The notes under the pieces: model-generated
Seen by the model: the letters and a program-made list of their open reading frames with translations, nothing else
Told to the model about the DNA's origin: nothing
Databases searched by the model: none
Shown: positions 1 through 64,000 of the stretch, one piece after another
Numbering within the stretch: position 1 is the first letter of the stretch
How the letters are laid out: the number at the start of each line of letters is the position of its first letter
Program-made: the position numbers and the translations under genes
Assembly: GCF_021431965.1 (NCBI RefSeq)
Contig: NZ_CP090370.1
Coordinates: 2,542,001-2,606,000 of the forward strand
From: Erythrobacter sp. SDW2
GTDB lineage: Bacteria > Pseudomonadota > Alphaproteobacteria > Sphingomonadales > Sphingomonadaceae
Length of the DNA: 64,000 nucleotides
Direction of reading: 5' to 3'

Positions 1-202
1 CATGCAGCGCGTTGAACACCACATCGGGCGCAGCCTCCGCGATGCGGGCTGCAACCTGGCGGTCCATATCGATCCGGGTCACCCGGTGCCCGCGCGCCTC
101 CAGCGCCTTGGCCACGCCCTCGCCGCTCATCAGCGAGACGGGTCGTTCGCTGGCCCAGCCGCCCATCAGCACGGCGACATGGTATTTGCGGTCAAGACTC
201 AT
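1..202 (-). CDS. ddlB: D-alanine--D-alanine ligase, N-terminal part (cut by window edge)
   Basis: Joins two D-alanines with ATP in the cytoplasm to make the dipeptide that ends the peptidoglycan stem. Only about 67 N-terminal residues lie in the window. They show the family's opening strand and loop, [14 protein letters not shown] near residues 11-24; the Glu of SER corresponds to the conserved N-terminal Glu of Ddl enzymes. The ATG overlaps the stop of the DUF4262 gene by four bases (ATGA), so it should be translationally coupled to the dcw operon. ftsQ, ftsA and ftsZ would be expected further left, outside the window (family knowledge, not seen). Confidence 0.93.
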
Positions 203-699
203 TTGGGTTCACCTGCGGGATAGAGCTGGACCTGCCAGCCCCGGATATCTGAGCCACAACCGTCCTGCCAGGGAAAGGCGCGGGTCTTGGGGTCTGGCCA
301 AACGATCTGGACCGCGCGGTTGAGGCCATCGCCCTTGCTGCGCTGCTGGAACCAGATGGCATAGCCGAAGTGCGCCGCGCGCCCGCGCGGATCGTCGATC
401 GGCCGCACCATGCAGTCATAGCCTTCGATCAGATTGCCGATCGCCTGACCGTCAACCAGTTCAAGCCCCTCTTCCTTGCACTGGCGGAAGACCTCGTTGA
501 TCATCGATTGGGCAAGGTTGCGGTCGAGGCCGTAAACCAGCACCTCCGGCTGGGCCAGAGAGTGCTCGAAACCGACCGAGAAGCTGTAGGATGGCGCGCG
601 CGGGTCTTCCGCCGCAACGTGCATGACGGACAGGCCGAACTGCTCGATATTCTCGAGGATCGCCTTGTGCTGCGTCGTCAGCTCCGTTGTTTCTGTCAT
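199..699 (-). CDS. DUF4262 domain protein inserted in the dcw operon
   Basis: A 166-residue soluble protein of unknown function. The sequence fits the DUF4262 family: a YSFSVGF strand near residue 36, PEVLVYGL shortly after, and a C-terminal block [12 protein letters not shown]. No signal peptide or membrane segment is visible. The start at 699 is chosen because it overlaps the murB stop by four bases, and its own stop overlaps the ddlB start by four bases. It therefore sits seamlessly between two peptidoglycan-precursor genes. A cell-wall role is inference from position only; no catalytic residues can be named. The family call rests on remembered motif patterns. Confidence 0.82.
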
Positions 700-1667
700 G
701 GTCGGCCCACCCGCTGGATTTCCCACTCGAGTTCGACGCCGGAGTGCTGGTAGACGCGGCGGCGGACCTCTTCCCCCAATCCCTCTATATCGGCACTGGT
801 CGCGCCATCGACATTGATCAGGAAGTTGGTGTGCTTCTCGCTCACCTGCGCCCCGCCCATGCTGAGGCCGCGGCAGCCGGCCTCGTCGACCAGTTGCCAA
901 GCCTTTTTGCCCTCGGGATTCTTGAAGGTCGAGCCACCGGTCTTGGTCCGCACGGGCTGCGAATTCTCACGCGCTTCGGCGATACGCTCCATCTCGGCAC
1001 CGATCACCTTGGGGTCGCCCGGCCCGCCCTGCAGCCGCGCACTGACCACTACCGCGCCTTCCGGCAGGGCTGAATGACGATAGGTATACTGCAGGTCGGC
1101 CACGGGCAGGTTGACCAGTTCGCCGCCCGGCAAGACGACGTCGCAGTCGATCAGGACATCGGCGGTCTCGCGGCCATAGGCCCCGGCGTTCATTCGCACG
1201 AAGCCGCCAATGGTACCGGGAATGCCGCGCATGAATTCGAGCCCCGCTATTCCCGCGTCGCGCGCGGCCGAAGCGACCAGCACGCCATGCGCGCCGGCGC
1301 CGCAGGTCACGGTATGATCGGCATGGGTTTCGACCTTGGCAAAGGCCTTGCCCAGCTTGATAACGACGCCGGGCACGCCGCCGTCGCGGATGATAAGGTT
1401 GGAACCGAGCCCCAGCGCCATCACCGGCAGCTCGCCATCGAGCCGAGAGAGGAAGGTGCGCAGGTCGGCCATGTCGGCTGGCTCGAACAGCCAGTCGGCC
1501 TTGCCGCCGGCCTTGAACCAGACCAGTTTCGCCAGCGGCGCATCGGCGGTCAAAGTGCCGCGCAAGCCGTCGGTCGAGACCGGGGCACTGACCGCGCCTT
1601 CGACCTCTGCGGTCGGCGCAGCGCCATGGTCGTGCATGGCCCAGTCGTCGGGCTGGTGCGACGTCAT
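696..1667 (-). CDS. murB: UDP-N-acetylenolpyruvoylglucosamine reductase
   Basis: FAD/NADPH enzyme that reduces enolpyruvyl-UDP-GlcNAc to UDP-MurNAc in the cytoplasm. The 323-residue protein has the FAD-binding elements FKAGG (51-55), GLGSNLI (86-92) and GIPGTIGG (148-155). The catalytic Ser lies in GGSTFKNP (about residue 246), followed by the substrate-binding C-terminal domain. An extra, acidic and probably flexible stretch of about 30 residues precedes the conserved core. The start at 1667 gives a four-base overlap with the murC stop; longer in-frame starts would run into murC. The downstream stop overlaps the DUF4262 start. Confidence 0.97.
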
Positions 1668-3073
1668 ACAGCCCGCTCCTGCCGGATCGCATCGGCGAGG
1701 CCCGCGGCCCATTTGGTGATGTCGCCCGCGCCGAGGCAAACCACCAGGTCGCCTGGCTCGACCTTGCCGGCGAGAACTTTCGCCAGATCGGCCTGATCGG
1801 CGACAGTCGCCGCATGACGGTGCCCGCGCCGCTTGATCCCTTCGACCAGCGTTTCGGCGCTAACGCCCTCAATCGGCTCCTCGCCCGCCGGATAGACCGG
1901 GGTGACATAGACCGCGTCGGCTTCGTTGAAGCAGGACTGGAACTCGTCCATCAGGTCGCGCAAGCGGGTGTAGCGGTGTGGCTGGGCCACGGCATGGACC
2001 TTGCCCCCGGTGGCTTCGCGCGCGGCGGCGAGGACCGAGGCGATCTCGACCGGGTGATGGCCGTAATCGTCGATGATGGTCACGCCGTCGACCTCGCCCG
2101 CACGGGTGAAGCGCCGCCGGACCCCGCCGAAGCTGGCGAAGCCGCTCTGGATCGTCTCGTCGCTACAGCCCATCTCGATGGCGACCGCAATGGCGGCGAG
2201 CGCGTTCTGGACATTGTGCCGGCCGGGCATCGGCAGGCGGACGTCGGCGATGCGGCGGTCCTCTTCACCGCGCTGGCGCACGATCACATCGAACAGATTG
2301 CCGCCGCCTTCGGGCCGGATGTTGACCCCGCAGATATCGGCCTGGAGCGAGAAGCCGTATGTCACCACGCGGCGGTCACGCACCTGCGCGATCACCGCCT
2401 GCACTTCAGGGTGGTCGATGCACAGGATCGCCGCGCCGTAAAATGGCACGTTGTGGATGAACTCCACGAACGCGCGTTTGACCCCGTCGAAATCGCCGTA
2501 GTGGTCGAGATGCTCGGGATCGATGTTGGTGACAACCGCGATGGTCCCGTCGAGCCGCAGGAAGCTGCCGTCGCTCTCGTCGGCCTCGACCACCATCCAG
2601 TCGCTGTCACCGAGCCGGGCGTTGGAGCCATACTGTTCGATGATCCCGCCATTGATGACCGTGGGGTCGATCCCGCCCGCATCGAGCAAAGCAGCGATCA
2701 TGCTGGTGGTGGTGGTCTTGCCGTGGGTCCCCGCAATGGCGACGGTGCTCTTGAGCCGCATCAGCTCTGCCAGCATCTCCGCGCGGCGGACCACGGGGAT
2801 GCGGTTCTCGAGCGCATAGGCGACTTCGGGATTGGTCCGGCGCACGGCGGTGGAAGTCACGATGACGGCGGCATCATGGACGTTTTCAGCCGTATGGCCG
2901 ATCATGACCTTGATCCCGCGTCCGCGCAGCCGCTCGACGCTGGCGCTTTCGGCAATGTCGCTGCCTTGCACGGTGTAGCCGAGATTGTGCATCACCTCGG
3001 CAATGCCGGACATGCCGATCCCCCCGATACCAACGAAGTGGATGGTACCGATGTCTGTGCCTACGCCCTTCAC
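1664..3073 (-). CDS. murC: UDP-N-acetylmuramate--L-alanine ligase
   Basis: Adds the first amino acid, L-Ala, to UDP-MurNAc with ATP. The 469-residue protein shows the N-terminal [11 protein letters not shown] nucleotide-fold loop (15-25), the ATP loop GTHGKT (115-120), the DESDGSF and [11 protein letters not shown] blocks and the C-terminal DDYGHHP motif. The start is GTG at 3073, which overlaps the murG stop as GTGA. Open reading continues upstream in this frame, but that part is the murG shadow. It lies between murG and murB in the dcw operon. Confidence 0.97.
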
Positions 3074-4266
3074 TTCGCGCTCTCCCGCGCGGCGTTCCGG
3101 GTCGCGGTGGCGGCCTGCGATGAGGGGCGCGGGGCATCGCCCGAAAGCTTGATCACATCCATCATTTCCGCCCCGCCGAAGCTTTCGACGAGGTCCGCCA
3201 GATCCTGCACCGCCTTGGGCCGGCCGCAGTTCCACGCCGCATGGGCGGCAGTCGCGAGCGTGTCCGGGCGCTGGGCCATGGCCTGGATCTGCTTGGCCAG
3301 TTCCTTGGCCTGGAACGCCTCCTGCCGGATCATCCGTGCACCACCGGCCTTGACCATTTCCTTGGTGTTGAAAGCCTGGTGATCGTCGGTCGCAATCGGC
3401 AGCGGCACGAGGATGGCCGGGCGACCGACAGCGGTCAGCTCGGCGATGGTCGAGGCACCCGCACGGCCAATGAAGAGATGCGCCTGCGCCAAGCGCGATG
3501 CCATATCCTCGAAATAGGTCCCCAGTTCGGCCGGGATATCGTGGTTGCGATAACGTTCGCGCACCCGCTCGAGGTCCTCGGCACGGCACTGCTGGGTCAC
3601 TTGCAGCCGCTGGCGGATCGCAGGCGGAAGCATGGCAAGGCCGTCGGGCACCACTTCGGAGAGCACGCTCGCCCCTTGGCTGCCACCCGTGACTAGCACC
3701 TTGAGCAGCCCGTCCTCGGTGAACGGCGGGAACGGCTCGTCGCGCAGGGTCAGGACCTCGGCCCGGACCGGATTGCCGACCAGATGGACCTTGGCAATAT
3801 GCTTGGCGTCGAGCCGCTTGATCTCCGGGTAAGCGGTCGCAATCGCGTTGACCCGCCCGGCAAAGAAGCGGTTGACCCGGCCCAGCACGGCGTTCTGCTC
3901 GTGGATGACGGTCGGAATCCCCGCGCCAGTCGCCGCGAGCATGGTCGGGAAGGCAGGGTAGCCGCCGAAGCCGACCACGGCGCTGGGCTGGAAGGTTTCG
4001 AACAGCCGCCTGGCCATGTCGCGTCCGGCCAGCACGGCCTTCACGCCGCCCCACCAGTGGAGCGGGTTCTTGCCGAAACGGCCTGCGGGCAGGACATGCG
4101 CGGGGAGGAAGTCCGGCTTGCCGGGAATTCTCGCGCCGCGCTCGTCGGTCATCAGGGCGACGTGATGCCCGCGCCGCTCCAGCTCGGTCGCCAGCGCGAA
4201 GGCGGGCAGCAGATGCCCGCCGGTGCCGCCTGCGGCGAGAACATAGTGACGGTTGGCGCCGGTCAT
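3070..4266 (-). CDS. murG: UDP-GlcNAc transferase making lipid II
   Basis: Transfers GlcNAc from UDP-GlcNAc to lipid I on the inner face of the cytoplasmic membrane (GT28 family). The 398-residue protein has the glycine loop GGTGGH (13-18), [11 protein letters not shown] in the N-domain, GGSQGAS at the start of the C-domain and the donor-site segment [13 protein letters not shown]. The C-terminal tail of about 20 residues is Ala/Ser-rich and not conserved in type. The start at 4266 overlaps the ftsW stop by four bases. Confidence 0.97.
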
Positions 4267-5504
4267 GCGCCTTTCTCCTTGTCCGTGATCCCGCGTTCCA
4301 TCAGGATCGCGCGCAGGCCGGGGGTTTCGCGCGTCAGGAACGGGTTGCGGCGGGTCAACGCCAGCAGCAGGCCCACGCCCAGACATATGGCAATCGTCGA
4401 CGAGCCGCCATAGCTGACCAGCGGCAGCGTCATCCCTTTCGACGGGAAAAGCTGCAGGTTGACGAGGATATTGATGAAGGCCTGCCCGCCTATCTGGGTG
4501 ACGAGCCCCGCCGAAGCGAGCAGCGCGAACAGGTTCTCCTCATCCGCCAGCCGCACCAGCACGCGCACGATGATGGCGAGATAGAGCATCACCACCAAAG
4601 CGCACACCAGCAGCCCGAATTCCTCACCGATGACGGAGAAGACATAGTCGGTATGCGCTTCGGGCAGGCTCATCTTCCTGAGCCCAAGCCAAAAGCCGGT
4701 CCCGGTCCAGCCCCCACCAAGCAGGGTCTTCTCCGCCAGGCCGACCTGGTCGAACTCGCTGCCGCCGCCGAGGAAGGCGTCGATGCGGTGACGGGCGTTG
4801 TCATAGAGGAAATAGGCGGCGGTCAGCGCCACGACCCCGGCCCCGATCATCCCGCCAATCTTCTTCATCGAAACGCCCGAAAGCATCACCATCACGAACC
4901 ATACCCCGCCGAACAGCACTGCCGAGCCAAGGTCGGGCTGGAGCATCAGCAGCACACCGACCAGCCCCATGATGGCGGTGACGATGGCCATCACCGGCAA
5001 GTGCGGATCGCGCAGCCGCCACGACAGGATCCAGGCGAGGCAGATGGCGAAACCGGGCTTGAGGAATTCGGACGGTTGGAAGCCGAGGCCGAAACGGATC
5101 CAGCGTTTGGCGCCGTTCACCTCGTAACCGATCAACGGTACCAGCATCAGCGCGGCGAGCATCGCGCCCGCCAGCACCACGCCCACGCGGCGGGCATTGT
5201 CGCGGCTGAGCGCGGAGGCACCAAACATCACCAGCAGACCGGCGAACTGCCAACGCAGGTGGATCCAGTAGAAATAGAGATCGGGCAGCTTCTCCGACGC
5301 GGTCGAGAGCCGCCGCGCGCTGGCTGGCGAACCGGCAGCGACGGCGGCGGTGCCGATCACCATCAGAGCGAGGATCAGGCCGAGCAGGACCCGGTCCACC
5401 TCGCGCCACCAGATCTTCAGTTCGGACCATTTAGAGCCGCGCCGCAGCTGGCTTTGCGCCAGCGCCGCGCCAAAACCGGGAACATAGGGCTGTGTCGAAC
5501 TCAT
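4263..5504 (-). CDS. ftsW: Septal peptidoglycan polymerase, SEDS family
   Basis: SEDS-family membrane glycosyltransferase that polymerises lipid II at the septum together with FtsI. The 413-residue protein has a cytoplasmic N-tail of about 35 residues and then about ten hydrophobic segments. Family signatures include GFQPSEF in the middle and, near the C-terminus, [14 protein letters not shown]. The start at 5504 overlaps the murD stop (ATGA). Its partner ftsI lies further upstream in the same operon. RodA is the main alternative, but the dcw context fixes it as FtsW. Confidence 0.96.
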
Positions 5505-6817
5505 GCCGCCTTGTCTCCGTTCTGGCCCGTCAGCGCAGCGACAATCTGGCGGAAATGCTCGCCGCGCCGCTCGAAATCCTTGAACTGGTCGAAGCTGGCG
5601 CAGGCGGGCGAAAGCAGCACCACATCGCCCGGAACTGCATTGCGGATCGCGCGGCGCACGGCGGCATCGACCAGCTCGCTGCGGTCAACCGGTACGCGGC
5701 CCTCCAGCAGCTCGGCAAAGCGCGGTCCGGCTTCGCCGATGGTATAGGCGCATTTGACATTGGCGAGATGCGCCTCGGTCGCGCCCAGCCCGTCTTCCTT
5801 GGGCAGCCCGCCGACGATCCAATGGATGCGCGGGCCGTTGCCCTGGGGCGGAAACGCCGCGAGCGCCGGGGCGGCGCTGTCGGTGTTGGTCGCCTTGCTG
5901 TCGTTGACGAACAGCACGCCGTTGTGTGTGGCGACCCTCTCCATGCGGTGCGGGAGGCCGGCGAAAGTGCGGAGCCCCCCTTCGATCTGCTCGACCGCCA
6001 GCCCCAGCCACGCGCAAGCAGCGATGGCAGCACCTGCATTCTGGGCATTGTGAGGACCTTGCAGGGACGGCCAGTTCGCCTGTCCGTCCGCATCGGCTTC
6101 GACGATTGCGTTGAACCCAGCATTGCCGCGCCGGATCAGCCCGGCTTCATAGGCGGACCAGTTTGCCAGCGCATAGTGACCCTCGCTCTGCATCTCCAGC
6201 AGGCGGTTCTTGGAGGCAGCATAAGCCTCGAAGCTGTCATACCGATCCAGATGATCCGGCGTGATGTTTAGCAGCACCGCCACATCGCAGTCGAGGCTCT
6301 GCGTCAGGTCGATCTGGTAGCTCGACAGCTCCAGCACATAGACCCCGCCTTCGGGGAGCGGGTCCTGCCCCAGGATCGGCAGGCCGATATTGCCGCCCAC
6401 GGTGGTCGGCACGCCCGCGGTCTTGAGGATGTGGTGGACCAGCGCGGTCGTGGTGCTCTTGCCATTGGTGCCGGTGATGCCGACGACCTTGTGCGGCGGC
6501 AGCTCGCCGCGGGCCTGCGCGAACAGTTCGATATCGCCGATGATCGGCACACCGAAGCTCTTGGCGCGCGGCACGATCGGGTGGGTGTTGAGCGGCACGC
6601 CGGGAGAGACCACCAGCCCGTCGAGCCCCGTCAGATCCTCCACCATCGGATCGCCGATGCGGGCGCGGCCCTCGAACGCTGCGCGCGGTTCTTCCTGCCG
6701 GTCCCACACCATCACGTCCGCGCCGCTCACCAGCAGGGCTTCCGCCGCAGCCTGCCCCGAGCGGGCGAGGCCGAGCACGGCGAAGCGCTTGCCGGACCAG
6801 GCGGCGCAGGTGATCAT
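5501..6817 (-). CDS. murD: UDP-N-acetylmuramoyl-L-alanine--D-glutamate ligase
   Basis: Adds D-Glu to UDP-MurNAc-L-Ala in the cytoplasm. The 438-residue protein carries the N-terminal nucleotide-fold loop GLARSG (16-21), the ATP loop GTNGKS (116-121), the [10 protein letters not shown] block and the [11 protein letters not shown] motif typical of MurD. Start at 6817 overlaps the mraY stop by four bases, and the stop overlaps the ftsW start. Length is normal for the family. Confidence 0.97.
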
Positions 6818-7884
6818 CGGACCTTGAGCGTCGCCAGCCCCATCAGGGCCAGCACGATGGAGACGATCCAGAACCGGATCACCACGGTCGATTCCGCCCA
6901 GCCCTTCTGCTCGAAGTGGTGGTGGATCGGGGCCATGCGGAACACGCGTTTGCCTGTACGCTTGAACCAGAACACCTGGATGATCACACTGAGCGCCTCG
7001 AACACGAACAGTCCGCCGACGATGGCAAGGACGATCTCGTGGTGGCTGGCGACCGCAATCGCCCCCAGCGCGCCGCCGAGCGCAAGGCTGCCGGTATCAC
7101 CCATGAACACGGCCGCAGGCGGCGCATTGAACCACAGGAAGGCGAGCCCCGCCCCCATGATTCCCCCGCAGAAAATCGCCAGCTCGCCCGCACCGGGCAC
7201 ATGCGGGATACCGAGATAGGCGGAAAAATCGGCGCGACCGGCCAGATAGGCGATGATGGCAAAGGTGCCCGCGGCGACGATCACCGGCATGATCGCCAGC
7301 CCGTCGAGCCCGTCGGTCAGGTTCACGGCATTGCCCGCGCCCACGATCACCACAGCGGCAAAGACATAGTAGAACGGCCCCAGCGGGATCGCCCGGTCGG
7401 AAACGAACGGCACATAGAGCCAGGTGTTGATCTGGCTGACGATGATATAGGCAGCGATGCCCGCGACGATGAATTCGAGCAACAGGCGGACCTTGCTTGA
7501 AAGACCTGCGTGGTGGCGCTTGGTCACCTTGTCGTAATCGTCGAGGAAACCGATCACGCCGAAGCCGATGGTCACTGCGATACAGGCCCATACGAAGGGA
7601 TTGCGCAGGTCCATCCACAGCGACAGCGACAGCACCAGCGAGGTGAGGATCATCAATCCGCCCATGGTCGGCGTGCCGCGCTTGGCGAGGTGGCTCTGCG
7701 GCCCGTCCTCGCGGATCGGCTGGCCCTTGCCCTGCCGCACGCGCAGCATGTTGATGAAGCGCGGCCCGATGAACAGGCCGATGACGAGCGCCGTCATCAG
7801 CGTCGCCCCGGTTCGGAAGGTCTGGTAGCGGACGAGGTTGAAAATCCCCTCGAAATCCATCCACTCGGCTAGAAGATAGAGCAT
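6814..7884 (-). CDS. mraY: Phospho-MurNAc-pentapeptide transferase
   Basis: Integral membrane enzyme that moves phospho-MurNAc-pentapeptide from UDP to undecaprenyl phosphate, giving lipid I. The 356-residue protein has about ten transmembrane segments. The catalytic loop LDDYDKV is followed by [10 protein letters not shown], and the C-terminal cytoplasmic APIHHHFE segment is present. The start at 7884 lies 24 bases after the murF stop. This is the only real gap in the otherwise overlapping dcw chain. Confidence 0.97.
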
Positions 7885-7908
7885 TCGGCCTTCCCGGCTC
7901 CCGATTGT

Positions 7909-9375
7909 TCAGACCCGACTGGTGAAGTGTTCCACCAGCTTGCCGAGCCCGATCGAATTGGAACCCTTGACCAGGATCGCGTCACCGGCTGCAATCCCGT
8001 ATTCCTGCAGCGCCGCGATCGCCTCGGCAGGCCCATGGCAATGAGCGAAGGAAAGCCCCTTGCCAAGCACGGCGTCGCCCGCTTTCCCCAAGTGCCGCGC
8101 CAGCGCCAGCATCTCGTCGCCGACCAGCACCGCATAGTCGACCTGCGCCTCGAGAATCGGCTCGGCCAGCTGCTCATGGAATCCGGGGGCAAAATCGCCC
8201 AGTTCCTTCATGCTGCCGAGCACCGCGATCCGGCGGGTGGCCGGGGTATGGCCGAGCTGTCGCAAGGTCGCGCGCATCGAAGCCGGGTTGGCGTTGTAGC
8301 TTTCGTCGATCAGCAAGGCCTTGCCGCCTGCTGCCGAAACCTGGTGGCGCGCACCGCGTCCCTTGAGGCCGCCGAGTTCCGCCAGCGCAAGGCCGGCCGC
8401 GCCAAGGTCGCCGCCGGCGGCATAGACCGCGCCCAGCACGGCCAGCGAATTGCTGATCCAGTGCTCGCCCGGCTCCGCCACGGTGTAGCACAGCCGCCGG
8501 TCGGCAATCTGCGCCGTTACCAGCGAGCCGCCATTGGCGGCCGGGATGGCATCGAGCAAGCGGACGTTGGCCTTCGCATCGCGACCGAAGGACAGGACCT
8601 TCGCTCCGACTTTCCCGGCAGCGGCGAGCAAGCGCGGATACTCGGGCACATCAGCCGGGATCACGGCCGTCCCCCCCGGCTCCAGCGCGTCGAAGATTTC
8701 CGCCTTGGCGTCGGCAATCGCCTCGATCGAACCGAGATTCTCGATATGTGCCGGGGCAATGGTGGTGATGACGGCGACATGCGGGCGGACATGGTGTGTC
8801 AGCACGCTGATCTCGCCGGCATTGTTCATGCCCATTTCGAACACGCCATAGGTGCTGCGCGCGGGCATGCGGGCCAGCGTCAGCGGCACACCGACATGGT
8901 TGTTGTAGCTGCGCACGCTGCGGTGGGCCTGCCCGCGGCTCGAACGCTCCAGCGCGGCGAAAATGGCTTCCTTGACCCCGGTCTTGCCGACCGATCCCGT
9001 AACGCCAACGCGGATGGCAGCGGCGCGGTCGCGTGCGACATGGGCCAGCGCGTGGAGCGCCTCGGTGGTGTCCTTGACCAGCACATGCGGGGCATCGACC
9101 GGACGGTCGACCAGCACGGCGGCGGCACCTGCGGCAAAGGCCTTCTCGACGAACTTGTGCCCGTCCATCGCCTCGCCCTTGAGCGCGACGAACAGGTCAC
9201 CCGGGCGGACATCGCGGCTGTCCATTTCGACACCGGAGACCTGGAAATCGCCGCTCGCCACACCGCCGGTCGCCTCGGCAATGGCCTGCGCCGTCCACAG
9301 CGCCAGCGGCAGGCTGTCGCGCCGTGTGCGCGGCCAGGAGAGAATGGCATTCTGGGCAAACCGGGGGGCGATCAT
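7909..9375 (-). CDS. murF: UDP-MurNAc-tripeptide--D-Ala-D-Ala ligase
   Basis: Adds D-Ala-D-Ala to complete the pentapeptide precursor. The 488-residue protein has SRDVRPGDLFVAL in the N-domain, the ATP loop GSVGKT (127-132), the YNNHVGVPLTL block and DESYNANPASM in the C-domain. The start at 9375 gives an ATGA overlap with murE. It leaves an N-terminal extension of about 22 residues before the conserved core, so a later start is possible. Substrate logic ties it to ddlB at the far end of the operon. Confidence 0.96.
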   Translation of the reverse strand: MIAPRFAQNAILSWPRTRRDSLPLALWTAQAIAEATGGVASGDFQVSGVEMDSRDVRPGDLFVALKGEAMDGHKFVEKAFAAGAAAVLVDRPVDAPHVLVKDTTEALHALAHVARDRAAAIRVGVTGSVGKTGVKEAIFAALERSSRGQAHRSVRSYNNHVGVPLTLARMPARSTYGVFEMGMNNAGEISVLTHHVRPHVAVITTIAPAHIENLGSIEAIADAKAEIFDALEPGGTAVIPADVPEYPRLLAAAGKVGAKVLSFGRDAKANVRLLDAIPAANGGSLVTAQIADRRLCYTVAEPGEHWISNSLAVLGAVYAAGGDLGAAGLALAELGGLKGRGARHQVSAAGGKALLIDESYNANPASMRATLRQLGHTPATRRIAVLGSMKELGDFAPGFHEQLAEPILEAQVDYAVLVGDEMLALARHLGKAGDAVLGKGLSFAHCHGPAEAIAALQEYGIAAGDAILVKGSNSIGLGKLVEHFTSRV

Positions 9376-10844
9376 GCCGCGCCTCCCTGCCCGCCGGCAC
9401 ATTCGCGCGCAACCGTCACATCGTCGAATGGCAACAGTTTCATGTTCTCTCCCGAACCGATGATCTGGCCCTGTTCGTGGCCCTTGCCCGCGATGAGCAC
9501 GATGTCGTCGCCCTGCGCCTCGGCGATGGCGGCACAGATGGCCTCGCGCCGGTCGCCGATCTCGCGCAAGCGACCGTCGCCCCCGGCGAGCACTGCCGCG
9601 CGGATGGCGGCAGGGTCTTCCCCGCGCGGATTGTCGTCGGTGACGATGGCGATGTCAGAAGCACGTGCAGCAACTGCGCCCATCGGACCGCGCTTGCCCT
9701 GGTCGCGGTCACCGCCGGCGCCGAAGACCGTGATCAGACGGCCTGTCACATGCGGGCGCAAGGCAGCGATGGCCGCCTCCAGCGCATCGGGCGTATGCGC
9801 ATAATCGACATAGACCGGCGCGCCCGCCATGTTGAGCGCGGCGCGTTCCAGGCGACCACGGACCGGCTGCAGGCGAGCCACGCCGTCCCAGACCAGCGAA
9901 GCTGCGGTTCCAGTCGCCAGTGCCAGTCCGGCAGCGGTCAGCGCATTGGCGACCTGGTATTCGCCGATGAGCGGCAAGCGCAGCTTCCGTGTCGCGCCGC
10001 CATGTTCGATTTCGAGTTCCTGCCCCAACTGGGTCGGCATGCGCGAGAGCAGACGGATGTCCTCGCCCTCCTGCCCAACGGTGAAAACCTTGAGGCCGCG
10101 CGCCTTGGCCCGTCCAATCGCCTTGGCGGTCCATTCGTCGCCACTGGTCCAGATCACCGCCGTGCCGCCGTCCATCACGACTTCATCGAACAGCCGCATC
10201 TTGGCGTCGAAATAGTCCTCCATCGTCGGGTGGTAATCGAGATGGTCGCGGCTGAGATTGGTGAAGGCGGCAGCGGCCACCGGCAGCCCTTCGTTGCGAT
10301 ATTGCGAGAGCCCGTGGCTGGAGGCTTCGTAGGCGACATGGGTCACCCCTTCGCGCGCGAGGCCGCTCATATTGGCGAGGAAAGTGACGATATCCGGCGT
10401 AGTCAGCCCGGTCGAAACGCTCTCGTCGGGCGTGGTCACACCCAGCGTGCCGATGCTTGCCGCGCGTTCGCCCGCCATGCGCCACAGCTGGCGGGTCATC
10501 TCGACGGTCGAGGTCTTGCCGTTGGTGCCCGTCACCGCGACGATGGTCTGCGGGACCGGAGTGAAGAACTGCGCCGCCAGCAGCGCGAAGGCACGGCGCG
10601 GATTGGCCTCGGCGATGTGCAATGCGCCTTCGACCTTGGCTTCGGGCCGGGCAACAACGGCGATGGCTCCGGCGGCGACGGCCTGCGGGATGAAATCCTC
10701 GCCGTTGAACTTCGCGCCCGTAAACGCGCCGAACACCGTGCCGGGGGCGATCTTGCGATGATCGATGGCAAAGCCCGTGACCGTGCAATCGCCGTCACCG
10801 GCGATTTGCAGTCCCGCGGCCTGCGCCAGCTTGCCGAGCTTCAC
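9372..10844 (-). CDS. murE: UDP-MurNAc-dipeptide--meso-diaminopimelate ligase
   Basis: Adds the third stem residue. The 490-residue protein has the ATP loop GTNGKT (106-111), the NLSRDHLDYH block, the GAGGDRD motif and DNPR at 404-407. DNPR is the known marker for meso-diaminopimelate rather than L-Lys specificity, as expected in a Gram-negative bacterium. The start at 10844 overlaps the ftsI stop (ATGA) and the stop overlaps the murF start. Confidence 0.97.
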   Translation of the reverse strand: MKLGKLAQAAGLQIAGDGDCTVTGFAIDHRKIAPGTVFGAFTGAKFNGEDFIPQAVAAGAIAVVARPEAKVEGALHIAEANPRRAFALLAAQFFTPVPQTIVAVTGTNGKTSTVEMTRQLWRMAGERAASIGTLGVTTPDESVSTGLTTPDIVTFLANMSGLAREGVTHVAYEASSHGLSQYRNEGLPVAAAAFTNLSRDHLDYHPTMEDYFDAKMRLFDEVVMDGGTAVIWTSGDEWTAKAIGRAKARGLKVFTVGQEGEDIRLLSRMPTQLGQELEIEHGGATRKLRLPLIGEYQVANALTAAGLALATGTAASLVWDGVARLQPVRGRLERAALNMAGAPVYVDYAHTPDALEAAIAALRPHVTGRLITVFGAGGDRDQGKRGPMGAVAARASDIAIVTDDNPRGEDPAAIRAAVLAGGDGRLREIGDRREAICAAIAEAQGDDIVLIAGKGHEQGQIIGSGENMKLLPFDDVTVARECAGGQGGAA

Positions 10845-12562
10845 TCGTCACCTCCGGGAATCAAACGGCGCAAGTCGGAGATATCGACGTCGCGATGCAT
10901 GTCCGGGCGAATCCCCAGGATCGGCCCGATGCGAGGGACCAGCCTGCCGACGATCGGGGCAGCGTTCCATGCCGCCGTGCGCTGGAACGAGCTCGCCGTG
11001 GTGCCCTTGGGCTCGTCGAGCATGATGATGACGACGAAGCGCGGGCGATCCATCGGGAAAGCCGCCGCAAAGGTCGAAACGAGGCTGGACTTGCGGTATC
11101 CCCCGACTCCCGGCTTTTCGGCTGACCCGGTCTTGCCGCCAACGCGATAGCCTGGCGCATCCGCATTGCGCCCGGTCCCGTAGAGAGTGATCATCCGCAT
11201 CAACTGGTTCATCCGCGAAGAGGTAGCGGCTTTGAAGACGCGGCGACCCTTTGGAACCTGCGACGGCTCCAGCTTGTGCAGCGTAGCCGGGCGCCAAATG
11301 CCTCCGTTTACCATCGCCGCATAGGCGCTGGCGAGGTGCAGCGGGGTGACAGCGATGCCGTGACCGAATCCGACCGTCATGGTCGTCAGGCGCGCCCACT
11401 TCTTGCCGGGCCACAGCGGAAAACCGCGCGCTGGAAGTTCGATATGGGGGCGCTCGTTCATGCCCAGATCGATCATCGTTTGGCGCATTCGCTCCGAACC
11501 CAGTTCGTCCGAGACACGCGCAGTCACCGTGTTCGAAGAATGGATCAGCATTTCGGGGATATTGAGGCTGGCCCCCAAGTCGTGGCCGTCCTTGATGGTG
11601 AAGCGCCCGACGGTAACCGGCGACGCGTCATATCGCTTGCCAAAATCGCGAACCACCCCCGCATCGATGGCGGCAGCGACGGTCAGCGGCTTGAAAGTCG
11701 AACCGAGTTCGTAGACCTGGTTGGTCACCCGGTTGAACATGTATTGCTCGCCCTCGCGGTCGATCTTGTTCGGGTTGAATTCGGGCAACGAGGCCAGCGC
11801 CATCACCTCGCCGGAGTCGACATCGAGCACGATCCCGGCCGCGCCCATGGCATTGGTTGCCAGCATCCCGCGACGCAGCTCGTCCTCGAGCGCGCCCTGC
11901 ACCCGCATGTCGATGCTCAGTTCGACCGGCGTGCCGCGCAGCGAAGGATCGGACAACCGCTTGTCGAGTACCTGCTCCATCCCGACCCGGCCCTTGCCGT
12001 CGGCTGCGACAAAGCCGAGGATATGCGCCGCCATCGTCCCTTGCGGATAGTGGCGGTCCATTTCGAACGGCAGTTCGAGCCCGATTTCGCCGATATCCTG
12101 CACCTTGTTCGCATCATCGGGCACGACGCGGCGACGGAGGTAGCCCGGCTTGCCCGAGGCCAGCATGCGCTCGACCCGTTTCTGGTCGAGATCAGGGAAG
12201 ATCGCCTTGAGCTCGGCGGCAACCGCCGCGGGCGACTTGATCAGCGGAGTGCCATCTTCGCCCAACGCCTCGGGATTGAACCACAGTGCGCGGGCCGGAT
12301 AGTTGCGAGCGAGCGCAATGCCGTTGCGGTCCGAAATCTCGCCACGCGGCGGCAACAACGCTTCGGCCAGCGACGCGGGATTGTTGCTTCCGCCGCCGAT
12401 CCCGAGAATAACGATCCGCAGCAGCGCCACCAGGGCCAGCACCGCGAAACCTGCCGCCACCAGCAACACCCGGATCCGCGCCGTCAGCAACGCTTCCTGC
12501 CGGTTGGAGACCAGCCGGACGCGCCCCGATGAGATTGCCGTGCTGACAGTGAGAGAGGTCAT
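10841..12562 (-). CDS. ftsI: Septal D,D-transpeptidase, penicillin-binding protein 3
   Basis: Cross-links septal peptidoglycan in the periplasm, activated with FtsW. The 573-residue class B PBP has a cytoplasmic N-tail, one membrane anchor (about 31-55), a pedestal domain and a transpeptidase domain. Active-site motifs are STFK (288-291, nucleophile S288), SSN (342-344) and KTG (477-479). The start at 12562 overlaps the ftsL stop and the stop overlaps murE. It is expected to work in complex with FtsL and FtsW. Confidence 0.97.
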   Translation of the reverse strand: MTSLTVSTAISSGRVRLVSNRQEALLTARIRVLLVAAGFAVLALVALLRIVILGIGGGSNNPASLAEALLPPRGEISDRNGIALARNYPARALWFNPEALGEDGTPLIKSPAAVAAELKAIFPDLDQKRVERMLASGKPGYLRRRVVPDDANKVQDIGEIGLELPFEMDRHYPQGTMAAHILGFVAADGKGRVGMEQVLDKRLSDPSLRGTPVELSIDMRVQGALEDELRRGMLATNAMGAAGIVLDVDSGEVMALASLPEFNPNKIDREGEQYMFNRVTNQVYELGSTFKPLTVAAAIDAGVVRDFGKRYDASPVTVGRFTIKDGHDLGASLNIPEMLIHSSNTVTARVSDELGSERMRQTMIDLGMNERPHIELPARGFPLWPGKKWARLTTMTVGFGHGIAVTPLHLASAYAAMVNGGIWRPATLHKLEPSQVPKGRRVFKAATSSRMNQLMRMITLYGTGRNADAPGYRVGGKTGSAEKPGVGGYRKSSLVSTFAAAFPMDRPRFVVIIMLDEPKGTTASSFQRTAAWNAAPIVGRLVPRIGPILGIRPDMHRDVDISDLRRLIPGGDE

Positions 12563-13110
12563 TCCCCGATCCTGGCCCCGCCGGTGAAGTCAGGAGAGGT
12601 TGCTTCGATTTCGGCGGTCATGCCGAGACGTTCGGCCAGCGAAGCGCGCGGCGCATCGGCCCGGGCCGTCTTTACCACCCGTGCAGGTGCCTTCTGCTCC
12701 TTGACGGCCGGCTCCGCATCCATTGGCTTGCCGGTCAGGGGCGAGACCATGGCGGGCATCTCGGCCGGTACGTCCGCCCGCGCCACCCGGATCGGTGACG
12801 GCGCATCTGGCATGACCGGCTGGCTCAGGCTCGCCAGCTGGCGTTCGTTCTCCAAATACTGGTCGGCGCGCGGTGCGATGTAGCCGAAATCGACCGCGTT
12901 CCAGTTGGCCAGCTGTTGCTGGTTGGCGCGGGTCTCGAACTCGGTTTCCAGCCGCATGTTTTCCTGCGTCAGGGCGATGATCTGCCGCTCGGCGCGGATG
13001 ACATCGCTCTTCACCGCGCTGACGCGGAAACTGAGCGCAGCGAACAGGACAAAGACGAGGCCGAGCGCCATGGCCCAGCCGATCTGCCTCAGGCGACTTC
13101 CCCCCACCAT
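12559..13110 (-). CDS. ftsL: Cell division protein FtsL
   Basis: Small bitopic membrane protein that links FtsQ/FtsB to FtsWI at the division site. The 183 residues comprise a short cytoplasmic tail, one membrane helix (about 10-30), a probable coiled coil (about 32-65) and an unusually long Pro/Ala/Lys-rich periplasmic tail to the C-terminus. The FtsL core is only about half of the length, so the tail is an extension. The ATG at 13110 shares its A with the rsmH stop (TGATG). Identity rests mostly on position and topology, because FtsL sequences diverge strongly. Confidence 0.88.
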   Translation of the reverse strand: MVGGSRLRQIGWAMALGLVFVLFAALSFRVSAVKSDVIRAERQIIALTQENMRLETEFETRANQQQLANWNAVDFGYIAPRADQYLENERQLASLSQPVMPDAPSPIRVARADVPAEMPAMVSPLTGKPMDAEPAVKEQKAPARVVKTARADAPRASLAERLGMTAEIEATSPDFTGGARIGE

Positions 13111-14057
13111 CACGCGGCCTCCTTTCGTGCCGGAACACTGGTGCGAACGGCGTGGCGCAGTGTCGAGGAACGCGCACGCGGGTTGCGGGCGATTTCGGCC
13201 TCTGTCGGGCGGATCGCCTTGGAAATGTGCGAAAAAACGGCCGGCGGCCCCAGGTCTTGGGGAAGATGGCGGGATGTGCCGCCGGCCTTTCCGGAAGCGC
13301 GCTGGAGATAGCGCTTCACGATACGATCTTCCAGCGAGTGGAAGCTGACCACGGCCAGCCGTCCGCCGCTCCGGAGCAGGCGTTCGGCGGCGAGGAGACC
13401 CTCTTCGAGCTCGTCGAGCTCGCCGTTCACATGGATGCGAATGGCCTGGAAGCTGCGGGTCGCCGGATCCTTCTTGTCGTGCGGCTTGTGGCCCAGCGCC
13501 TTGCGCACCACACGCGCAAGATCGCCGGTGGTCGCCAGCGGGCGGGCAGCCACGATGGCACGGGCAACGCGGCGCGACTGCCGTTCCTCGCCATATTGAT
13601 AGAGCACATCGGCAATCTCGGCCTCGTCGGCCTCGTTGACGAAGTCGGCGGCAGACATGCCATGCTGGCTCATCCGCATGTCGAGCGGGCCATCGGCGGA
13701 AAAGGCAAAGCCGCGTTCCGCCTGGTCGAGCTGCATGGAGGAGACGCCGATATCCATCGCCACCCCGTCGACCTGCTCGACCCCGGCTTCGGCGAGCGCC
13801 GCGACCATTTCCGAAAAGCGGCGCGGGTGAAGCACCAGGCGCGGCGGTTGTTCGCGGGTTTCGGGCCACTCCTGCCCGGCAGCAATCGCATCGGGGTCGC
13901 GGTCGAAGGCGTGGACGGTCGCGCCGCGTTCAAGCAGCGCACGGGTATAACCGCCGGCACCAAAGGTGGCATCAACGATCACGGCGCCGGGCTGCGGGGC
14001 GAGCGCAGCGATCACTTCATCGAGCAGGACGGGGATGTGCGGGGCGGTATCGCTCAT
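13110..14057 (-). CDS. rsmH: 16S rRNA (cytosine1402-N4)-methyltransferase
   Basis: SAM-dependent methylation of C1402 in 16S rRNA. The 315-residue protein opens with HIPVLLDEV, has the SAM-binding block [10 protein letters not shown] (29-38), [10 protein letters not shown], the RGFAF/DMRM segment and the C-terminal [13 protein letters not shown] block. The start at 14057 overlaps the mraZ stop by four bases, and the stop shares one base with the ftsL start. The mraZ-rsmH-ftsL order is the standard front of the dcw cluster. Confidence 0.97.
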
Positions 14058-14545
14058 TTGCGCTTCGCCTCGGCCTCGGCGACCAGCGCCTTGCAGGCAG
14101 CCTTGGCCGCAGCCCATTCGTCGCCCATCTTGTACAGTTCGGAAGGGGTCCACATGGTGAAGAAGCGGCCGCCGCCGAGGAAGAACAGGCCGTCCTCGAC
14201 ATTGGCCAGTTCGCGCAGATAGGCGGGCATGACGAAGCGCCCGCTGTCGTCGAAGGGGATTTCCTCGAACGCATTGAGCTGGAAGCCGCGCGTTTCACGG
14301 TCGAATTCGCGGCCGAACTTGAACGCCATTTCCTCTTCGCGGTCGAGCTGCCGCTCCAGCTCTTCCTTGCGCGAGAGACCGAAGCCCGAGAGACAGGTCC
14401 AGCGATCATGCTTGTTGATGCACAGGATGCGGCTGCCGGAGCTTTCCTTGACCGCCTTGCGGAACAGGGGCGGCAGGACGAAGCGACCTTTGTCGCCCGC
14501 GGGCGAATACGCCTGCCCGCTATATCCTGTGAATGCCTGTTCCAC
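14054..14545 (-). CDS. mraZ: Transcriptional regulator MraZ
   Basis: AbrB-like DNA-binding protein that regulates the dcw operon, including itself. The 163 residues contain two tandem SpoVT/AbrB-type repeats: [12 protein letters not shown] (about 18-29) in the first and [13 protein letters not shown] (about 99-111) in the second. The start is GTG at 14545, since no ATG fits, and the GGGG-rich stretch just before it could double as ribosome binding site and operator. It is the first gene of the operon, with 325 non-coding bases upstream that contain phased repeats. Confidence 0.95.
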
Positions 14546-14870
14546 TCCCCGCCAATCCCCGTTCGAGCACCCCTCGAGTGAGCGCCATCACCTGTGGACA
14601 CAACTTTCCTGCCTTCGGAAGCGCATGCGCCACCGGCTCGCTCCCCGCCTCCGGAAGCGCGCGACAAATCAGCTTGTCCAATGAGAAGCCGTCATAACGC
14701 GGCATTCAGCGGGATTAAAGGGGAAAACGCGGAAAAATAAGGGATTATGTGGTAACTAAATGATTAATTTCATTTTTTACACCCGACAGACTGTCGATAC
14801 TTGTTCGCAATCCCTGAGAAAACCCGCCGAATCCCCTGAATGGAGGGCTGGTTCCCGTAGATTCCCGACG
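14546..14870 (-). promoter_or_regulatory. mraZ upstream region with 10-bp-phased GGGA repeats
   Basis: This non-coding stretch precedes the first dcw gene and is expected to hold its promoter. On the plus strand, blocks starting GGGAT, GGGAA, GGAAA, GGGAT and GGTAA begin at 14711, 14721, 14731, 14741 and 14751, an exact 10-bp period. On the minus strand GGG triplets lie in register at plus positions 14834, 14854, 14864, 14884 and 14894, running into the end of the neighbouring gene. Next to the mraZ start, GGGG runs lie at 14547, 14557 and 14570. Known MraZ boxes in Escherichia coli are TGGGN repeats with a 10-bp period. That these are MraZ sites is inference. No convincing -35/-10 pair was identified. 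Confidence 0.5.
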
Positions 14871-15638
14871 TCAGCGATCCGTTCCCGCGGTTTCCCGAGT
14901 CGACTCCGGTCCGTTTTCCCGCGTCATCCCCAAAAGAGCCCTGAGTGCGGCGGGCGAACCCTCCCCGCCAACCGGATCCTCCAGCAAGGTCGCGTCGGCC
15001 AGCAGCACGACGTGCCCACTTCCGACAGCGCAGCTTGCAGCGAGGGCATCCAGCATCAACCGGCATGTCGCACCATCGGCTGGCGTCAGGCGAAAGCTTC
15101 CGCCGTCGGCCACCGCCATCTCTGCCTCGCCCAGCGAAACGGTGCGCAGCCTGGCCGCTGCGGGATCATGCAGCAATTCCAGTCCCCAGCGAGCGAGGAT
15201 CGGGCTGAGCATGGCAGTGTCCATCGGTCGCCGCGGATCCCCCAGCGGGAAGTCGTAGTCGCCGACCAGCTTGGGATCGGCCAGCAGCAGCACCCGCCCG
15301 CCGGCTCTCACCCACTCGTCGAGCGCGACATTCTCTGCCGGTGCCAGCACCCGCGGCTGGGCCAGCAGCAGGACATCGGTACGCTGCAATGCTTCAGGCG
15401 ACAGCGCATCGAGCGGATCGATCCGGTACGCCCGGTCCAGCGTCGCCACGGCCCAATGCGGCTGGACCTCTTCGCCGTCGGCCAGGGCCGCAAAGGCATC
15501 ATTGCCCGACCAAAGGATGGGCAGGCTGGTCATCAGCCCCAGATTTTCCTTCGTGGCCGACTCGACCGGCGAGACCGGGGTGGAAGCGCTGCAAGCGGCC
15601 AGCAGCATGGCGGCCAGCACCGCTCCGGCAATACGCAT
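14871..15638 (-). CDS. Putative lipoprotein, DUF4350/GldG-like
   Basis: A 255-residue protein with a lipoprotein signal peptide ending in LLAAC (lipid-bearing C16). The body looks like the glutamine-amidotransferase-like fold of DUF4350/GldG-type proteins: alternating strands such as DVLLLAQPR and GRVLLLADP, and near the end GHVVLLADATLLEDP. No catalytic residues are claimed. It starts two bases after the stop of the small membrane-protein gene, so the two form an operon. Family assignment is from memory of pattern and is uncertain. The last codons contain part of the phased CGGGAA repeats discussed for mraZ. Confidence 0.7.
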   Translation of the reverse strand: MRIAGAVLAAMLLAACSASTPVSPVESATKENLGLMTSLPILWSGNDAFAALADGEEVQPHWAVATLDRAYRIDPLDALSPEALQRTDVLLLAQPRVLAPAENVALDEWVRAGGRVLLLADPKLVGDYDFPLGDPRRPMDTAMLSPILARWGLELLHDPAAARLRTVSLGEAEMAVADGGSFRLTPADGATCRLMLDALAASCAVGSGHVVLLADATLLEDPVGGEGSPAALRALLGMTRENGPESTRETAGTDR

Positions 15639-15640
15639 GG

Positions 15641-16009
15641 CTATTGCCCGGCTGGCCGGGATGCGTCGCCCTGCGCCGGAAGGACCGGACCATCGGGCAC
15701 GGGCTCGTCCACGGCGTCCTTGGGCAGGTCCGGCACGACCCCGGCAGCTTCCAGCGCATCGTTGTTCTGGTCGGGCGTTGGCGCCGGTTCGACCGTTGCC
15801 GCCGCTTCAGGCACGGCGGCCTGCTCGGTCTGCTGGGCACGCGTCATGATCATGTCGGCAACACCCACTAGCAGGATCATCGCACCAAGGCCGATCAGGC
15901 CGACCTGCAACCGGTGCGCGACCTCGCCTCCCTTGGCAAGATCGGGCACGGGATGGACCTCTTCCGCCGCAGGGCGGAGCAGCTGGGGCAGCGGGTTCAT
16001 GCGCCGCAT
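15641..16009 (-). CDS. Small single-pass membrane protein, unknown
   Basis: Not recognised. The 122-residue protein has a polar N-terminus, one membrane helix (about 35-55) and a long acidic, Pro/Ala-rich tail, probably outside the cytoplasm. The start at 16009 has AAGGTG six bases upstream; a second ATG nine bases later (16000) is possible. It lies directly before the lipoprotein gene (two-base gap) and after the cysteine synthase gene, so the three may be co-transcribed. A membrane scaffold or anchor for the lipoprotein is speculation. Confidence 0.72.
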   Translation of the reverse strand: MRRMNPLPQLLRPAAEEVHPVPDLAKGGEVAHRLQVGLIGLGAMILLVGVADMIMTRAQQTEQAAVPEAAATVEPAPTPDQNNDALEAAGVVPDLPKDAVDEPVPDGPVLPAQGDASRPAGQ

Positions 16010-16059
16010 CTTAGCCACCTTGGCCTGAACGTCAAACGAACCGGCCACGGCCCTGCGCC

Positions 16060-17073
16060 CTAGGCCTCGACGAGCCAGTCGAAGACCGGCAGGCTCTTCG
16101 AGCGCAGCCACTCGGCATTGTAGAGCGTCGAGAGATAACGGAAGCCGGTGTCGCACAGGATTGTCGCCACCTGCGGGTTCTCGCGCCCCTCGGCGACCAG
16201 CTGCTTGCCGAGCGCGATAGCCCCGGCGACATTGATCCCGCTCGACAGGCCAAGGCACAGCCCCTCTTCCCGCAAGAGCCGCGCGACCCAATCCAGCCCT
16301 TCCTCGTCGGAAATGCGGAACTGGGTGTCGATCGGCGCGCCTTCGAGATTGCCGGTGATGCGGCCCTGGCCGATGCCTTCAGCCACCGAGGAGCCTTCGC
16401 TCTTGAGTTCGCCATGGGCATAGTAATTGTAGAGCGCGGCCCCGTGCGGATCGGTCAGGGCGATGACGATGTTCTCGTCCAGCTCCTTGAGCCCCATGCC
16501 GACCCCGGCAATGGTCCCGCCCGTTCCGGCAGCGCAGGTGAAGCCGTCGATCCGGCCGCCCAGCTGATCCCACAACTCCTTCGCGGTGCTTTCGATATGC
16601 GCCTTGCGGTTGGCGGTGTTGTCGAACTGCCCGGCCCAGATCGCGCCTTCGATCTCTCCTGCCATCCGGCGGGAGACATGCTGGAAGTGGTTGCAGTCGG
16701 CATATTTGGTCGGCGGTACCAACACCAGCTCAGCGCCCAGCGCGCGAAGGGTAGCCATCTTTTCCTGGCTCTGGTTGTCCGGCATGACGATGATGGTCTT
16801 GTAGCCGAGCGCATTGGCGACCAGCGCAATGCCGATCCCGGTGTTGCCCGCCGTGCCCTCGACCACCGTTCCGCCCGGCTTCAGCTCGCCCTTCGCTTCC
16901 GCATCGCGGATGATCCACAGCGCCGCCCGGTCTTTCACCGAAGCGCCGGGATTGGCGAACTCGCACTTGCCGTAGATGTCGCAACCGGCCGCAGCGCTGG
17001 GTCCGGCGAGGCGGACCAGCGGAGTATTGCCGATAAGGGAGATTGTGTCCTTGAAAGGCGCAGCTGTCGTCAT
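16060..17073 (-). CDS. cysK: Cysteine synthase (PLP-dependent)
   Basis: PLP enzyme expected to make cysteine from O-acetylserine and sulfide. The 337-residue protein shows GNTPLV (15-20), the PLP lysine in ASVKDRA (K47), the substrate loop TAGNTG (74-79) and a GTGGT phosphate-binding loop. It is somewhat longer than classical CysK and has an unusual SEGSSVAEGIG segment, so a relative such as a cystathionine beta-synthase-like enzyme is an alternative. The start at 17073 is the first plausible ATG before the conserved core. Confidence 0.88.
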   Translation of the reverse strand: MTTAAPFKDTISLIGNTPLVRLAGPSAAAGCDIYGKCEFANPGASVKDRAALWIIRDAEAKGELKPGGTVVEGTAGNTGIGIALVANALGYKTIIVMPDNQSQEKMATLRALGAELVLVPPTKYADCNHFQHVSRRMAGEIEGAIWAGQFDNTANRKAHIESTAKELWDQLGGRIDGFTCAAGTGGTIAGVGMGLKELDENIVIALTDPHGAALYNYYAHGELKSEGSSVAEGIGQGRITGNLEGAPIDTQFRISDEEGLDWVARLLREEGLCLGLSSGINVAGAIALGKQLVAEGRENPQVATILCDTGFRYLSTLYNAEWLRSKSLPVFDWLVEA

Positions 17074-17115
17074 GGGCGGGGAGGTAGGCGCTCCCCTGCC
17101 CAGCGCCAACAAAGT

Positions 17116-17433
17116 TCAATCTTCAGGGGCGATAGTAACCTTCAGACCGTCGAGATCGGCAGTGAAGGGAATCTGGCAGCCGAGCCGCGAAGTGGCCTCG
17201 CGGTGGTCGGACGATTCGAGCAGATCGTCTTCGTCTTCCGACATCCTGGGCAGCCGGTCGGCGAAGGCCGGATCGACATGGACATGGCAGGTGGCGCAGG
17301 AGCAGCAACCGCCGCACAGCGCCAGCAGTTCGTCGAAACCATTGTCGCGGATCGCTTCCATCACCGTCAGGCCGTCAGCGACCTCGACTGTCGTTTCCTC
17401 GCCCGCACGATTGACCACCACCAGCTTCGGCAT
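17116..17433 (-). CDS. 2Fe-2S ferredoxin, adrenodoxin type
   Basis: Electron carrier of the vertebrate/ISC-type ferredoxin group. The 105 residues contain the cluster cysteines C40, C46 and C49 (C-x5-C-x2-C) and C86, with extra cysteines C43 and C44 inside the loop. The tail ends in an acidic IAPED. Partners could be a cytochrome P450 or Fe-S assembly; none is adjacent. It is divergent from the DNA glycosylase gene to the right, with about 90 bases between them. The start at 17433 fits the family length. Confidence 0.93.
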
Positions 17434-17523
17434 TGCTTGCTCCGTATGAGTTGTCCGGCCTATCGGCCTGTTGCCCGCGCTGCTAAGCGGTGCGCGCGCG
17501 CAAGGCAAGAGAGGGGTTGCAGA

Positions 17524-18141
17524 TTGGGACTGACCGCAGAACAAATCCGCGAGGGCCTGGACGAAGTGGCGGTACGCGAACCGCGCATCGCGGCGGTGCT
17601 GGAGCGGGCGGGCTATCCCGAGCCGCGCATCCGCCCGACCGGATACATGACGCTGCTGCGCACCATCGTCGGCCAGCAGGTCTCGGTCGCGGCGGCTGCG
17701 TCGATGTGGCGCAAGCTGGAGGCAGAGCTGGGCGAAGGCTTCAGCCCGTCCCGCCTGCTCGAACGGGATTTCGATACGCTCCGCGCCTGCGGCCTCTCCC
17801 GCCAGAAGCAGGGCTATGCCCGCTCGCTGTGCGAACTGGTCGAAAGCGGCGAACTCGACTTCGGCAGCCTGCCTGCCGATGACGAGGAAGCCATCGCCCA
17901 ACTGACCCGGATCAAGGGCATCGGCCGGTGGTCTGCCGAAATCTATCTGCTGTTCGCAGAAGGGCGACAGGACATCTGGCCGGCAGGCGATCTGGCGGTG
18001 CAGAAGGCGGTCGGACGCATACTGGGGCACGACGAAATGCCCAAGGAAAAGGTCGTGCGAGAGCTTGCCGAGGCCTGGCGCCCGCATCGCGGCGCGGTCG
18101 CAATCTTCGCCTGGCATACCTACAATATGGAAGCGATCTGA
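17524..18141 (+). CDS. DNA-3-methyladenine glycosylase, AlkA type
   Basis: Base-excision repair glycosylase that removes alkylated purines. The 205-residue protein has the helix-hairpin-helix [13 protein letters not shown] (about 127-139) followed by the catalytic Asp in WPAGDLAVQ (D156), the arrangement of the HhH-GPD superfamily. The start is TTG at 17524, with GAGAGGGG a few bases upstream; no ATG or GTG fits near the conserved N-terminus. It lacks the N-terminal domain of E. coli AlkA, which is common for short bacterial homologues. Confidence 0.9.
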
Positions 18142-18176
18142 TCGCTTTCCCCTGTTTGCCATTCGACGGACACTGC

Positions 18177-20135
18177 ATGACCACCAGCATCGACGCTTTC
18201 CCGCTCATCCCCCGCGATCACCTGTTCGGCAACCCGACCCGCGCCGCCGGACAGATCAGCCCTGACGGCAAATGGCTCAGCTGGCTCGCGCCCAGAGATG
18301 GCGTGCTCAATATCTGGCTGGCGCCGAGCGATGATCCCGAGGCGGCGCGGGCCATGTCGGCCTCGACCGACCGACCGATCCGTGAGTATTTCTGGGCGCC
18401 CGACAGCCGCAGCCTGCTCTACATCCAGGACAAGGGCGGCGACGAGAATTTCCTGCTCTACGGGATCGATGTCGAAACGGGCAAGGAAACCACCCTCACC
18501 CCGTTCGAGAACACGCGGGTGCAGCTGGTCGGCGGGTCCGACACCCATAAGGACAAGCTGCTGATCGGCCTCAACAACCGCGATGCGCGCTTCTTCGATG
18601 TCCATCTGCTCGATCTCAACACCGGCGCGCTGTCGCTGGTGCTGGAGAACAATGCCTTTGCCGGCTTCATGGCCGACGACGACCTGCAACTGCGGCTCGC
18701 CGTCCTGCCCAATGCCGACGGCGGCACCGACTATTTCCGTGTCGTCGATAACGTCGTCGAGGAGGAACCCTTCAAGTCCACCGCACTCGACGATGCGCTG
18801 ACCACGGCGCCTGCCGGTTTCACCCGCGATGGCAGGACCATGTACTGGCTCGACAGTGACGGGCGCGACACTGCTGCGCTGCTGGCGATGGACTGGGAAA
18901 GCGGCACAACCACGCTCGTCGCCGAGGACCCGCGCGCCGATATCGGCGGCACATTGCGCGACCAGCAGACCGGCGAAGTGCTGGCCTGGAGCGCGACCTA
19001 TCTCAAGCGCGAATGGACCGCGCTCGATCCGGAGATCGGCCAGGCCTTCGCTTTCCTGCGATCCGAGCTGGAAGGCGAATTCGGCATTGCCAGCCGCACG
19101 GACGACGACCGCAAGTGGATCGTCGCCAACGACCCGGTGGTGAAGCCCGCCGCCAGCTATCTCTATGACCGCGACGCGGGCACGCTGACGCAGCTCTATG
19201 TCACCCGCCCCGAACTGGCCGAGGTCCCGCTCCGTCCGATGCACTTGCTCGAACTCAAAAGCCGCGACGGGCTGACGCTGCCGTCCTACCTCACCCTGCC
19301 GCCGGGTACCGACAGCACCGGTGACGGAGTGCCCGACGCGCCGGTGCCGATGGTGCTGCTGGTCCATGGCGGGCCGTGGGCGCGCGACGGCTATGGCTTC
19401 AACGGATACCACCAGTGGCTCGCCAATCGCGGCTATGCCGTGCTTTCCGTGAACTATCGTGGCTCGACCGGCTTCGGGAAGGGCTTCGTCAATGCGGCGA
19501 ACCTGCAATGGGGCCGCAAGATGCATGACGATTTGATCGACGCGGTCGAATGGGCGGTCGAATCAGGCATCACCCCGCGCGACAAGATCGCGATCATGGG
19601 CGGTTCCTACGGCGGCTATGCCACGCTGGCGGGGCTGACCTTCACGCCGGAAGCGTTCGCCTGCGGGGTCGACATCGTCGGCCCGTCGAATCTCGAGACC
19701 CTGCTCGAATCGATCCCGCCCTATTGGGAGCCGATCGTGGCACAGTTCCACACCCGCATGGGCAATCCGAACACGCCGGAGGGCCTCGCCCTGCTCAAGG
19801 AGCGCAGCCCGCTTCACAAGGCCGGCGAGATCGTGCGCCCCCTGCTGATCGCGCAGGGTGCCAATGACCCGCGCGTCAAGCAGGCCGAAAGCGACCAGAT
19901 CGTCGGCGCGATGAAGGACGCGGGCGTGCCGGTGACCTACCTGCTCTACCCCGACGAGGGCCACGGCTTCGCCAAGCCCGCCAACAACATCGCCTTCAGC
20001 GCGGTGACGGAGAATTTCCTCGCCACCAACCTCGGCGGCCGGGCCGAACCGCTCGGCGAAACGCTGGCACAATCGACCGCGCAGATCGTCGAGGGCGCAG
20101 AATTCGTCGAGGGATTGGCAGGAGCACCGCGGTAG
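18177..20135 (+). CDS. S9 family prolyl-oligopeptidase-like serine peptidase
   Basis: A 652-residue protein with an N-terminal beta-propeller (about 1-380, WD-like blades such as [10 protein letters not shown] and PDSRSLLYI) and a C-terminal alpha/beta-hydrolase domain. The catalytic triad fits S477 (GGSYGG), D564 (ANDPR) and H596 (EGHGF). No signal peptide is visible, so it is probably cytoplasmic. It likely cleaves short peptides, as acylaminoacyl-peptidase or dipeptidyl-peptidase relatives do; the exact substrate is unknown. The start at 18177 directly precedes the first conserved blade. It follows the glycosylase gene by 35 bases. Confidence 0.92.
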
Positions 20136-20168
20136 GCTTAAAGCGCGGTCAAAGTCGGGAGAGGACAC

Positions 20169-20978
20169 ATGACACGCAAGAGCATTTTCATCACCGGTGG
20201 CGGCAGCGGCATCGGCCGGGCCATCGCGCAGAAGTTTGCCAAAGAGGGTTGGTTCGTCGGCCTCGGCGACATCAGCGACAGCGGCATGGCCGAGACGGCG
20301 AGGCTGATCGGCGAGGCCAACTGCTGGAGCGTCAACTTCGATGTCCGCGACCGGGCCGCCTGGGATTCCGCGCTGGAGGGGTTTTCCAGTGCCGCCGGGG
20401 GCCGCATCGATGTGCTGGCCAACAACGCCGGCATTCCCATCGGCGGGTCGCTGATCCTCAACAGCGAGGACGAGATCACCCGCTGCCTCGACATCAATCT
20501 CAAGGGCGTGCTGTTCGGCGCACAGGCGGCCTATCCGCACCTCAAGAAGACCGCACCGGGATCATGCCTGCTCAACACTGCCAGCGCGGCGGGGATCTAT
20601 GGCAGCGCGGGCGGATCGGTCTATTGCGCGACCAAATTCGGGGTGCGCGGGATTACCGAGAGCCTCGACGGCGAATGGGCCGGGGTCGGGATCAATGTCC
20701 GCTCGCTGATGCCCAGCTTCATCGACACGCCGCTGCTCGACATGGTGCCCAATGCCGGGACCAACGAACACATCCGCGCCCGTGTCCATGCCTCGGGGCT
20801 GGAGATCACGCCGGTCGAAGAAGTGGCGGAAGCCGCCTGGCGCGCAGTGCATGAGGACCAGATGCACTGGCCGGTCGGCAAGACGGCCAAGCGGATTGCC
20901 TTCGGCGCGCGCTGGATGCCGGGCCGCGTGCGCAAGCAATCGCGCGAGCGCGGGGCGATGCAGTTGCTGGGCGACTAG
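20169..20978 (+). CDS. Short-chain dehydrogenase/reductase
   Basis: NAD(P)-dependent SDR of 269 residues with the cofactor loop GGGSGIG (10-16), NNAG in the middle and the catalytic Y152-x3-K156 (YCATK). Asp in GLGDIS after strand 2 suggests NAD(H) rather than NADP(H) preference. Substrate is not predictable. A purine-rich GGGAGAGGAC precedes the ATG as ribosome binding site. The stop is shared with the convergent pterin dehydratase gene through a single CTAG palindrome. Confidence 0.92.
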
Positions 20979-21265
20979 ATCAAGTCGTCGATGGCCTTGG
21001 CCAGCTCCATATCGCGCATGGACAGCCCGTCGGCATCATGCGTGGTCAGCGTGATCTCGACCCGGTTGTAGACGTTGAACCATTCTGGATGGTGATCGGC
21101 CTTCTCGGCCAGCAGTGCGACCCGGTTCATGAACCCCCAGGCCTCGTTGAAGTCGGCGAAGCGGAACTCGCGGATGATCGCGTCCTTGCCCTCGGCCATC
21201 TGCCACCCCTTGAGGGCTTCCAGCCAGGTGGCGCGTTCTGGGTCAGTCAGCTTGACGATGGACAT
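20975..21265 (-). CDS. phhB: Pterin-4a-carbinolamine dehydratase
   Basis: Dehydrates 4a-hydroxytetrahydrobiopterin, recycling the pterin cofactor of aromatic amino acid hydroxylases. The 96-residue protein has the family motif: ADHHPEW (about 57-63), then [16 protein letters not shown]. The start at 21265 is preceded by GGAGAGAACC, a good ribosome binding site; an earlier in-frame ATG would add 11 residues without one. No hydroxylase gene is nearby. Its TAG stop lies in the same CTAG as the stop of the convergent SDR gene. Confidence 0.94.
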
Positions 21266-21324
21266 GGTTCTCTCCGTTCGGGCACAGCTTGTGAACAAGC
21301 GCTTTTGCGCTTAGTGCCCGCTCC

Positions 21325-21903
21325 ATGCCCGCAGCCCTCGCCGCACGCAACCTTGCCTGTCGTCGCGGCGACCGCCTGCTGTTCGCCGGCCTGGACTTTG
21401 CGCTGGAGGCGGGAAGCGCGCTCCACGTCACCGGCCCCAACGGGACCGGCAAGTCGAGCCTTATCCGCATCCTGGCGGGCCTTCTGCGGCCCTTCGAAGG
21501 CGCGGTCGAGAGCCAGGGCAGCATGGGCCTGATCGACGAGCGGCTGGCGCTTGATCCCGATTGGCCGCTGGCCCGGGCACTGCAATTCTGGGAGCGGCTC
21601 GACGGGTGCAGCGATCCATCCGGCCCGATCACGGTAATGGAGCTGGAGCCGCTGCTCGACGTGCCGGTGCGCTATCTCTCGACCGGCCAGAAGAAGCGCG
21701 CCGCTTTCGCCCGGCTGATGTGCAAGGCGCGTGAGATCTGGCTGCTGGACGAGCCGTTCAACGGGCTCGATGCCAGCGCCTGCGCCAAGGTCGAGGCGCT
21801 GGTGGCGCTGCATTGCGGCGGCGGCGGGATCTGCGTCATCGCTTCGCACCAGCCGACCGCGATTGCTGCGCAAACCTTAGCTATCACGGATTACGAGCGG
21901 TGA
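21325..21903 (+). CDS. ccmA: Heme exporter ATP-binding protein
   Basis: ATPase subunit of the CcmABCD transporter used in cytochrome c maturation (system I). The 192-residue ABC protein has Walker A GPNGTGKS (37-44), the signature LSTGQKKR and Walker B WLLDEP. The stop overlaps the ccmB GTG start (GTGA). It is short for an ABC ATPase, which is normal for CcmA. An AAGCGCTT palindrome lies just upstream in the divergent promoter shared with phhB. Confidence 0.93.
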   Translation: MPAALAARNLACRRGDRLLFAGLDFALEAGSALHVTGPNGTGKSSLIRILAGLLRPFEGAVESQGSMGLIDERLALDPDWPLARALQFWERLDGCSDPSGPITVMELEPLLDVPVRYLSTGQKKRAAFARLMCKAREIWLLDEPFNGLDASACAKVEALVALHCGGGGICVIASHQPTAIAAQTLAITDYER

Positions 21904-22559
21904 GCGGTTTCGGTGCCCTGATCCGGCGCGACCTTGCGCTGCTGCTGCCCGGCGGCGCGCGCGGCGGGGCGGTGCTGCCTCTCGTGTTCTTCCTCGCCGT
22001 GGCGATGCTCTATCCCTTCGCGGTCGGGCCCGATGCGCCCCTGCTGGCGCGGACCGGCGGCGGGGTGCTGTGGGTCGCGGCACTGCTCGCTGCGATCCTG
22101 CCGCTCGACCGGCTGGTGGCAGACGACCTCCACGGCGGCGTGTTTGACCAGCTGGCGCTGCGCGGCATCGCCGAGGAAGTGACCATGGCCAGCCGCCTCC
22201 TGGCGCACTGGCTCGCCTTCGCGCCGCTGCTGCTCCTTGCGTGCTTTCCGGCAGCGGCGTTGCTCGGCCTCGACGGGAAGACGCTTGGTCTTCTGCTGCT
22301 GGGTCTGATCGCAGGCACCCCCGGCCTCGCCGCCATCGGCCTGATCGTCGCCAGCCTGATGGCAAGCCTCCGCGCCGGAGCCGCACTCGGCGGGCTGATG
22401 CTGCTGCCGCTGGCTGTGCCGATCCTGATCTTCGGCGCCGGGAGCCTGGCACAGGGCGACACGACCGGCGTGGCGCTGGCAGGGGCGATCAGCCTGGGAT
22501 TATGCGCGATTGCGCCGTTTGCGGCGGGGGCCGCTATCCGGGCGGCGCGCGAGTCCTGA
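21900..22559 (+). CDS. ccmB: Heme exporter membrane protein
   Basis: Membrane subunit that pairs with CcmA. The 219-residue protein has about six hydrophobic segments and the N-terminal LIRRDLALLLPGG segment typical of CcmB. The start is GTG at 21900, overlapping the ccmA stop. Open frame continues upstream but only as a shadow of ccmA. ccmC and ccmD, which often follow, are not here; a palindromic repeat and the convergent map gene come next. Confidence 0.93.
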   Translation: MSGFGALIRRDLALLLPGGARGGAVLPLVFFLAVAMLYPFAVGPDAPLLARTGGGVLWVAALLAAILPLDRLVADDLHGGVFDQLALRGIAEEVTMASRLLAHWLAFAPLLLLACFPAAALLGLDGKTLGLLLLGLIAGTPGLAAIGLIVASLMASLRAGAALGGLMLLPLAVPILIFGAGSLAQGDTTGVALAGAISLGLCAIAPFAAGAAIRAARES

Positions 22560-22565
22560 CCCATT

Positions 22566-22661
22566 CCGTCACCCCGGGCTTGACCCGGGGTCCCGATTTT
22601 CTTCTGGCTTAGTGCAATCCCGCAAGAACAGCGGGACCCCGGCTCAGGGCCGTGGTGACGG
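22566..22661. repeat. REP-like inverted repeat between convergent genes
   Basis: An imperfect inverted repeat of about 96 bases. The outer arms are CCGTCACC and GGTGACGG. The inner arms are GGGGTCCCG at 22587-22595 and CGGGACCCC at 22632-22640, separated by about 36 bases. It lies between the ccmB and map stops, where such elements often act as bidirectional terminators. The sequence resembles the GTCACCCCGG-type palindromes scattered through sphingomonad genomes (recalled pattern, not searched). Confidence 0.75.
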
Positions 22662-22675
22662 GGTCTTGTTGGTGC

Positions 22676-23506
22676 TCAATTATACGGCGGCTTGTGCCGG
22701 CCCGTCTGGCTCTCGGTGAAAATCTCGATGCCGTTCTCCGTGATTCCGAGCGAGTGTTCGAACTGCGCGCTCAGGCTCTTGTCGCGGGTCACCGCAGTCC
22801 AGCCGTCGCCCAGCACCTTGGCCCAGGGTTTGCCGAGGTTGATCATCGGCTCGATGGTGAAGAACATGCCCGGCTTGAGCAGCGGGCCGGTGCCCGCCCG
22901 CGCGGCATGGACCACTTCGGGCGCGTCGTGGAACAGGCGGCCGAGGCCGTGGCCGCAGAATTCGCGGACCACGCCATAACGGTACTGCCGCGCATGTTCC
23001 TCGATCGCCGCGCCGATATCGCCCAGCCGCGCGCCGGGCTTCGCGGCCGCTTCGATCCCCAGCATCAGGCATTCGTAGGTCACATCGACCAGCTTCTTCG
23101 CCTTCAGCGACGGCTCGCCGGCGAAATACATCCGGCTGGTGTCGCCGTGCCAACCGTCGAGCAGCGGGGTCACATCGACATTGATGATGTCGCCATCCTT
23201 CAGCACCTTGTCGCCCGGGATGCCGTGGCAGATGACGTGGTTGATCGAAGTGCAGCAGCTGTGCGCATAGCCGCGATAGCCCATGGTCGCTGGCACGGCC
23301 CCACCGTCCAGCGTCATGGTGCGGACGAGATCGTCGATCTGTCCGGTGGTAACGCCGGGCTTCACGAAGTCGGCCACTTCGTCGAGGATCTGCGCCGCCA
23401 GCCGCCCGGCCTTGCGCATCCCTTCGAACCCGTCGGGGCCGTGCAGCTTGATGGTGCCGTCGCGCTGGACGTCGTCGTCGCTGGTAATAACCTGGTATTC
23501 GCTCAT
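22676..23506 (-). CDS. map: Methionine aminopeptidase, type I
   Basis: Metalloenzyme that removes initiator methionine in the cytoplasm. The 276-residue protein has the type I fold with metal ligands visible in order: NVDVTPLLDGWHGDTSR (two Asp), CGHGLGR (His), FTIEPM (Glu) and SAQFEHSLG (Glu). Length is normal. Start at 23506 gives a short N-tail before the first conserved helix. Confidence 0.96.
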   Translation of the reverse strand: MSEYQVITSDDDVQRDGTIKLHGPDGFEGMRKAGRLAAQILDEVADFVKPGVTTGQIDDLVRTMTLDGGAVPATMGYRGYAHSCCTSINHVICHGIPGDKVLKDGDIINVDVTPLLDGWHGDTSRMYFAGEPSLKAKKLVDVTYECLMLGIEAAAKPGARLGDIGAAIEEHARQYRYGVVREFCGHGLGRLFHDAPEVVHAARAGTGPLLKPGMFFTIEPMINLGKPWAKVLGDGWTAVTRDKSLSAQFEHSLGITENGIEIFTESQTGRHKPPYN

Positions 23507-23552
23507 GCCGGGCTATGTAGCGACTGGCGCGCCAGAATCCTAGCGTGGCATC

Positions 23553-24368
23553 CTACCGCAGCGTGAAAGCGTCCTTGTACGCCGGGCGAACCGCCTCGAG
23601 CACTTCGGCGGTGACGGGCACGGTGATGTCGTAATCTCCCTCCGCATAAGGCCCTGCGACATAGGGATCGGCGACCAGCCCGATGCGGTTGAACTTCCTG
23701 CCATTCGAGGAGCCAAGCAGCACGGTCAGGTCAGCAAGCGGCGGGCATTCGCCGAACTCGCCCTCGACCTTTTCGCCTTCCGGCCCGCGGCGCTGGCCGC
23801 GCTCCTTTTGCAACGCGGAGCAGAACCGTTCGCGCACGGCTTCTTCGAGCGCTTCGGCCGAAGCGAAGAAATCGACCGGTGCCAGCGCCCGTTTGGCCTC
23901 CCGGTCCCAGACCAGCGTTTTCGTCCCGCTGTTGGGATGCGCCCCGCCGGTGTAGCTGTAGACCGCCGCTGACAGGCTCAGGAAGCGCGGAGTGTTGGCT
24001 ACGACCTGCCAGTTGGTCCCCTCGGCATAGGCGTTGTAGGGAAAACCCTCGTCGCGGGCACTGGCTTCGGCTGACTTGGCCTGCGCGATCAGCTTGTCCT
24101 TGGCCTTGGCCATCTCGCTGTCGAGCCGTTCCTTGAGTTCGGGAATCGCGGCGACCTCGACCGGATAGGCGAAGTCGAAACTGTAGAGCTGAGTATCCTC
24201 GCTGACCTTGAGCGCTTCCGGTTTGGTGTCTGCCGGGCTCGGTGCCGGTGTCGCGGCGACCGGCGGCTTGCCATCATCCGCACCTTTGCCGCCCCACGGG
24301 TTGCAGGCCGCGAGGGCCAGAGCAGGCAACAACAGGCAGGCGACACGCATCATCCGGTTTGACTCCAT
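23553..24368 (-). CDS. Lipoprotein with DUF3298-like domain
   Basis: A 271-residue exported protein with a lipoprotein signal ending in LAAC (C22), then a Pro/Ala-rich linker and a globular domain. The domain shows the RsiV/PdaC-like pattern of DUF3298-type proteins: YSFDFAYP near the start, YSYTGGAHPN in the middle, and WDREAKRALAPVDFF. Binding of peptidoglycan or lysozyme-like ligands is known for relatives only. The start could be 24368, 24353 or 24350. It is divergent from the aminopeptidase gene, with 51 bases between them. Confidence 0.83.
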   Translation of the reverse strand: MESNRMMRVACLLLPALALAACNPWGGKGADDGKPPVAATPAPSPADTKPEALKVSEDTQLYSFDFAYPVEVAAIPELKERLDSEMAKAKDKLIAQAKSAEASARDEGFPYNAYAEGTNWQVVANTPRFLSLSAAVYSYTGGAHPNSGTKTLVWDREAKRALAPVDFFASAEALEEAVRERFCSALQKERGQRRGPEGEKVEGEFGECPPLADLTVLLGSSNGRKFNRIGLVADPYVAGPYAEGDYDITVPVTAEVLEAVRPAYKDAFTLR

Positions 24369-24371
24369 TCC

Positions 24372-24402
24372 AAGCGCTTCCCATTAACACCCTTAAGCGC
24401 TT
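24372..24402. promoter_or_regulatory. Two AAGCGCTT palindromes in a divergent promoter
   Basis: The 51 bases between the DUF3298 lipoprotein gene and the M17 peptidase gene contain AAGCGCTT twice (24372-24379 and 24395-24402), each followed by C. Their centres are 23 bases apart, about two helical turns. A third copy lies at 21297-21304 in the phhB/ccmA divergent promoter. An operator role is inference, and the regulator is unknown. Confidence 0.3.
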
Positions 24403-24419
24403 CGCCAAACGGACATTAC

Positions 24420-25808
24420 ATGACCAAAGCTGAACTTATCCAGCCCGATCGCGGGCAAGACGCCCTTGCCATCCACCTTGTCAGCGAAAATAGCTTCGCC
24501 GAATGGAGCAAGTCGCTTGGCGCCGGGCAGCGCGCCGCACTGGCCGCGCAGAAATTCGATGGTGGCGGCTATCAGGTCGGGATCGTGCCCGATGGCGACG
24601 GCTGGTTCGCGGTCGGCGGCGTGGCCAATCCGCAGGCGCTTTCGAGCTGGTGCCTTGCCAAGCTGGCCGAAGTACTACCGGGCGGGACCTACCGTCTCGC
24701 CAACGCCGCGACCGGGCCCGCGTTGCTCGGCTGGCAGACCGCGCAGTACCGCTTCACCAAATACCGCAAGGAAGACGACAAGGCGCAGGGGCCGCGCATC
24801 CTGCTGACGGAGGACGTCAAGGCGATCGCCCCCTCCATCGCCGAGGCCGAAGCCGTCGCGCTGGTGCGGCGCATGGTCGACACCCCGGCCGAGGACATGG
24901 GACCTGCCGCTATCGAAGCCGAATGCGAAGCACTCGCCAAGAAGTACCACGCCAAGCTCACCGTCACCAAGGGCGAAACGCTGGAGCGCGAATATCCGAT
25001 GGTCCACGCCGTCGGCCGCGCCGCGGACCGCAAGCATGCGCCGCGTATCATGCATTTGACCTGGGGCAAGGAGAAGGACCCGGTTCTCGCCATCGTCGGC
25101 AAGGGCGTCGCATTCGACAGCGGCGGCCTCGATATCAAGCCTGCCAGCGGCATGCTGCTCATGAAGAAGGACATGGGCGGCGCGGCACATGCCATCGCGC
25201 TGGCGGGCCTTGTCATGGGCGCCGGACTGAAGGTGCGGCTGCACCTGCTGGTGCCGGCCGTCGAGAATGCCATTTCCGGCAATGCCTTCCGCCCCGGCGA
25301 TGTGCTCCAGACCCGCAAGGGGCTGACCGTGGAGATCGGCAACACCGATGCCGAAGGAAGGCTTATTCTTGGCGACGCGCTGGCCCGGGCGAGCGAGGAG
25401 AAGCCCGAACTGATCATCGACTTCGCTACCCTCACAGGCGCAGCCCGCGTCGCGCTCGGCCCCGACCTGCCCGGTCTGATGGCGCGGCGCGACGAGACGG
25501 CCGAGGCGCTGATCGCGGCGGGCAAGGCCTGCGACGACGAGGTCTGGCGTCTGCCCCTGCCCAAGGCCTATGCCGAATGGCTCAAGTCGGACATTGCGGA
25601 CATCAACAACAGCCATGCCAATGCTTTCGCCGGGGCCAGCGTCGCAGGTCTGTTCCTGGACCGGTTCGTGGGCGAGGACATCGACTGGGCCCATTTCGAC
25701 ACCTTCGCCTGGCGGCCCTTCGCCAAACCGGGCCGCCCCAAGGGTGGCGAGGCCTACGGCCTGCGCGCCAGTTGGCGAATGTTGCAGGAACGTTTCACTG
25801 CTGGGTAA
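24420..25808 (+). CDS. M17 leucyl aminopeptidase family protein
   Basis: Zinc/manganese aminopeptidase of 462 residues, cytoplasmic. The catalytic C-terminal domain shows VGKGVAFDSGGLDIKP, then KKDMGGAA and NTDAEGRLILGDAL, which supply the metal-binding Lys, Asp and Glu residues and the catalytic Arg of the M17 family. The N-terminal domain is short and divergent from PepA, as in the PepB-like group. Start at 24420 is the first ATG after the divergent promoter. Confidence 0.94.
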   Translation: MTKAELIQPDRGQDALAIHLVSENSFAEWSKSLGAGQRAALAAQKFDGGGYQVGIVPDGDGWFAVGGVANPQALSSWCLAKLAEVLPGGTYRLANAATGPALLGWQTAQYRFTKYRKEDDKAQGPRILLTEDVKAIAPSIAEAEAVALVRRMVDTPAEDMGPAAIEAECEALAKKYHAKLTVTKGETLEREYPMVHAVGRAADRKHAPRIMHLTWGKEKDPVLAIVGKGVAFDSGGLDIKPASGMLLMKKDMGGAAHAIALAGLVMGAGLKVRLHLLVPAVENAISGNAFRPGDVLQTRKGLTVEIGNTDAEGRLILGDALARASEEKPELIIDFATLTGAARVALGPDLPGLMARRDETAEALIAAGKACDDEVWRLPLPKAYAEWLKSDIADINNSHANAFAGASVAGLFLDRFVGEDIDWAHFDTFAWRPFAKPGRPKGGEAYGLRASWRMLQERFTAG

Positions 25809-25890
25809 TCTGTGCGGCGCTATGCTTGCTAGCGGGAATGGCGCAGTCTAAGCGCGGAATTCTGGACGCTAACAGGGGTTGAAGGCAGCA

Positions 25891-26232
25891 GTGAGCGAGG
25901 GTGCGCAATATCCGATTCCGCAGGGCCAGCTGGCACTGATCGGCCCGGTTGCGCGCCCGGAACCGGGCACCCTGCCGATCCGTGGAGATGTCGCGCATAT
26001 CGCCCTCGCAAGCCGCTACCTCGTGCCGCACTATGTCGTGCCGCAAGTGATCGAGGTCGCGCGCGGACCGGCACCGATCCTGCTGGCGATGGACGAGGCC
26101 AGCGAAGCCGTCGCCGAGCTGGGAACGGGCGAGGCATTCGAAGCGCTCGATATCACCCGCAACTGGGTGTGGGGCACTTGCGGCTCTGAAGGTCCGAGCG
26201 GCTACGTCGCGCGTTCCGCCTTCGATATCTGA
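25891..26232 (+). CDS. Small SH3-like domain protein of unknown function
   Basis: A 113-residue protein with no signal peptide. The C-terminal end, NWVWGTCGSEGPSGYVARSAF, resembles the last strands of a bacterial SH3 domain; the N-terminal half resembles the SH3-bearing front part of NlpC/P60-type proteins, but no peptidase domain follows. The start is GTG at 25891 with GAAGG five bases upstream; a TTG at 25879 is the alternative. Its stop shares one base with the argC start (TGATG), so the two are coupled. Function is unknown. Confidence 0.68.
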   Translation: MSEGAQYPIPQGQLALIGPVARPEPGTLPIRGDVAHIALASRYLVPHYVVPQVIEVARGPAPILLAMDEASEAVAELGTGEAFEALDITRNWVWGTCGSEGPSGYVARSAFDI

Positions 26233-27167
26233 TGGCCTTCACTGTCTTCATTGACGGGGCGGTGGGCACCACTGGCCTCGAAATCCGCGAACGCCTGACC
26301 GGGCGCACCGAATTCGACCTCGTGGTGCTGGGCGAGGCGCAGCGCAAGGACCCGGCGGCGCGGCGCGCAGCGCTCAACGACAGCGATTTTGCCATTCTGT
26401 GCCTGCCCGACGACGCAGCCATCGAAGCGGTGGCGATGATCGACCCGGCAAGCAAGACCCGCGTCATCGATGCTTCCAGCGCGCATCGCGTGGCGGATGG
26501 CTGGACCTATGGTTTCCCGGAACTGACCGGGCGGGACCAGGTTGCCAATGCCCGGCTGGTCAGCAATCCCGGCTGCTATCCCACAGGCTTCCTCGGCCTG
26601 GTCGCGCCGCTGGTTCGCGCAGGCCTGCTTCCCGCAGATTGGCCTTTCACTATCAATGCGGTGTCGGGTTTTTCCGGCGGCGGCAAGGCCCTGATCGAGC
26701 GGTTCGAAGCCGATCCCGAGCTTGCGTTCCGAACCTATGCGCTCGGCTTCGGGCACAAGCATATCCCCGAGATGCAGCGCCATGCAGGGCTCGCTCATGC
26801 CCCGCTGTTCGCGCCTTCGGTGGTGCCCGCCTATCGCGGCATGCTGGTCGAAGTGCCGCTGCCGCTTGCAGCAATTCCCGGGGCGGCATCACCCGCAGAC
26901 ATAAGCGCTTGCCTCGCCGCTTTTTTCGCTGGCAGCCCGGTGGTGTGGATCGAGCCGGCCGACACTCAAGAGCTGTTGCTGCGCACGCAAGATGCGCCGC
27001 ATGACGACATGCTCTTGTCGGTCTATGCGGACGCACACGGAACGCAGGCCCGCCTCATCGCCCGGCTCGACAATCTGGGCAAAGGTGCGAGCGGCGCAGC
27101 GGTGCAGAACCTCAATCTCATGGCTGGCTTGCCCGAGACGGCGGGCCTCGCTCTGCCTAATAATTAG
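26232..27167 (+). CDS. argC: N-acetyl-gamma-glutamyl-phosphate reductase
   Basis: NADPH-dependent step in arginine biosynthesis. The 311-residue protein belongs to the short (type 2) ArgC group. It has GAVGTTG (9-15) for the cofactor, the catalytic Cys in SNPGCYPTG (C115), SGFSGGGK and the His-bearing GHKHIPEM. Start ATG shares one base with the preceding stop. It is unusual to find it coupled to an SH3-like gene rather than other arg genes. Confidence 0.95.
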   Translation: MAFTVFIDGAVGTTGLEIRERLTGRTEFDLVVLGEAQRKDPAARRAALNDSDFAILCLPDDAAIEAVAMIDPASKTRVIDASSAHRVADGWTYGFPELTGRDQVANARLVSNPGCYPTGFLGLVAPLVRAGLLPADWPFTINAVSGFSGGGKALIERFEADPELAFRTYALGFGHKHIPEMQRHAGLAHAPLFAPSVVPAYRGMLVEVPLPLAAIPGAASPADISACLAAFFAGSPVVWIEPADTQELLLRTQDAPHDDMLLSVYADAHGTQARLIARLDNLGKGASGAAVQNLNLMAGLPETAGLALPNN

Positions 27168-27728
<561 letters not shown>

Positions 27729-27779
27729 TCGTTACAGTTCTCCACCCGATCCAAAGACCATCAATACAGGAAGCACCCA

Positions 27780-29189
27780 ATGTCCAAGGCCAAAGACGTC
27801 ATCAAGCAGATCAAGGAAAACGAGGTCGAATGGGTCGACCTGCGCTTCACCGACCCCAAGGGCAAGTGGCAGCACCTTACGATGGTCGCCGGCATCATGG
27901 GCGAGGACGAGCTCGAGGACGGCCTGATGTTCGACGGTTCCTCGATCGAGGGCTGGAAGGTCATCAACGAAAGCGACATGATCCTCAAACCGGACCTCGA
28001 CCGGGTCTACATGGACCCGTTCAGCGCCACCCCGATGATGATCATCTTCTGCGACATCGTCGAGCCTTCGACCGGTGACTGGTACAGCCGCGACCCGCGC
28101 ACCACCGCCAAGCGCGCAGAGGCCTATCTCAAGACCACCGGCATCGGCGACACCGTCTATGTCGGTCCGGAAGCCGAATTCTTCATGTTCGACGACGTCC
28201 GCTTCGAAGACGGCTATGCCGGTTCGGGCTTCGCCATCGACGACATCGAACTGCCGACCAATTCGGGCAAGGAATATGACGGCGGCAACATGGCTCACCG
28301 CCCGCGCGCCAAGGGAGGCTATTTCCCCGTCGCCCCGGTCGACAGCGCTGTCGACATCCGCGGCGAAATGGTCGCCACCATGCTCGAGATGGGTCTCAAT
28401 TGCGACAAGCACCACCACGAAGTGGCCGCGGCGCAGCACGAGCTCGGCCTGACCTTCGACACGCTGGTCAAGACCGCCGACAACATGCAGATCTACAAGT
28501 ATGTCGTGCACCAGGTGGCCCACGCCTATGGCAAGAGCGCGACCTTCATGCCCAAGCCGATTAAGATGGACAACGGCAGCGGCATGCACACCCATATGTC
28601 GATCTGGGAAGGCGGCAAACCGACCTTCGCCGGCAACGAATATGCCGGCCTGTCGACCAACTGCCTCTATTACATTGGCGGCGTCATCAAGCACGCCAAG
28701 GCGCTCAACGCCTTCACCAACCCGACCACCAACAGCTACAAGCGGCTGGTGCCGGGCTTCGAGGCGCCGGTGCTGCTGGCCTATTCGGCCCGCAACCGCT
28801 CGGCCTCGTGCCGCATCCCCTATGGTGCGGGCGAGAAGGCCAAGCGCGTCGAGTTCCGCTTCCCCGACGCGATGGCCAACCCCTACCTCGCCTATGCCGC
28901 GCTGCTGATGGCCGGTCTCGACGGGATCCAGAACAAGATCCACCCGGGCGATGCGATGGACAAGAACCTTTACGACCTGCCGCCGGCCGAGCTCGCCGAA
29001 GTGCCGACCGTGTGTGGCAGCTTGCGCGAGGCGCTGGAATCACTCGCCGCCGACCATGAGTTCCTGCTGAAAGGCGACGTCTTCACCAAGGACCAGATCG
29101 ACGCCTATATCGAGCTCAAGTGGGACGATGTGGTGCGCTGGGAAACCACCCCCAGCCCGGTCGAATTCGACATGTACTACAGCTACTGA
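27780..29189 (+). CDS. glnA: Glutamine synthetase, type I
   Basis: Makes glutamine from glutamate, ammonia and ATP as a dodecamer. The 469-residue protein has the beta-grasp N-domain with [11 protein letters not shown], the substrate block [21 protein letters not shown], the ATP-site [12 protein letters not shown] and [10 protein letters not shown]. The adenylylation tyrosine is Y398 in NLYDLPP, so GlnE control is likely. It is preceded by glnB and followed by a clear hairpin. Confidence 0.98.
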
Positions 29190-29211
29190 TCGCTTCGATC
29201 CATCAGCATGC

Positions 29212-29243
29212 AAGGGGCGTCCGGAGCGATCCGGGCGCCCTTT
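29212..29243 (+). terminator. glnA terminator hairpin
   Basis: AAGGGGCGTCCGGA pairs with TCCGGGCGCCCTTT over 14 bases with two weak pairs and a four-base loop. It starts 22 bases after the glnA stop. The U-tract is short (three T), so termination may be partial. Confidence 0.7.
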
Positions 29244-29378
29244 GCGCATGCGCACACCCTTGAAATCACACCCGAGGATTGCCATTGGCTGCCCACCACC
29301 GGGCCCCTCTGGCGAATGCGGCCGGCGCATTCGTGATGTCGGCGGGATTGCCTGCAATTCTCCGGGACGGACTTCCGA

Positions 29379-30332
29379 ATGACCCTTACATTGCTTCTTG
29401 TTGGCGGTCTCGTCCTGCTCGCGGCTGGCGGCGAACTGCTGGTGCGCGGTGCCGTTGGGTTGTCGCAATTGCTGAAGATCTCGCCGCTCCTCGCAGGATT
29501 GACGATCGTCGGCTTCGGCACCTCGACACCGGAACTCGCCACGAGCGTCCAGGCGGCAATGGCAGGTTCGCCTGGTATTGCTGTGGGCAATGTGATCGGA
29601 TCGAACATTGCCAACATTTTGCTGATACTGGGCATCTCGGCCCTGTTAATGCCTCTGGTGGTGCGGCCGGAGGCTTTCAAGCGTGATGCACTGGCCTTGG
29701 GGGCCTCTACCGTGCTGTGCGTCGGCGCGGTCTTGCTGGGAACGATTACAGCACTGGTCGGGGTCGTGCTGGTCGCCGCGCTGGTGGGCAATCTCTATTG
29801 GGCCTACCAGTCGGAAAGGATCAGCCACGACGCCGAGGCCGAACGGCACGAAGCCGAGCTGGCCGACACGATGCCCAGGTCTCACAACCCGTGGGTACTG
29901 GGCCTGATGGTCGTCGCCGGGCTCGCCGCGGCCATCTACGGTGCGCGTCTGCTGGTTGACGGCGCAGTGCAGCTGGCAACTGCTGCTGGCATGTCCGAAT
30001 CGGTCATCGGCCTGACCATCGTCGCGTTCGGCACCTCGCTGCCCGAACTGATCGCCTGCCTCGTCGCCGTATGGAAGAAGCACCCCGAGGTGGCGCTGGG
30101 CAATGTCGTCGGGTCCAACATTTACAACGTGCTGGGCATTCTCGGCCTGACCGCCATCGTTCACCCGCTGGAGGTGCCCGCCGAGATCGCCCGGTTCGAC
30201 ATCTGGGTGCTGGCGGCGGTGACCACCCTCATGCTGGTCCAGTTGCGCAGCGGCTGGCGCATTACGCGAGCCGAGGGTGGGGTGCTGGTAGCAATGGCCA
30301 TGGGCTACACAGCATTCCTGCTGATGCGTTAG
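29379..30332 (+). CDS. Calcium/sodium antiporter, CaCA family (YrbG type)
   Basis: Inner-membrane cation antiporter of 317 residues with about ten hydrophobic segments and the two inverted alpha-repeats of the CaCA family. GTSTPE (47-52) and GTSLPE (218-223) are the ion-coordinating motifs, each followed by GNVIGSNI or GNVVGSNI. A hydrophilic loop near residues 145-165 separates the halves. The ribosome binding site is weak. It probably stands as its own unit after the glnA terminator; the exact ion pair is unknown. Confidence 0.93.
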   Translation: MTLTLLLVGGLVLLAAGGELLVRGAVGLSQLLKISPLLAGLTIVGFGTSTPELATSVQAAMAGSPGIAVGNVIGSNIANILLILGISALLMPLVVRPEAFKRDALALGASTVLCVGAVLLGTITALVGVVLVAALVGNLYWAYQSERISHDAEAERHEAELADTMPRSHNPWVLGLMVVAGLAAAIYGARLLVDGAVQLATAAGMSESVIGLTIVAFGTSLPELIACLVAVWKKHPEVALGNVVGSNIYNVLGILGLTAIVHPLEVPAEIARFDIWVLAAVTTLMLVQLRSGWRITRAEGGVLVAMAMGYTAFLLMR

Positions 30333-30342
30333 CCGCGGCGGT

Positions 30343-30996
30343 TCAGCGCGGGAGCAGCATTCCGCGTTTGCCGATAACCCAGAACGATGCCGCGAGGGGG
30401 ACAGCAAAAACGAGCGTCACGACCTCGAGCGCCGTCGGCATCCGCACCAGCGCGAGCTGCGCTGCCGCTGCCCATCCGCCGACAACGGCAGAAAGTAGGT
30501 AAAAGGACGTGGAGCCGGCTTCTTTGTAGACCGCTCGCATCAGCTCATCGGAACGCCGTGTTGCAGCCAGGGAGACAATGGTTGCCAAGACGAGAGATAG
30601 CAGAGCCATGACGCCGGCCGTCCCGGCAGATAGCAATCCATTCTCTCCACCAAGGGCAAGAGCGCCAAGGGCAATGCCCATCAGAACACACCCTATCGCG
30701 CTCGGCAAGAAGACCGTCGATTGTTCGCGCACCTCGTCGGCGTCTTCAACGTTGAGGATCGCTGCACCGACTTTGGGCGAAAGGGATCCAACGAACACGA
30801 ACAGCCCCATTACAACATACATTGCAGCGACCAGCAGGCTGATCTCGGAATTTGCGACCGCCGATAGCGCGCCTCCGTCCTTGAATTCCTGCCCAATGGT
30901 GCGGGCCATGAAAAAGCCGAATATGCCGCCTGCCAAGGCCAGCCCTGCCACCTTGACCCAGCCCGACCAGAGCGGCTTCGGTGCCTTCTCAACCAT
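30343..30996 (-). CDS. Integral membrane protein paired with XRE regulator
   Basis: Not recognised as a named family. The 217-residue protein has about six hydrophobic segments (first near 15-32) and short polar loops. The start at 30996 is favoured because GGAG lies seven bases upstream; ATG at 31002 is closer to that site than usual. The gene overlaps the end of the XRE gene by eight bases, so the regulator and membrane protein are co-translated. Such regulator/membrane-protein pairs are widespread, often stress- or envelope-linked, but a role here is unknown. Confidence 0.8.
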   Translation of the reverse strand: MVEKAPKPLWSGWVKVAGLALAGGIFGFFMARTIGQEFKDGGALSAVANSEISLLVAAMYVVMGLFVFVGSLSPKVGAAILNVEDADEVREQSTVFLPSAIGCVLMGIALGALALGGENGLLSAGTAGVMALLSLVLATIVSLAATRRSDELMRAVYKEAGSTSFYLLSAVVGGWAAAAQLALVRMPTALEVVTLVFAVPLAASFWVIGKRGMLLPR

Positions 30997-31204
30997 CGTC
31001 ATTCTCCGGCTCCCAATCGTCAATAAACAGGTCCGGCACACTAACGCCGAACAGCTTTGCCATGCGCAGCGCCAGAGGCAGCGAAGGATCGTACTTGTCC
31101 GTTTCAACCGCATTGATGGTCTGGCGCGAAACACCCAGGCGCCGGGCCAGCTCTCCCTGGCTCCAACTGCGTTCCTCGCGAAATTCCTTCAACCGGTTGA
31201 GCAC
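30989..31204 (-). CDS. XRE-family transcriptional regulator, single domain
   Basis: A 71-residue helix-turn-helix protein. The DNA-binding helices fit WSQGELARRLGVSRQTINAVE (about 14-34), and the rest (KYDPSLPLALRMAKLFGVSV) completes the Cro/C1-type fold. The tail is acidic. The start is GTG at 31204 with GAGGTG five bases upstream. It is most likely autoregulatory: a near-perfect 35-base palindrome plus a third half-site lie 27-79 bases upstream. It is co-translated with the membrane protein downstream and divergent from a secreted-protein gene. Confidence 0.92.
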   Translation of the reverse strand: MLNRLKEFREERSWSQGELARRLGVSRQTINAVETDKYDPSLPLALRMAKLFGVSVPDLFIDDWEPENDDG

Positions 31205-31230
31205 CGATTCACCTCACTGCCGCTACGGCC

Positions 31231-31283
31231 TGACAAGAGTTCTTTACTGTAAAGAGCTCTTGTCAGTCAAGAGTTCTTTACAG
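31231..31283. promoter_or_regulatory. Triple alternating half-site operator
   Basis: Bases 31231-31265 form a palindrome with 17-base arms, TGACAAGAGTTCTTTAC and its complement with one mismatch, around a single T. The right arm then pairs again with a third copy, CAAGAGTTCTTTACAG at 31268-31283 (15 of 16 bases), around a five-base centre. The three copies alternate in orientation. Placement between the XRE gene and a divergent gene suggests the XRE binding site and promoter overlap; binding itself is inferred. Confidence 0.75.
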
Positions 31284-31358
31284 GGACAGTCAGTCTCTTC
31301 TCGGTCTTGGGCGGAACCGCTGTCCGGCGATGGCGTTGGAACGGCGAAGGAGAAAGCC

Positions 31359-32333
31359 GTGCGTATCCTCACTCTCTCGATCGCCGCCATAGCGCTGGCC
31401 GCAACCGGGGCCTATGCGAATCCCGGAAACGGCAAGGGCCAAGGCAATGGAAAAGATCGTGGCGGCCCGCCTGCCAAGGTCGAAGGCAACAAGGGCGGCG
31501 GCAAGCCCGACGTTCGCCCGATGCGGATGGAGGACGACCGGGGCAAGCCCCAGACAAGCCCGAAAATGAAGGGGCCCGAGCGTGCTGATCGAAGCACCGA
31601 CGCGCGGATCGGCTTGGGTCCGAACGGCAAGGCTAATGAAGGCAAGCGGCGTGATGACAGAGGTCGCGGCGACCGCGATCGGGATGACCGCGGCCGCGAC
31701 GACGTGCGCGTTACCTATGTCGACCGAGGCGACAATTTCTCCATCTTCCGCGACTTCGACCGCCGCAGCAGCAGTTACGACGGATGCCCGCCGGGCCTCG
31801 CCAAAAAGTACAATGGCTGCTTGCCGCCCGGCCTCGCCAAAAAGCGTGCGTTCTACCGTCCGGCTTATTTCGGCTATGGCGGCTTTGGCGACGCTCGCTT
31901 CTATTACGATGACGGTTTCCTGATCCGGCTTGGCGGCGATGGTCGGATCTCGGCTTCGATCCCGCTGCTCGGCGGTGCACTGGCCATCGGAAATCCGTGG
32001 CCGAGCTATTACGAGCCGGTCGAACTGAGGCCGTACTATCGCGAGTATTACGGGCTACAGCCTGCGGGCTATCGCTATGCCAACAATGTCATTTACCGCG
32101 TCGATCCCGAGACCGCCGCCATCACCTCGGTTGCGGCCCTGCTGACCGGGGATGATTTCGTGATCGGCCAGCCAGTCCCGGAAGGCTACCCGGTTTACAA
32201 TGTGCCTTACCGCTATCGTGACAGATATGTGGACGGACCGGACGGCTATTACCGTTACTCCGATGGCTATGTTTATCGTATCGATCCGGAAACCCGGCTG
32301 GTAGCCGCCGCCATCGAATTGCTGGTCGACTGA
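31359..32333 (+). CDS. Secreted Arg/Gly/Tyr-rich repeat protein, unknown
   Basis: A 324-residue exported protein with a signal peptide ending near ATGAYA (residue 20). A low-complexity Gly/Lys/Arg/Asp-rich region (about 21-125) follows. Then two copies of a CPPGLAKK-type motif appear in the middle, and two copies of a YRxDPET...AA(I/L) segment make up the C-terminal third. The CPPGLAKK motif occurs in RcnB-like periplasmic proteins, but the overall family was not recognised. The start is GTG at 31359 with AAGGAG seven bases upstream. It is followed after 13 bases by a fasciclin lipoprotein, probably an operon. Confidence 0.75.
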   Translation: MRILTLSIAAIALAATGAYANPGNGKGQGNGKDRGGPPAKVEGNKGGGKPDVRPMRMEDDRGKPQTSPKMKGPERADRSTDARIGLGPNGKANEGKRRDDRGRGDRDRDDRGRDDVRVTYVDRGDNFSIFRDFDRRSSSYDGCPPGLAKKYNGCLPPGLAKKRAFYRPAYFGYGGFGDARFYYDDGFLIRLGGDGRISASIPLLGGALAIGNPWPSYYEPVELRPYYREYYGLQPAGYRYANNVIYRVDPETAAITSVAALLTGDDFVIGQPVPEGYPVYNVPYRYRDRYVDGPDGYYRYSDGYVYRIDPETRLVAAAIELLVD

Positions 32334-32346
32334 TCGGGGAACGCAC

Positions 32347-32898
32347 ATGAAAAAGACCTATCTGCTGCCGGCACTGCTGGCCTTCGTCCCTCTCGCCGCC
32401 TGTGGATCGGAGGAGTCGTCCGATGCGGCGGTCAAGTCCCCTGCAGAAATCACCCTGGCAGAGGCTATGGAATCCTCGTCCGACGTCAGCGGGCTCGTCG
32501 CCGCCATCAGGGAGGCAGGTCTCGGAGACATCTTCTCTGCCCCCGGCGGTTACACCATCATTGCGCCGCCCAACGCCGTCTTCGCGCAGTTGACCCAGGA
32601 CGGGAACGAGGCTGTGCCTCCAGCTGTCCTCGCTGCCATGCTGCGAGAGCATATGCTGCCCGGCCAGCTCGATCTCGCTTCGATCCGCAAGGCCATCGCA
32701 GAGAATGACGGCAAGGTATCGGTCAATACCATGGGCAGCGGGATGATCGATTTCACGCTCGACGGAGAAGATGTGATCGCCGCCCACCAGGACAGTGGCC
32801 TGAAGGCCAAGCTCACCGGGTCGATCGTCGAAGCCAACAACGGCGCGTTGCTCCTCGCCGATGCCGCGCTGGCGGCACCGCCGAAAAAAGCCGAATAA
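32347..32898 (+). CDS. Fasciclin-domain lipoprotein
   Basis: A 183-residue lipoprotein (lipobox LAAC, C19) with one FAS1 domain, about residues 38-176: YTIIAPPNAVFAQL is the H1-type box and LREHMLPGQLDLASI follows. FAS1 domains mediate adhesion or binding of surface polymers in other organisms; the ligand is unknown here. It lies 13 bases after the secreted repeat protein gene and convergent to bpt. Ribosome binding site GGGGAACGC is only fair. Confidence 0.9.
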   Translation: MKKTYLLPALLAFVPLAACGSEESSDAAVKSPAEITLAEAMESSSDVSGLVAAIREAGLGDIFSAPGGYTIIAPPNAVFAQLTQDGNEAVPPAVLAAMLREHMLPGQLDLASIRKAIAENDGKVSVNTMGSGMIDFTLDGEDVIAAHQDSGLKAKLTGSIVEANNGALLLADAALAAPPKKAE

Positions 32899-32914
32899 TC
32901 GGAAGGGCGTTTGT

Positions 32915-33745
32915 TCAGCCCGCGGTACTGAAGTGGCGGGCCTGTTCCATCTTGGAGGGCGCGCCATCTTCCCGCTTGGCGGCGGCCTGGTGGACCAGGC
33001 GGTCGTGCTCTTCCGGCGAGATGCGCTGCCAGCCATGCGGGCCCAGCTTTTCCATCGGGCGATAGCGGATCTTGTAATTCATCCGCCCAGAGCCTTCCAC
33101 CCAATAGCCGAGATAGACATAGGGCAGGCCCATCTCGCCGGCGAGGCGGATGTGGTCGAGGATGATATAATTGCCCAGGCCCACCCGATCTGCATGATCT
33201 GGATCATAAAAGCTGTAGATCATCGACAGCCCGTCACCCTGCCGGTCCGTCAGGCAGGCGCCAACCAGCCGTCCCGGCTCGCCGGTCTCGGTCGGTTCAC
33301 GATATTCGATAACCATGGTCGAAACCGGTGTGTGTTCTACCATGTCGGCGAAGTCCATTTCCTCCATCGCCGACATCCCTCCTTCGGGGTGGCGCGACGC
33401 GAGGTAGCTGCGCAGCAGGTCGAACTGTTCCGAGGTCGCCCAGGGACGACATTCAATACGGATGAGGTCGCTGTTGCGCTTTAGCGCCCGCTTCTGCGAC
33501 GAGGATGGCGCAAACTGGTTCGCCACGACCCGCACCGACACACAGGCCCGGCAGTCGAGGCAGCTGGGGCGATAGGCCACGGTCTGGCTGCGGCGAAAAC
33601 CGATCCGGCCCAGTGCTTCGTTGAGCTGGTCGGCGTGCGGACCCTTGAGTTCGGTAAACACCTTCCGCTCGGTCTTGCCCGGCAGGTACGGACACGGCGC
33701 AGGGCTCGTCACGAAAAACCGGGGGAAGCGAACGGGGGCCGTCAC
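32915..33745 (-). CDS. bpt: Aspartate/glutamate leucyltransferase (N-degron enzyme)
   Basis: Transfers leucine from Leu-tRNA to N-terminal Asp or Glu, marking proteins for ClpAPS. The 276-residue protein shows the family N-terminal block (PCPYLPGK), the CLDCRAC cysteine motif, [19 protein letters not shown] and the C-terminal [15 protein letters not shown]. It is related to eukaryotic arginyltransferase ATE1 and often annotated so. Start at 33745 fits the family length. No clpS is nearby. Confidence 0.94.
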
Positions 33746-33904
33746 GGGTCTGCCAAAGCTCCTGTCAGGCGGTGGAATCTGTGCCTTGCGACACGCGATC
33801 TATGCCCGACAGGTGGCCACGGTAAAACCCCCTTAACCATAAAAGACGGTTAAGCGTTGATTACTTTGCACAATTGCAGAAACCTTACCGTGCAGGCCTG
33901 ACCC
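33746..33904 (-). other. Intergenic spacer with short hairpin
   Basis: The 159 bases between ilvA and bpt are AT-richer than the surroundings. CTTAACC (33832-33838) and GGTTAAG (33848-33854) can pair in a stem with a nine-base loop. It could terminate ilvA or be part of the bpt promoter. No U-tract follows, so termination is doubtful. Confidence 0.35.
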
Positions 33905-35158
33905 TTACTTGGCCAGCTCCACCGGAGTGACTGAATAACCCTTCTCGCGCAGCCCCGCGATCAGCCCGTCGAGCTGCGCCGAATCGCGTGCTTCGCACTC
34001 GATATCGGTGATCAACCCCTTGGCCGGGAGGTGGGTGAAGATGCGCTGGTGGTAGATCTCGATGATGTTGACATTGTGCGCGTCGAACTCGCGCATCACC
34101 TTGAACAGGGCGCCGGGGCGATCCTGCAGCGTGATCCTGAGGCGCGCCAGACGCCCTGACCGCGCGAGGTCGCGCAGCAGGACATTGGCGAGCAGGCGCG
34201 TATCGATATTGCCGCCGCACAGCACCAGCCCGATCGACTTTCCGGCAAAGCGTTCCGGATGTGCCAGCACCGCCGCGAGGCCCGCAGCCCCTGCGCCCTC
34301 GACCACGGTTTTCTCGATCTGCAGCAGCAAGCTGACCGCTTCTTCCAGATGCGGTTCGTCGACCAGCACGATGTCGTCGACCAGCCGATCGATGACGGTC
34401 TGCGTGAACTTGCCCGGCTCTTTGACCGCGATGCCTTCGGCCAATGTGTCTCCGCCGCAGGGCAAGTCAGTGCTGTTATAAGCGTTATAGGACGAGGGAT
34501 AGAGCTTCGCCTCGACGCCGATGACCTCGATCGGCTTATCCTGCACCTTGGCCACTGTCGCCATGCCCGAGATCAGGCCGCCGCCGCCGATCGGCACGAC
34601 GATGCAATCGAGTTGCGGCGCATCTGCGAAGAGTTCCAGCGCAACCGAGCCCTGTCCCGCCGCGACATGCGGATCGTCGAACGGGTGGACGAAGGTCAGG
34701 GCCAATTCGTGCTCCAGCTTGCGGGCGTGGGCGTTGGCCTCGTCGAAAGTCTCGCCATGGAGCACAACCTTGCCGCCGACCGCTTCGGTCTGCATTACTT
34801 TCACCGTGGGAGTGGTGCGCGGCATGACGATATGGACCGGCACGCCCAGCCGAGTTCCGTGATAGCTGAGGCCCTGCGAGTGGTTGCCAGCGCTCGCCGC
34901 GATCACGCCGCGCTGGCGCTGCTCCTCGGTCAGTTGCAACAGCGCGTTGAGGGCGCCGCGTTCCTTGTAGGCGGCCGTGAACTGCTGGTTCTCGAACTTG
35001 AGCCAGATGTCGGCCCCGGTAATCTTCGACAGGGTGATCGAATGCATCGTCGGCGTGCGCACCACAGCGCCGCCAATGCGGGCGGCGGCATCCTGCACAT
35101 CGGCAAGCGTCAGGGGCCGCGGGTCGCTGCCAGTCTCAAGGGGATCGGTCCTGCTCAT
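33905..35158 (-). CDS. ilvA: Threonine ammonia-lyase with C-terminal ACT domain
   Basis: PLP enzyme deaminating threonine to 2-oxobutyrate for isoleucine synthesis or threonine breakdown. The 417-residue protein has the PLP lysine in AAYKERGA (K65), SAGNHSQG, the PIGGGGLISG phosphate loop and a single C-terminal ACT domain (about 335-417, LQDRPGALFKVM). Two ACT-like domains are found in E. coli IlvA; this single-ACT form matches many alphaproteobacteria. The start at 35158 is chosen over a longer frame lacking family similarity. Confidence 0.94.
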   Translation of the reverse strand: MSRTDPLETGSDPRPLTLADVQDAAARIGGAVVRTPTMHSITLSKITGADIWLKFENQQFTAAYKERGALNALLQLTEEQRQRGVIAASAGNHSQGLSYHGTRLGVPVHIVMPRTTPTVKVMQTEAVGGKVVLHGETFDEANAHARKLEHELALTFVHPFDDPHVAAGQGSVALELFADAPQLDCIVVPIGGGGLISGMATVAKVQDKPIEVIGVEAKLYPSSYNAYNSTDLPCGGDTLAEGIAVKEPGKFTQTVIDRLVDDIVLVDEPHLEEAVSLLLQIEKTVVEGAGAAGLAAVLAHPERFAGKSIGLVLCGGNIDTRLLANVLLRDLARSGRLARLRITLQDRPGALFKVMREFDAHNVNIIEIYHQRIFTHLPAKGLITDIECEARDSAQLDGLIAGLREKGYSVTPVELAK

Positions 35159-35244
35159 GATGGTGCGGGGTAGGAGTGGCGAGGCAGTGGCGCAATTCGA
35201 AAGAATGTTGGCATGCCCCAACATTACCATTACCCGCTGGCCCC

Positions 35245-36150
35245 ATGAACGAGATCAGGACAGTCGCCTTTATCGGCCTTGGCGTAATGGGCGGGCCGAT
35301 GGCGGGGCACCTTGCCCGCGCTGGATATGAGGTCACGGGATACAACCGCACCGCATCGCGGGCGCAAGCCTGGGCCGAGAAGCTGGCAGGCGAAGGCCTG
35401 ACCGTCGCGACGGCCGCAAGCCCGGCTGCGGCTGCCGCCGGCAAGGACATGGTGCTGACCTGCGTCGGCAATGACGAAGACCTCGAGCAGGTCCTGCTCG
35501 GTCCCGATGGTGCCCTTCCCGCAATGGCGGCGGGTAGCCTGCTGGTCGATCACACCACGGTTTCCGCCGCGATGGCTCGCCGGATCGATGCCGAGGCAAT
35601 TGCGCACGGCATCGCTGCGGTGGATGCCCCCGTCTCTGGCGGGCAGGCCGGCGCTGAGAACGGCAAGCTTGCCGTGATGTGCGGCGGCAGCGTGGAGGCG
35701 GTAGCACGTGCGCGCCCGGTGATGGAGGCATTCTCCGCACGTATCGTCCATGTCGGCGGCGCCGGTGCGGGACAGACTACCAAGATGGCCAACCAGATGT
35801 GCATCGCCGGAACTCTGGCCGGCCTGTCCGAAGCGGTTCGCCTGTCCCAGGCTTCCGGGCTCGAAATGGACAAGGTCTACGAAGCCATTTCCGGCGGCGC
35901 GGCGCAGAGCTGGCAGATGGACAACCGCTGGGCCACCATGGCCCGCGGCGAGTTCGACTTCGGTTTCGCCATCGACTGGATGCGCAAGGATCTGGGTTAT
36001 GCGCTTGAAGAAGCGCGAAAGCTCGGGCTTGGTTCACCCGTTACCGCGCTGGTCGACCAGTTTTATGCCGAAGTGCAGGCCATTGGCGGGGCACGACAGG
36101 ATACCAGTGCCTTGATCCGGCGGCTGCCACAGGCAAAGAAGGGCCAATGA
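35245..36150 (+). CDS. Beta-hydroxyacid dehydrogenase (3-hydroxyisobutyrate dehydrogenase-like)
   Basis: NAD(P)-dependent dehydrogenase of 301 residues with the cofactor loop GLGVMGGPMA (11-20), the substrate block DAPVSGGQAGAENGKL and the catalytic lysine in TTKMANQ (K180). Substrate could be 3-hydroxyisobutyrate, tartronate semialdehyde or a related acid. Its stop overlaps the amidohydrolase start (ATGA), so the two are coupled. Confidence 0.93.
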   Translation: MNEIRTVAFIGLGVMGGPMAGHLARAGYEVTGYNRTASRAQAWAEKLAGEGLTVATAASPAAAAAGKDMVLTCVGNDEDLEQVLLGPDGALPAMAAGSLLVDHTTVSAAMARRIDAEAIAHGIAAVDAPVSGGQAGAENGKLAVMCGGSVEAVARARPVMEAFSARIVHVGGAGAGQTTKMANQMCIAGTLAGLSEAVRLSQASGLEMDKVYEAISGGAAQSWQMDNRWATMARGEFDFGFAIDWMRKDLGYALEEARKLGLGSPVTALVDQFYAEVQAIGGARQDTSALIRRLPQAKKGQ

Positions 36151-37805
36151 TGTTCCGCAAGCTTCTCGCCGCGCTGGTTGCGCTGGCTCTCCCCGCGCCG
36201 GCGCTGGCCGATACGCTGATCTACAACGTCGACGGCATCCGAATCGACGAAGAAGGCAAGGTCGATCGCTTTGCTGCCCTGTTGGTGAGCGACGACGGGC
36301 GGATCCTCCAGGTGCTCGACCGCGGAGCGAAGCTGCCCCAGGGCACCGGCGCTTATGACGGGCAAGGCAGGGTCGTGATTCCCGGCCTGATCGACGCGCA
36401 TCTGCACATCATGGGGCTCGGCATCGGCGCACTGACGCTGGACCTGTCACAGACCCGTTCGCTGGAAGAAGCGCAGAAGGCGATCAAGGACTTCGCCGAA
36501 GCCAATCCCGGCCGCCAATGGATCATCGGGCGTGGCTGGAACCAGGAAATCTGGGGCCTTGGCCGCTTCCCGACCGCCGCCGAGCTCGACGCCGTGGTCG
36601 GTGACCGGCCGGTGGCCATGGAGCGGGTCGATGGCCACGCGACCTGGGTCAATTCGCTGGCGATGCAGCTGGCGGGAGTGACGGCGCAGACCGCGGACCC
36701 CGTCGGCGGGCGGATCGAACGCCTGGCCGGATCGAGGGCGCCAGCGGGCGTGTTCGTCGACGCGGCCAGCAACCTTATCTACAACGTGGTGCCGGAACCG
36801 CGTCCGCGCGAACGCGACCTCGCCCTGCAGAAGGCGCAGCAGATCCTGCTGTCGATGGGCATCACTGCAGCGGCCGACATGGGCACCACGATGGAAGACT
36901 GGCAGGCCTTCCGCCGCGCAGGCGATGCCGGGACGCTCGACATGCGGATCATGTCCTATGCCGCCGGGACCGATGCGATGGAGCTGATCGGCGGCCCCGG
37001 CCCCTCTCCTTGGCTCTATGACGACAAGCTGCGGCTGAACGGCGTGAAGCTGTACCTGGACGGGGCGCTCGGCTCGCGCGGGGCGTGGCTGAAGCGGCCC
37101 TATCATGACGATCCCGGCAACATCGGCCTGCCGCTGCTAACGTCCGACCAGTTGCGCAACCTGATGAGCCGGGCGGCGATGGACAACTTCCAGATCGCCG
37201 TCCACGCCATCGGCGATGCCGCCAATGGAGAGCTGCTGGCCGCAATCGGCGAGCTGGCAGAGACCTACAAGGGCGATCGCCGTTGGCGGATCGAACATGC
37301 ACAGATCGTCGATCCCGCAGAAATCGCCGAATTCGGCAAGTATGGTATCATCGCGTCGATGCAACCGGTTCACCAGACGTCCGACCGCCAGATGGCCGAG
37401 GCGCGACTCGGGCCGGACCGACTCGGCGGCGCCTATGCCTGGCGCAGCATCGAGAAAACGGGCGGCAAGCTCGCCTTCGGTTCCGATGCGCCGGTCGAAT
37501 CACCCGATCCCTTTGCCGGTTGGGCCACGGCCTTCACCCGCGAGGATGCGCAGGGCCAGCCTTTTGGCGGCTGGCTGCCGCAGGAACGGGTCAGCCGCGA
37601 AGAAGCCCTGAAGGCTTTCACGGCCGACGCTGCCTATGCCGGATTCGCCGAAGATCGCTTCGGCAAGCTGGTGGTGGGCGAGCGGGCCGACTTTGTCCTC
37701 ATCGACCGCGATCCTTTGCTCGCCAGCGCCGGTGAGTTGCGTGCCACAAAGGTGCTGGAGACTTGGGTCGGCGGAGAGCGGGTGTACGTTGCACCGGGCC
37801 AGTGA
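36147..37805 (+). CDS. Exported amidohydrolase, YtcJ-like
   Basis: Amidohydrolase-superfamily enzyme of 552 residues. A signal peptide (about residues 1-22, ending PALA) points to the periplasm. Metal-binding HLH (H85, H87) lies in DAHLHIMG; later His residues in AVHAIGDAAN and IEHAQIVD and a terminal Asp in FGSDAPVES complete the expected set. The substrate is unknown; the family cleaves cyclic amides or related bonds. Coupled to the upstream dehydrogenase by a four-base overlap. Confidence 0.92.
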   Translation: MMFRKLLAALVALALPAPALADTLIYNVDGIRIDEEGKVDRFAALLVSDDGRILQVLDRGAKLPQGTGAYDGQGRVVIPGLIDAHLHIMGLGIGALTLDLSQTRSLEEAQKAIKDFAEANPGRQWIIGRGWNQEIWGLGRFPTAAELDAVVGDRPVAMERVDGHATWVNSLAMQLAGVTAQTADPVGGRIERLAGSRAPAGVFVDAASNLIYNVVPEPRPRERDLALQKAQQILLSMGITAAADMGTTMEDWQAFRRAGDAGTLDMRIMSYAAGTDAMELIGGPGPSPWLYDDKLRLNGVKLYLDGALGSRGAWLKRPYHDDPGNIGLPLLTSDQLRNLMSRAAMDNFQIAVHAIGDAANGELLAAIGELAETYKGDRRWRIEHAQIVDPAEIAEFGKYGIIASMQPVHQTSDRQMAEARLGPDRLGGAYAWRSIEKTGGKLAFGSDAPVESPDPFAGWATAFTREDAQGQPFGGWLPQERVSREEALKAFTADAAYAGFAEDRFGKLVVGERADFVLIDRDPLLASAGELRATKVLETWVGGERVYVAPGQ

Positions 37806-37906
37806 TTCGCTTGGCACGATCGCTTCTTGAGTTTTAACTCAAATTTCACATTAATTTATCAAAGCCCCCTGACCTTTACGCCCCGATCTTACGTGGAGAC
37901 GACAGA

Positions 37907-38119
37907 ATGAAAATGCGTACCCTGGCCTTTGCCACCGCCGCCCTTGGCCTTGCTGCCGCCCCTGTCGCCGCCGAAGCGGTTCGCTCCGCAGCGCCCGTTG
38001 AAGTTGCAAGCGAGAATGGCGGGAATAGCGACGTTTTCTACGTACTGGGCGCCGCTGCCATCATCGCCATCGTGATCATCGCAGCAAGTGGTGGCGACGA
38101 TCAGCCCATCAGCGGCTGA
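37907..38119 (+). CDS. Small exported protein ending in PISG (copy 1)
   Basis: Not a recognised family. The 70-residue protein has a signal peptide (1-22), a short SAAPVEVASENGG linker, one hydrophobic helix (about 43-60) and a polar end GGDDQPISG. The layout and last four residues match the next gene 170 bases downstream. TGGAGA eight bases before ATG is the ribosome binding site. Upstream, TTGAGTT-TT-AACTCAA (37827-37842) is a perfect palindrome in AT-rich DNA that may be an operator or part of the promoter. Confidence 0.82.
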   Translation: MKMRTLAFATAALGLAAAPVAAEAVRSAAPVEVASENGGNSDVFYVLGAAAIIAIVIIAASGGDDQPISG

Positions 38120-38292
38120 TTCCAGCCTTCGGCCTTTCCGGCGGCGGAGTCTGCGGCCTGACTTTCAAACGGTTTGTCGCAACCACGGAACGCTTTGTGT
38201 TTATGGCCGTTTCAGGGTTGCACTTGCCGGAATGCTGGCCTAATACGCCCCGGCAAGTTCAAACAGAAAATCTTCCCCAAGGAGGGCATAAA
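38120..38292 (+). other. Spacer between the two PISG genes
   Basis: 173 bases without a gene. No clear terminator or conserved promoter was seen; the strong ribosome binding site of the second gene ends it. Separate promoters for the two genes are possible. Confidence 0.4.
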
Positions 38293-38508
38293 ATGAAGTT
38301 CCGTGGTGTATTGGCTGCTGCTGCTGCCGCTTCGCTTATTGCTGCACCGGCTGTTGCCGAAGCCAGCTTTGCTCGTGTTTCGGCTCCGGTCGAAGGCGAA
38401 AACGCTAACGGCGGCGGCGGTATGGTCCTCGGTGTTGCTGCTGCGGTCGCCATCATCGGTGGCATCATCATCGCTGCCGGCAGTGACAACAACCCGATCA
38501 GCGGCTAA
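38293..38508 (+). CDS. Small exported protein ending in PISG (copy 2)
   Basis: A 71-residue paralogue of the preceding small protein: signal peptide (1-22, ending AVAEA), a SAPVEGENANGGGG linker, one hydrophobic helix (about 44-62) and the end GSDNNPISG. Sequence outside these landmarks differs, so the duplication is old or the constraint is on layout. AAGGAGGG nine bases before the ATG is a very strong ribosome binding site, suggesting high expression. A perfect terminator follows. Function unknown. Confidence 0.85.
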   Translation: MKFRGVLAAAAAASLIAAPAVAEASFARVSAPVEGENANGGGGMVLGVAAAVAIIGGIIIAAGSDNNPISG

Positions 38509-38535
38509 GCCAAGCTGACAACAGGTTTTTGAGGA

Positions 38536-38561
38536 GCGGGGCCTTTCGGCCCCGCTTTTTT
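38536..38561 (+). terminator. Strong intrinsic terminator
   Basis: GCGGGGCC-TTTC-GGCCCCGC with perfect eight-base arms, followed by six T. It ends the PISG unit, 27 bases after the second gene's stop. Confidence 0.93.
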
Positions 38562-38603
38562 ATTGCCCGGTCGATTCGCCACAGGACCAGCCCGAGGTGC
38601 GAT

Positions 38604-39416
38604 CTACTTCGCCGAGTTTTCCTCGGCACCGGCCGCACTTTCAAGATCGTCAGCCTGTCCGGCTTGCCTGCGCTCGCCGATCCACATCAACAGCAACGCG
38701 CCCTCGAACAACAGGTATAGCGGTACCGCCAGGATCAGCTGGGATCCCGGATCCGGCGGTGTCACGATAGCCGCCACGGTCACCACACCCACGATGACAT
38801 AGCGCCGCGATTTGGCGAACTGTTCCCGCGTGACGATGCCCGCCCGGTTGAGTAGCAAAAGCAATACCGGCAACAGGAAGCTGACGCCAAATGCGAGGAT
38901 GAACTGCATCGCCAGTCCCAGATAGGCTCCCGCACTGGGCAAAGCCTCGACATCCAGCCCGCCGACTTCGCCCTGGAACCCGAGGAACCAGCGGAAGGCG
39001 ATCGGCATGACCACGAAGTAGGCCAGCGCCCCGCCACCGGTGAACAGGATCGGCGTGGCAAAGAGGAACGGCAGAAACGCCTTCTTCTCTTTCGCATAGA
39101 GCCCCGGTGCGATGAAGGCCCACAGCTGGTTGGCGATGATCGGGAAACTGACGAAAAACGCCGCAAACAGCGCCACCTTCAATTCGACGAAGAACACCTC
39201 GTAGAGCTGGGTGAAGATCAGCTTGCCCTGCCCTTCCGGAAAAGCCTCGGTCAATGGCCGGACCAGGAAGCCGAGGATGTCACCTGCGAAGTAAAAGCAA
39301 ACCCCGAACGCCAATGCCAGGGCGAAGACCGACTTGAGCAGGCGACTGCGCAGCTCGATCAGATGGTCGAGCAGCGGGGCCTGTGTCTCGTCGATGTCCT
39401 TGATCTTCAGCGCCAT
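38604..39416 (-). CDS. tatC: Twin-arginine translocase subunit TatC
   Basis: Receptor subunit for twin-arginine signal peptides. The 270-residue protein has six hydrophobic segments, the cytoplasmic N-terminus with PLLDHLIELRSRLLKS, and the FALAFGVCFYFAGDIL first helix. The periplasmic and cytoplasmic loops fit family length. Last gene of tatABC, nine bases after tatB. The acidic C-terminal tail is not conserved. Confidence 0.97.
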   Translation of the reverse strand: MALKIKDIDETQAPLLDHLIELRSRLLKSVFALALAFGVCFYFAGDILGFLVRPLTEAFPEGQGKLIFTQLYEVFFVELKVALFAAFFVSFPIIANQLWAFIAPGLYAKEKKAFLPFLFATPILFTGGGALAYFVVMPIAFRWFLGFQGEVGGLDVEALPSAGAYLGLAMQFILAFGVSFLLPVLLLLLNRAGIVTREQFAKSRRYVIVGVVTVAAIVTPPDPGSQLILAVPLYLLFEGALLLMWIGERRQAGQADDLESAAGAEENSAK

Positions 39417-39425
39417 ACCAGCAGC

Positions 39426-39839
39426 CTAGTCCTTCTTGTCGTCGGGCGAGGCGGGAGCATCAGGCTCGGCCCCAGGCTGCTCAGGAGTAGGTGGCTCGGC
39501 AGGAGCAGCGTCGGCCCGGTAAGCCGCCCTCGCCTCCGCCGCCGACAGGCTTGCATCAGGTGCCGGGAGCGGCTGCATCTGCTCTTCGGGATGAAATTCC
39601 TCGTTCGGATGCTTGGCCATGATCGCCTCGTTCCGTTCGCGCCACTTGCGATTCATCTCTTCCATCTCGGCTTCGCGGATCATGGCGTCGAGCCCGCTGC
39701 GGAAATGGCCCGATACGCGCCGGATCTTGGCGATCCAGCGGCCAGCCGTGCGCAACGCCATCGGCAGATCCTTGGGCCCGATCACCAGGATCGCGACGAT
39801 GGCGATCACCAGCAGCTCGGACGCGCCGATATCAAACAT
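39426..39839 (-). CDS. tatB: Twin-arginine translocase subunit TatB
   Basis: Membrane subunit that works with TatC in substrate recognition. The 137 residues start with one membrane helix (about 4-21, FDIGASELLVIAIVAI), the GPKDLP hinge and an amphipathic helix (about 25-75), then a Pro/Ala/Glu-rich tail. Length and the Glu at position 8 (GASELL) match TatB rather than TatA. Lies between tatA and tatC. Confidence 0.95.
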   Translation of the reverse strand: MFDIGASELLVIAIVAILVIGPKDLPMALRTAGRWIAKIRRVSGHFRSGLDAMIREAEMEEMNRKWRERNEAIMAKHPNEEFHPEEQMQPLPAPDASLSAAEARAAYRADAAPAEPPTPEQPGAEPDAPASPDDKKD

Positions 39840-39861
39840 GGGGTGCTACTCCCGCAGGCGA

Positions 39862-40089
39862 TCAGCCCTGCTGGTCGGTGGTCTTCGACTCGGGGGAAGC
39901 GGTAGTCTCGCTCTGCGGCGGTTCGATCTTGGCGGCGGGCTTGATCGGCTCTTCACCGTCATTGAGGCCCTTCTTGAAGCTGTTCACGCCCTTGCCGAAG
40001 TCACCCATCATTTCGGAGATGCGGCCACGGCCAAAGAGCACGAGAACCACCAGCGCGATGATGAGAAGCTGCCAAACGCCGACTTGCAT
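39862..40089 (-). CDS. tatA: Twin-arginine translocase subunit TatA
   Basis: Pore-forming subunit. The 75 residues have the short N-terminal membrane helix (about 4-19), the FGRGRI hinge, the amphipathic helix ending in FKKGLND and a polar tail. First of tatABC; 60 bases separate it from scpB, where a separate promoter could lie. Confidence 0.95.
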   Translation of the reverse strand: MQVGVWQLLIIALVVLVLFGRGRISEMMGDFGKGVNSFKKGLNDGEEPIKPAAKIEPPQSETTASPESKTTDQQG

Positions 40090-40148
40090 GTGAAATTCCT
40101 TAGTGGGGTTACCGCGCCGATATAGGGGTTGCGCGGCGCGAACGCCAG

Positions 40149-40796
40149 TCAGGCCGTTGCCTCGTCGTCATCGACCAGGTCGATTTCCTCGTCAGCCTCT
40201 TCGTCGGGCGCATCGACCTCGTCCGCTTCGTCCCCACCGGTCATGGCCTCATAGGCATCGTCGACCGGGTCGAGCAGGCCGGCGGCCTTGAGTTCATCGA
40301 TACCGGGCAGGTCGCGGCGGCTTTCGAGGCCGAAATGCTGCAGGAATTCGGGTGTGGTGGCATAGATCACCGGGCGACCCGGCACTTCGCGGCGCCCGGC
40401 AACCCGGACCCAGCCGGCCTCCATCAGTACGTCGAGCGTGCCCTTGGCAGTCTGGACGCCGCGAATCGATTCGATCTCCGCCCGACTCACCGGCTCGTGA
40501 TAGGCGACGATGGCCAGTACTTCCGTCGCCGCACGGCTGAGGCGGCGAACCTGTTCCTTCTCGCGCCGCAGGAGATGGGCCAGCTCGGGCGCTGTCTGGA
40601 AGTGCCAGCGCTTGGCCCGTTCCACCAGTTGCACTCCGCGCCCGGCGTAGGATTCGGCCAATGCCCGCAATGCCTCGCGCACGTCACCAGCCTCGGCGTT
40701 GCCAAGATGCGCGCAAAGCGATTCGACGCTCATCGGCTCTGCCGAAGCGAACAGCGTCGCTTCAAGGGCACGCTGGAGGGGATCGGGCTGGCTCAT
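40149..40796 (-). CDS. scpB: Segregation and condensation protein B
   Basis: Dimeric winged-helix kleisin-interacting subunit of the SMC-ScpAB complex for chromosome segregation. The 215-residue protein has the N-terminal LEATLFASAEPMS, then LSRAATEVLAIVAYHEPVSRAEIE and RGVQTAKGTLDVLMEAGWV. The acidic C-terminal tail (Asp/Glu repeats after about 180) is unusual in length. Start at 40796 overlaps the scpA stop by four bases. Confidence 0.94.
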   Translation of the reverse strand: MSQPDPLQRALEATLFASAEPMSVESLCAHLGNAEAGDVREALRALAESYAGRGVQLVERAKRWHFQTAPELAHLLRREKEQVRRLSRAATEVLAIVAYHEPVSRAEIESIRGVQTAKGTLDVLMEAGWVRVAGRREVPGRPVIYATTPEFLQHFGLESRRDLPGIDELKAAGLLDPVDDAYEAMTGGDEADEVDAPDEEADEEIDLVDDDEATA

Positions 40797-41605
40797 GCGG
40801 TCACCCTGCGCAGCCGCAGTTCGCCGAATATCTCGTCCTGCTCAATCTCTGCCTTGCCCAGCCGCGCCAGCTCGAGCGCCGCTACGAAGCTCGAAGCCTT
40901 GGCGCTACGGCGGAGTTGCGGATCGGCGAAGGGCGGCAGGAACTCCTCCAGCGTCATCCAGTCCAGCGTCACGCCGAGCATGGCCGACACCCGGTCGAGC
41001 GCGCTGTCGAGCGTCATCACCGGGCGTTCGGCGATCATATGGACCACCGGCGCGGTGCGCGCCTTGACCTGGCCATAGGCCTGGACAAGGTCGAACCAGT
41101 CGGCCTGCCACTGGGTCTTGCGGTCGATCCGCAGACCTTCGGGGGCACCGCGCAGGAACACATCGCGCCCGATCCGGTCGCGCGCCATCAGCCGCGCCGC
41201 AGCCTCGCGCATCGCGCCCAGCCGCTGGAGCCGCAGTTGCAGCCGCAGTGCCAGCTCCTCGGGGCTCGGATCCTCCTGCTCGTCCCTGGGCAGCAGCAAA
41301 GAGGATTTGAGATAGGCCAGCCACGCCGCCATCACGAGGTAATCGGCGGCGACTTCAAGCTTCAGCGCCTCGGCCCGCTCGATATAGTCGAGATACTGGT
41401 CCACCAGCGCCAGGATCGAAATCTGCCGCAGGTCGACCTTCTGCCGCCGGGCAAGGTCAAGCAGCAGGTCGAGCGGTCCCTCCCACCCGTCGATGGCAAG
41501 GTAGAGTGCGCCTTCGTCCTTGGTTCCGGGAGCGGCGATGCCCTCCCACGGCTCGCTGTCGAGTGTCACGTCGTCAGCCGGGACGATGAGCGATTCGTCG
41601 GTCAT
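40793..41605 (-). CDS. scpA: Segregation and condensation protein A
   Basis: Kleisin subunit linking SMC heads. The 270-residue protein shows the N-terminal FEGPLDLLLDLARRQKVD-type block as WEGPLDLLLDLARRQ, ADYLVMAAWLAYLKSSLLLP, and a C-terminal winged-helix region. Start at 41605 overlaps the nagZ stop (ATGA), and the stop overlaps scpB. A longer in-frame start would run inside nagZ. Confidence 0.94.
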   Translation of the reverse strand: MTDESLIVPADDVTLDSEPWEGIAAPGTKDEGALYLAIDGWEGPLDLLLDLARRQKVDLRQISILALVDQYLDYIERAEALKLEVAADYLVMAAWLAYLKSSLLLPRDEQEDPSPEELALRLQLRLQRLGAMREAAARLMARDRIGRDVFLRGAPEGLRIDRKTQWQADWFDLVQAYGQVKARTAPVVHMIAERPVMTLDSALDRVSAMLGVTLDWMTLEEFLPPFADPQLRRSAKASSFVAALELARLGKAEIEQDEIFGELRLRRVTA

Positions 41606-42618
41606 GCGGCTGCCCCTTCGATCCCCAACAGCGCATCGCGCTTGGCCAGCAGCGCCGCCTTGTCCGCCTTTTCGCCTGGGCAACGCGAGGCCAGCGCACG
41701 CTCGAGGCGCGCGACACTCTCAGCCCGCATCGTGCCGCAGCGCTCGGCGATGCCCTGCATATCGTCCATCTTGGCCCAGCAATTGAGCACCACGTCGCAT
41801 CCAGCCGCGATCGCCCGCTCGGCCCGTTCGGGGATCGTGCCGGAAAGCGCTTCCATGTCGATATCATCGGTCAGCAACAGCCCGTCAAAACCGATCCGGC
41901 CGCGGATGATCTCCTCGATAATGGTGCGGGACAGGGTCGAGGGATTCTCCGCATCCCACACCTGGAACAGCAGGTGTCCGGTCATCCCGACCGGTGTGTC
42001 CCTGAGCGCACGGAAGGGCGCACGGTCGATTTCAAGCTCTTCCTCGCTGGCGTGGACTGTGGGCATTTCCTTGTGGCTGTCACACTGGGCGCGGCCATGG
42101 CCAGGCATATGCTTGATGCAACCGAGCACTCCGCCTCGTGCCAGCCCGTCAAGGATGGCCCGGCCGAGTGCCGCGACCTGCTTCGGTTCACTGCCCAAAG
42201 CCCGGTCGCCGATCACATCATGCGAGCCCGGCTGGCGGACATCGAGAGGCGGGTGGCAATCGACGGTGATGCCGACCTCGGCCAGTTCGATCGCCAGAGC
42301 ATGGGCGTTGACCCTCGCGGCTTCGATCGCGCTGGCGGGTGCTACCCGGTATAGCCGGTCAAACGCCTCGCCTGCCGGAAAACGGGTCCACACCGGCGGC
42401 TTCAGCCGTGCGACGCGCCCGCCTTCCTGATCGACACAGATGAACAGATCGTCGCGGCCATGGATCGATCGCAAATCATCGGTCAACGCGCGCAGTTGCT
42501 CGCGGCTTTCGATATTGCGCAGGAAAACGATGTAGCCTGCCGGATCGGCCTCGGCAAAGAAGGCGCGCTCCTCCGCTGTCAGCGTGAGACCGGACATGCC
42601 GAAGATTGCGGGCGTCAT
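41602..42618 (-). CDS. nagZ: Beta-N-acetylhexosaminidase, peptidoglycan recycling
   Basis: GH3 enzyme removing GlcNAc from anhydro-muropeptides in the cytoplasm, part of wall recycling. The 338-residue protein has DQEGGRVARL (64-72), KHMPGHG (169-175) on the mobile catalytic loop and LLTDDIDM (about 248-255) with the nucleophile Asp. No signal peptide. The ribosome binding site is poor. Its stop overlaps scpA by four bases, joining wall recycling and chromosome-segregation genes in one transcript. Confidence 0.95.
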   Translation of the reverse strand: MTPAIFGMSGLTLTAEERAFFAEADPAGYIVFLRNIESREQLRALTDDLRSIHGRDDLFICVDQEGGRVARLKPPVWTRFPAGEAFDRLYRVAPASAIEAARVNAHALAIELAEVGITVDCHPPLDVRQPGSHDVIGDRALGSEPKQVAALGRAILDGLARGGVLGCIKHMPGHGRAQCDSHKEMPTVHASEEELEIDRAPFRALRDTPVGMTGHLLFQVWDAENPSTLSRTIIEEIIRGRIGFDGLLLTDDIDMEALSGTIPERAERAIAAGCDVVLNCWAKMDDMQGIAERCGTMRAESVARLERALASRCPGEKADKAALLAKRDALLGIEGAAA

Positions 42619-42635
42619 AAGGGGGAGAGAGTCGC

Positions 42636-42668
42636 AAGAAAGCCCGCCAGCCGCAAGGGCCGGCGGGC
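42636..42668 (-). terminator. Terminator after the argS-SPOR pair
   Basis: Read on the minus strand, GCCCGCC and GGCGGGC pair around a 13-base inner segment that itself can fold, followed by TTTCTT. It lies between the SPOR stop and nagZ, so nagZ probably has its own promoter or is reached by readthrough. Confidence 0.65.
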
Positions 42669-42701
42669 GTCACGATGTGGAAAGTAACCGCTCGCAGCGG
42701 C

Positions 42702-43427
42702 CTATTTGACGATACACTCGATCCCGTCGGCCTTGAGCGCGTCGCACAGCCGGGTCGCTGCTGCCTTGTCGCCCGCAACCGCCTGCAGGCGATAGACCGT
42801 GCCATTGTCGATACGGGCTTCCTCGACGCGGTACTTGAAGCCGTTGAGGGCATCCGTGCGGCCGGTGATTTCGCGCCAGCGCTGGTCGGCACCCGCCTTG
42901 GTCGACACCGCAGCGACCTGGACGTAGGCGCCACCCGGCGCTGCCCCTGCGCTCGCATCGTCCGTGTTGGGCGCGGCAACGCCGGGACGCGGTGCAGCAG
43001 TGCTTTCCGTACCGTCCGCCAGTCGCCCTTCGCGGGTCTGGCCTTCTCCAACCGCCGGCGCGACATCGCCGGTGCCTTCGAATTCCTTGCCGCCCGGATC
43101 GGTCGGCCGTTGCTTGATCGCGCCTGCGGGTGCCGGGATGGTACTGCCATCGGCAACCAGATCCGGATCGGTGCCCTTGTTGGTCAGGTAGGCAAAACCG
43201 CCCACCAATACGCCGAGCACCACAAGCGCCAGCAACCCGAAACCAAGGATACGGGCCATGCTGACCCCTTCCTCTTCCTCATAGTCCGAGGATTCCAGCC
43301 ACGGCAGCGGTTCGTCTTCGTCGAGATCGAACTCGGCCGCTTCGGCCTCGGTCTCGGCCCAGGCCTCGTCGCCGTCCACTTCCGGACCGTCGAACCGGTC
43401 GTCCCTGTCGCCCCCAAGAGCTGTCAT
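42702..43427 (-). CDS. SPOR-domain membrane protein
   Basis: A 241-residue bitopic protein: acidic cytoplasmic N-terminus (1-57), one membrane helix (about 58-81), a Pro/Gly/Thr-rich linker and a C-terminal SPOR domain (about 165-241, VQVAAVSTKAGAD...). SPOR domains bind denuded septal peptidoglycan glycans, so it likely localises to the division site. Starts one base after the argS stop, suggesting co-transcription. Confidence 0.92.
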   Translation of the reverse strand: MTALGGDRDDRFDGPEVDGDEAWAETEAEAAEFDLDEDEPLPWLESSDYEEEEGVSMARILGFGLLALVVLGVLVGGFAYLTNKGTDPDLVADGSTIPAPAGAIKQRPTDPGGKEFEGTGDVAPAVGEGQTREGRLADGTESTAAPRPGVAAPNTDDASAGAAPGGAYVQVAAVSTKAGADQRWREITGRTDALNGFKYRVEEARIDNGTVYRLQAVAGDKAAATRLCDALKADGIECIVK

Positions 43428-43428
43428 C

Positions 43429-45174
43429 TCACATCTCCTCCACTGCCTCGACCCCGAGCAGGGTTAACCCGTTGCGGATAACTTGCCCGATTGCGGCGAT
43501 AAGGAAAAGCCTTGCGGCCGAAAGCTCCGCATCCTGTGCCAGGATGACGCGCTTCGAGGTATCGTCATTCCCCAGGTTGTAGAACGAGTGGAACGCACTG
43601 GCGAGATCGTAGAGATAAAAGGCGATCCGGTGCGGCTCGCGCGCCGTCGCCGCCGCTTCGACGATGCGGGGAAATTGCGCGGCTTGCTTGACCAGGCCGA
43701 GCTCGGCCTCGCCCATGCGGGAAATGGCTGCGTCGGAGGGTACGATGCCTTCGACCGCTGCCCGCCGCAGGGTCGAGTGAATCCGGGCATGGGCGTACTG
43801 GACATAGAACACCGGATTGTCCTTCGACGCTTCGACCACCTTGGCGAAGTCGAAGTCCATCTGCGCTTCGGGCTTGCGGGTCAGCATGGTGAAGCGAACC
43901 ACATCCTTGCCCACCTCCTCGACCATGTCGGCGATGGTGATGAAGTTGCCCGAGCGCTTGGACATCTTCACCGGTTCGCCCGCACGCATCAGTTGCACCA
44001 TTTGTACGAGCTTTACGTCGAACGGAATCGCCTTGCCCTGCCCTTCGGATAGCGCGGCGACGGCAGCCTTGATCCGCTTCACGGTGCCGGCATGGTCCGC
44101 GCCCCAGATGTCGATCATCTCGTCGGCAGCCTCGGCCTTCTGCAGGTGATAGGCGAGGTCGGCCCCGAAATAGGTCCAGCGCCCGTCGCTCTTCTTGATC
44201 GGGCGATCCTGATCGTCGCCGAATTTGGTCGAGCGGAACAGCGGCAGTTCGACCGGTTCCCAGTCTTCCACCGTCTTTCCCTTGGGCTGTTCGAGCACAC
44301 CGTCATAGACGAGATCGTGCTGGCGCAGCCACGCCTCGGCCGCCTCGGGCTTGCCCGCTGCCTGCAGCGCGGCTTCCGAGGAAAACAGGTCGTGGTGGAT
44401 GCCCAGCAGGGCGAGGTCGGAGCGGATCATGTCCATCATCCGCTCGACGGCGAAGGCTTTGAATATGTCCAGCCATTCACCTTCCGGCGCACCTTGATAG
44501 CGCTCGCCGAATTCCTCGGCGGCGGCCTGCCCGACAGGCACCAGGTAATCACCGGGATAGAACCCCTCGGGGATGTCGCCGATGTCCTCGCCCAGCGCCT
44601 CGCGGTAGCGCAAGTGGGCCGAGCGGGCGAGCGTATCGACCTGCCCGCCGGCATCGTTGACGTAGTATTCGCGTGTGACGGCATACCCGGCGAATTCGAG
44701 CAGGCTCGCCAGCGCATCGCCCACCACGGCGCCGCGGCAGTGGCCCATGTGCATCGGGCCCGTCGGATTGGCGGAGACATACTCGACATTGACCCGGCGG
44801 CCTGCGCCCATGCCCGAGCGACCGTATTCGCGCGCCAGTGACGCAATCGCCAGCAACTCGGCCAGCCAGGCGTCATCGCTGAGGCGCAGGTTGATGAATC
44901 CCGGCCCGGCGATCTCCGCGCCGGTAATGTGGGGATCGCGCAGCAGGTGCTCGACGATCTTTTCCGCCAGCGCGCGCGGGTTGGTGGCGGCCGGCTTGGC
45001 CAGCACCATAGCGGCGTTGGTGGCAAGATCACCATGCGAAGGGTCACGTGGTGGCTCGACCGTCACATTCCGGCGATCGATCCCGGCAGGCAGGTCGCCC
45101 TCGGCCTCGATAGCGGACAGGACGGCATCGACCTTCGCGGCGAAGGCGGCATGAATCGTGGTCAGTGTGGACAT
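43429..45174 (-). CDS. argS: Arginyl-tRNA synthetase
   Basis: Class I synthetase charging tRNA-Arg. The 581-residue protein has the N-terminal Add1 domain with NVTVEPPRDPSHGD, the HIGH-type HMGHCRGAV motif and KMSKRSG as the KMSKS motif, and the C-terminal DALR domain. Start at 45174 gives the usual N-terminus; an earlier in-frame start adds 12 residues of no family similarity. Confidence 0.97.
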   Translation of the reverse strand: MSTLTTIHAAFAAKVDAVLSAIEAEGDLPAGIDRRNVTVEPPRDPSHGDLATNAAMVLAKPAATNPRALAEKIVEHLLRDPHITGAEIAGPGFINLRLSDDAWLAELLAIASLAREYGRSGMGAGRRVNVEYVSANPTGPMHMGHCRGAVVGDALASLLEFAGYAVTREYYVNDAGGQVDTLARSAHLRYREALGEDIGDIPEGFYPGDYLVPVGQAAAEEFGERYQGAPEGEWLDIFKAFAVERMMDMIRSDLALLGIHHDLFSSEAALQAAGKPEAAEAWLRQHDLVYDGVLEQPKGKTVEDWEPVELPLFRSTKFGDDQDRPIKKSDGRWTYFGADLAYHLQKAEAADEMIDIWGADHAGTVKRIKAAVAALSEGQGKAIPFDVKLVQMVQLMRAGEPVKMSKRSGNFITIADMVEEVGKDVVRFTMLTRKPEAQMDFDFAKVVEASKDNPVFYVQYAHARIHSTLRRAAVEGIVPSDAAISRMGEAELGLVKQAAQFPRIVEAAATAREPHRIAFYLYDLASAFHSFYNLGNDDTSKRVILAQDAELSAARLFLIAAIGQVIRNGLTLLGVEAVEEM

Positions 45175-45229
45175 GCGCGGGCGGTTAGACGGAATCGGCC
45201 CCCATCGCAAAGGCGATGTACGGTACGCC

Positions 45230-45880
45230 TTAGCGGGTGGCGTTGTAGGCCAGCTGGCTCTCGGTCAACTGGAAGCCGACGAGCAGCTCGAAAGTGGCGC
45301 GTTGCAACGCGGCGCGGACCTGCGGATCGGCCATCGGATCAAGCGCGGCGTCGACATCGCCGGGCCTGCGCTTGCGGGTAATGCGCTCGCGGATATCGGC
45401 CGGCAGGGTCGCTTCGGCGCGATCGATAAAGGCCCCGGCCTGCGCGCTACCCTGCGCACGGGATTGCCCGTCGGCAAAGGTGATAGTTACCGTGCCGACG
45501 CGCTTGCTGACCACCGCCGATCCGCCGCGCAGCACGGTTGTGAAGTAGGGCAATTGCACCGTGCGCGAACCACGCGTGTCGGCGCGGCTGGCGAGCACAT
45601 CGAAGGTTACATTGCTGTATACCTTCTCGCCTGTCTCGTCGCAGGTCGAACGGACATTGGTGATCGCCGCCGTGATGTCGAGATCGGCGGTCGTCCGCGA
45701 GGTTGGCGAGGTGAACGTAGTGATATCGCCAGTGTAGTCGGGCACGCCCACCGCCGGGCAGGCCGAACGGATTGCAGTCACCCCTACGCCATCGGCCAGG
45801 ACAAGGTCACCTTCGCTCGCGCAACCGGCAAGCCCAGCCAGCGCGGCAATGGGGAAGAGCAGGCGAAAATGCGGAGTCAT
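45230..45880 (-). CDS. Putative lipoprotein, unknown family
   Basis: A 216-residue exported protein with a lipobox LAGC (C20). The body is beta-rich with blocks such as TADLDITAAITNVRSTCDETG and YFTTVLRGGSAVVSKRVGTV. It is not assigned to a named family. An earlier ATG at 45898 would add six residues before the signal peptide and is less likely. It lies upstream of argS and divergent from ispH. Confidence 0.78.
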   Translation of the reverse strand: MTPHFRLLFPIAALAGLAGCASEGDLVLADGVGVTAIRSACPAVGVPDYTGDITTFTSPTSRTTADLDITAAITNVRSTCDETGEKVYSNVTFDVLASRADTRGSRTVQLPYFTTVLRGGSAVVSKRVGTVTITFADGQSRAQGSAQAGAFIDRAEATLPADIRERITRKRRPGDVDAALDPMADPQVRAALQRATFELLVGFQLTESQLAYNATR

Positions 45881-45950
45881 GGGGTGTCCTTCGTACATAC
45901 GATCACGCGTGCCCTAGCGGGCGAGTTGCGAAAGCGCTAGAGGGCGCTCC

Positions 45951-46925
45951 ATGAACGCGCCCTTTCCATCCCCCGACCAGAACTCGACAAAACCGCCCCT
46001 GCAGCTGCTGATCGCCGCCCCACGCGGCTTCTGCGCCGGGGTCGACCGGGCGATCGAGATCGTCGAGCGGGCGATCGAGAAATACGGTGCACCGGTCTAT
46101 GTCCGGCACGAGATCGTGCACAACAAATATGTGGTCGATTCGCTCAAGGCGAAGGGTGCCGTGTTCGTCGAGGAACTGGACGAAGTACCCGACGGCGTGC
46201 CGGTGGTGTTCAGCGCTCACGGGGTGCCCAAATCGGTCCCGGCCGAAGCGCAGAAGCGCGAGCTGCTTTATGTCGATGCCACCTGCCCGCTGGTAAGCAA
46301 GGTCCACCGCCAGGCCGAACGCCAGATCGAGAAAGGGCGGCACATCATCTTTGTCGGCCATGCCGACCATCCCGAAGTGATCGGTACCATGGGCCAGGTC
46401 GAGCCGGGCCAGATGACCCTGGTCGAAACGGTGGAGGATGTCGCCGCGCTGGAGTTCGGCCCAGAGGAACAGCTCGCCTATCTGACGCAGACCACGCTCT
46501 CGGTCGACGATACCGCTGACATTATTGCCGCACTGGAACAACGCTTTCCGGAGGTGCGCGGTCCCAAGGCAGAGGATATTTGCTACGCAACGTCGAACCG
46601 CCAAGCCGCGGTCAAGCAGATTGCTCCCAGTGCAGACCTTGTCCTGGTCATCGGTGCGCCCAATTCTTCCAACTCGCTCCGGCTGGTCGAAGTGGCCGAG
46701 CGACTTGGAACCAATGCTCGCCTGATCCAGCGCGCCTCCGAAATCGAAGCGGAATGGCTGGAAGGAGTCGGCACGCTGGGCCTTACAGCCGGTGCTTCCG
46801 CGCCGGAAAAGCTGGTGCGCGAAGTGGTTGAACGCCTGGGCGAATGGCGCACGGTGGAAGAAACCACCATCGCCGCGGCCGAAGAAAACATGGTGTTCAA
46901 GCTGCCTCGCCAACTGCTGGACTGA
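45951..46925 (+). CDS. ispH: 4-hydroxy-3-methylbut-2-enyl diphosphate reductase
   Basis: Last enzyme of the MEP isoprenoid pathway, with a [4Fe-4S] cluster. The 324-residue protein has cluster cysteines C28 (RGFCAGV), C112 (DATCPLV) and C211 (DICYAT), and substrate residues in HEIVHN, SAHGVP and GHADHPE. Start at 45951 gives a slightly longer N-tail than E. coli IspH. Followed by thrB after ten bases. Confidence 0.97.
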
Positions 46926-46935
46926 TCCGGCGCGG

Positions 46936-47907
46936 ATGGCGGTCTATACCCACCTTCCCGCCGAGGCATTGGCCGGACTGATCGCCGAATACGATGTCGG
47001 GGCGTTGGTCTCTGCCAAGGGCATTGCCGAAGGCGTATCCAATTCGAACTGGGTTGTCGAAACCTCAGGCGGCGACGGGACCGGCGCACGCTTCATCCTG
47101 ACAATGTACGAGCGGCGAATCGACCTGGAAGACCTGCCATTTTTTCTCGACCTGCTCGATCACCTATCGGCTGCGGGCGCTCCGGTGCCGCGCACCATCC
47201 ATGATCGGAGCGGGAAATCATTCCGGTCCATTCACGGGAAGGCGGTGGCGCTGATCGAATTCCTGCCCGGCGTGTCAATCGATCACCCGACTCCCGGTCA
47301 GGCCCACGCCGTAGGTGCGGCACTGGCGCAGATGCATCGCGCCGCGCTCGATTTCCCGCAATCGCGTGCCAATGCGCTGGATCTCGTGACAAATTTGTCG
47401 ACGTTGGCGGCGTGCGGGGAAGCGGCGTTGGCAGCAATCGATCCTGCTCTTGCAGGCTGCATAGCGCGTTCTGAAGCGATCGCAGCGGCATGGCCCGAGG
47501 ACCTGCCGCAGTCGGTGATTCACAGCGACCTGTTCCCCGACAACGTCCTCATGCTGGGGGATCGGGTTTCCGGCATGATCGATTTCTATTTCGCCTGTAC
47601 CGACGCCATGGCGTATGATCTGGCCGTCACCCATGCGGCCTGGAGCTTCGAGCGGGGCGGCAGCAAATATCGACCGGATATCGGCTCGGCGCTGATCCAG
47701 GGATACGAATCGGTTCGCCCACTGGAAGCGGCCGAACGGGCGGCCCTGACACTGTTGGCCCAGGGCGCATGCCTGCGTTTCGTTGCCAGCCGGACAGAAG
47801 ACTGGTTCGAAACGCCGACCGATGCCCATGTCACCCGCAAGGATCCGATGGATTTCGCCCGACGCTGGGACTTCTACGCCAAACAGGGACATAGGGTCTT
47901 CGCATAG
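46936..47907 (+). CDS. thrB: Homoserine kinase, ThrB2/choline-kinase-like type
   Basis: Phosphorylates homoserine in threonine biosynthesis. The 323-residue protein belongs to the APH/choline-kinase fold: [10 protein letters not shown] (H196, catalytic D198) and [10 protein letters not shown] (metal Asp 216) are visible, with [11 protein letters not shown] early. This is the non-GHMP homoserine kinase found in alphaproteobacteria. The start at 46936 is ten bases after ispH, so they are probably co-transcribed. Confidence 0.94.
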
Positions 47908-47935
47908 CTCCCAACGCGGTTTACATGCCCCGGCG

Positions 47936-48382
47936 ATGAAAAAGGTCGAAATCTTCACCGACGGTGCCTGCAAGGGCAACCCCGGCCCGGGCGGCTGGGG
48001 CGTGCTGTTGCGCAAGGGCAAGCACGAGAAAGAGATGTCGGGCGGCGAACCCGCCACCACCAACAACCGGATGGAAATGCGCGCGGTCATCGAAGGGCTC
48101 AACGCCCTCATCGAACCGTGCGAGGTCAATCTCTACACCGACAGCAAATATGTCGTCGACGGGATTACCCGGTGGGTCCACGGCTGGAAAAAGCGCGGCT
48201 GGGTCAATGCGAGCAAGAAGCCGGTCCGCAACGAGGATCTGTGGCACGATTTGATCGAGGCGGAATTGCGCCACAAGGTAACCTGGCACTGGGTGCGCGG
48301 GCACAACGGCCATGTCGAGAACGAGCGCGTCGACAAGCTCGCCAGCGACGCGGCGGAGCAGTGGGCGACGGGCGGCTCATGA
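47936..48382 (+). CDS. rnhA: Ribonuclease HI
   Basis: Cleaves RNA in RNA/DNA hybrids. The 148-residue protein has the DEDD active site: D9 (FTDGAC), E47 (RMEMRA), D69 (YTDSKYV) and D133 (ERVDKLA), with His in RGHNGH. Length matches E. coli RnhA. Start at 47936 is the only ATG before the first strand. Lies 28 bases after thrB. Confidence 0.97.
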
Positions 48383-48406
48383 GCCGCCCGTGCCTTCGCG
48401 CCAGGA

Positions 48407-48589
48407 CTATTCCTTCGTCGTATCGACCACTTCCGCGCCGGGGCCGTTCTTGAGGATCGATTCGATGGCGTTCTTGGCGCTGGCCTTGCTGGCGTAGCCT
48501 TCGGTCCAGAAAATCGTTTCCGAGTTGTAGCAGAAATAGGAAACGAACTCGCCTTTCTTGTTCTTGCGGATTTCGAAACGGTGCGCCAT
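48407..48589 (-). CDS. Small DUF1508 (YegP-like) protein
   Basis: A 60-residue protein matching one DUF1508 repeat: FEIRKNKKGEFVSYF, then YASKASAKNAIESILKN. The family is small, stress-linked in a few reports, and lacks a known reaction. GAGAGGAC eight bases before the ATG is a good ribosome binding site. Convergent with rnhA. Confidence 0.88.
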   Translation of the reverse strand: MAHRFEIRKNKKGEFVSYFCYNSETIFWTEGYASKASAKNAIESILKNGPGAEVVDTTKE

Positions 48590-48627
48590 CGCGGGTCCTC
48601 TCTGGATTGGTAAACAGCCGGGCGGAA

Positions 48628-49722
48628 CTACCCGAACCGGGCCGGACTATAGAGGCTTGCGTCGAGCCCTGATGTAAAATCATCACGGTCGAGGCCCAGC
48701 AGTAATTGCGCCGCCAACTTGGCGGCCGCTGGGGCCGTCTGGATGCCGTAGCCCCCTTGCCCGGCGAACCAGAACAAGCCCTCGCAATGGGGATCGGCCC
48801 CATAGACCGGTAGCCGATCCGGCGCGAAGCTCCGCAGGCCCGCCCATTTGCGCTCGACCCGCCGGACCTGCCAGTCAACGACATGTTCGAACCGGTCGAT
48901 CGCTTCGGCCACAGCCAGTTCCTCGGGAGCGGCATCGCAGGGCGGGCTCAGCTCCTCGTCATGCGGGCTGAGCCAGACCCGCCCGGCCTCGGGCTTGAAG
49001 TAGAACTGCCCGGCAATGTCGAGCACCAGCGGCTGGTCGGCCAACGGCTGCGGATCGGTTTCAAGCTGGCAGATTGTCCGCCGCAGCGGTTGTATGCCGA
49101 GCGGACGAGCTCCGGCGAGCTGCGCCAGTTCGTCGGCCCAGGCACCAGCGGCATTGACCAGGGTCGTCGCAGTCCAGCCTCGCCCGTCTTCGCTGGCGAT
49201 CTGCCATGCTCCATCGCGGCGCTCGGCTCTCGAGATTCTGGCACGGCAATGGAGATCGACCCCCAGCCGCTTCGCCAGCGTCAGATAATGCTGGTGCAGC
49301 CCGGCCACATCGATGTCGCTGCACAGCGGCTCCCACACCGCGTCGATCCAGCTTTCGCGCAGGCCGGGCACCTTCTCCAACATGGCCGCACGCCCGATCC
49401 GATGAATCGTTGCCCCCGTGTCGCCGAACTTCTCCATGAAGGTATCCAGGGCCGCGATCCCGTCCTCACGCGCGATGTAAAGCGCGCCACGCGGGCTGAG
49501 GAAGCCGTGATCGCGCAGGTAGGGGCCGGAGGCCAGTGTGAGTGGGACGATCTCCGGCCCGCCGTAACATTCCTCCCAGAACGCCGCCGAGCGCCCCGTT
49601 GTGTGATAGCCCGGAATATCCTCCGCCTCGAGCAGCAACACCCGCGCATGACCGCCGCACTCGGCAGCAAGGCTGGCTCCGGCAATCCCGGCACCGATGA
49701 TGGCAATATCGAACTCGGCCAT
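48628..49722 (-). CDS. FAD-dependent D-amino acid/glycine oxidoreductase-like
   Basis: DAO-family flavoenzyme of 364 residues with the N-terminal FAD-binding loop GAGIAGASLA (10-19), the TTGRSAAFWEE block after the second strand, LVNAAGAWADEL in the middle and the C-terminal GLFWFAGQGGYGIQTAPA that closes the FAD site. Substrate could be a D-amino acid, sarcosine or a 2-hydroxyacid. No signal peptide. Lies 11 bases after the alpha/beta hydrolase gene. Confidence 0.9.
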   Translation of the reverse strand: MAEFDIAIIGAGIAGASLAAECGGHARVLLLEAEDIPGYHTTGRSAAFWEECYGGPEIVPLTLASGPYLRDHGFLSPRGALYIAREDGIAALDTFMEKFGDTGATIHRIGRAAMLEKVPGLRESWIDAVWEPLCSDIDVAGLHQHYLTLAKRLGVDLHCRARISRAERRDGAWQIASEDGRGWTATTLVNAAGAWADELAQLAGARPLGIQPLRRTICQLETDPQPLADQPLVLDIAGQFYFKPEAGRVWLSPHDEELSPPCDAAPEELAVAEAIDRFEHVVDWQVRRVERKWAGLRSFAPDRLPVYGADPHCEGLFWFAGQGGYGIQTAPAAAKLAAQLLLGLDRDDFTSGLDASLYSPARFG

Positions 49723-49733
49723 AGTGGGAGTCT

Positions 49734-50720
49734 TCAGCTCCTCGACGGCGCTACGCGGTCGAGAAAGTCGGCAATCGCCGCCATGGCCCGGTCGCGCACC
49801 GGATCGACCTCGCGCAGGATCTCATGCGAGGCTTCCTTGCCGAAGGCGACCAGTTCGCCCTGCGGCAGGCGCTTCGACGCCTCGACGATCGGCGGATAGG
49901 CCACGAGCTTGTCGTTCGACGTGCCGAGCAGCAGCACCGGGGTCCCCACCGCCTCCAACTTGCCGGGATCGAACAGGCCGCGCATCGAGGCATAGGCGCG
50001 CTCGACCCAGCCCCAGCTGCCCGGCCCCATGACGATCTCGGGGCGGTTATCGCGCCACCATTGCTCGTCCTGGTACCGGTCACGGTCGTGGGTCAACAAT
50101 TGCTCGCGGTGCGCCGGGGTTTCGCCCGGCTTCTCGCTCCACTTCCAGGCCGGGCGGCGACGGTCGCCGAGCGAGGCCATCAGCTTCGCCACGCCGTGCA
50201 TCAGCGGCACCGGCAGGACCTGGCCGACAAAGCCCAGCATCGGGGCCGAGAGCACCAATGCATCAGGATCGACCCGCCCTTCGGCCACAGCCCGCAAGGA
50301 CAGGTGCCCGCCCATCGAATGGCCGATCAGCACATGCGGCCCCGGCGTTTCGGCCCGCCACACCTGCCATAGCGCCGCGAGGTCATCGATCCAGCTTGCG
50401 AAGTCATCGATGTGCCCGGTCACGGCGTCCTTTCCGAGCCGGCCAGAAGCGCCCTGCCCGCGCCAGTCGGCCGCCGTGACCCGCCAACCTGCACGATGCC
50501 ATTCATTGAGGCACTCGAGATATTTTTCGTAGTTGTCGCCCCGGCCCGGCATGAACAGGATCGATCCGCGCGCGGCTCCCTTCGTGCCCGGCCAGTCGAT
50601 CCGGCGGATGCCGTGACCGTCCGGCAGGAGGAAGCGGCTCTCGCTTGCTGCCGGCGGGATGGCGCGTCGATCAAAGACGGTAGCGAGAGGGTTAGCGGCG
50701 GCTGATTGCGGATGGCTAAT
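49734..50720 (-). CDS. Alpha/beta hydrolase (lysophospholipase-like), apparent ATT start
   Basis: Serine hydrolase with GHSMGGH (nucleophile Ser) and a DWRGQGASGR oxyanion-type block. The first ATG in frame, 50552, falls inside a conserved strand, since upstream codons read RGSILF directly before MPGRGDNY. The upstream frame stays open and protein-like for 56 codons (SESRFLLPDGHGIRRI). No ATG, GTG or TTG occurs there. An ATT at 50720 has AGAGGTG four bases upstream, giving 328 residues; a CTG is the other option. Family: monoacylglycerol lipase/PldB type. The start is the uncertain part. Confidence 0.75.
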   Translation of the reverse strand: MSHPQSAAANPLATVFDRRAIPPAASESRFLLPDGHGIRRIDWPGTKGAARGSILFMPGRGDNYEKYLECLNEWHRAGWRVTAADWRGQGASGRLGKDAVTGHIDDFASWIDDLAALWQVWRAETPGPHVLIGHSMGGHLSLRAVAEGRVDPDALVLSAPMLGFVGQVLPVPLMHGVAKLMASLGDRRRPAWKWSEKPGETPAHREQLLTHDRDRYQDEQWWRDNRPEIVMGPGSWGWVERAYASMRGLFDPGKLEAVGTPVLLLGTSNDKLVAYPPIVEASKRLPQGELVAFGKEASHEILREVDPVRDRAMAAIADFLDRVAPSRS

Positions 50721-50803
50721 GGCGCACCTCTGGCGTTGGTTACTTTTTGGTAAGTGATGTTGTGTAGCACCGGCCTCCTGAAGGGGGACCCACAGGGGCT
50801 ATC

Positions 50804-51304
50804 ATGCTGGACACACTCCACTACGTGTTGCTCGGAGCGTTGGCAATCGCGCTGCTGATTGCCGCGTTTACCGATCTCAAGCGGCGCCAGATCGACAACT
50901 GGCTCAACGCCGGCATCGCGCTGGCCGCACCGCTGTTCTGGTGGACCAGCGGCCTGGCCCTGTGGCCGGACGTCGCCTGGCAGCTCGGCATCGCCGCTAT
51001 CACCTTCTTCGTCTGCGCGGGATTGTTCGCGCTGCGCTGGATGGGCGGCGGCGACGTTAAGCTTCTCACTGCACTGGCCCTGTGGATCGCACCTAGTGCT
51101 TTCCTGAAGCTCGTCATCATCATGGCGCTGGTCGGCGGGGTGCTGACCCTGCTCTTCGGGATGTGGCACATCGCCCGCCGCCAGAAAGACCGGCTGGCCA
51201 TCCCTTACGGGGTGGCTATCTCGGCTGCAGGCCTCTGGATCCTCTCTACCGAATACCTCCCGCACACCGCTGTCGCGCTCAGCCAGACGGCTGCGACGGG
51301 GTGA
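50804..51304 (+). CDS. cpaA: Tad pilus prepilin peptidase
   Basis: A24-family aspartic peptidase cleaving Flp-type prepilins in the inner membrane. The 166-residue protein lacks the N-methylase domain, as in CpaA/TadV. Catalytic aspartates are D24 (FTDLKRR) and D84 (GGGDVKLL). About five hydrophobic segments. First gene of the Tad cluster; no flp pilin gene precedes it. Confidence 0.94.
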   Translation: MLDTLHYVLLGALAIALLIAAFTDLKRRQIDNWLNAGIALAAPLFWWTSGLALWPDVAWQLGIAAITFFVCAGLFALRWMGGGDVKLLTALALWIAPSAFLKLVIIMALVGGVLTLLFGMWHIARRQKDRLAIPYGVAISAAGLWILSTEYLPHTAVALSQTAATG

Positions 51305-51391
51305 ACCTGATTTTAACCACTTGGGCCGTAGTCACGGCAACCATACCTGCCCGCGGTTTTTGCGGGTCTGTTTGAAGGGGGCTTTGTAGCC

Positions 51392-52453
51392 ATGGACAGG
51401 AAGAAGCTGGTTCTGCTGCTTGCGGCGCTGATTATTGCAGTGGGCACCGCCCTTGCAGCCCGCAGCATGTTTGCAGGAGCCGCCGCACCGCAGGCCGAGG
51501 CCGCTGTTAAGGAACCGCAGGGACCCAAGGTTCTTGTTTCCCAGCGCGCGCTGCCGGCCGGCACGATCATTACGGCTGAAGCCCTTGGCTTCCAGAAGTG
51601 GCCGAAGGAACTGGTCAAGGACGCTTACTTCATCGAAGGCGAATCCGATATCACCCAGTTGCTCGGCACTGTCGTGCGCCTGCCGATTACCGCTGGCGAA
51701 CCTGTGACCCAGGGCTCGCTGGTCAAGCCGGGCGACCGTGGCTTCCTGGCTGCGGCACTCGGGCCGGGCATGCGCGCCATCACCGTGCCAGTTTCGGCCA
51801 ACACAGGGGTGGCCGGCTTCGTCTTCCCGGGCGACCGCGTCGACCTGATGTTGACCCAGTCGGTCAAGGGCGAGGAAGGCGGCCTCAAGGCTACCGAGAC
51901 CATCCTGCGCAATCTGCGTGTGCTCGCCACCGACCAGCGCACTGAAAAGTCGACCAGCAAGAACGGCAAGACGATTGTTCGGGCTTTCCGTTCGGTCACT
52001 CTCGAAGTGACGCCGCGGATCGCCGAGAAAGTCGCAGTCGCACAGACGCTCGGCACTCTCAGCCTGGCCCTGCGCTCGATCGCCGACAACCAGGCCGAGC
52101 TCGAGCGCGCCATTGCCTCGGGCGACGTGAAGATCCCCGACGGTGCTACGCCGGAGGAAGAGGAACGCATCCTGCAGGCAGCGCTCAATGCCCCCAACGA
52201 TGGACCGACGTCCTTCGTGACCGGCGGCGACGTCTCGCGCTTCCAGAGCTCGGCCCTGCCGAAGAGCAAGGAAGAAAAAGCCAGGGAAGCCGCAGTGGCC
52301 TTCATCGAAACCGCCAAGAAGTCCGGCGTGATCGAGCCTGGCACCGAGGCAGTCGTTCGCAAGCTGCCGACCGTGCGCGTCAGCCGCGGCAAGAGCACCT
52401 CCGAGGAAGCTGTCGGCGCCACCGGCAGGGTCCTCACCGGCGAGGAAAGGTAA
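51392..52453 (+). CDS. cpaB: Tad pilus assembly protein CpaB/RcpC
   Basis: Periplasmic Tad component with an N-terminal signal/anchor (about 5-25) and a SAF domain (KVLVSQRALPAGTIIT, about 49-64, then GEPVTQGSLV). The 353-residue length is typical. RcpC relatives bind peptidoglycan or stabilise the secretin. GAAGGGGGC before the ATG is the ribosome binding site. A weak CCCGC...GCGGG hairpin (about 51350-51366) lies before it. Confidence 0.94.
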   Translation: MDRKKLVLLLAALIIAVGTALAARSMFAGAAAPQAEAAVKEPQGPKVLVSQRALPAGTIITAEALGFQKWPKELVKDAYFIEGESDITQLLGTVVRLPITAGEPVTQGSLVKPGDRGFLAAALGPGMRAITVPVSANTGVAGFVFPGDRVDLMLTQSVKGEEGGLKATETILRNLRVLATDQRTEKSTSKNGKTIVRAFRSVTLEVTPRIAEKVAVAQTLGTLSLALRSIADNQAELERAIASGDVKIPDGATPEEEERILQAALNAPNDGPTSFVTGGDVSRFQSSALPKSKEEKAREAAVAFIETAKKSGVIEPGTEAVVRKLPTVRVSRGKSTSEEAVGATGRVLTGEER

Positions 52454-52457
52454 GACC

Positions 52458-54056
52458 ATGACCGTTCAACACAATCCTCGCCGTCAAGCCGATAACTCAA
52501 GGGGCAAGACCATGAAACGTCGCCTGATTGCCAAAGCGCTGATGCTGAGCCTGGTTGCGCTTCCTGTCGCTGCCGGCCCTGCCAGCCTCGCCAATGCCCA
52601 ATCGATCACGCGTCCTTCCGACGAAGTGGTGATCTCGATCGGTCGCGGTGAGCTGGTCACCATCCCGGGCACCATGACCGATGTGTTCATCGCCAACGAT
52701 GCGGTGGCCGATGTCCAGATCAAGTCGCAAAAGCAGCTCTACATCTTCGGCAAGTCCGGCGGCCAGACGACCATCTACGCCAGCAATGCCAATGGGGACA
52801 TTATCTGGGCGGCCGATGTCCGGGTCGGCTCGAATATCGACAGCCTCGACCAGATGCTGGCGCTGGCGATGCCCGAAGCCAAGATCTCGACCGCAACCAT
52901 GGGTTCCAACGCCGTGCTGTTGACCGGCACTGTCTCTTCGCCCGAGGACGTTGCTGAGGCCGAACGCCTCGTCGCAGCCTTTCTTGGTGAGGGGGTGAAC
53001 GTCATCAGCCGCCTGAAGATGGCGACCCCCTTGCAGGTCAACCTGCAAGTCCGCTTTGCCGAGGTAAACCGGAATTTCGCCCGCGTGATCGGGGCGAACC
53101 TGCTGACCGTCGATGGAACCAGCGGTTTCAAGGGCGGCGTCGGCACTGCCACCCGGACGGCCATCAAGGACTTCACTCCAGGCGGCGATGTCGGAGTAGG
53201 CGTAACAAGCGGGCCGGCCGGATCGACCGTCGTCACGACGCTCCCCGGAATGGCCACTGTGGCCGGCTTCGGCAAGTTCCTCGGTCTTGAAATCGGGGCG
53301 GCGATCGACCTTGCTGAAAACACCGGCCTGCTGACCACGCTGTCGCAGCCCAACCTGACGGCGCTTTCGGGCGAAACCGCAGAGTTTCTGGCAGGCGGCG
53401 AATACCCCTACGAGCAGTCGGCAGGTCTCGGCACCACTTCGATCCAGTTCAAGCCTTATGGCATCAGCCTCGCCTATGCCCCGGTTGTGCTCGACAATGG
53501 CCGGATATCGATCCGCCTGCGCTCGGAAGTATCGGAGCTGGATTTCAGCGCCAATCCGACTGTGCCGGCGATATCGACCCGCAGGGCGGAAACGACCGTC
53601 GAGTTGGGTTCTGGCCAGAGCTTCATGATCGCTGGCCTGATGAGCAACCGGGCCCAGAACTCGATCGAAAAGGCTCCTGGTCTCGGCGATGTTCCGATCC
53701 TCGGAAATTTGTTCCGTTCGACTTCGTTCCGTCGCGGCGAAACCGAGCTGGTGATTGTCATCACGCCCTATCTGGTCAAGCCGGTGAACGGCAATGACAT
53801 CGCGCTGCCGACCGACGGCTATCAGAGCCCGAACGAGTTCCAGCGCATGTTGGGGTTCCAGCAAAACGGTCCGACCGCCGATCCGGCTGCGACCAAGCCG
53901 AGCACCCGCGAAGGCGATGCGCCTCCGCCGGCTGTCGGCTCGATCGAACCGCTGGCCGTGTTGCCCGGCTCGTCGCCCGAAGACGGCAAGAAGCCGAAAA
54001 AGAAGAAGCAGTCGGAAGACCGCGCCGAATCCGCGGCGCCTGGCTTCAGCCTCTAA
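52458..54056 (+). CDS. cpaC: Tad pilus outer-membrane secretin
   Basis: Forms the outer-membrane channel for the pilus. The 532-residue protein has an N-terminal pilus-specific domain (RGELVTIPGTMTDVFIAND), a BON-like segment and the secretin domain (about 250-440) with VELGSGQSFMIAGLM and VPILGNLFRS. The start at 52458 is listed, but ATG 52512 (MKRRLIAKAL) has a better signal peptide. Both ATGs are preceded by the same AAGACC and a purine block. The C-terminal tail is Lys-rich. Confidence 0.94.
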   Translation: MTVQHNPRRQADNSRGKTMKRRLIAKALMLSLVALPVAAGPASLANAQSITRPSDEVVISIGRGELVTIPGTMTDVFIANDAVADVQIKSQKQLYIFGKSGGQTTIYASNANGDIIWAADVRVGSNIDSLDQMLALAMPEAKISTATMGSNAVLLTGTVSSPEDVAEAERLVAAFLGEGVNVISRLKMATPLQVNLQVRFAEVNRNFARVIGANLLTVDGTSGFKGGVGTATRTAIKDFTPGGDVGVGVTSGPAGSTVVTTLPGMATVAGFGKFLGLEIGAAIDLAENTGLLTTLSQPNLTALSGETAEFLAGGEYPYEQSAGLGTTSIQFKPYGISLAYAPVVLDNGRISIRLRSEVSELDFSANPTVPAISTRRAETTVELGSGQSFMIAGLMSNRAQNSIEKAPGLGDVPILGNLFRSTSFRRGETELVIVITPYLVKPVNGNDIALPTDGYQSPNEFQRMLGFQQNGPTADPAATKPSTREGDAPPPAVGSIEPLAVLPGSSPEDGKKPKKKKQSEDRAESAAPGFSL

Positions 54057-54072
54057 TCAGGGAGTGAGACCA

Positions 54073-54720
54073 ATGACCAATCTCAAGCGCAATTTCGCCG
54101 GGCTTCTCACCCTGTCGGTCGGCCTGTCACTGGCTGCCTGTGGCGGAATGCCGCAGAACGCGACGCTGTACAGCACCAAGCAGCCGGTGGTCGAACGCAC
54201 CAACTACACCTTCGACGTAAAGACCGATCGCGGCGGCCTGTCGATCCCCGAGCAGCAGCGCCTCGCTGGCTGGTTCGCGGCGATGGACCTTCGTTACGGC
54301 GATCGTGTGGCAATTGAAGATCCGATGATGAGCCCTTCGACCAAGGAAGCGATCAGCTCGCTCGCCGGTCGTCACGGCGTCCTCATCGCCGAAGGTGCGC
54401 CGGTAACCAGCGGCTATGTCCAGCCCGGCTTTGCCCGTGTGGTTCTGACTCGCTCAAGTGCGTCGGTTCCCGGCTGCCCGGATTGGTCGGTTCAGTCAGA
54501 AATGAACTACACCAACGGAACGCATCCCGGTTACGGTTGCGCGATCAACAGCAACCTCGCCGCCATGGTCGCCGATCCGGAAGACCTCGTCGCCGGGGAT
54601 GAAGGCTCGGGCGAAACCTTTGTCCGCCGGTCTTCAAAGGCCGTCGAAGCATATCGTGATTCAGCCAGTGAAGGTGCCGGCGGCAAGCTGCCTGGCGGCG
54701 GTGTCGGAGGAGGTCAATAA
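54073..54720 (+). CDS. cpaD: Tad pilus lipoprotein CpaD
   Basis: Outer-membrane-associated pilotin-like component of the Tad secretin. The 215-residue protein has a lipobox LAAC (C23) and the family blocks PGCPDWS and NYGCAINSNLA-like (GYGCAINSNLAAMVADP). The tail is Gly-rich. Its stop shares one base with the cpaE start (TAATG). It follows cpaC by 16 bases with GGGAGTGAG as ribosome binding site. Confidence 0.93.
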   Translation: MTNLKRNFAGLLTLSVGLSLAACGGMPQNATLYSTKQPVVERTNYTFDVKTDRGGLSIPEQQRLAGWFAAMDLRYGDRVAIEDPMMSPSTKEAISSLAGRHGVLIAEGAPVTSGYVQPGFARVVLTRSSASVPGCPDWSVQSEMNYTNGTHPGYGCAINSNLAAMVADPEDLVAGDEGSGETFVRRSSKAVEAYRDSASEGAGGKLPGGGVGGGQ

Positions 54721-56006
54721 TGAACGCGCCCTGGAGTTCCGGCATGTCCGGCAATCGTGATCCATTCGCCGCTTATATCTGCGACGACACCGCGCTGGAT
54801 ATCCTGCGCCCCGTGGTCATCGAGATGGGCTGGCAGCCCGAGAAGTGCAACAAGGGCGGCCTGCGCAACGCTGTGCAGTCGCTCTCGGTCTCGGCCAGCC
54901 CCAACATCCTGATGGTAGACCTGTCGGAAAGCGGCGACCCGCTCAACGACATCAACGCCCTTGCCGAGGTTTGCGAACCCGGCACGGTTGTCGTGGCGAT
55001 CGGGCAGGTCAACGATGTCCGCCTCTATCGCGACCTGCTCGCAAGCGGCATCCATGACTATTTGCTCAAGCCGCTTTCGGCAGGGCAGCTGCGCGACTGC
55101 TTGAATCAGGCCCAGGCCGTGTTCGCCGCGCCCAAGCACAGCGATCCAGATGCGGTGAAGCGCCACATCTCGACCGCTGTCGTGGGCACCCGTGGCGGTG
55201 TCGGCGCGTCGATGCTGACGACCTCGCTAGCATGGCTGTTCAGCGACGATCACAAGATGCCGACGGCACTGCTCGACCTGGATGTCCATTTCGGCACCGG
55301 CGCGCTGGCGCTCGACCTCGAGCCGGGTCGTGGCCTGACCGACGCAATCGACAACCCCAGCCGTATCGACGGTCTGTTTATCGAACGCGCCATGATCCGC
55401 GCCAACGACAACCTCGCTATCCTTTCGGCCGAGGCTCCGATCAACTCGCCGTTGATGACCGACGGGTCGGCATTCCTGCAACTGGAGGAAGAGTTCCGCC
55501 AGGCGTTCGAAATGACCGTCATCGACCTGCCGCGCAACATGCTGATCAACTTCCCGCACCTGCTCGCCGATGTGAATGTCGTCGTGCTGGCCACGGAAAT
55601 GACGCTCGCATCGGCGCGTGACACGATCCGCCTGCTGTCGTGGCTGAAGAGCAACGCAGCCCACGCACAGCCGATCATTGTCGCCAACAAGGTGCAGACC
55701 GGCGCGATCGAGATCAGCAAAGCCGATTTCGAAGCCTCGATCGAGCGTAGCATCGACTTCACCATCCCGTTGGATGCCAAGGCAGCCGCCAATGCCGCCA
55801 AGCTGGGCCAGGTGTTTGCCGATGCCAATCGCAACGCAAAATCGAGCCAGGTCATCCGCCAGCTGGCGGAGCGCATCATCGGCGCTTCCGACGAGGAAGT
55901 TACCGACGGCACATCGGCCAAGAAGGGCTCGCTGCTCGGCAACTTCGACTTCAAGTCGCTGTTGAAGAAGAAAGAGTCCGCCAAGGAAAAAGCCACGGCG
56001 GGCTAA
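54720..56006 (+). CDS. cpaE: Tad pilus localisation ATPase-like protein CpaE/TadZ
   Basis: Localises the Tad machine. The 428-residue protein has an N-terminal receiver-like domain (about 16-130) and a ParA/MinD-type domain. Its Walker A is GTRGGVGAS (156-164): the signature lysine is Arg and the P-loop lysine is Ala. Family members often lack the second lysine; the Arg at the first is less usual. The Lys-rich C-terminus may bind membrane. cpaF is expected next but is absent; a hairpin follows. Confidence 0.93.
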   Translation: MNAPWSSGMSGNRDPFAAYICDDTALDILRPVVIEMGWQPEKCNKGGLRNAVQSLSVSASPNILMVDLSESGDPLNDINALAEVCEPGTVVVAIGQVNDVRLYRDLLASGIHDYLLKPLSAGQLRDCLNQAQAVFAAPKHSDPDAVKRHISTAVVGTRGGVGASMLTTSLAWLFSDDHKMPTALLDLDVHFGTGALALDLEPGRGLTDAIDNPSRIDGLFIERAMIRANDNLAILSAEAPINSPLMTDGSAFLQLEEEFRQAFEMTVIDLPRNMLINFPHLLADVNVVVLATEMTLASARDTIRLLSWLKSNAAHAQPIIVANKVQTGAIEISKADFEASIERSIDFTIPLDAKAAANAAKLGQVFADANRNAKSSQVIRQLAERIIGASDEEVTDGTSAKKGSLLGNFDFKSLLKKKESAKEKATAG

Positions 56007-56016
56007 GGAATTGCCG

Positions 56017-56045
56017 CCGGAGGGAAGGCCCGCCCCTCCCTCCGG
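56017..56045 (+). terminator. Hairpin between cpaE and tadB
   Basis: CCGGAGGGA and TCCCTCCGG pair perfectly over nine bases with an 11-base loop. The trailing sequence is GTTTGG, a poor U-tract. It could attenuate transcription or mark a deletion scar where cpaF usually lies; both are inference. Confidence 0.55.
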
Positions 56046-56078
56046 TTTGGCACCAGGTACGAGAAAGGCAGATCGCGC

Positions 56079-57050
56079 ATGAGCATCTTGCAGCTCTTGC
56101 TGTTCGCAGGTGGCCTGATGGCCATGTTGGTGATCGGCTATGCCGCTTTATCCGGCCCTTCGGCAGCCAAGGAAAGCCAGCGTCGGCTGAACGCCGTGCG
56201 CTATCGCCATTCCGAAAGCACGGATGCGAAGGTCGAATCGCAACTGAAGAAGGCCATTGCCGCGCGCAAGCCCAAGGCGATGAAGCTGGCCGGGTCGGGT
56301 TCGCGGCTGGAAGCCCTGGAATTGCGGCTCGACCGGACCGGCAAAGGCTGGACCGTCAGCCAGTATTTCTATGCCTCGCTGGGGATCGGCCTCACTGTCG
56401 CGGTGCTGATGTACCTGCGCAGCGGCGCCGCGATGATGTCGCTCGTAGTCGGCGTTATGGTGGGCGCAGGGTTCCCGCACCTTGCGGTCAATTTCATGAT
56501 GAACAAGCGTACCAACGCCTTCAATGCGAAGTTTCCCGACGCCATCGAATTGCTCGTGCGCGGACTGCGCTCGGGCTTGCCGGTGACGGAAACACTGCAG
56601 GTCGTGGCGCAGGAAATTCCCGGCCCGGTCGGCTTCGAATTCAAGGCAATCGTCGACCGCATCAAGATCGGCAAGCCGATGGAGGAAGCGTTGGCGCAGA
56701 CGGGCGACAAGCTCGGCATTGCGGAGTTCAACTTCTTCTGCATCACGCTTGCGATCCAGCGGGAGACCGGGGGCAACCTGGCTGAAACGCTGTCGAACCT
56801 GGCCGAGGTGCTGCGCAAGCGAGGTCAGATGAAACTCAAGATCAAGGCGATGAGCTCGGAATCGAAAGCTTCGGCCTACATCGTCGGCTCGCTGCCCTTC
56901 ATTGTTTTCACCATGATCTGGTGGATCAACCCCGAGTACCTCAGCGGCTTCTTTACCGAAGATCGTCTGATCGTGGCCGGACTGGGCGGCATGGTATGGA
57001 TGAGCATCGGCGCCTTCATCATGGCCAAGATGGTCAGCTTCGAGATTTAA
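56079..57050 (+). CDS. tadB: Tad pilus inner-membrane platform protein TadB
   Basis: GspF-family platform subunit. The 323-residue protein has hydrophobic segments at the N-terminus, about 105-140 and the C-terminus, and a T2SSF core with FPDAIELLVRGLRSGLPV and ETGGNLAETLSNLAEVLRKR. It pairs with TadC. GAGAAAGGCAG precedes the ATG. It lies 72 bases after cpaE, a larger gap than elsewhere in the cluster. Confidence 0.94.
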   Translation: MSILQLLLFAGGLMAMLVIGYAALSGPSAAKESQRRLNAVRYRHSESTDAKVESQLKKAIAARKPKAMKLAGSGSRLEALELRLDRTGKGWTVSQYFYASLGIGLTVAVLMYLRSGAAMMSLVVGVMVGAGFPHLAVNFMMNKRTNAFNAKFPDAIELLVRGLRSGLPVTETLQVVAQEIPGPVGFEFKAIVDRIKIGKPMEEALAQTGDKLGIAEFNFFCITLAIQRETGGNLAETLSNLAEVLRKRGQMKLKIKAMSSESKASAYIVGSLPFIVFTMIWWINPEYLSGFFTEDRLIVAGLGGMVWMSIGAFIMAKMVSFEI

Positions 57051-57063
57051 GGGAGGGACGGTC

Positions 57064-58059
57064 ATGATCAACAATCCAACCGGCCCGACCCTGCTCGGTT
57101 TCGACGTCATCCTTGTCGGCACCATCCTCGCCGGGGTCGCCGCCATGGCAGTGATGTTCGCGATCTACGCCGCGCTGACGGTCAAGGATCCGATGGCAAA
57201 ACGCGTCAAGGCACTCAACGAGCGTCGCGACGAGCTCAAGGCCGGCATCGTCAAGGCCAGCGGCAAGAAGCGCCAGAGCCTGGTCCGCAAGACCGACTCG
57301 ACCGAAAAGGTCAAGGACACGCTGAAGAACATGAAGGTTCTACAGCAAAGCCAGGTCGAGATCGTGCAGCAGAAGCTGGCCTGGGCCGGCATCCGCAACA
57401 AGGAACTGGCGGTCTACGTCATCGGTGCACGACTGGTCTTGCCGATCGTGCTTGGCATCGCGGCTGCGGTGGTGATCTACTGGATCGACTATTTCCCCAA
57501 ATGGGGCGAGTTCAAGAGGTTCGGTGCTCTCGCTGCAGTCCTGTTTGCAAGCTACAAGGGACCTGAATTCTATCTCAAGAACCTTGCGACCAAGCGTACC
57601 GACGCCATCCGCAAGGGCCTGCCCGACGCGCTCGACCTGTTGGTCATCTGCGCCGAAGCCGGTCTGACGGTCGACGCTGCCTTCAACCGCGTCGCCAAGG
57701 AGCTGGGCCGCGCCTATCCGGAACTGGGTGACGAATTCGCCCTGACCGCGATCGAGCTGTCGTTCCTGACCGAGCGCAAGATGGCGTTCGACAACCTCGC
57801 CTACCGCGTCAATCTCGAGGCTGTGAAGGGCGTGGTGACGACCATGGTCCAGACCGAACGCTACGGCACCCCGCTGGCGAGCGCGCTGCGCGTGCTCTCG
57901 GCAGAGTTCCGCAACGAGCGTATGATGCGCGCCGAAGAGAAGGCCGCGCGCCTTCCGGCGATCATGACCATCCCGCTGATCCTGTTCATCCTGCCGGTGC
58001 TGTTCATCGTCATTCTCGGCCCGGCGGCCTGTTCGATCAGCGACGCGTTCAAGATGTAG
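57064..58059 (+). CDS. tadC: Tad pilus inner-membrane platform protein TadC
   Basis: Second GspF-family platform subunit. The 331-residue protein has an N-terminal hydrophobic helix, a Lys-rich cytoplasmic segment, two central helices and a C-terminal pair. Core motif: GLPDALDLLVICAEAGLTVDAAFNRV, with ERKMAFDNLAYR. Thirteen bases after tadB. It ends the cluster; tadD, tadE/F/G are not in the window. Confidence 0.94.
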   Translation: MINNPTGPTLLGFDVILVGTILAGVAAMAVMFAIYAALTVKDPMAKRVKALNERRDELKAGIVKASGKKRQSLVRKTDSTEKVKDTLKNMKVLQQSQVEIVQQKLAWAGIRNKELAVYVIGARLVLPIVLGIAAAVVIYWIDYFPKWGEFKRFGALAAVLFASYKGPEFYLKNLATKRTDAIRKGLPDALDLLVICAEAGLTVDAAFNRVAKELGRAYPELGDEFALTAIELSFLTERKMAFDNLAYRVNLEAVKGVVTTMVQTERYGTPLASALRVLSAEFRNERMMRAEEKAARLPAIMTIPLILFILPVLFIVILGPAACSISDAFKM

Positions 58060-58109
58060 CGCGGCGGGTTCTCCAGCCCCCGAGGGTCGAATCCTCCAAG
58101 GGCGATCGG

Positions 58110-58140
58110 GCGGCGGAAAGCGACTTCAGCTTTCCGCCGC
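58110..58140. terminator. Bidirectional terminator at convergent tadC/marR ends
   Basis: GCGGCGGAAAGC and GCTTTCCGCCGC pair perfectly over 12 bases with a seven-base loop. The hairpin includes the last codons and stop of the MarR gene. It can serve both convergent units, but U-tracts are lacking. Confidence 0.6.
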
Positions 58141-58593
58141 TTCGATTCCACCCGCTGCGATCCGCATGCGGCTCAGCAGGTCGCGCAGCACCTCCCGCTC
58201 CTCGGCCGTGAACGGTTCAAGCAATTGGGCTTCGACATCGCGCGCCAGCGGCATGATCTGGCCATAGATCGCCCTGCCCGCCTCCGTCAGCGCAACATGG
58301 TGCGAACGGCCATCCTGTTCATTGGGGCGGCGGCCAACCAGCCCGCGGTCCTCCAGCACCTTGCAGGCCCGGTTGACCGCGACCTTGTCCATCAGCGTCA
58401 GCGCGGAGAGTTCGCGCTGGGTGCGGGCCTCGGCTTCGCCCAGCACTGCCATGATGCGCCATTCGGCGATCTTGAGGTCGAATCGGGCCTGGTACAGTTC
58501 GGCGATCCGCCCGCTGACCGCGTTGGACGCGATCGACAGCTGGTAGGGCAGGAAGTCCGCCAGCACCGGGAGATTGCTCGTCTTGGTCGCCAT
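58126..58593 (-). CDS. MarR-family transcriptional regulator
   Basis: A 155-residue winged-helix repressor-type protein. QRELSALTLMDKVAVNRACKVLEDRGLVGRRPNEQDGRSHHVALTEAG covers the recognition helix and wing. The N- and C-terminal helices for dimerisation are present. ATG 58593 is preferred by family length; 58617 is possible. No ribosome binding site stands out. Adjacent to mtnP on the same strand; the ligand is unknown. Confidence 0.9.
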   Translation of the reverse strand: MATKTSNLPVLADFLPYQLSIASNAVSGRIAELYQARFDLKIAEWRIMAVLGEAEARTQRELSALTLMDKVAVNRACKVLEDRGLVGRRPNEQDGRSHHVALTEAGRAIYGQIMPLARDVEAQLLEPFTAEEREVLRDLLSRMRIAAGGIEAAES

Positions 58594-58642
58594 CAGACTG
58601 GTTTCTACGGAAACCATCGCCGCTGGCAAGGCAAGCAATGCT

Positions 58643-59509
58643 TTATCCCAATACGCGCCCCGCTACCGCATCGAGCTTGGCCATCAGGACCGGATCGCGC
58701 TGTTCGGGCGCGGTGATGATGGCGTATTCGAGCGCGGTATCATGCGGGCTCGGCTCGCGGGTCTTGGGCAGCGTTGCCAGCAGGTGTTGCAAGCTGTCGC
58801 GCGCCATCTGGGCATTGTCGCTCAGCACCTTGAGGATGTCTGCTGTCTCGACCCCGGCTTCCTCGTCACGCCAGCTGTCATAGTCGGTGACCATGGCGAG
58901 CATGGCGTAGGGCAGCTCGGCCTCGCGCGCGAGCCTGGCCTCGGGCATGCCGGTCATGCCGATCACATCCCCGCCCCAGGCGCGGTACATCCGGCTTTCG
59001 GCGCGGGTCGAGAACTGCGGCCCTTCCATCGCGATATAGGTCCCGCCGCGATGGACTCTGGCCCCCGCTGCCTCTGCCGCATCGGCGGCGAGCGCCGAAA
59101 GCCGCGCGCAGACCGGATCGGCCAGCGCCACATGCGCCACCAGGCCCTCGCCGAAGAAGCTGCTCGCCCTGCCCATGGTCCGGTCGATGAACTGGTCCAC
59201 TGCGACGAAGCTGCCGGGTGCCATTTCCTCGCGCAGACTGCCGATGGCGCTGATCGCCAGCAGGTCCGTCACCCCACAGCGCTTCATCACATCGACATTG
59301 GCCCGGTAATTGACCGTGTTGGGACTGAGCCGGTGCCCGGCCCCGTGCCGCGCCATGAAGGTCAGCCGGACATCGCCGATCCGGCCGGTGGTGACCGGTC
59401 CGGACGGCGCGCCGAACGGCGACTTCACTTCGATCACCTGCTGTTCCTCCAGCGCGATGCCTTCGTAGAGGCCCGATCCGCCGAGGACGCCGATATGCCA
59501 TTTGCTCAC
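58643..59509 (-). CDS. mtnP: S-methyl-5'-thioadenosine phosphorylase
   Basis: Methionine-salvage enzyme splitting methylthioadenosine with phosphate. The 288-residue protein has GVLGGSGLYEG at the N-terminus, FMARHGAGH, AISAIGSLRE, AMEGPQFSTRAES and MTGMPEA of the PNP/MTAP family. The start is GTG at 59509, before SKWHIGVLGG. An ATG at 59539 would add ten residues but is followed by a 14-base duplication that separates mtnP from the enoyl-CoA hydratase stop. Confidence 0.92.
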   Translation of the reverse strand: MSKWHIGVLGGSGLYEGIALEEQQVIEVKSPFGAPSGPVTTGRIGDVRLTFMARHGAGHRLSPNTVNYRANVDVMKRCGVTDLLAISAIGSLREEMAPGSFVAVDQFIDRTMGRASSFFGEGLVAHVALADPVCARLSALAADAAEAAGARVHRGGTYIAMEGPQFSTRAESRMYRAWGGDVIGMTGMPEARLAREAELPYAMLAMVTDYDSWRDEEAGVETADILKVLSDNAQMARDSLQHLLATLPKTREPSPHDTALEYAIITAPEQRDPVLMAKLDAVAGRVLG

Positions 59510-59528
59510 TTGTGTTTGCTCACTTGTA
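59501..59528. repeat. 14-base tandem duplication at the mtnP/hydratase junction
   Basis: TTTGCTCACTTGTG (59501-59514) is followed by TTTGCTCACTTGTA (59515-59528), identical at 13 of 14 bases. One copy holds the hydratase stop, the other the mtnP GTG start. Each copy contains GTGA, the sort of stop/start overlap seen at other junctions in this window. Confidence 0.9.
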
Positions 59529-60392
59529 TTCGGGCTCATCCCACCAGGGGTAGAAGTCCGGCATATCTTGGCTCGGCCGTCCGGGATAGGCCGGGGCGCG
59601 CTTTTCGAGGAAGCTGGCGATGCCCTCGGCAGCATCCTTGCCGCGCGACAGGCGATAGATCGCGCGGCTGTCGATCCGGTGCGCTCCCATCGGGTGGTCC
59701 TCGCTCGGCAGCCGCCACATCATCGCCCGGGTCATCGCAACCGAGACGGCCGAGGTGTTGTCGGCAATCTCGCGTGCCAGTCCGCGCGCCATATCCATCA
59801 GTTCGCCCTGCGGATGGACCGAGCGGACCAGCCGCCCGGCAAGCGCTTCCTGCGCGTCGAACACGCGGCCCGAATAGCACCACTCGAGCGCCTGCTGCAC
59901 CCCGACCAGCCGGGGCAGAAACCAGCTCGAGGCCGCTTCCGGCACGATCCCGCGCCGGGCGAAGACGAAGCCGTAACGGGCATTGTCCGAGGCCAGCCGG
60001 ATATCCATCGGCAGCTGCATGGTGATGCCCACGCCCACCGCCACACCGTTGCAGGCGCTGATCAGCGGCTTGGTGCTGTCGAACAGCCGCAGCGTCAGCC
60101 GCCCGCCGCCATCGCGCACACGCTCGTCGGACAGATCGTCGACCTCGGTCGGGTCGGAGAACACCCTGCCCCCGCCCTCGGGCGTCAGATCCGCCCCGGC
60201 GCAGAAGGCCCGGTCCCCTGCCCCGGTGAAGATCACCGCGCGCACATGGTCGTCGGCGTCGATATCGTCCATCGCGGCGATGATCTCGTTCATCATCGTG
60301 CCGGTGAAGGCGTTCATCTTCTCCGGCCGGTTGAGCGTGACTGTGGCGATGCCCTCGCTCTTGTCGACCAGGATCTGGGTGTATTCGCTCAT
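59520..60392 (-). CDS. Enoyl-CoA hydratase/isomerase family protein
   Basis: Crotonase-fold enzyme of 290 residues. NRPEKMNAFTG near residue 24, the oxyanion-hole segments AFCAGADL (about 65-72) and ACNGVAVGVG, and the later RGIVPEAASSWFLPRLVG are visible. The Glu in VPEAA fits the catalytic Glu of hydratases. Substrate could be a medium-chain or branched enoyl-CoA. Start at 60392; the longer frame adds unrelated residues. Confidence 0.92.
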   Translation of the reverse strand: MSEYTQILVDKSEGIATVTLNRPEKMNAFTGTMMNEIIAAMDDIDADDHVRAVIFTGAGDRAFCAGADLTPEGGGRVFSDPTEVDDLSDERVRDGGGRLTLRLFDSTKPLISACNGVAVGVGITMQLPMDIRLASDNARYGFVFARRGIVPEAASSWFLPRLVGVQQALEWCYSGRVFDAQEALAGRLVRSVHPQGELMDMARGLAREIADNTSAVSVAMTRAMMWRLPSEDHPMGAHRIDSRAIYRLSRGKDAAEGIASFLEKRAPAYPGRPSQDMPDFYPWWDEPEYK

Positions 60393-60455
60393 CGTGCCTC
60401 TCCTCCGGGCGCCGTCGGACTGTTGGACATGGACCACATGTTACACAGTCCTGGC

Positions 60456-60515
60456 GAAAAAAAATCCGCCGCCCCCGCCCGCATGAAAAGCCCATGCGAA
60501 TAAGGAGCGGCGGAT
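60456..60515 (-). terminator. Strong terminator after the SDR gene
   Basis: On the minus strand ATCCGCCGC and GCGGCGGAT pair perfectly; inside, CGCATG and CATGCG form a second stem. Eight T follow. It separates the thiolase-SDR unit from the hydratase-mtnP unit. Confidence 0.88.
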
Positions 60516-60572
60516 CGTCATTGTTCGATCCTAGCCACGCACACGCCGTGTAGGACAGTCAAATCATCGCCC

Positions 60573-61358
60573 TCAGCGCGGGGCCATGCGGATGGCCCCG
60601 TCGAGACGCACGTCCTCGCCGTTGAAATAGCCGGTTTCGATCATGCACATGGCGAGCTTGGCATATTCGGTCGGGATACCGAGACGCTTGGGGAACGGCA
60701 CCGAGGCGGCCAGCGCGTCACGCACGTTCTGCGGCGCGGCGGCGAGCAGCGGGGTGTCGAAAATGCCCGGCAGGATGGTGTTGACGCGAATGCCTTCGTT
60801 CATCAGGTCGCGCGCGATGGGCAGGGTCATGCCGATGACGCCGGCCTTAGAGGCCGAATAGGCCGCCTGGCCGATCTGGCCGTCTTCCCCGGCCACCGAG
60901 GCGGTGTTCACGATTGCCCCGCGCTCGCCGTTCTCGTCGAGCGGATCGAGCGTCAGCATACCGGCCGCCGACTTGGCGATGCAGCGGAAGGTGCCGATCA
61001 GGTTGACCTGGATGACGAAATCGAAGGCCGAAATCGGGAAGTGCTTGATACTGCCGTCTTCCTTGCTGCGGCTGGCGGTCTTGATGGCATTGCCGATCCC
61101 GGCGCAGTTGACGAGGATGCGTTCCTGGCCATGTGCTTCGCGCGCCTTGGCGAAACCGGCATCGACATCTTCATCGCTGGTGACGTTGACCTTGCAGAAA
61201 ACCCCGCCCAGCTCGGCGGCCATGGCGTTGCCCTTTTCCTCGTTCATGTCGAAGATGGCGACCTTGGCGCCCTTGGCGGCGAGCGCACGGGCGGTGGCGG
61301 CACCGAGGCCCGAGGCGCCCCCGGTGACGACGGCGGGGGTATTGGCTGAAACTTCCAT
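60573..61358 (-). CDS. SDR, 3-hydroxyacyl-CoA dehydrogenase type II-like
   Basis: NAD-dependent SDR of 261 residues, close in layout to HSD17B10/type II 3-hydroxyacyl-CoA dehydrogenase: TGGASGLGAAT (12-22), NCAGIGNAIK, and YSASKAG active site. Neighbouring thiolase and enoyl-CoA hydratase support a beta-oxidation or branched-chain role. Start at 61358 with AGGAGAGAACC upstream is a strong ribosome binding site. Confidence 0.92.
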   Translation of the reverse strand: MEVSANTPAVVTGGASGLGAATARALAAKGAKVAIFDMNEEKGNAMAAELGGVFCKVNVTSDEDVDAGFAKAREAHGQERILVNCAGIGNAIKTASRSKEDGSIKHFPISAFDFVIQVNLIGTFRCIAKSAAGMLTLDPLDENGERGAIVNTASVAGEDGQIGQAAYSASKAGVIGMTLPIARDLMNEGIRVNTILPGIFDTPLLAAAPQNVRDALAASVPFPKRLGIPTEYAKLAMCMIETGYFNGEDVRLDGAIRMAPR

Positions 61359-61380
61359 GGTTCTCTCCTGAACTGTTGAT

Positions 61381-61452
61381 CCGTTCGCCCTGAGCCTGTC
61401 GAAGGGCAGCCACAAGGGAGCGGCTGGGCTTCGACAAGCTCAGCCCGAACGG
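61381..61452. repeat. REP-like palindrome between thiolase and SDR
   Basis: Inverted repeat with arms CCGTTCGCCCTGAGCCTGTC...(61381-61407) and its near-complement (61426-61452), 18-base loop. The core CTGAGC(C/T)TGTCGAAG occurs widely in alphaproteobacterial genomes (recalled). It lies in the leader of the SDR gene and could act on mRNA stability between the two genes. Confidence 0.85.
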
Positions 61453-61474
61453 GCGTGGGTTACTGGTATCGTGA

Positions 61475-62644
61475 TTAGACCCGCTCGATAATGGTCACGT
61501 TGGCGACGCCGCCGCCTTCGCACATCGTCTGCAGGCCGAATTTCTTGCCATGGCGATGGAGCGCGTGAACCAGCGTCGCCATCAGCTTGGTGCCCGAAGC
61601 GCCGAGCGGGTGGCCGAGCGCGATGGCACCGCCATGGACGTTGAGCCTCTCGGGATCGGCGCCGGTGTGCTTGAGCCAGGCCAGCGGCACCGAGGCGAAG
61701 GCCTCGTTCACTTCATAGAGATCGATATCGTCGATCTTCATGCCCGCGCGCTCGAGCGCCTTGTCGGTCGCGAACAACGGCTCTTCCAGCATGATGACCG
61801 GATCGCCCGCCGTGACCGTCAGATTCACGATGCGGGCCAGCGGCGTAAGACCGTGTTCCTTCAACACGCGCTCGCTCACGATCAGCGCTGCCGAAGAACC
61901 GTCGCAGATTTGGCTGGACGTAGCGGCGGTGATGCGACCTTCCGGGCTGAGCAGCTTGACGCCGGCGATCCCTTCGAGGCTGGCGTCGAAGCGGATGCCC
62001 TCGTCGACGGTGTGCATCTCGGTGCCTTCAGGAGTCTCGATCTCGACCGGCACGATCTCGTTCGCAAAGGCACCCGAATTGGTCGCGGCAATGGCCTTCT
62101 GGTGGCTCGAGAAACCGAAGCGGTCGAGATCCTCCTTGGAGAAGTCGTGCTTGCGCGCGATCATCTCCGCACCCATGAACTGGCTGAAGTTGATGCCGGG
62201 GAATTTCTCCTCCAGCCCTTTCGCCTTGCTCAGCAGGCCTTCCTTCATGTGCAACGTGACGTTCGAGCCCATCGGCACGCGGCTCATGCTTTCCACGCCG
62301 CTGGCGATCACCACGTCCTGTGTTCCGCTCATCACTGCCTGGGCAGCGAACTGGATCGCCTGCTGCGACGAACCGCACTGACGATCGATCGTCACCGCCG
62401 GAGTCGACTGCGGGAGGTTCTTCGAGGCGAGGACTGCCATGCGGCCAATCTGCAGGGCCTGTTCGCCAGCCTGGCTGACGCAGCCGGTAATGACGTCATC
62501 GATGGCCTTGGGATCGATCCCGGTCCGTTCGACCAGCGCATCGAGCGACCTGGCGAGCAGGTCGACCGGGTGAACGCCGGCAAGGCGCCCTCCGCGGCGG
62601 CCCCCGGCCGTGCGCACGGCGTCGACGATATAGGCGGCGGTCAT
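61475..62644 (-). CDS. Acetyl-CoA acyltransferase (thiolase)
   Basis: Cleaves 3-ketoacyl-CoA with CoA, or condenses acyl-CoAs. The 389-residue protein has the nucleophile Cys in DRQCGSS (C90), the GHP motif (H345) and the CEGGG motif (C375), plus NEAFA. These are complete for an active thiolase. With the SDR and hydratase it forms a beta-oxidation-like set. The start at 62644 fits family length. Confidence 0.95.
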   Translation of the reverse strand: MTAAYIVDAVRTAGGRRGGRLAGVHPVDLLARSLDALVERTGIDPKAIDDVITGCVSQAGEQALQIGRMAVLASKNLPQSTPAVTIDRQCGSSQQAIQFAAQAVMSGTQDVVIASGVESMSRVPMGSNVTLHMKEGLLSKAKGLEEKFPGINFSQFMGAEMIARKHDFSKEDLDRFGFSSHQKAIAATNSGAFANEIVPVEIETPEGTEMHTVDEGIRFDASLEGIAGVKLLSPEGRITAATSSQICDGSSAALIVSERVLKEHGLTPLARIVNLTVTAGDPVIMLEEPLFATDKALERAGMKIDDIDLYEVNEAFASVPLAWLKHTGADPERLNVHGGAIALGHPLGASGTKLMATLVHALHRHGKKFGLQTMCEGGGVANVTIIERV

Positions 62645-62777
62645 CGAGTCTCTCCTCAAACGTTTCGATTTGCCACTGGCCTAGGGTCGCCTTACGTTTG
62701 CGTCAACTGGCATTGTCGCCTGCAATCGGCCAGCGGTTGCCAAGCTGGAGGCCATCGGAATAAAGCGTGGCAGGATC

Positions 62778-63521
62778 ATGACCAAGAAACTGTTCGAGAT
62801 AAACCCGGAACTCGACCGGGCGGAACTGGCGGCCCGGTTCAAGCGCGATACGCGGGTGCAGGTGCACGACTTCCTGACGCGCGAGACGGCCGAGGAAATC
62901 CGCATGATCCTGCAGAAGGCGACCCCCTGGGGCCTGGCCATGCAGGCCGACGGCAGCGAATTCAAGGGCGCACAGCAGGTCCTCCCGCGCGACATGGGCA
63001 CGCCTGACGGGCAGCGACGCGCGCAGGCGCTCGGCGCGGCGACCGATGCGGCGGCGGGACGCGGCGATTACGCCTTCCGCTATGCCCAATACCCGATCCT
63101 GCAGGCGATCCAGGAAGGCTGGGCCCCCGGCAGCCCGCACGAGCTGATCCTCGAATACATCAACGCGCCCGAATTCATCCAGCTGGCGCGCGACATCACC
63201 GGTTTCCAGGATCTGGTGAAGGCCGACGGGCAGGCCACCCTGTTCGCCAAGGCGCAGTTCCTCGGCCTGCATATCGACAGCCACGTCGCCGAGGGGTGGA
63301 AAGTCGCCTATGTGATGAACTTCACCATCGACGGCTGGAAGCCCGACTGGGGCGGCTACCTCCAGTTCTTCGATGACAAGGGCAATATCACTCAAGGCTT
63401 CCTGCCGCGCTTCAACACGCTCAACATGCTGCTCGTTCCGCAGCCGCATTCGGTCAGCATGGTCGCACCCTTCGCGCCGCTGGGCCGCTATGCCATCACC
63501 GGCTGGCTGCGGGATCGGTGA
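62778..63521 (+). CDS. 2OG-Fe(II) oxygenase family protein
   Basis: A 247-residue protein with a jelly-roll iron site: H165 and D167 (LHIDSH), H224 (PQPHSVS) and R237 (GRYAITGW) for 2-oxoglutarate. Similar to prolyl-hydroxylase-type proteins with a proline-rich partner unknown. GTGA overlap with the following TPR gene suggests they work together. Divergent from the thiolase gene. Confidence 0.9.
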   Translation: MTKKLFEINPELDRAELAARFKRDTRVQVHDFLTRETAEEIRMILQKATPWGLAMQADGSEFKGAQQVLPRDMGTPDGQRRAQALGAATDAAAGRGDYAFRYAQYPILQAIQEGWAPGSPHELILEYINAPEFIQLARDITGFQDLVKADGQATLFAKAQFLGLHIDSHVAEGWKVAYVMNFTIDGWKPDWGGYLQFFDDKGNITQGFLPRFNTLNMLLVPQPHSVSMVAPFAPLGRYAITGWLRDR

Positions 63522-64000
63522 GCAAGACGCCGCCGGAAAGCTGGCATGCGCGGGCCGTTGCTTTAGAGCGCGGCGGTGATCCGGCAGGAGCCAAGTCGCT
63601 GCTCGAACAGGCTTTGGCAGAGCATCCGGGCCATGCCGAGCTGCTCAACAGTGCAGGCAACCTTGCGATGCGCCGGGGCGAACAGCTGGAGGCCGCAAGT
63701 CTTTTCCAAGCAGCTCTGGCGGCAAAGCCCGGGTCACTCGACTTCGCGCTCAACCTTGCGATTGCGCTGACAGGGGCGGGCCGTGCCGGGGATGCGGTCC
63801 GGGTGCTGGTGCCGTTCGAGGATCTGGGCGCACAACAGCCGCGCTATTGCTCGGCGCGGGCGGCGGCAGAGCGCGCCGCGGGCCGACCGGGGGCGGCGGC
63901 GCGTTGGTATGATGTCTGCCTCCGGCTCGACCCCAACCACCAGCGCGCCCTGCACGGTCGGGCGCGGACGGCCATCGAACGCGGTGAGCCGGGGGCGTTG
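63518..64000 (+). CDS. TPR-repeat protein, N-terminal part (cut by window edge)
   Basis: Open to the window end; at least 161 residues. Tandem TPR-like helices are visible (LLNSAGNLAMRRGEQLEAA, FALNLAIALTGAGRAGDA). The start is GTG at 63518, overlapping the oxygenase stop by four bases. In related genomes such genes may continue into a sulfotransferase or glycosyltransferase domain; this cannot be seen here. Confidence 0.82.
   Translation, partial: MSKTPPESWHARAVALERGGDPAGAKSLLEQALAEHPGHAELLNSAGNLAMRRGEQLEAASLFQAALAAKPGSLDFALNLAIALTGAGRAGDAVRVLVPFEDLGAQQPRYCSARAAAERAAGRPGAAARWYDVCLRLDPNHQRALHGRARTAIERGEPGAL

Follow-up and report, generated by a model that had tools for sequence, protein, structure and literature searches.

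Short DNA boxes repeated every 10 bp characterize the described MraZ operators that most resemble the one considered here. In the Pmra operator of E. coli (read in NC_000913), the boxes lie directly upstream of mraZ, on the mraZ-sense strand, downstream of the -10 element and just before the ATG, and their core is TGGG. The B. cenocepacia promoter PmraBc possesses four 7-nt repeats with 3-nt spacers, which gives a period of 10 bp. A fragment carrying these repeats is shifted by MraZ, and in the parts of that report drawn on here, the array is single, it lies downstream of the -10 element, and an upstream probe is unbound (PMC7761207). Mycoplasma MraZ boxes are given as (AAAGTGKN3)3 in the sections used of another study (PMC5282649). 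Beyond the DNA operators, a 5' leader RNA of the dcw cluster exists in Rhodobacteraceae. Specifically, the 206-nt UpsM ends in a strong intrinsic terminator that releases an sRNA, and the sections of that work that we draw on call a long mraZ leader with a terminator exclusive to Rhodobacteraceae (PMC5089854).

Here, we focus on the DNA upstream of mraZ in Erythrobacter sp. SDW2, analyzed as part of a 64,000-nucleotide stretch of contig NZ_CP090370.1 (the window, to whose first letter all coordinates refer). Like the E. coli operator, this locus has boxes with a 10-bp period directly upstream of mraZ, a period shared with the B. cenocepacia and Mycoplasma boxes. Unlike in E. coli, the proximal boxes are antisense to mraZ, their core is mostly SGGGA, and a second array faces the first. 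PmraBc, as described in the parts of the report cited above, has one array only, and the portions of the Mycoplasma work considered here mention no second facing array. In addition, a structured RNA is encoded between the proximal array and mraZ. Our best explanation for the whole, to which we assign a probability of roughly 0.6 from comparative sequence evidence, is a predicted DNA loop closed by MraZ across the two arrays, with the leader RNA as an additional regulatory layer. What is new is a variant two-part MraZ operator together with an RNA element absent from the Rfam library; in the open-licence literature, we found neither this leader nor a two-part MraZ operator described for this group.

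The mraZ gene (14054–14545, minus strand, GTG start at 14545) heads the dcw cluster, and rsmH follows directly downstream (Methyltransf_5 match, 300 bits). Upstream lies a lipoprotein gene of the ABC_transp_aux / DUF4350 type (14871–15638, minus strand). Sequence evidence that the window protein is MraZ is weak. Among NCBIfam MraZ models, the best match has an E value of 1.9e-13 and 50.6 bits, under the cut-off of 162. The Pfam MraZ model scores 24.7 bits, above its cut-off, and covers only residues 95–139 in the C-terminal half. A sequence search returned no PDB match, and a Pfam MraZ profile search of the whole genome missed this gene, so the window protein was used as the query instead. The AlphaFold model, built from 26 clade sequences with a mean pLDDT of 88.5, adopts the MraZ fold of two AbrB-like repeats. 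Every one of its 16 PDB matches at E ≤ 0.001 is an MraZ/UPF0040 structure, the best having an E value of 1.5e-8. The best fold matches are Mycoplasma MraZ structures, which, judging from the parts of the source used here, are cryo-EM complexes on a four-box promoter (PDB 9sz7, 9r4j). Because the predicted fold matches MraZ structures and the gene order fits, the identification as a divergent MraZ is safe.

MraZ was detected in 191 of 199 genomes of the family. Six of the eight match-less genomes were inspected by motif, not by profile, with G025 and G177 left out. An MraZ-like motif precedes rsmH in three of them (G097, G158, and G010), and the other three, all of one genus, show no MraZ motif before rsmH. 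We note that this clade's MraZ is largely missed by the Pfam MraZ model; thus, surveys using that model may report mraZ as missing.

The leader RNA spans 104 nt (14584–14687, minus strand) and folds into a closing stem, P1, and two hairpins, P2 and P3, comprising 32 pairs. Fifty-eight leaders align into this architecture, and RNAalifold returned all three stems from the 58-row alignment. Covariation was counted on 46 of these 58 leaders, drawn from L001–L063 and aligned by plain MAFFT rather than fitted to the structure, 12 outliers or near-duplicates having been dropped beforehand. On the 46-row alignment, RNAalifold returned P2 only, and P1 and P3 were then designated by hand and counted. 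In that alignment, 81.4% of cells pair, versus 72.8% (sd 0.6) in shuffled alignments and 38–52% with slid partners. Two-sided changes occur at 24 of the 32 pairs, a count reached by 4 of 500 shuffles, and the other four of the five covariation measures were reached by none of the 500. A model-refitted alignment of 67 distinct rows gives 82.6% paired cells and two-sided changes at 30 of 32 pairs, figures to be read knowing that fitted alignments lean to structure and that this one still contains some weak or antisense hits. Five rows were left out when G-U cells were counted. Across 63 rows, 324 G-U cells stand against 65 A-C cells, an excess that places the RNA on the mraZ strand. Thus, compensatory changes exceed those of the controls, as in a structured cis-acting RNA, and since the covariation lies well beyond both shuffles and slid partners, the pairing itself is under selection. 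On this evidence, the leader is almost certainly a real structured RNA element.

The leader is confined to a part of the family. The covariance model R1 scores 78.8 bits at 14584–14687, a figure that includes training, the window sequence being one of the 46 training rows. Genome-wide, the leader model has one strong match in the window's genome, and the next best has an E value of 0.009. It matches 74 of 199 family genomes, in 37 of 96 genera, once each, and 2 of 289 genomes of the class, both of this family and one of them the window's own. In all 73 family matches that could be checked, the leader lies 20–94 nt before an mraZ match on the same strand; the 74th is on a different contig from the listed mraZ piece. 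Four relatives chosen by protein alone (L181–L184) all carry the leader, at 45.7–87.1 bits, while L160–L179 were selected for having it and say nothing about its frequency. No Rfam family reached its gathering score when covariance models were run on window positions 13900–15700 and 20 related loci.

In the parts of the UpsM report used here, UpsM resembles this element in being another long, structured leader that precedes mraZ in Alphaproteobacteria, but the present leader is about 104 nt long, and one scan of the minus strand of 14540–14940 found no terminator-like site and no attenuator. On that scan, the leader differs from UpsM, whose intrinsic terminator releases an sRNA. The simplest readings of the present leader's role would be that it shields the 5' end or governs ribosome access. 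Could the RNA amount to no more than a passive stem at the 5' end, or follow as a by-product from G+C-rich sequence? We consider this less likely than not, though it carries appreciable weight: the folding energy of the window leader is no better than that of shuffles (z -0.99), and neither a terminator nor an alternative fold was found in the scan just described. Covariation beyond the controls indicates selected pairing, which speaks against a by-product, while a passive protective stem is possible.

Upstream of the leader lies the proximal MraZ-type array (14711–14755, plus strand), five boxes in exact 10-bp register and antisense to mraZ. The original prediction had placed blocks GGGAT, GGGAA, GGAAA, GGGAT, and GGTAA at 14711, 14721, 14731, 14741, and 14751, and direct reading locates each of them there, at steps of exactly 10 bp. 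Conservation was assessed in the upstream DNA of 91 family loci, to which 23 more were later added (114 total), by means of a model of four (A/T)CCC boxes at 9–11-bp steps with a score cut-off of 11.5. A four-box array located 144–238 bp before mraZ reaches at least 11.5 in 103 of the 114 loci and exceeds 13.0, the best score among about 60 random 500-bp segments of the window, in 89. Thus, this region contains at least three short boxes at 10-bp steps upstream of mraZ, as MraZ operators do. A comparison among relatives, proposed with the original prediction, upholds the phased boxes: the proximal array is kept in 103 of 114 loci, and the distal pair described below in 72 of 103 genomes. In the genus without recognizable mraZ (three species), the 1500 bp before rsmH score 8.6, 8.6, and 6.4, values indicating no array and no better than those of random 500-bp pieces (mean 7.6, sd 1.4); the joint absence of gene and array represents at most one loss event. 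We conclude that the proximal array is very probably the MraZ operator, as predicted.

The orientation of the array is not peculiar to this organism. Forty loci were sampled from other alphaproteobacterial families, and 37 were usable after three without a recognizable MraZ motif were dropped. Arrays scoring at least 12 are antisense in 30 of the 37 and sense in 1. Antisense orientation of the proximal array is therefore the rule in the sampled Alphaproteobacteria. In these loci outside the family, the boxes read TGGGA on the antisense strand. Moreover, TTGAC followed after 15–19 bases by TATCCC occurs in 26 of 37, and TGnTATCCC in 29 of 37; by these counts, MraZ box and promoter seem to coincide in many Alphaproteobacteria.

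The box word itself differs in the leader-bearing clade. T precedes GGG in 94% of 104 proximal boxes elsewhere in the class and in 31% of 68 in the rest of the family, but in only 5% of 220 in the clade, where C (45%), G (29%), and A (21%) take its place. Among 146 distal boxes, the preceding base is C in 62% and G in 34%. The TGGGN identity that the original prediction carried over from E. coli thus fails here: TGGG is not the core in the leader-bearing clade. Judged from the boxes, the operator word has moved from TGGGA to mostly SGGGA in this clade, alongside a divergent MraZ.

Two candidate promoters lie at the proximal array. On the leader side, a possible -10 element, TTATGA (14692–14697, minus strand), would place the RNA start at about 14682–14687, and a possible -35 element, CTTTAA (14715–14720, minus strand), would lie inside the last boxes of the array, where CCTTYMATCCC is conserved. 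In a gap-free alignment of 51 of the 58 loci, CCTTYMATCCC, a GTTA-like word, and the leader keep nearly fixed spacing, a few loci being shifted by one base. The word at the candidate -10 is GTTA in 32 of the 51 and NNTA in 46. Taken together, the conserved words at the leader suggest a -35/-10 pair that overlaps the last boxes. The resemblance of this candidate -10 to TATAAT is poor (mean 1.7 of 6), and a consensus promoter scan prefers a rival sigma-70-like site over it. Specifically, ATGAAA-18-CATAAT (14744–14773, minus strand) lies directly before the proximal array, on its upstream side, and has 9 of 12 matches, with 0.0 expected in shuffles. A TATAAT-like word (5 of 6 or better) occurs at the rival site in 9 of 77 loci. 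With a start from the rival site, near 14737, the -10 would lie upstream of the proximal array, the arrangement seen in E. coli, and the transcript would carry additional bases ahead of the leader. In the open-licence literature surveyed, we noticed no mapped transcription start for an organism of this kind.

Farther upstream, the distal array (14812–14931, minus strand) presents nine GGG boxes in the forward, mraZ-sense direction, facing the proximal boxes. The original prediction listed five minus-strand GGG triplets, at plus positions 14834, 14854, 14864, 14884, and 14894, and all five were found on direct reading. Four further boxes, with CCC at 14812–14814, 14823–14825, 14918–14920, and 14928–14931, complete the set, which is mostly arranged as 10-bp pairs (starting at 14930, 14896, 14866, and 14835). 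This nine-box form is exceptional: each of the window's four congeners carries one or two pairs. The operator extends into coding sequence here: four distal boxes sit in the last codons, at the 3' end, of the lipoprotein gene (14871–14931).

Facing pairs of this kind are widespread in the family. Across 103 genomes, the zone lying 70–200 bp upstream of this array holds 90 forward versus 2 reverse GGG(A/T)N6GGG(A/T) pairs relative to the proximal boxes' counterpart in each genome. At least one exact pair is present in 72 genomes, and none in the other 31. When the first 91 loci were surveyed at 70–260 bp, a distal pair was found in 54 of 62 with the leader versus 8 of 29 without it. The distal zones of the 37 class loci outside the family hold 2 forward and 2 reverse pairs. 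Because it is common in family genomes and missing in other class loci, the facing distal set is a real but lineage-specific addition. It follows that MraZ does not need a distal array in general.

The original prediction also proposed a third array near the mraZ start, from GGGG runs at 14547, 14557, and 14570. The runs are present, but this G-rich region (14547–14573, minus strand) is, from direct reading and from pair counts near the start codon, mostly ribosome-binding, Shine-Dalgarno sequence. A 10-bp pair within 60 bp of the mraZ start occurs in 10 of 91 genomes, including all five of the window's genus, and a pair with 6-bp spacing in 9 of 91.

When a single protein assembly bridges two sites across a loop, the classical sign is a spacing in step with the DNA helix. 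The distances between distal pairs and the proximal array show such spacing. The tests used the 103 of 114 loci with an array score of at least 11.5 and distances of 80–200 bp, with 70–260 bp run too; L180 and L184 were left out. Kinship was handled by drawing one genome per genus, one of the 43 genus groups being a single named MAG. The distances cluster near 91, 101, 112, 122, 133, 144, 155, 166, 175, and 186 bp. For 68 genus-distance combinations at 80–200 bp, the best period is 10.6 bp (R 0.696), and the Rayleigh p value is 5e-15 at 10.7 bp. None of 4000 jittered sets reached the observed R, the largest being 0.499. In genomes fetched later, with period and phase fixed beforehand, 15 combinations give a V-test p value of 1.1e-5, although these genomes are mostly congeners of the first set. 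Taking one genome per genus and its shortest distance yields a median R of 0.725 over 43 groups, and R 0.647 over 46 groups at 70–260 bp. Removal of the two largest clusters leaves 44 combinations with R 0.647 and p 1e-8.

Two other distances in the region served as controls. From the proximal array to the start codon, R is 0.105 at 10.7 bp (94 combinations). For the distance from the upstream stop codon to the array (98 combinations), which relies on crude reading-frame calls, R is 0.07 at 10.65 bp; its best period, 9.7, is weak (R 0.321 versus a 95% null of 0.269). Distal pairs with internal spacings of 11 bp (n=18, R 0.862) and 12 bp (n=8, R 0.836) are phased too, so other pair spacings, mostly too few, are not clean negative controls. 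The phase has an outer limit. Specifically, of 14 distances over 200 bp, only 208 falls within 1 bp of the fitted phase, and the others are 2 to 5 bp off. In the window itself, the pairs at 91, 122, and 186 bp are in phase, and the pair at 152 bp is off by 2.6 bp. Thus, the spacing is in helical phase, as in a looped two-operator system, at 80–200 bp and not beyond 200 bp.

A candidate bending site adjoins the proximal array. A variant of AAAWCARNNNTTTACC lies just upstream of the first box in most loci. The window version, AATCATTTAGTTA (14753–14765, minus strand), has one mismatch to WATCAANNNNTTR, which we take to be the IHF site consensus. Matches to WATCAANNNNTTR with at most one mismatch occur in 36% of 94 genomes versus 7.6% in shuffles; the other 64% have an IHF-like site with two or more mismatches. 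Allowing at most two mismatches, the site is found at a constant offset in 31 of 94 genomes. The genome encodes IhfA (above two cut-offs), IhfB (above one of two), and a third HU/IHF-family protein. A bend at this site would bring the facing arrays side by side, an arrangement that is suggestive only.

The mechanism we propose is as follows. MraZ would bind the proximal 10-bp boxes at the promoter and repress it, a function extrapolated from MraZ elsewhere. The second, facing array, usually 80–190 bp farther upstream in the clade, would bind MraZ as well, and the distance between the arrays would stay in step with the helix, allowing a single MraZ assembly to grip both and close a DNA loop. 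The loop would probably be helped by IHF, which would bend the AT-rich site next to the proximal array, and the conserved three-stem leader RNA before mraZ may add a post-transcriptional layer. We favor a loop because the distances are quantized at the helical repeat and an IHF-like site lies beside the proximal array; a loop closed by MraZ is, on balance, the likeliest account of the spacing. Of the more elaborate operator originally envisaged, several facing phased arrays are thus present and looping is favored by the spacing statistics, while the third array falls away. The looped two-operator systems of the lac, gal, and ara type likewise have two operators spaced in helical phase; here, by contrast, the loop is deduced from comparative spacing only and would involve an AbrB-fold ring protein. 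A fuller version, in which one MraZ ring holds both arrays in an IHF-assisted loop and a ligand- or protein-sensing leader RNA controls the whole division cluster, is doubtful at present.

Other accounts of the arrays must be weighed against the MraZ-closed loop. One is that repression needs the proximal array alone, while the distal boxes, occupied separately, act as a titration or nucleation site without looping. Other Alphaproteobacteria do manage without distal pairs, 8 of 62 leader-bearing loci have no exact pair at 70–260 bp, and spacings over 200 bp are out of phase. Independent sites, however, have no need of phasing, whereas 43 genus groups maintain it over about ten turns, and the two control distances are not phased at the helical repeat. 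We regard independent binding as unlikely. Rather less likely is that the quantized distance merely echoes repeat growth, boxes having been gained and lost in 10–11-bp steps since a long phased array existed in an ancestor, without selection for a loop. In favor of this account, the arrays are themselves 10-bp repeats, and the window has nine distal boxes where its congeners have one or two pairs. Against it, look-alike words occur at distances that differ yet stay in phase: one genus has GGGATTTTACGGGA at 145 bp and at 156 bp, and GGGAAATCRCGGGA-type words lie at distances from 101 to 168 bp in different genera, the orthology of these words being unproven.

Still more improbable is that the distal boxes serve a regulator other than MraZ, for example the CcrM/GcrA cell-cycle circuit. 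GANTC is the CcrM methylation motif, and across 81 leader-bearing loci the distal zone (70–200 bp; about 14812–14931 in the window) contains 104 GANTC words versus 57.5 (sd 5.8) in shuffles. Furthermore, the genome's only PF01555 match is a 380-aa N6/N4 methyltransferase (L195:1159–2301, minus strand) resembling CcrM. Some of these GANTC words overlap GGGA boxes, however, so part of the excess may come from GGGA itself, and the distal box resembles the proximal one (GGGA after C or G).

Finally, the distribution of boxes in the whole genome bears on chance. No part of the genome, this locus included, has three perfect GGGW boxes spaced 10 bp apart, because the boxes here are degenerate; a two-box pair pattern, GGGAWN5GGGAW (GGGAWNNNNNGGGAW), was used for genome-wide counts in place of the three-box pattern. 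The pair pattern occurs 18 times in the 2.92-Mb genome, 5 times on one strand and 13 on the other, and its reversed control 9 times. That the phased blocks are simply chance G-rich sequence in a high-G+C genome can be dismissed, given that 4 of the 18 pair sites fall in the 220 bp from 14711 to 14930 and that the arrays are kept across the family. The other 14 sites are single and unclustered, and we propose no wider MraZ regulon.

The cellular role of MraZ and the reason it forms a ring are unsettled. If our main reading is true, a looped operator would give the MraZ ring a purpose. The change from TGGGA to SGGGA, in turn, offers a natural specificity switch for mapping MraZ–DNA contacts against the recent Mycoplasma structures. 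Finally, with the leader RNA, the division and wall cluster gains a concrete new candidate for its regulation.
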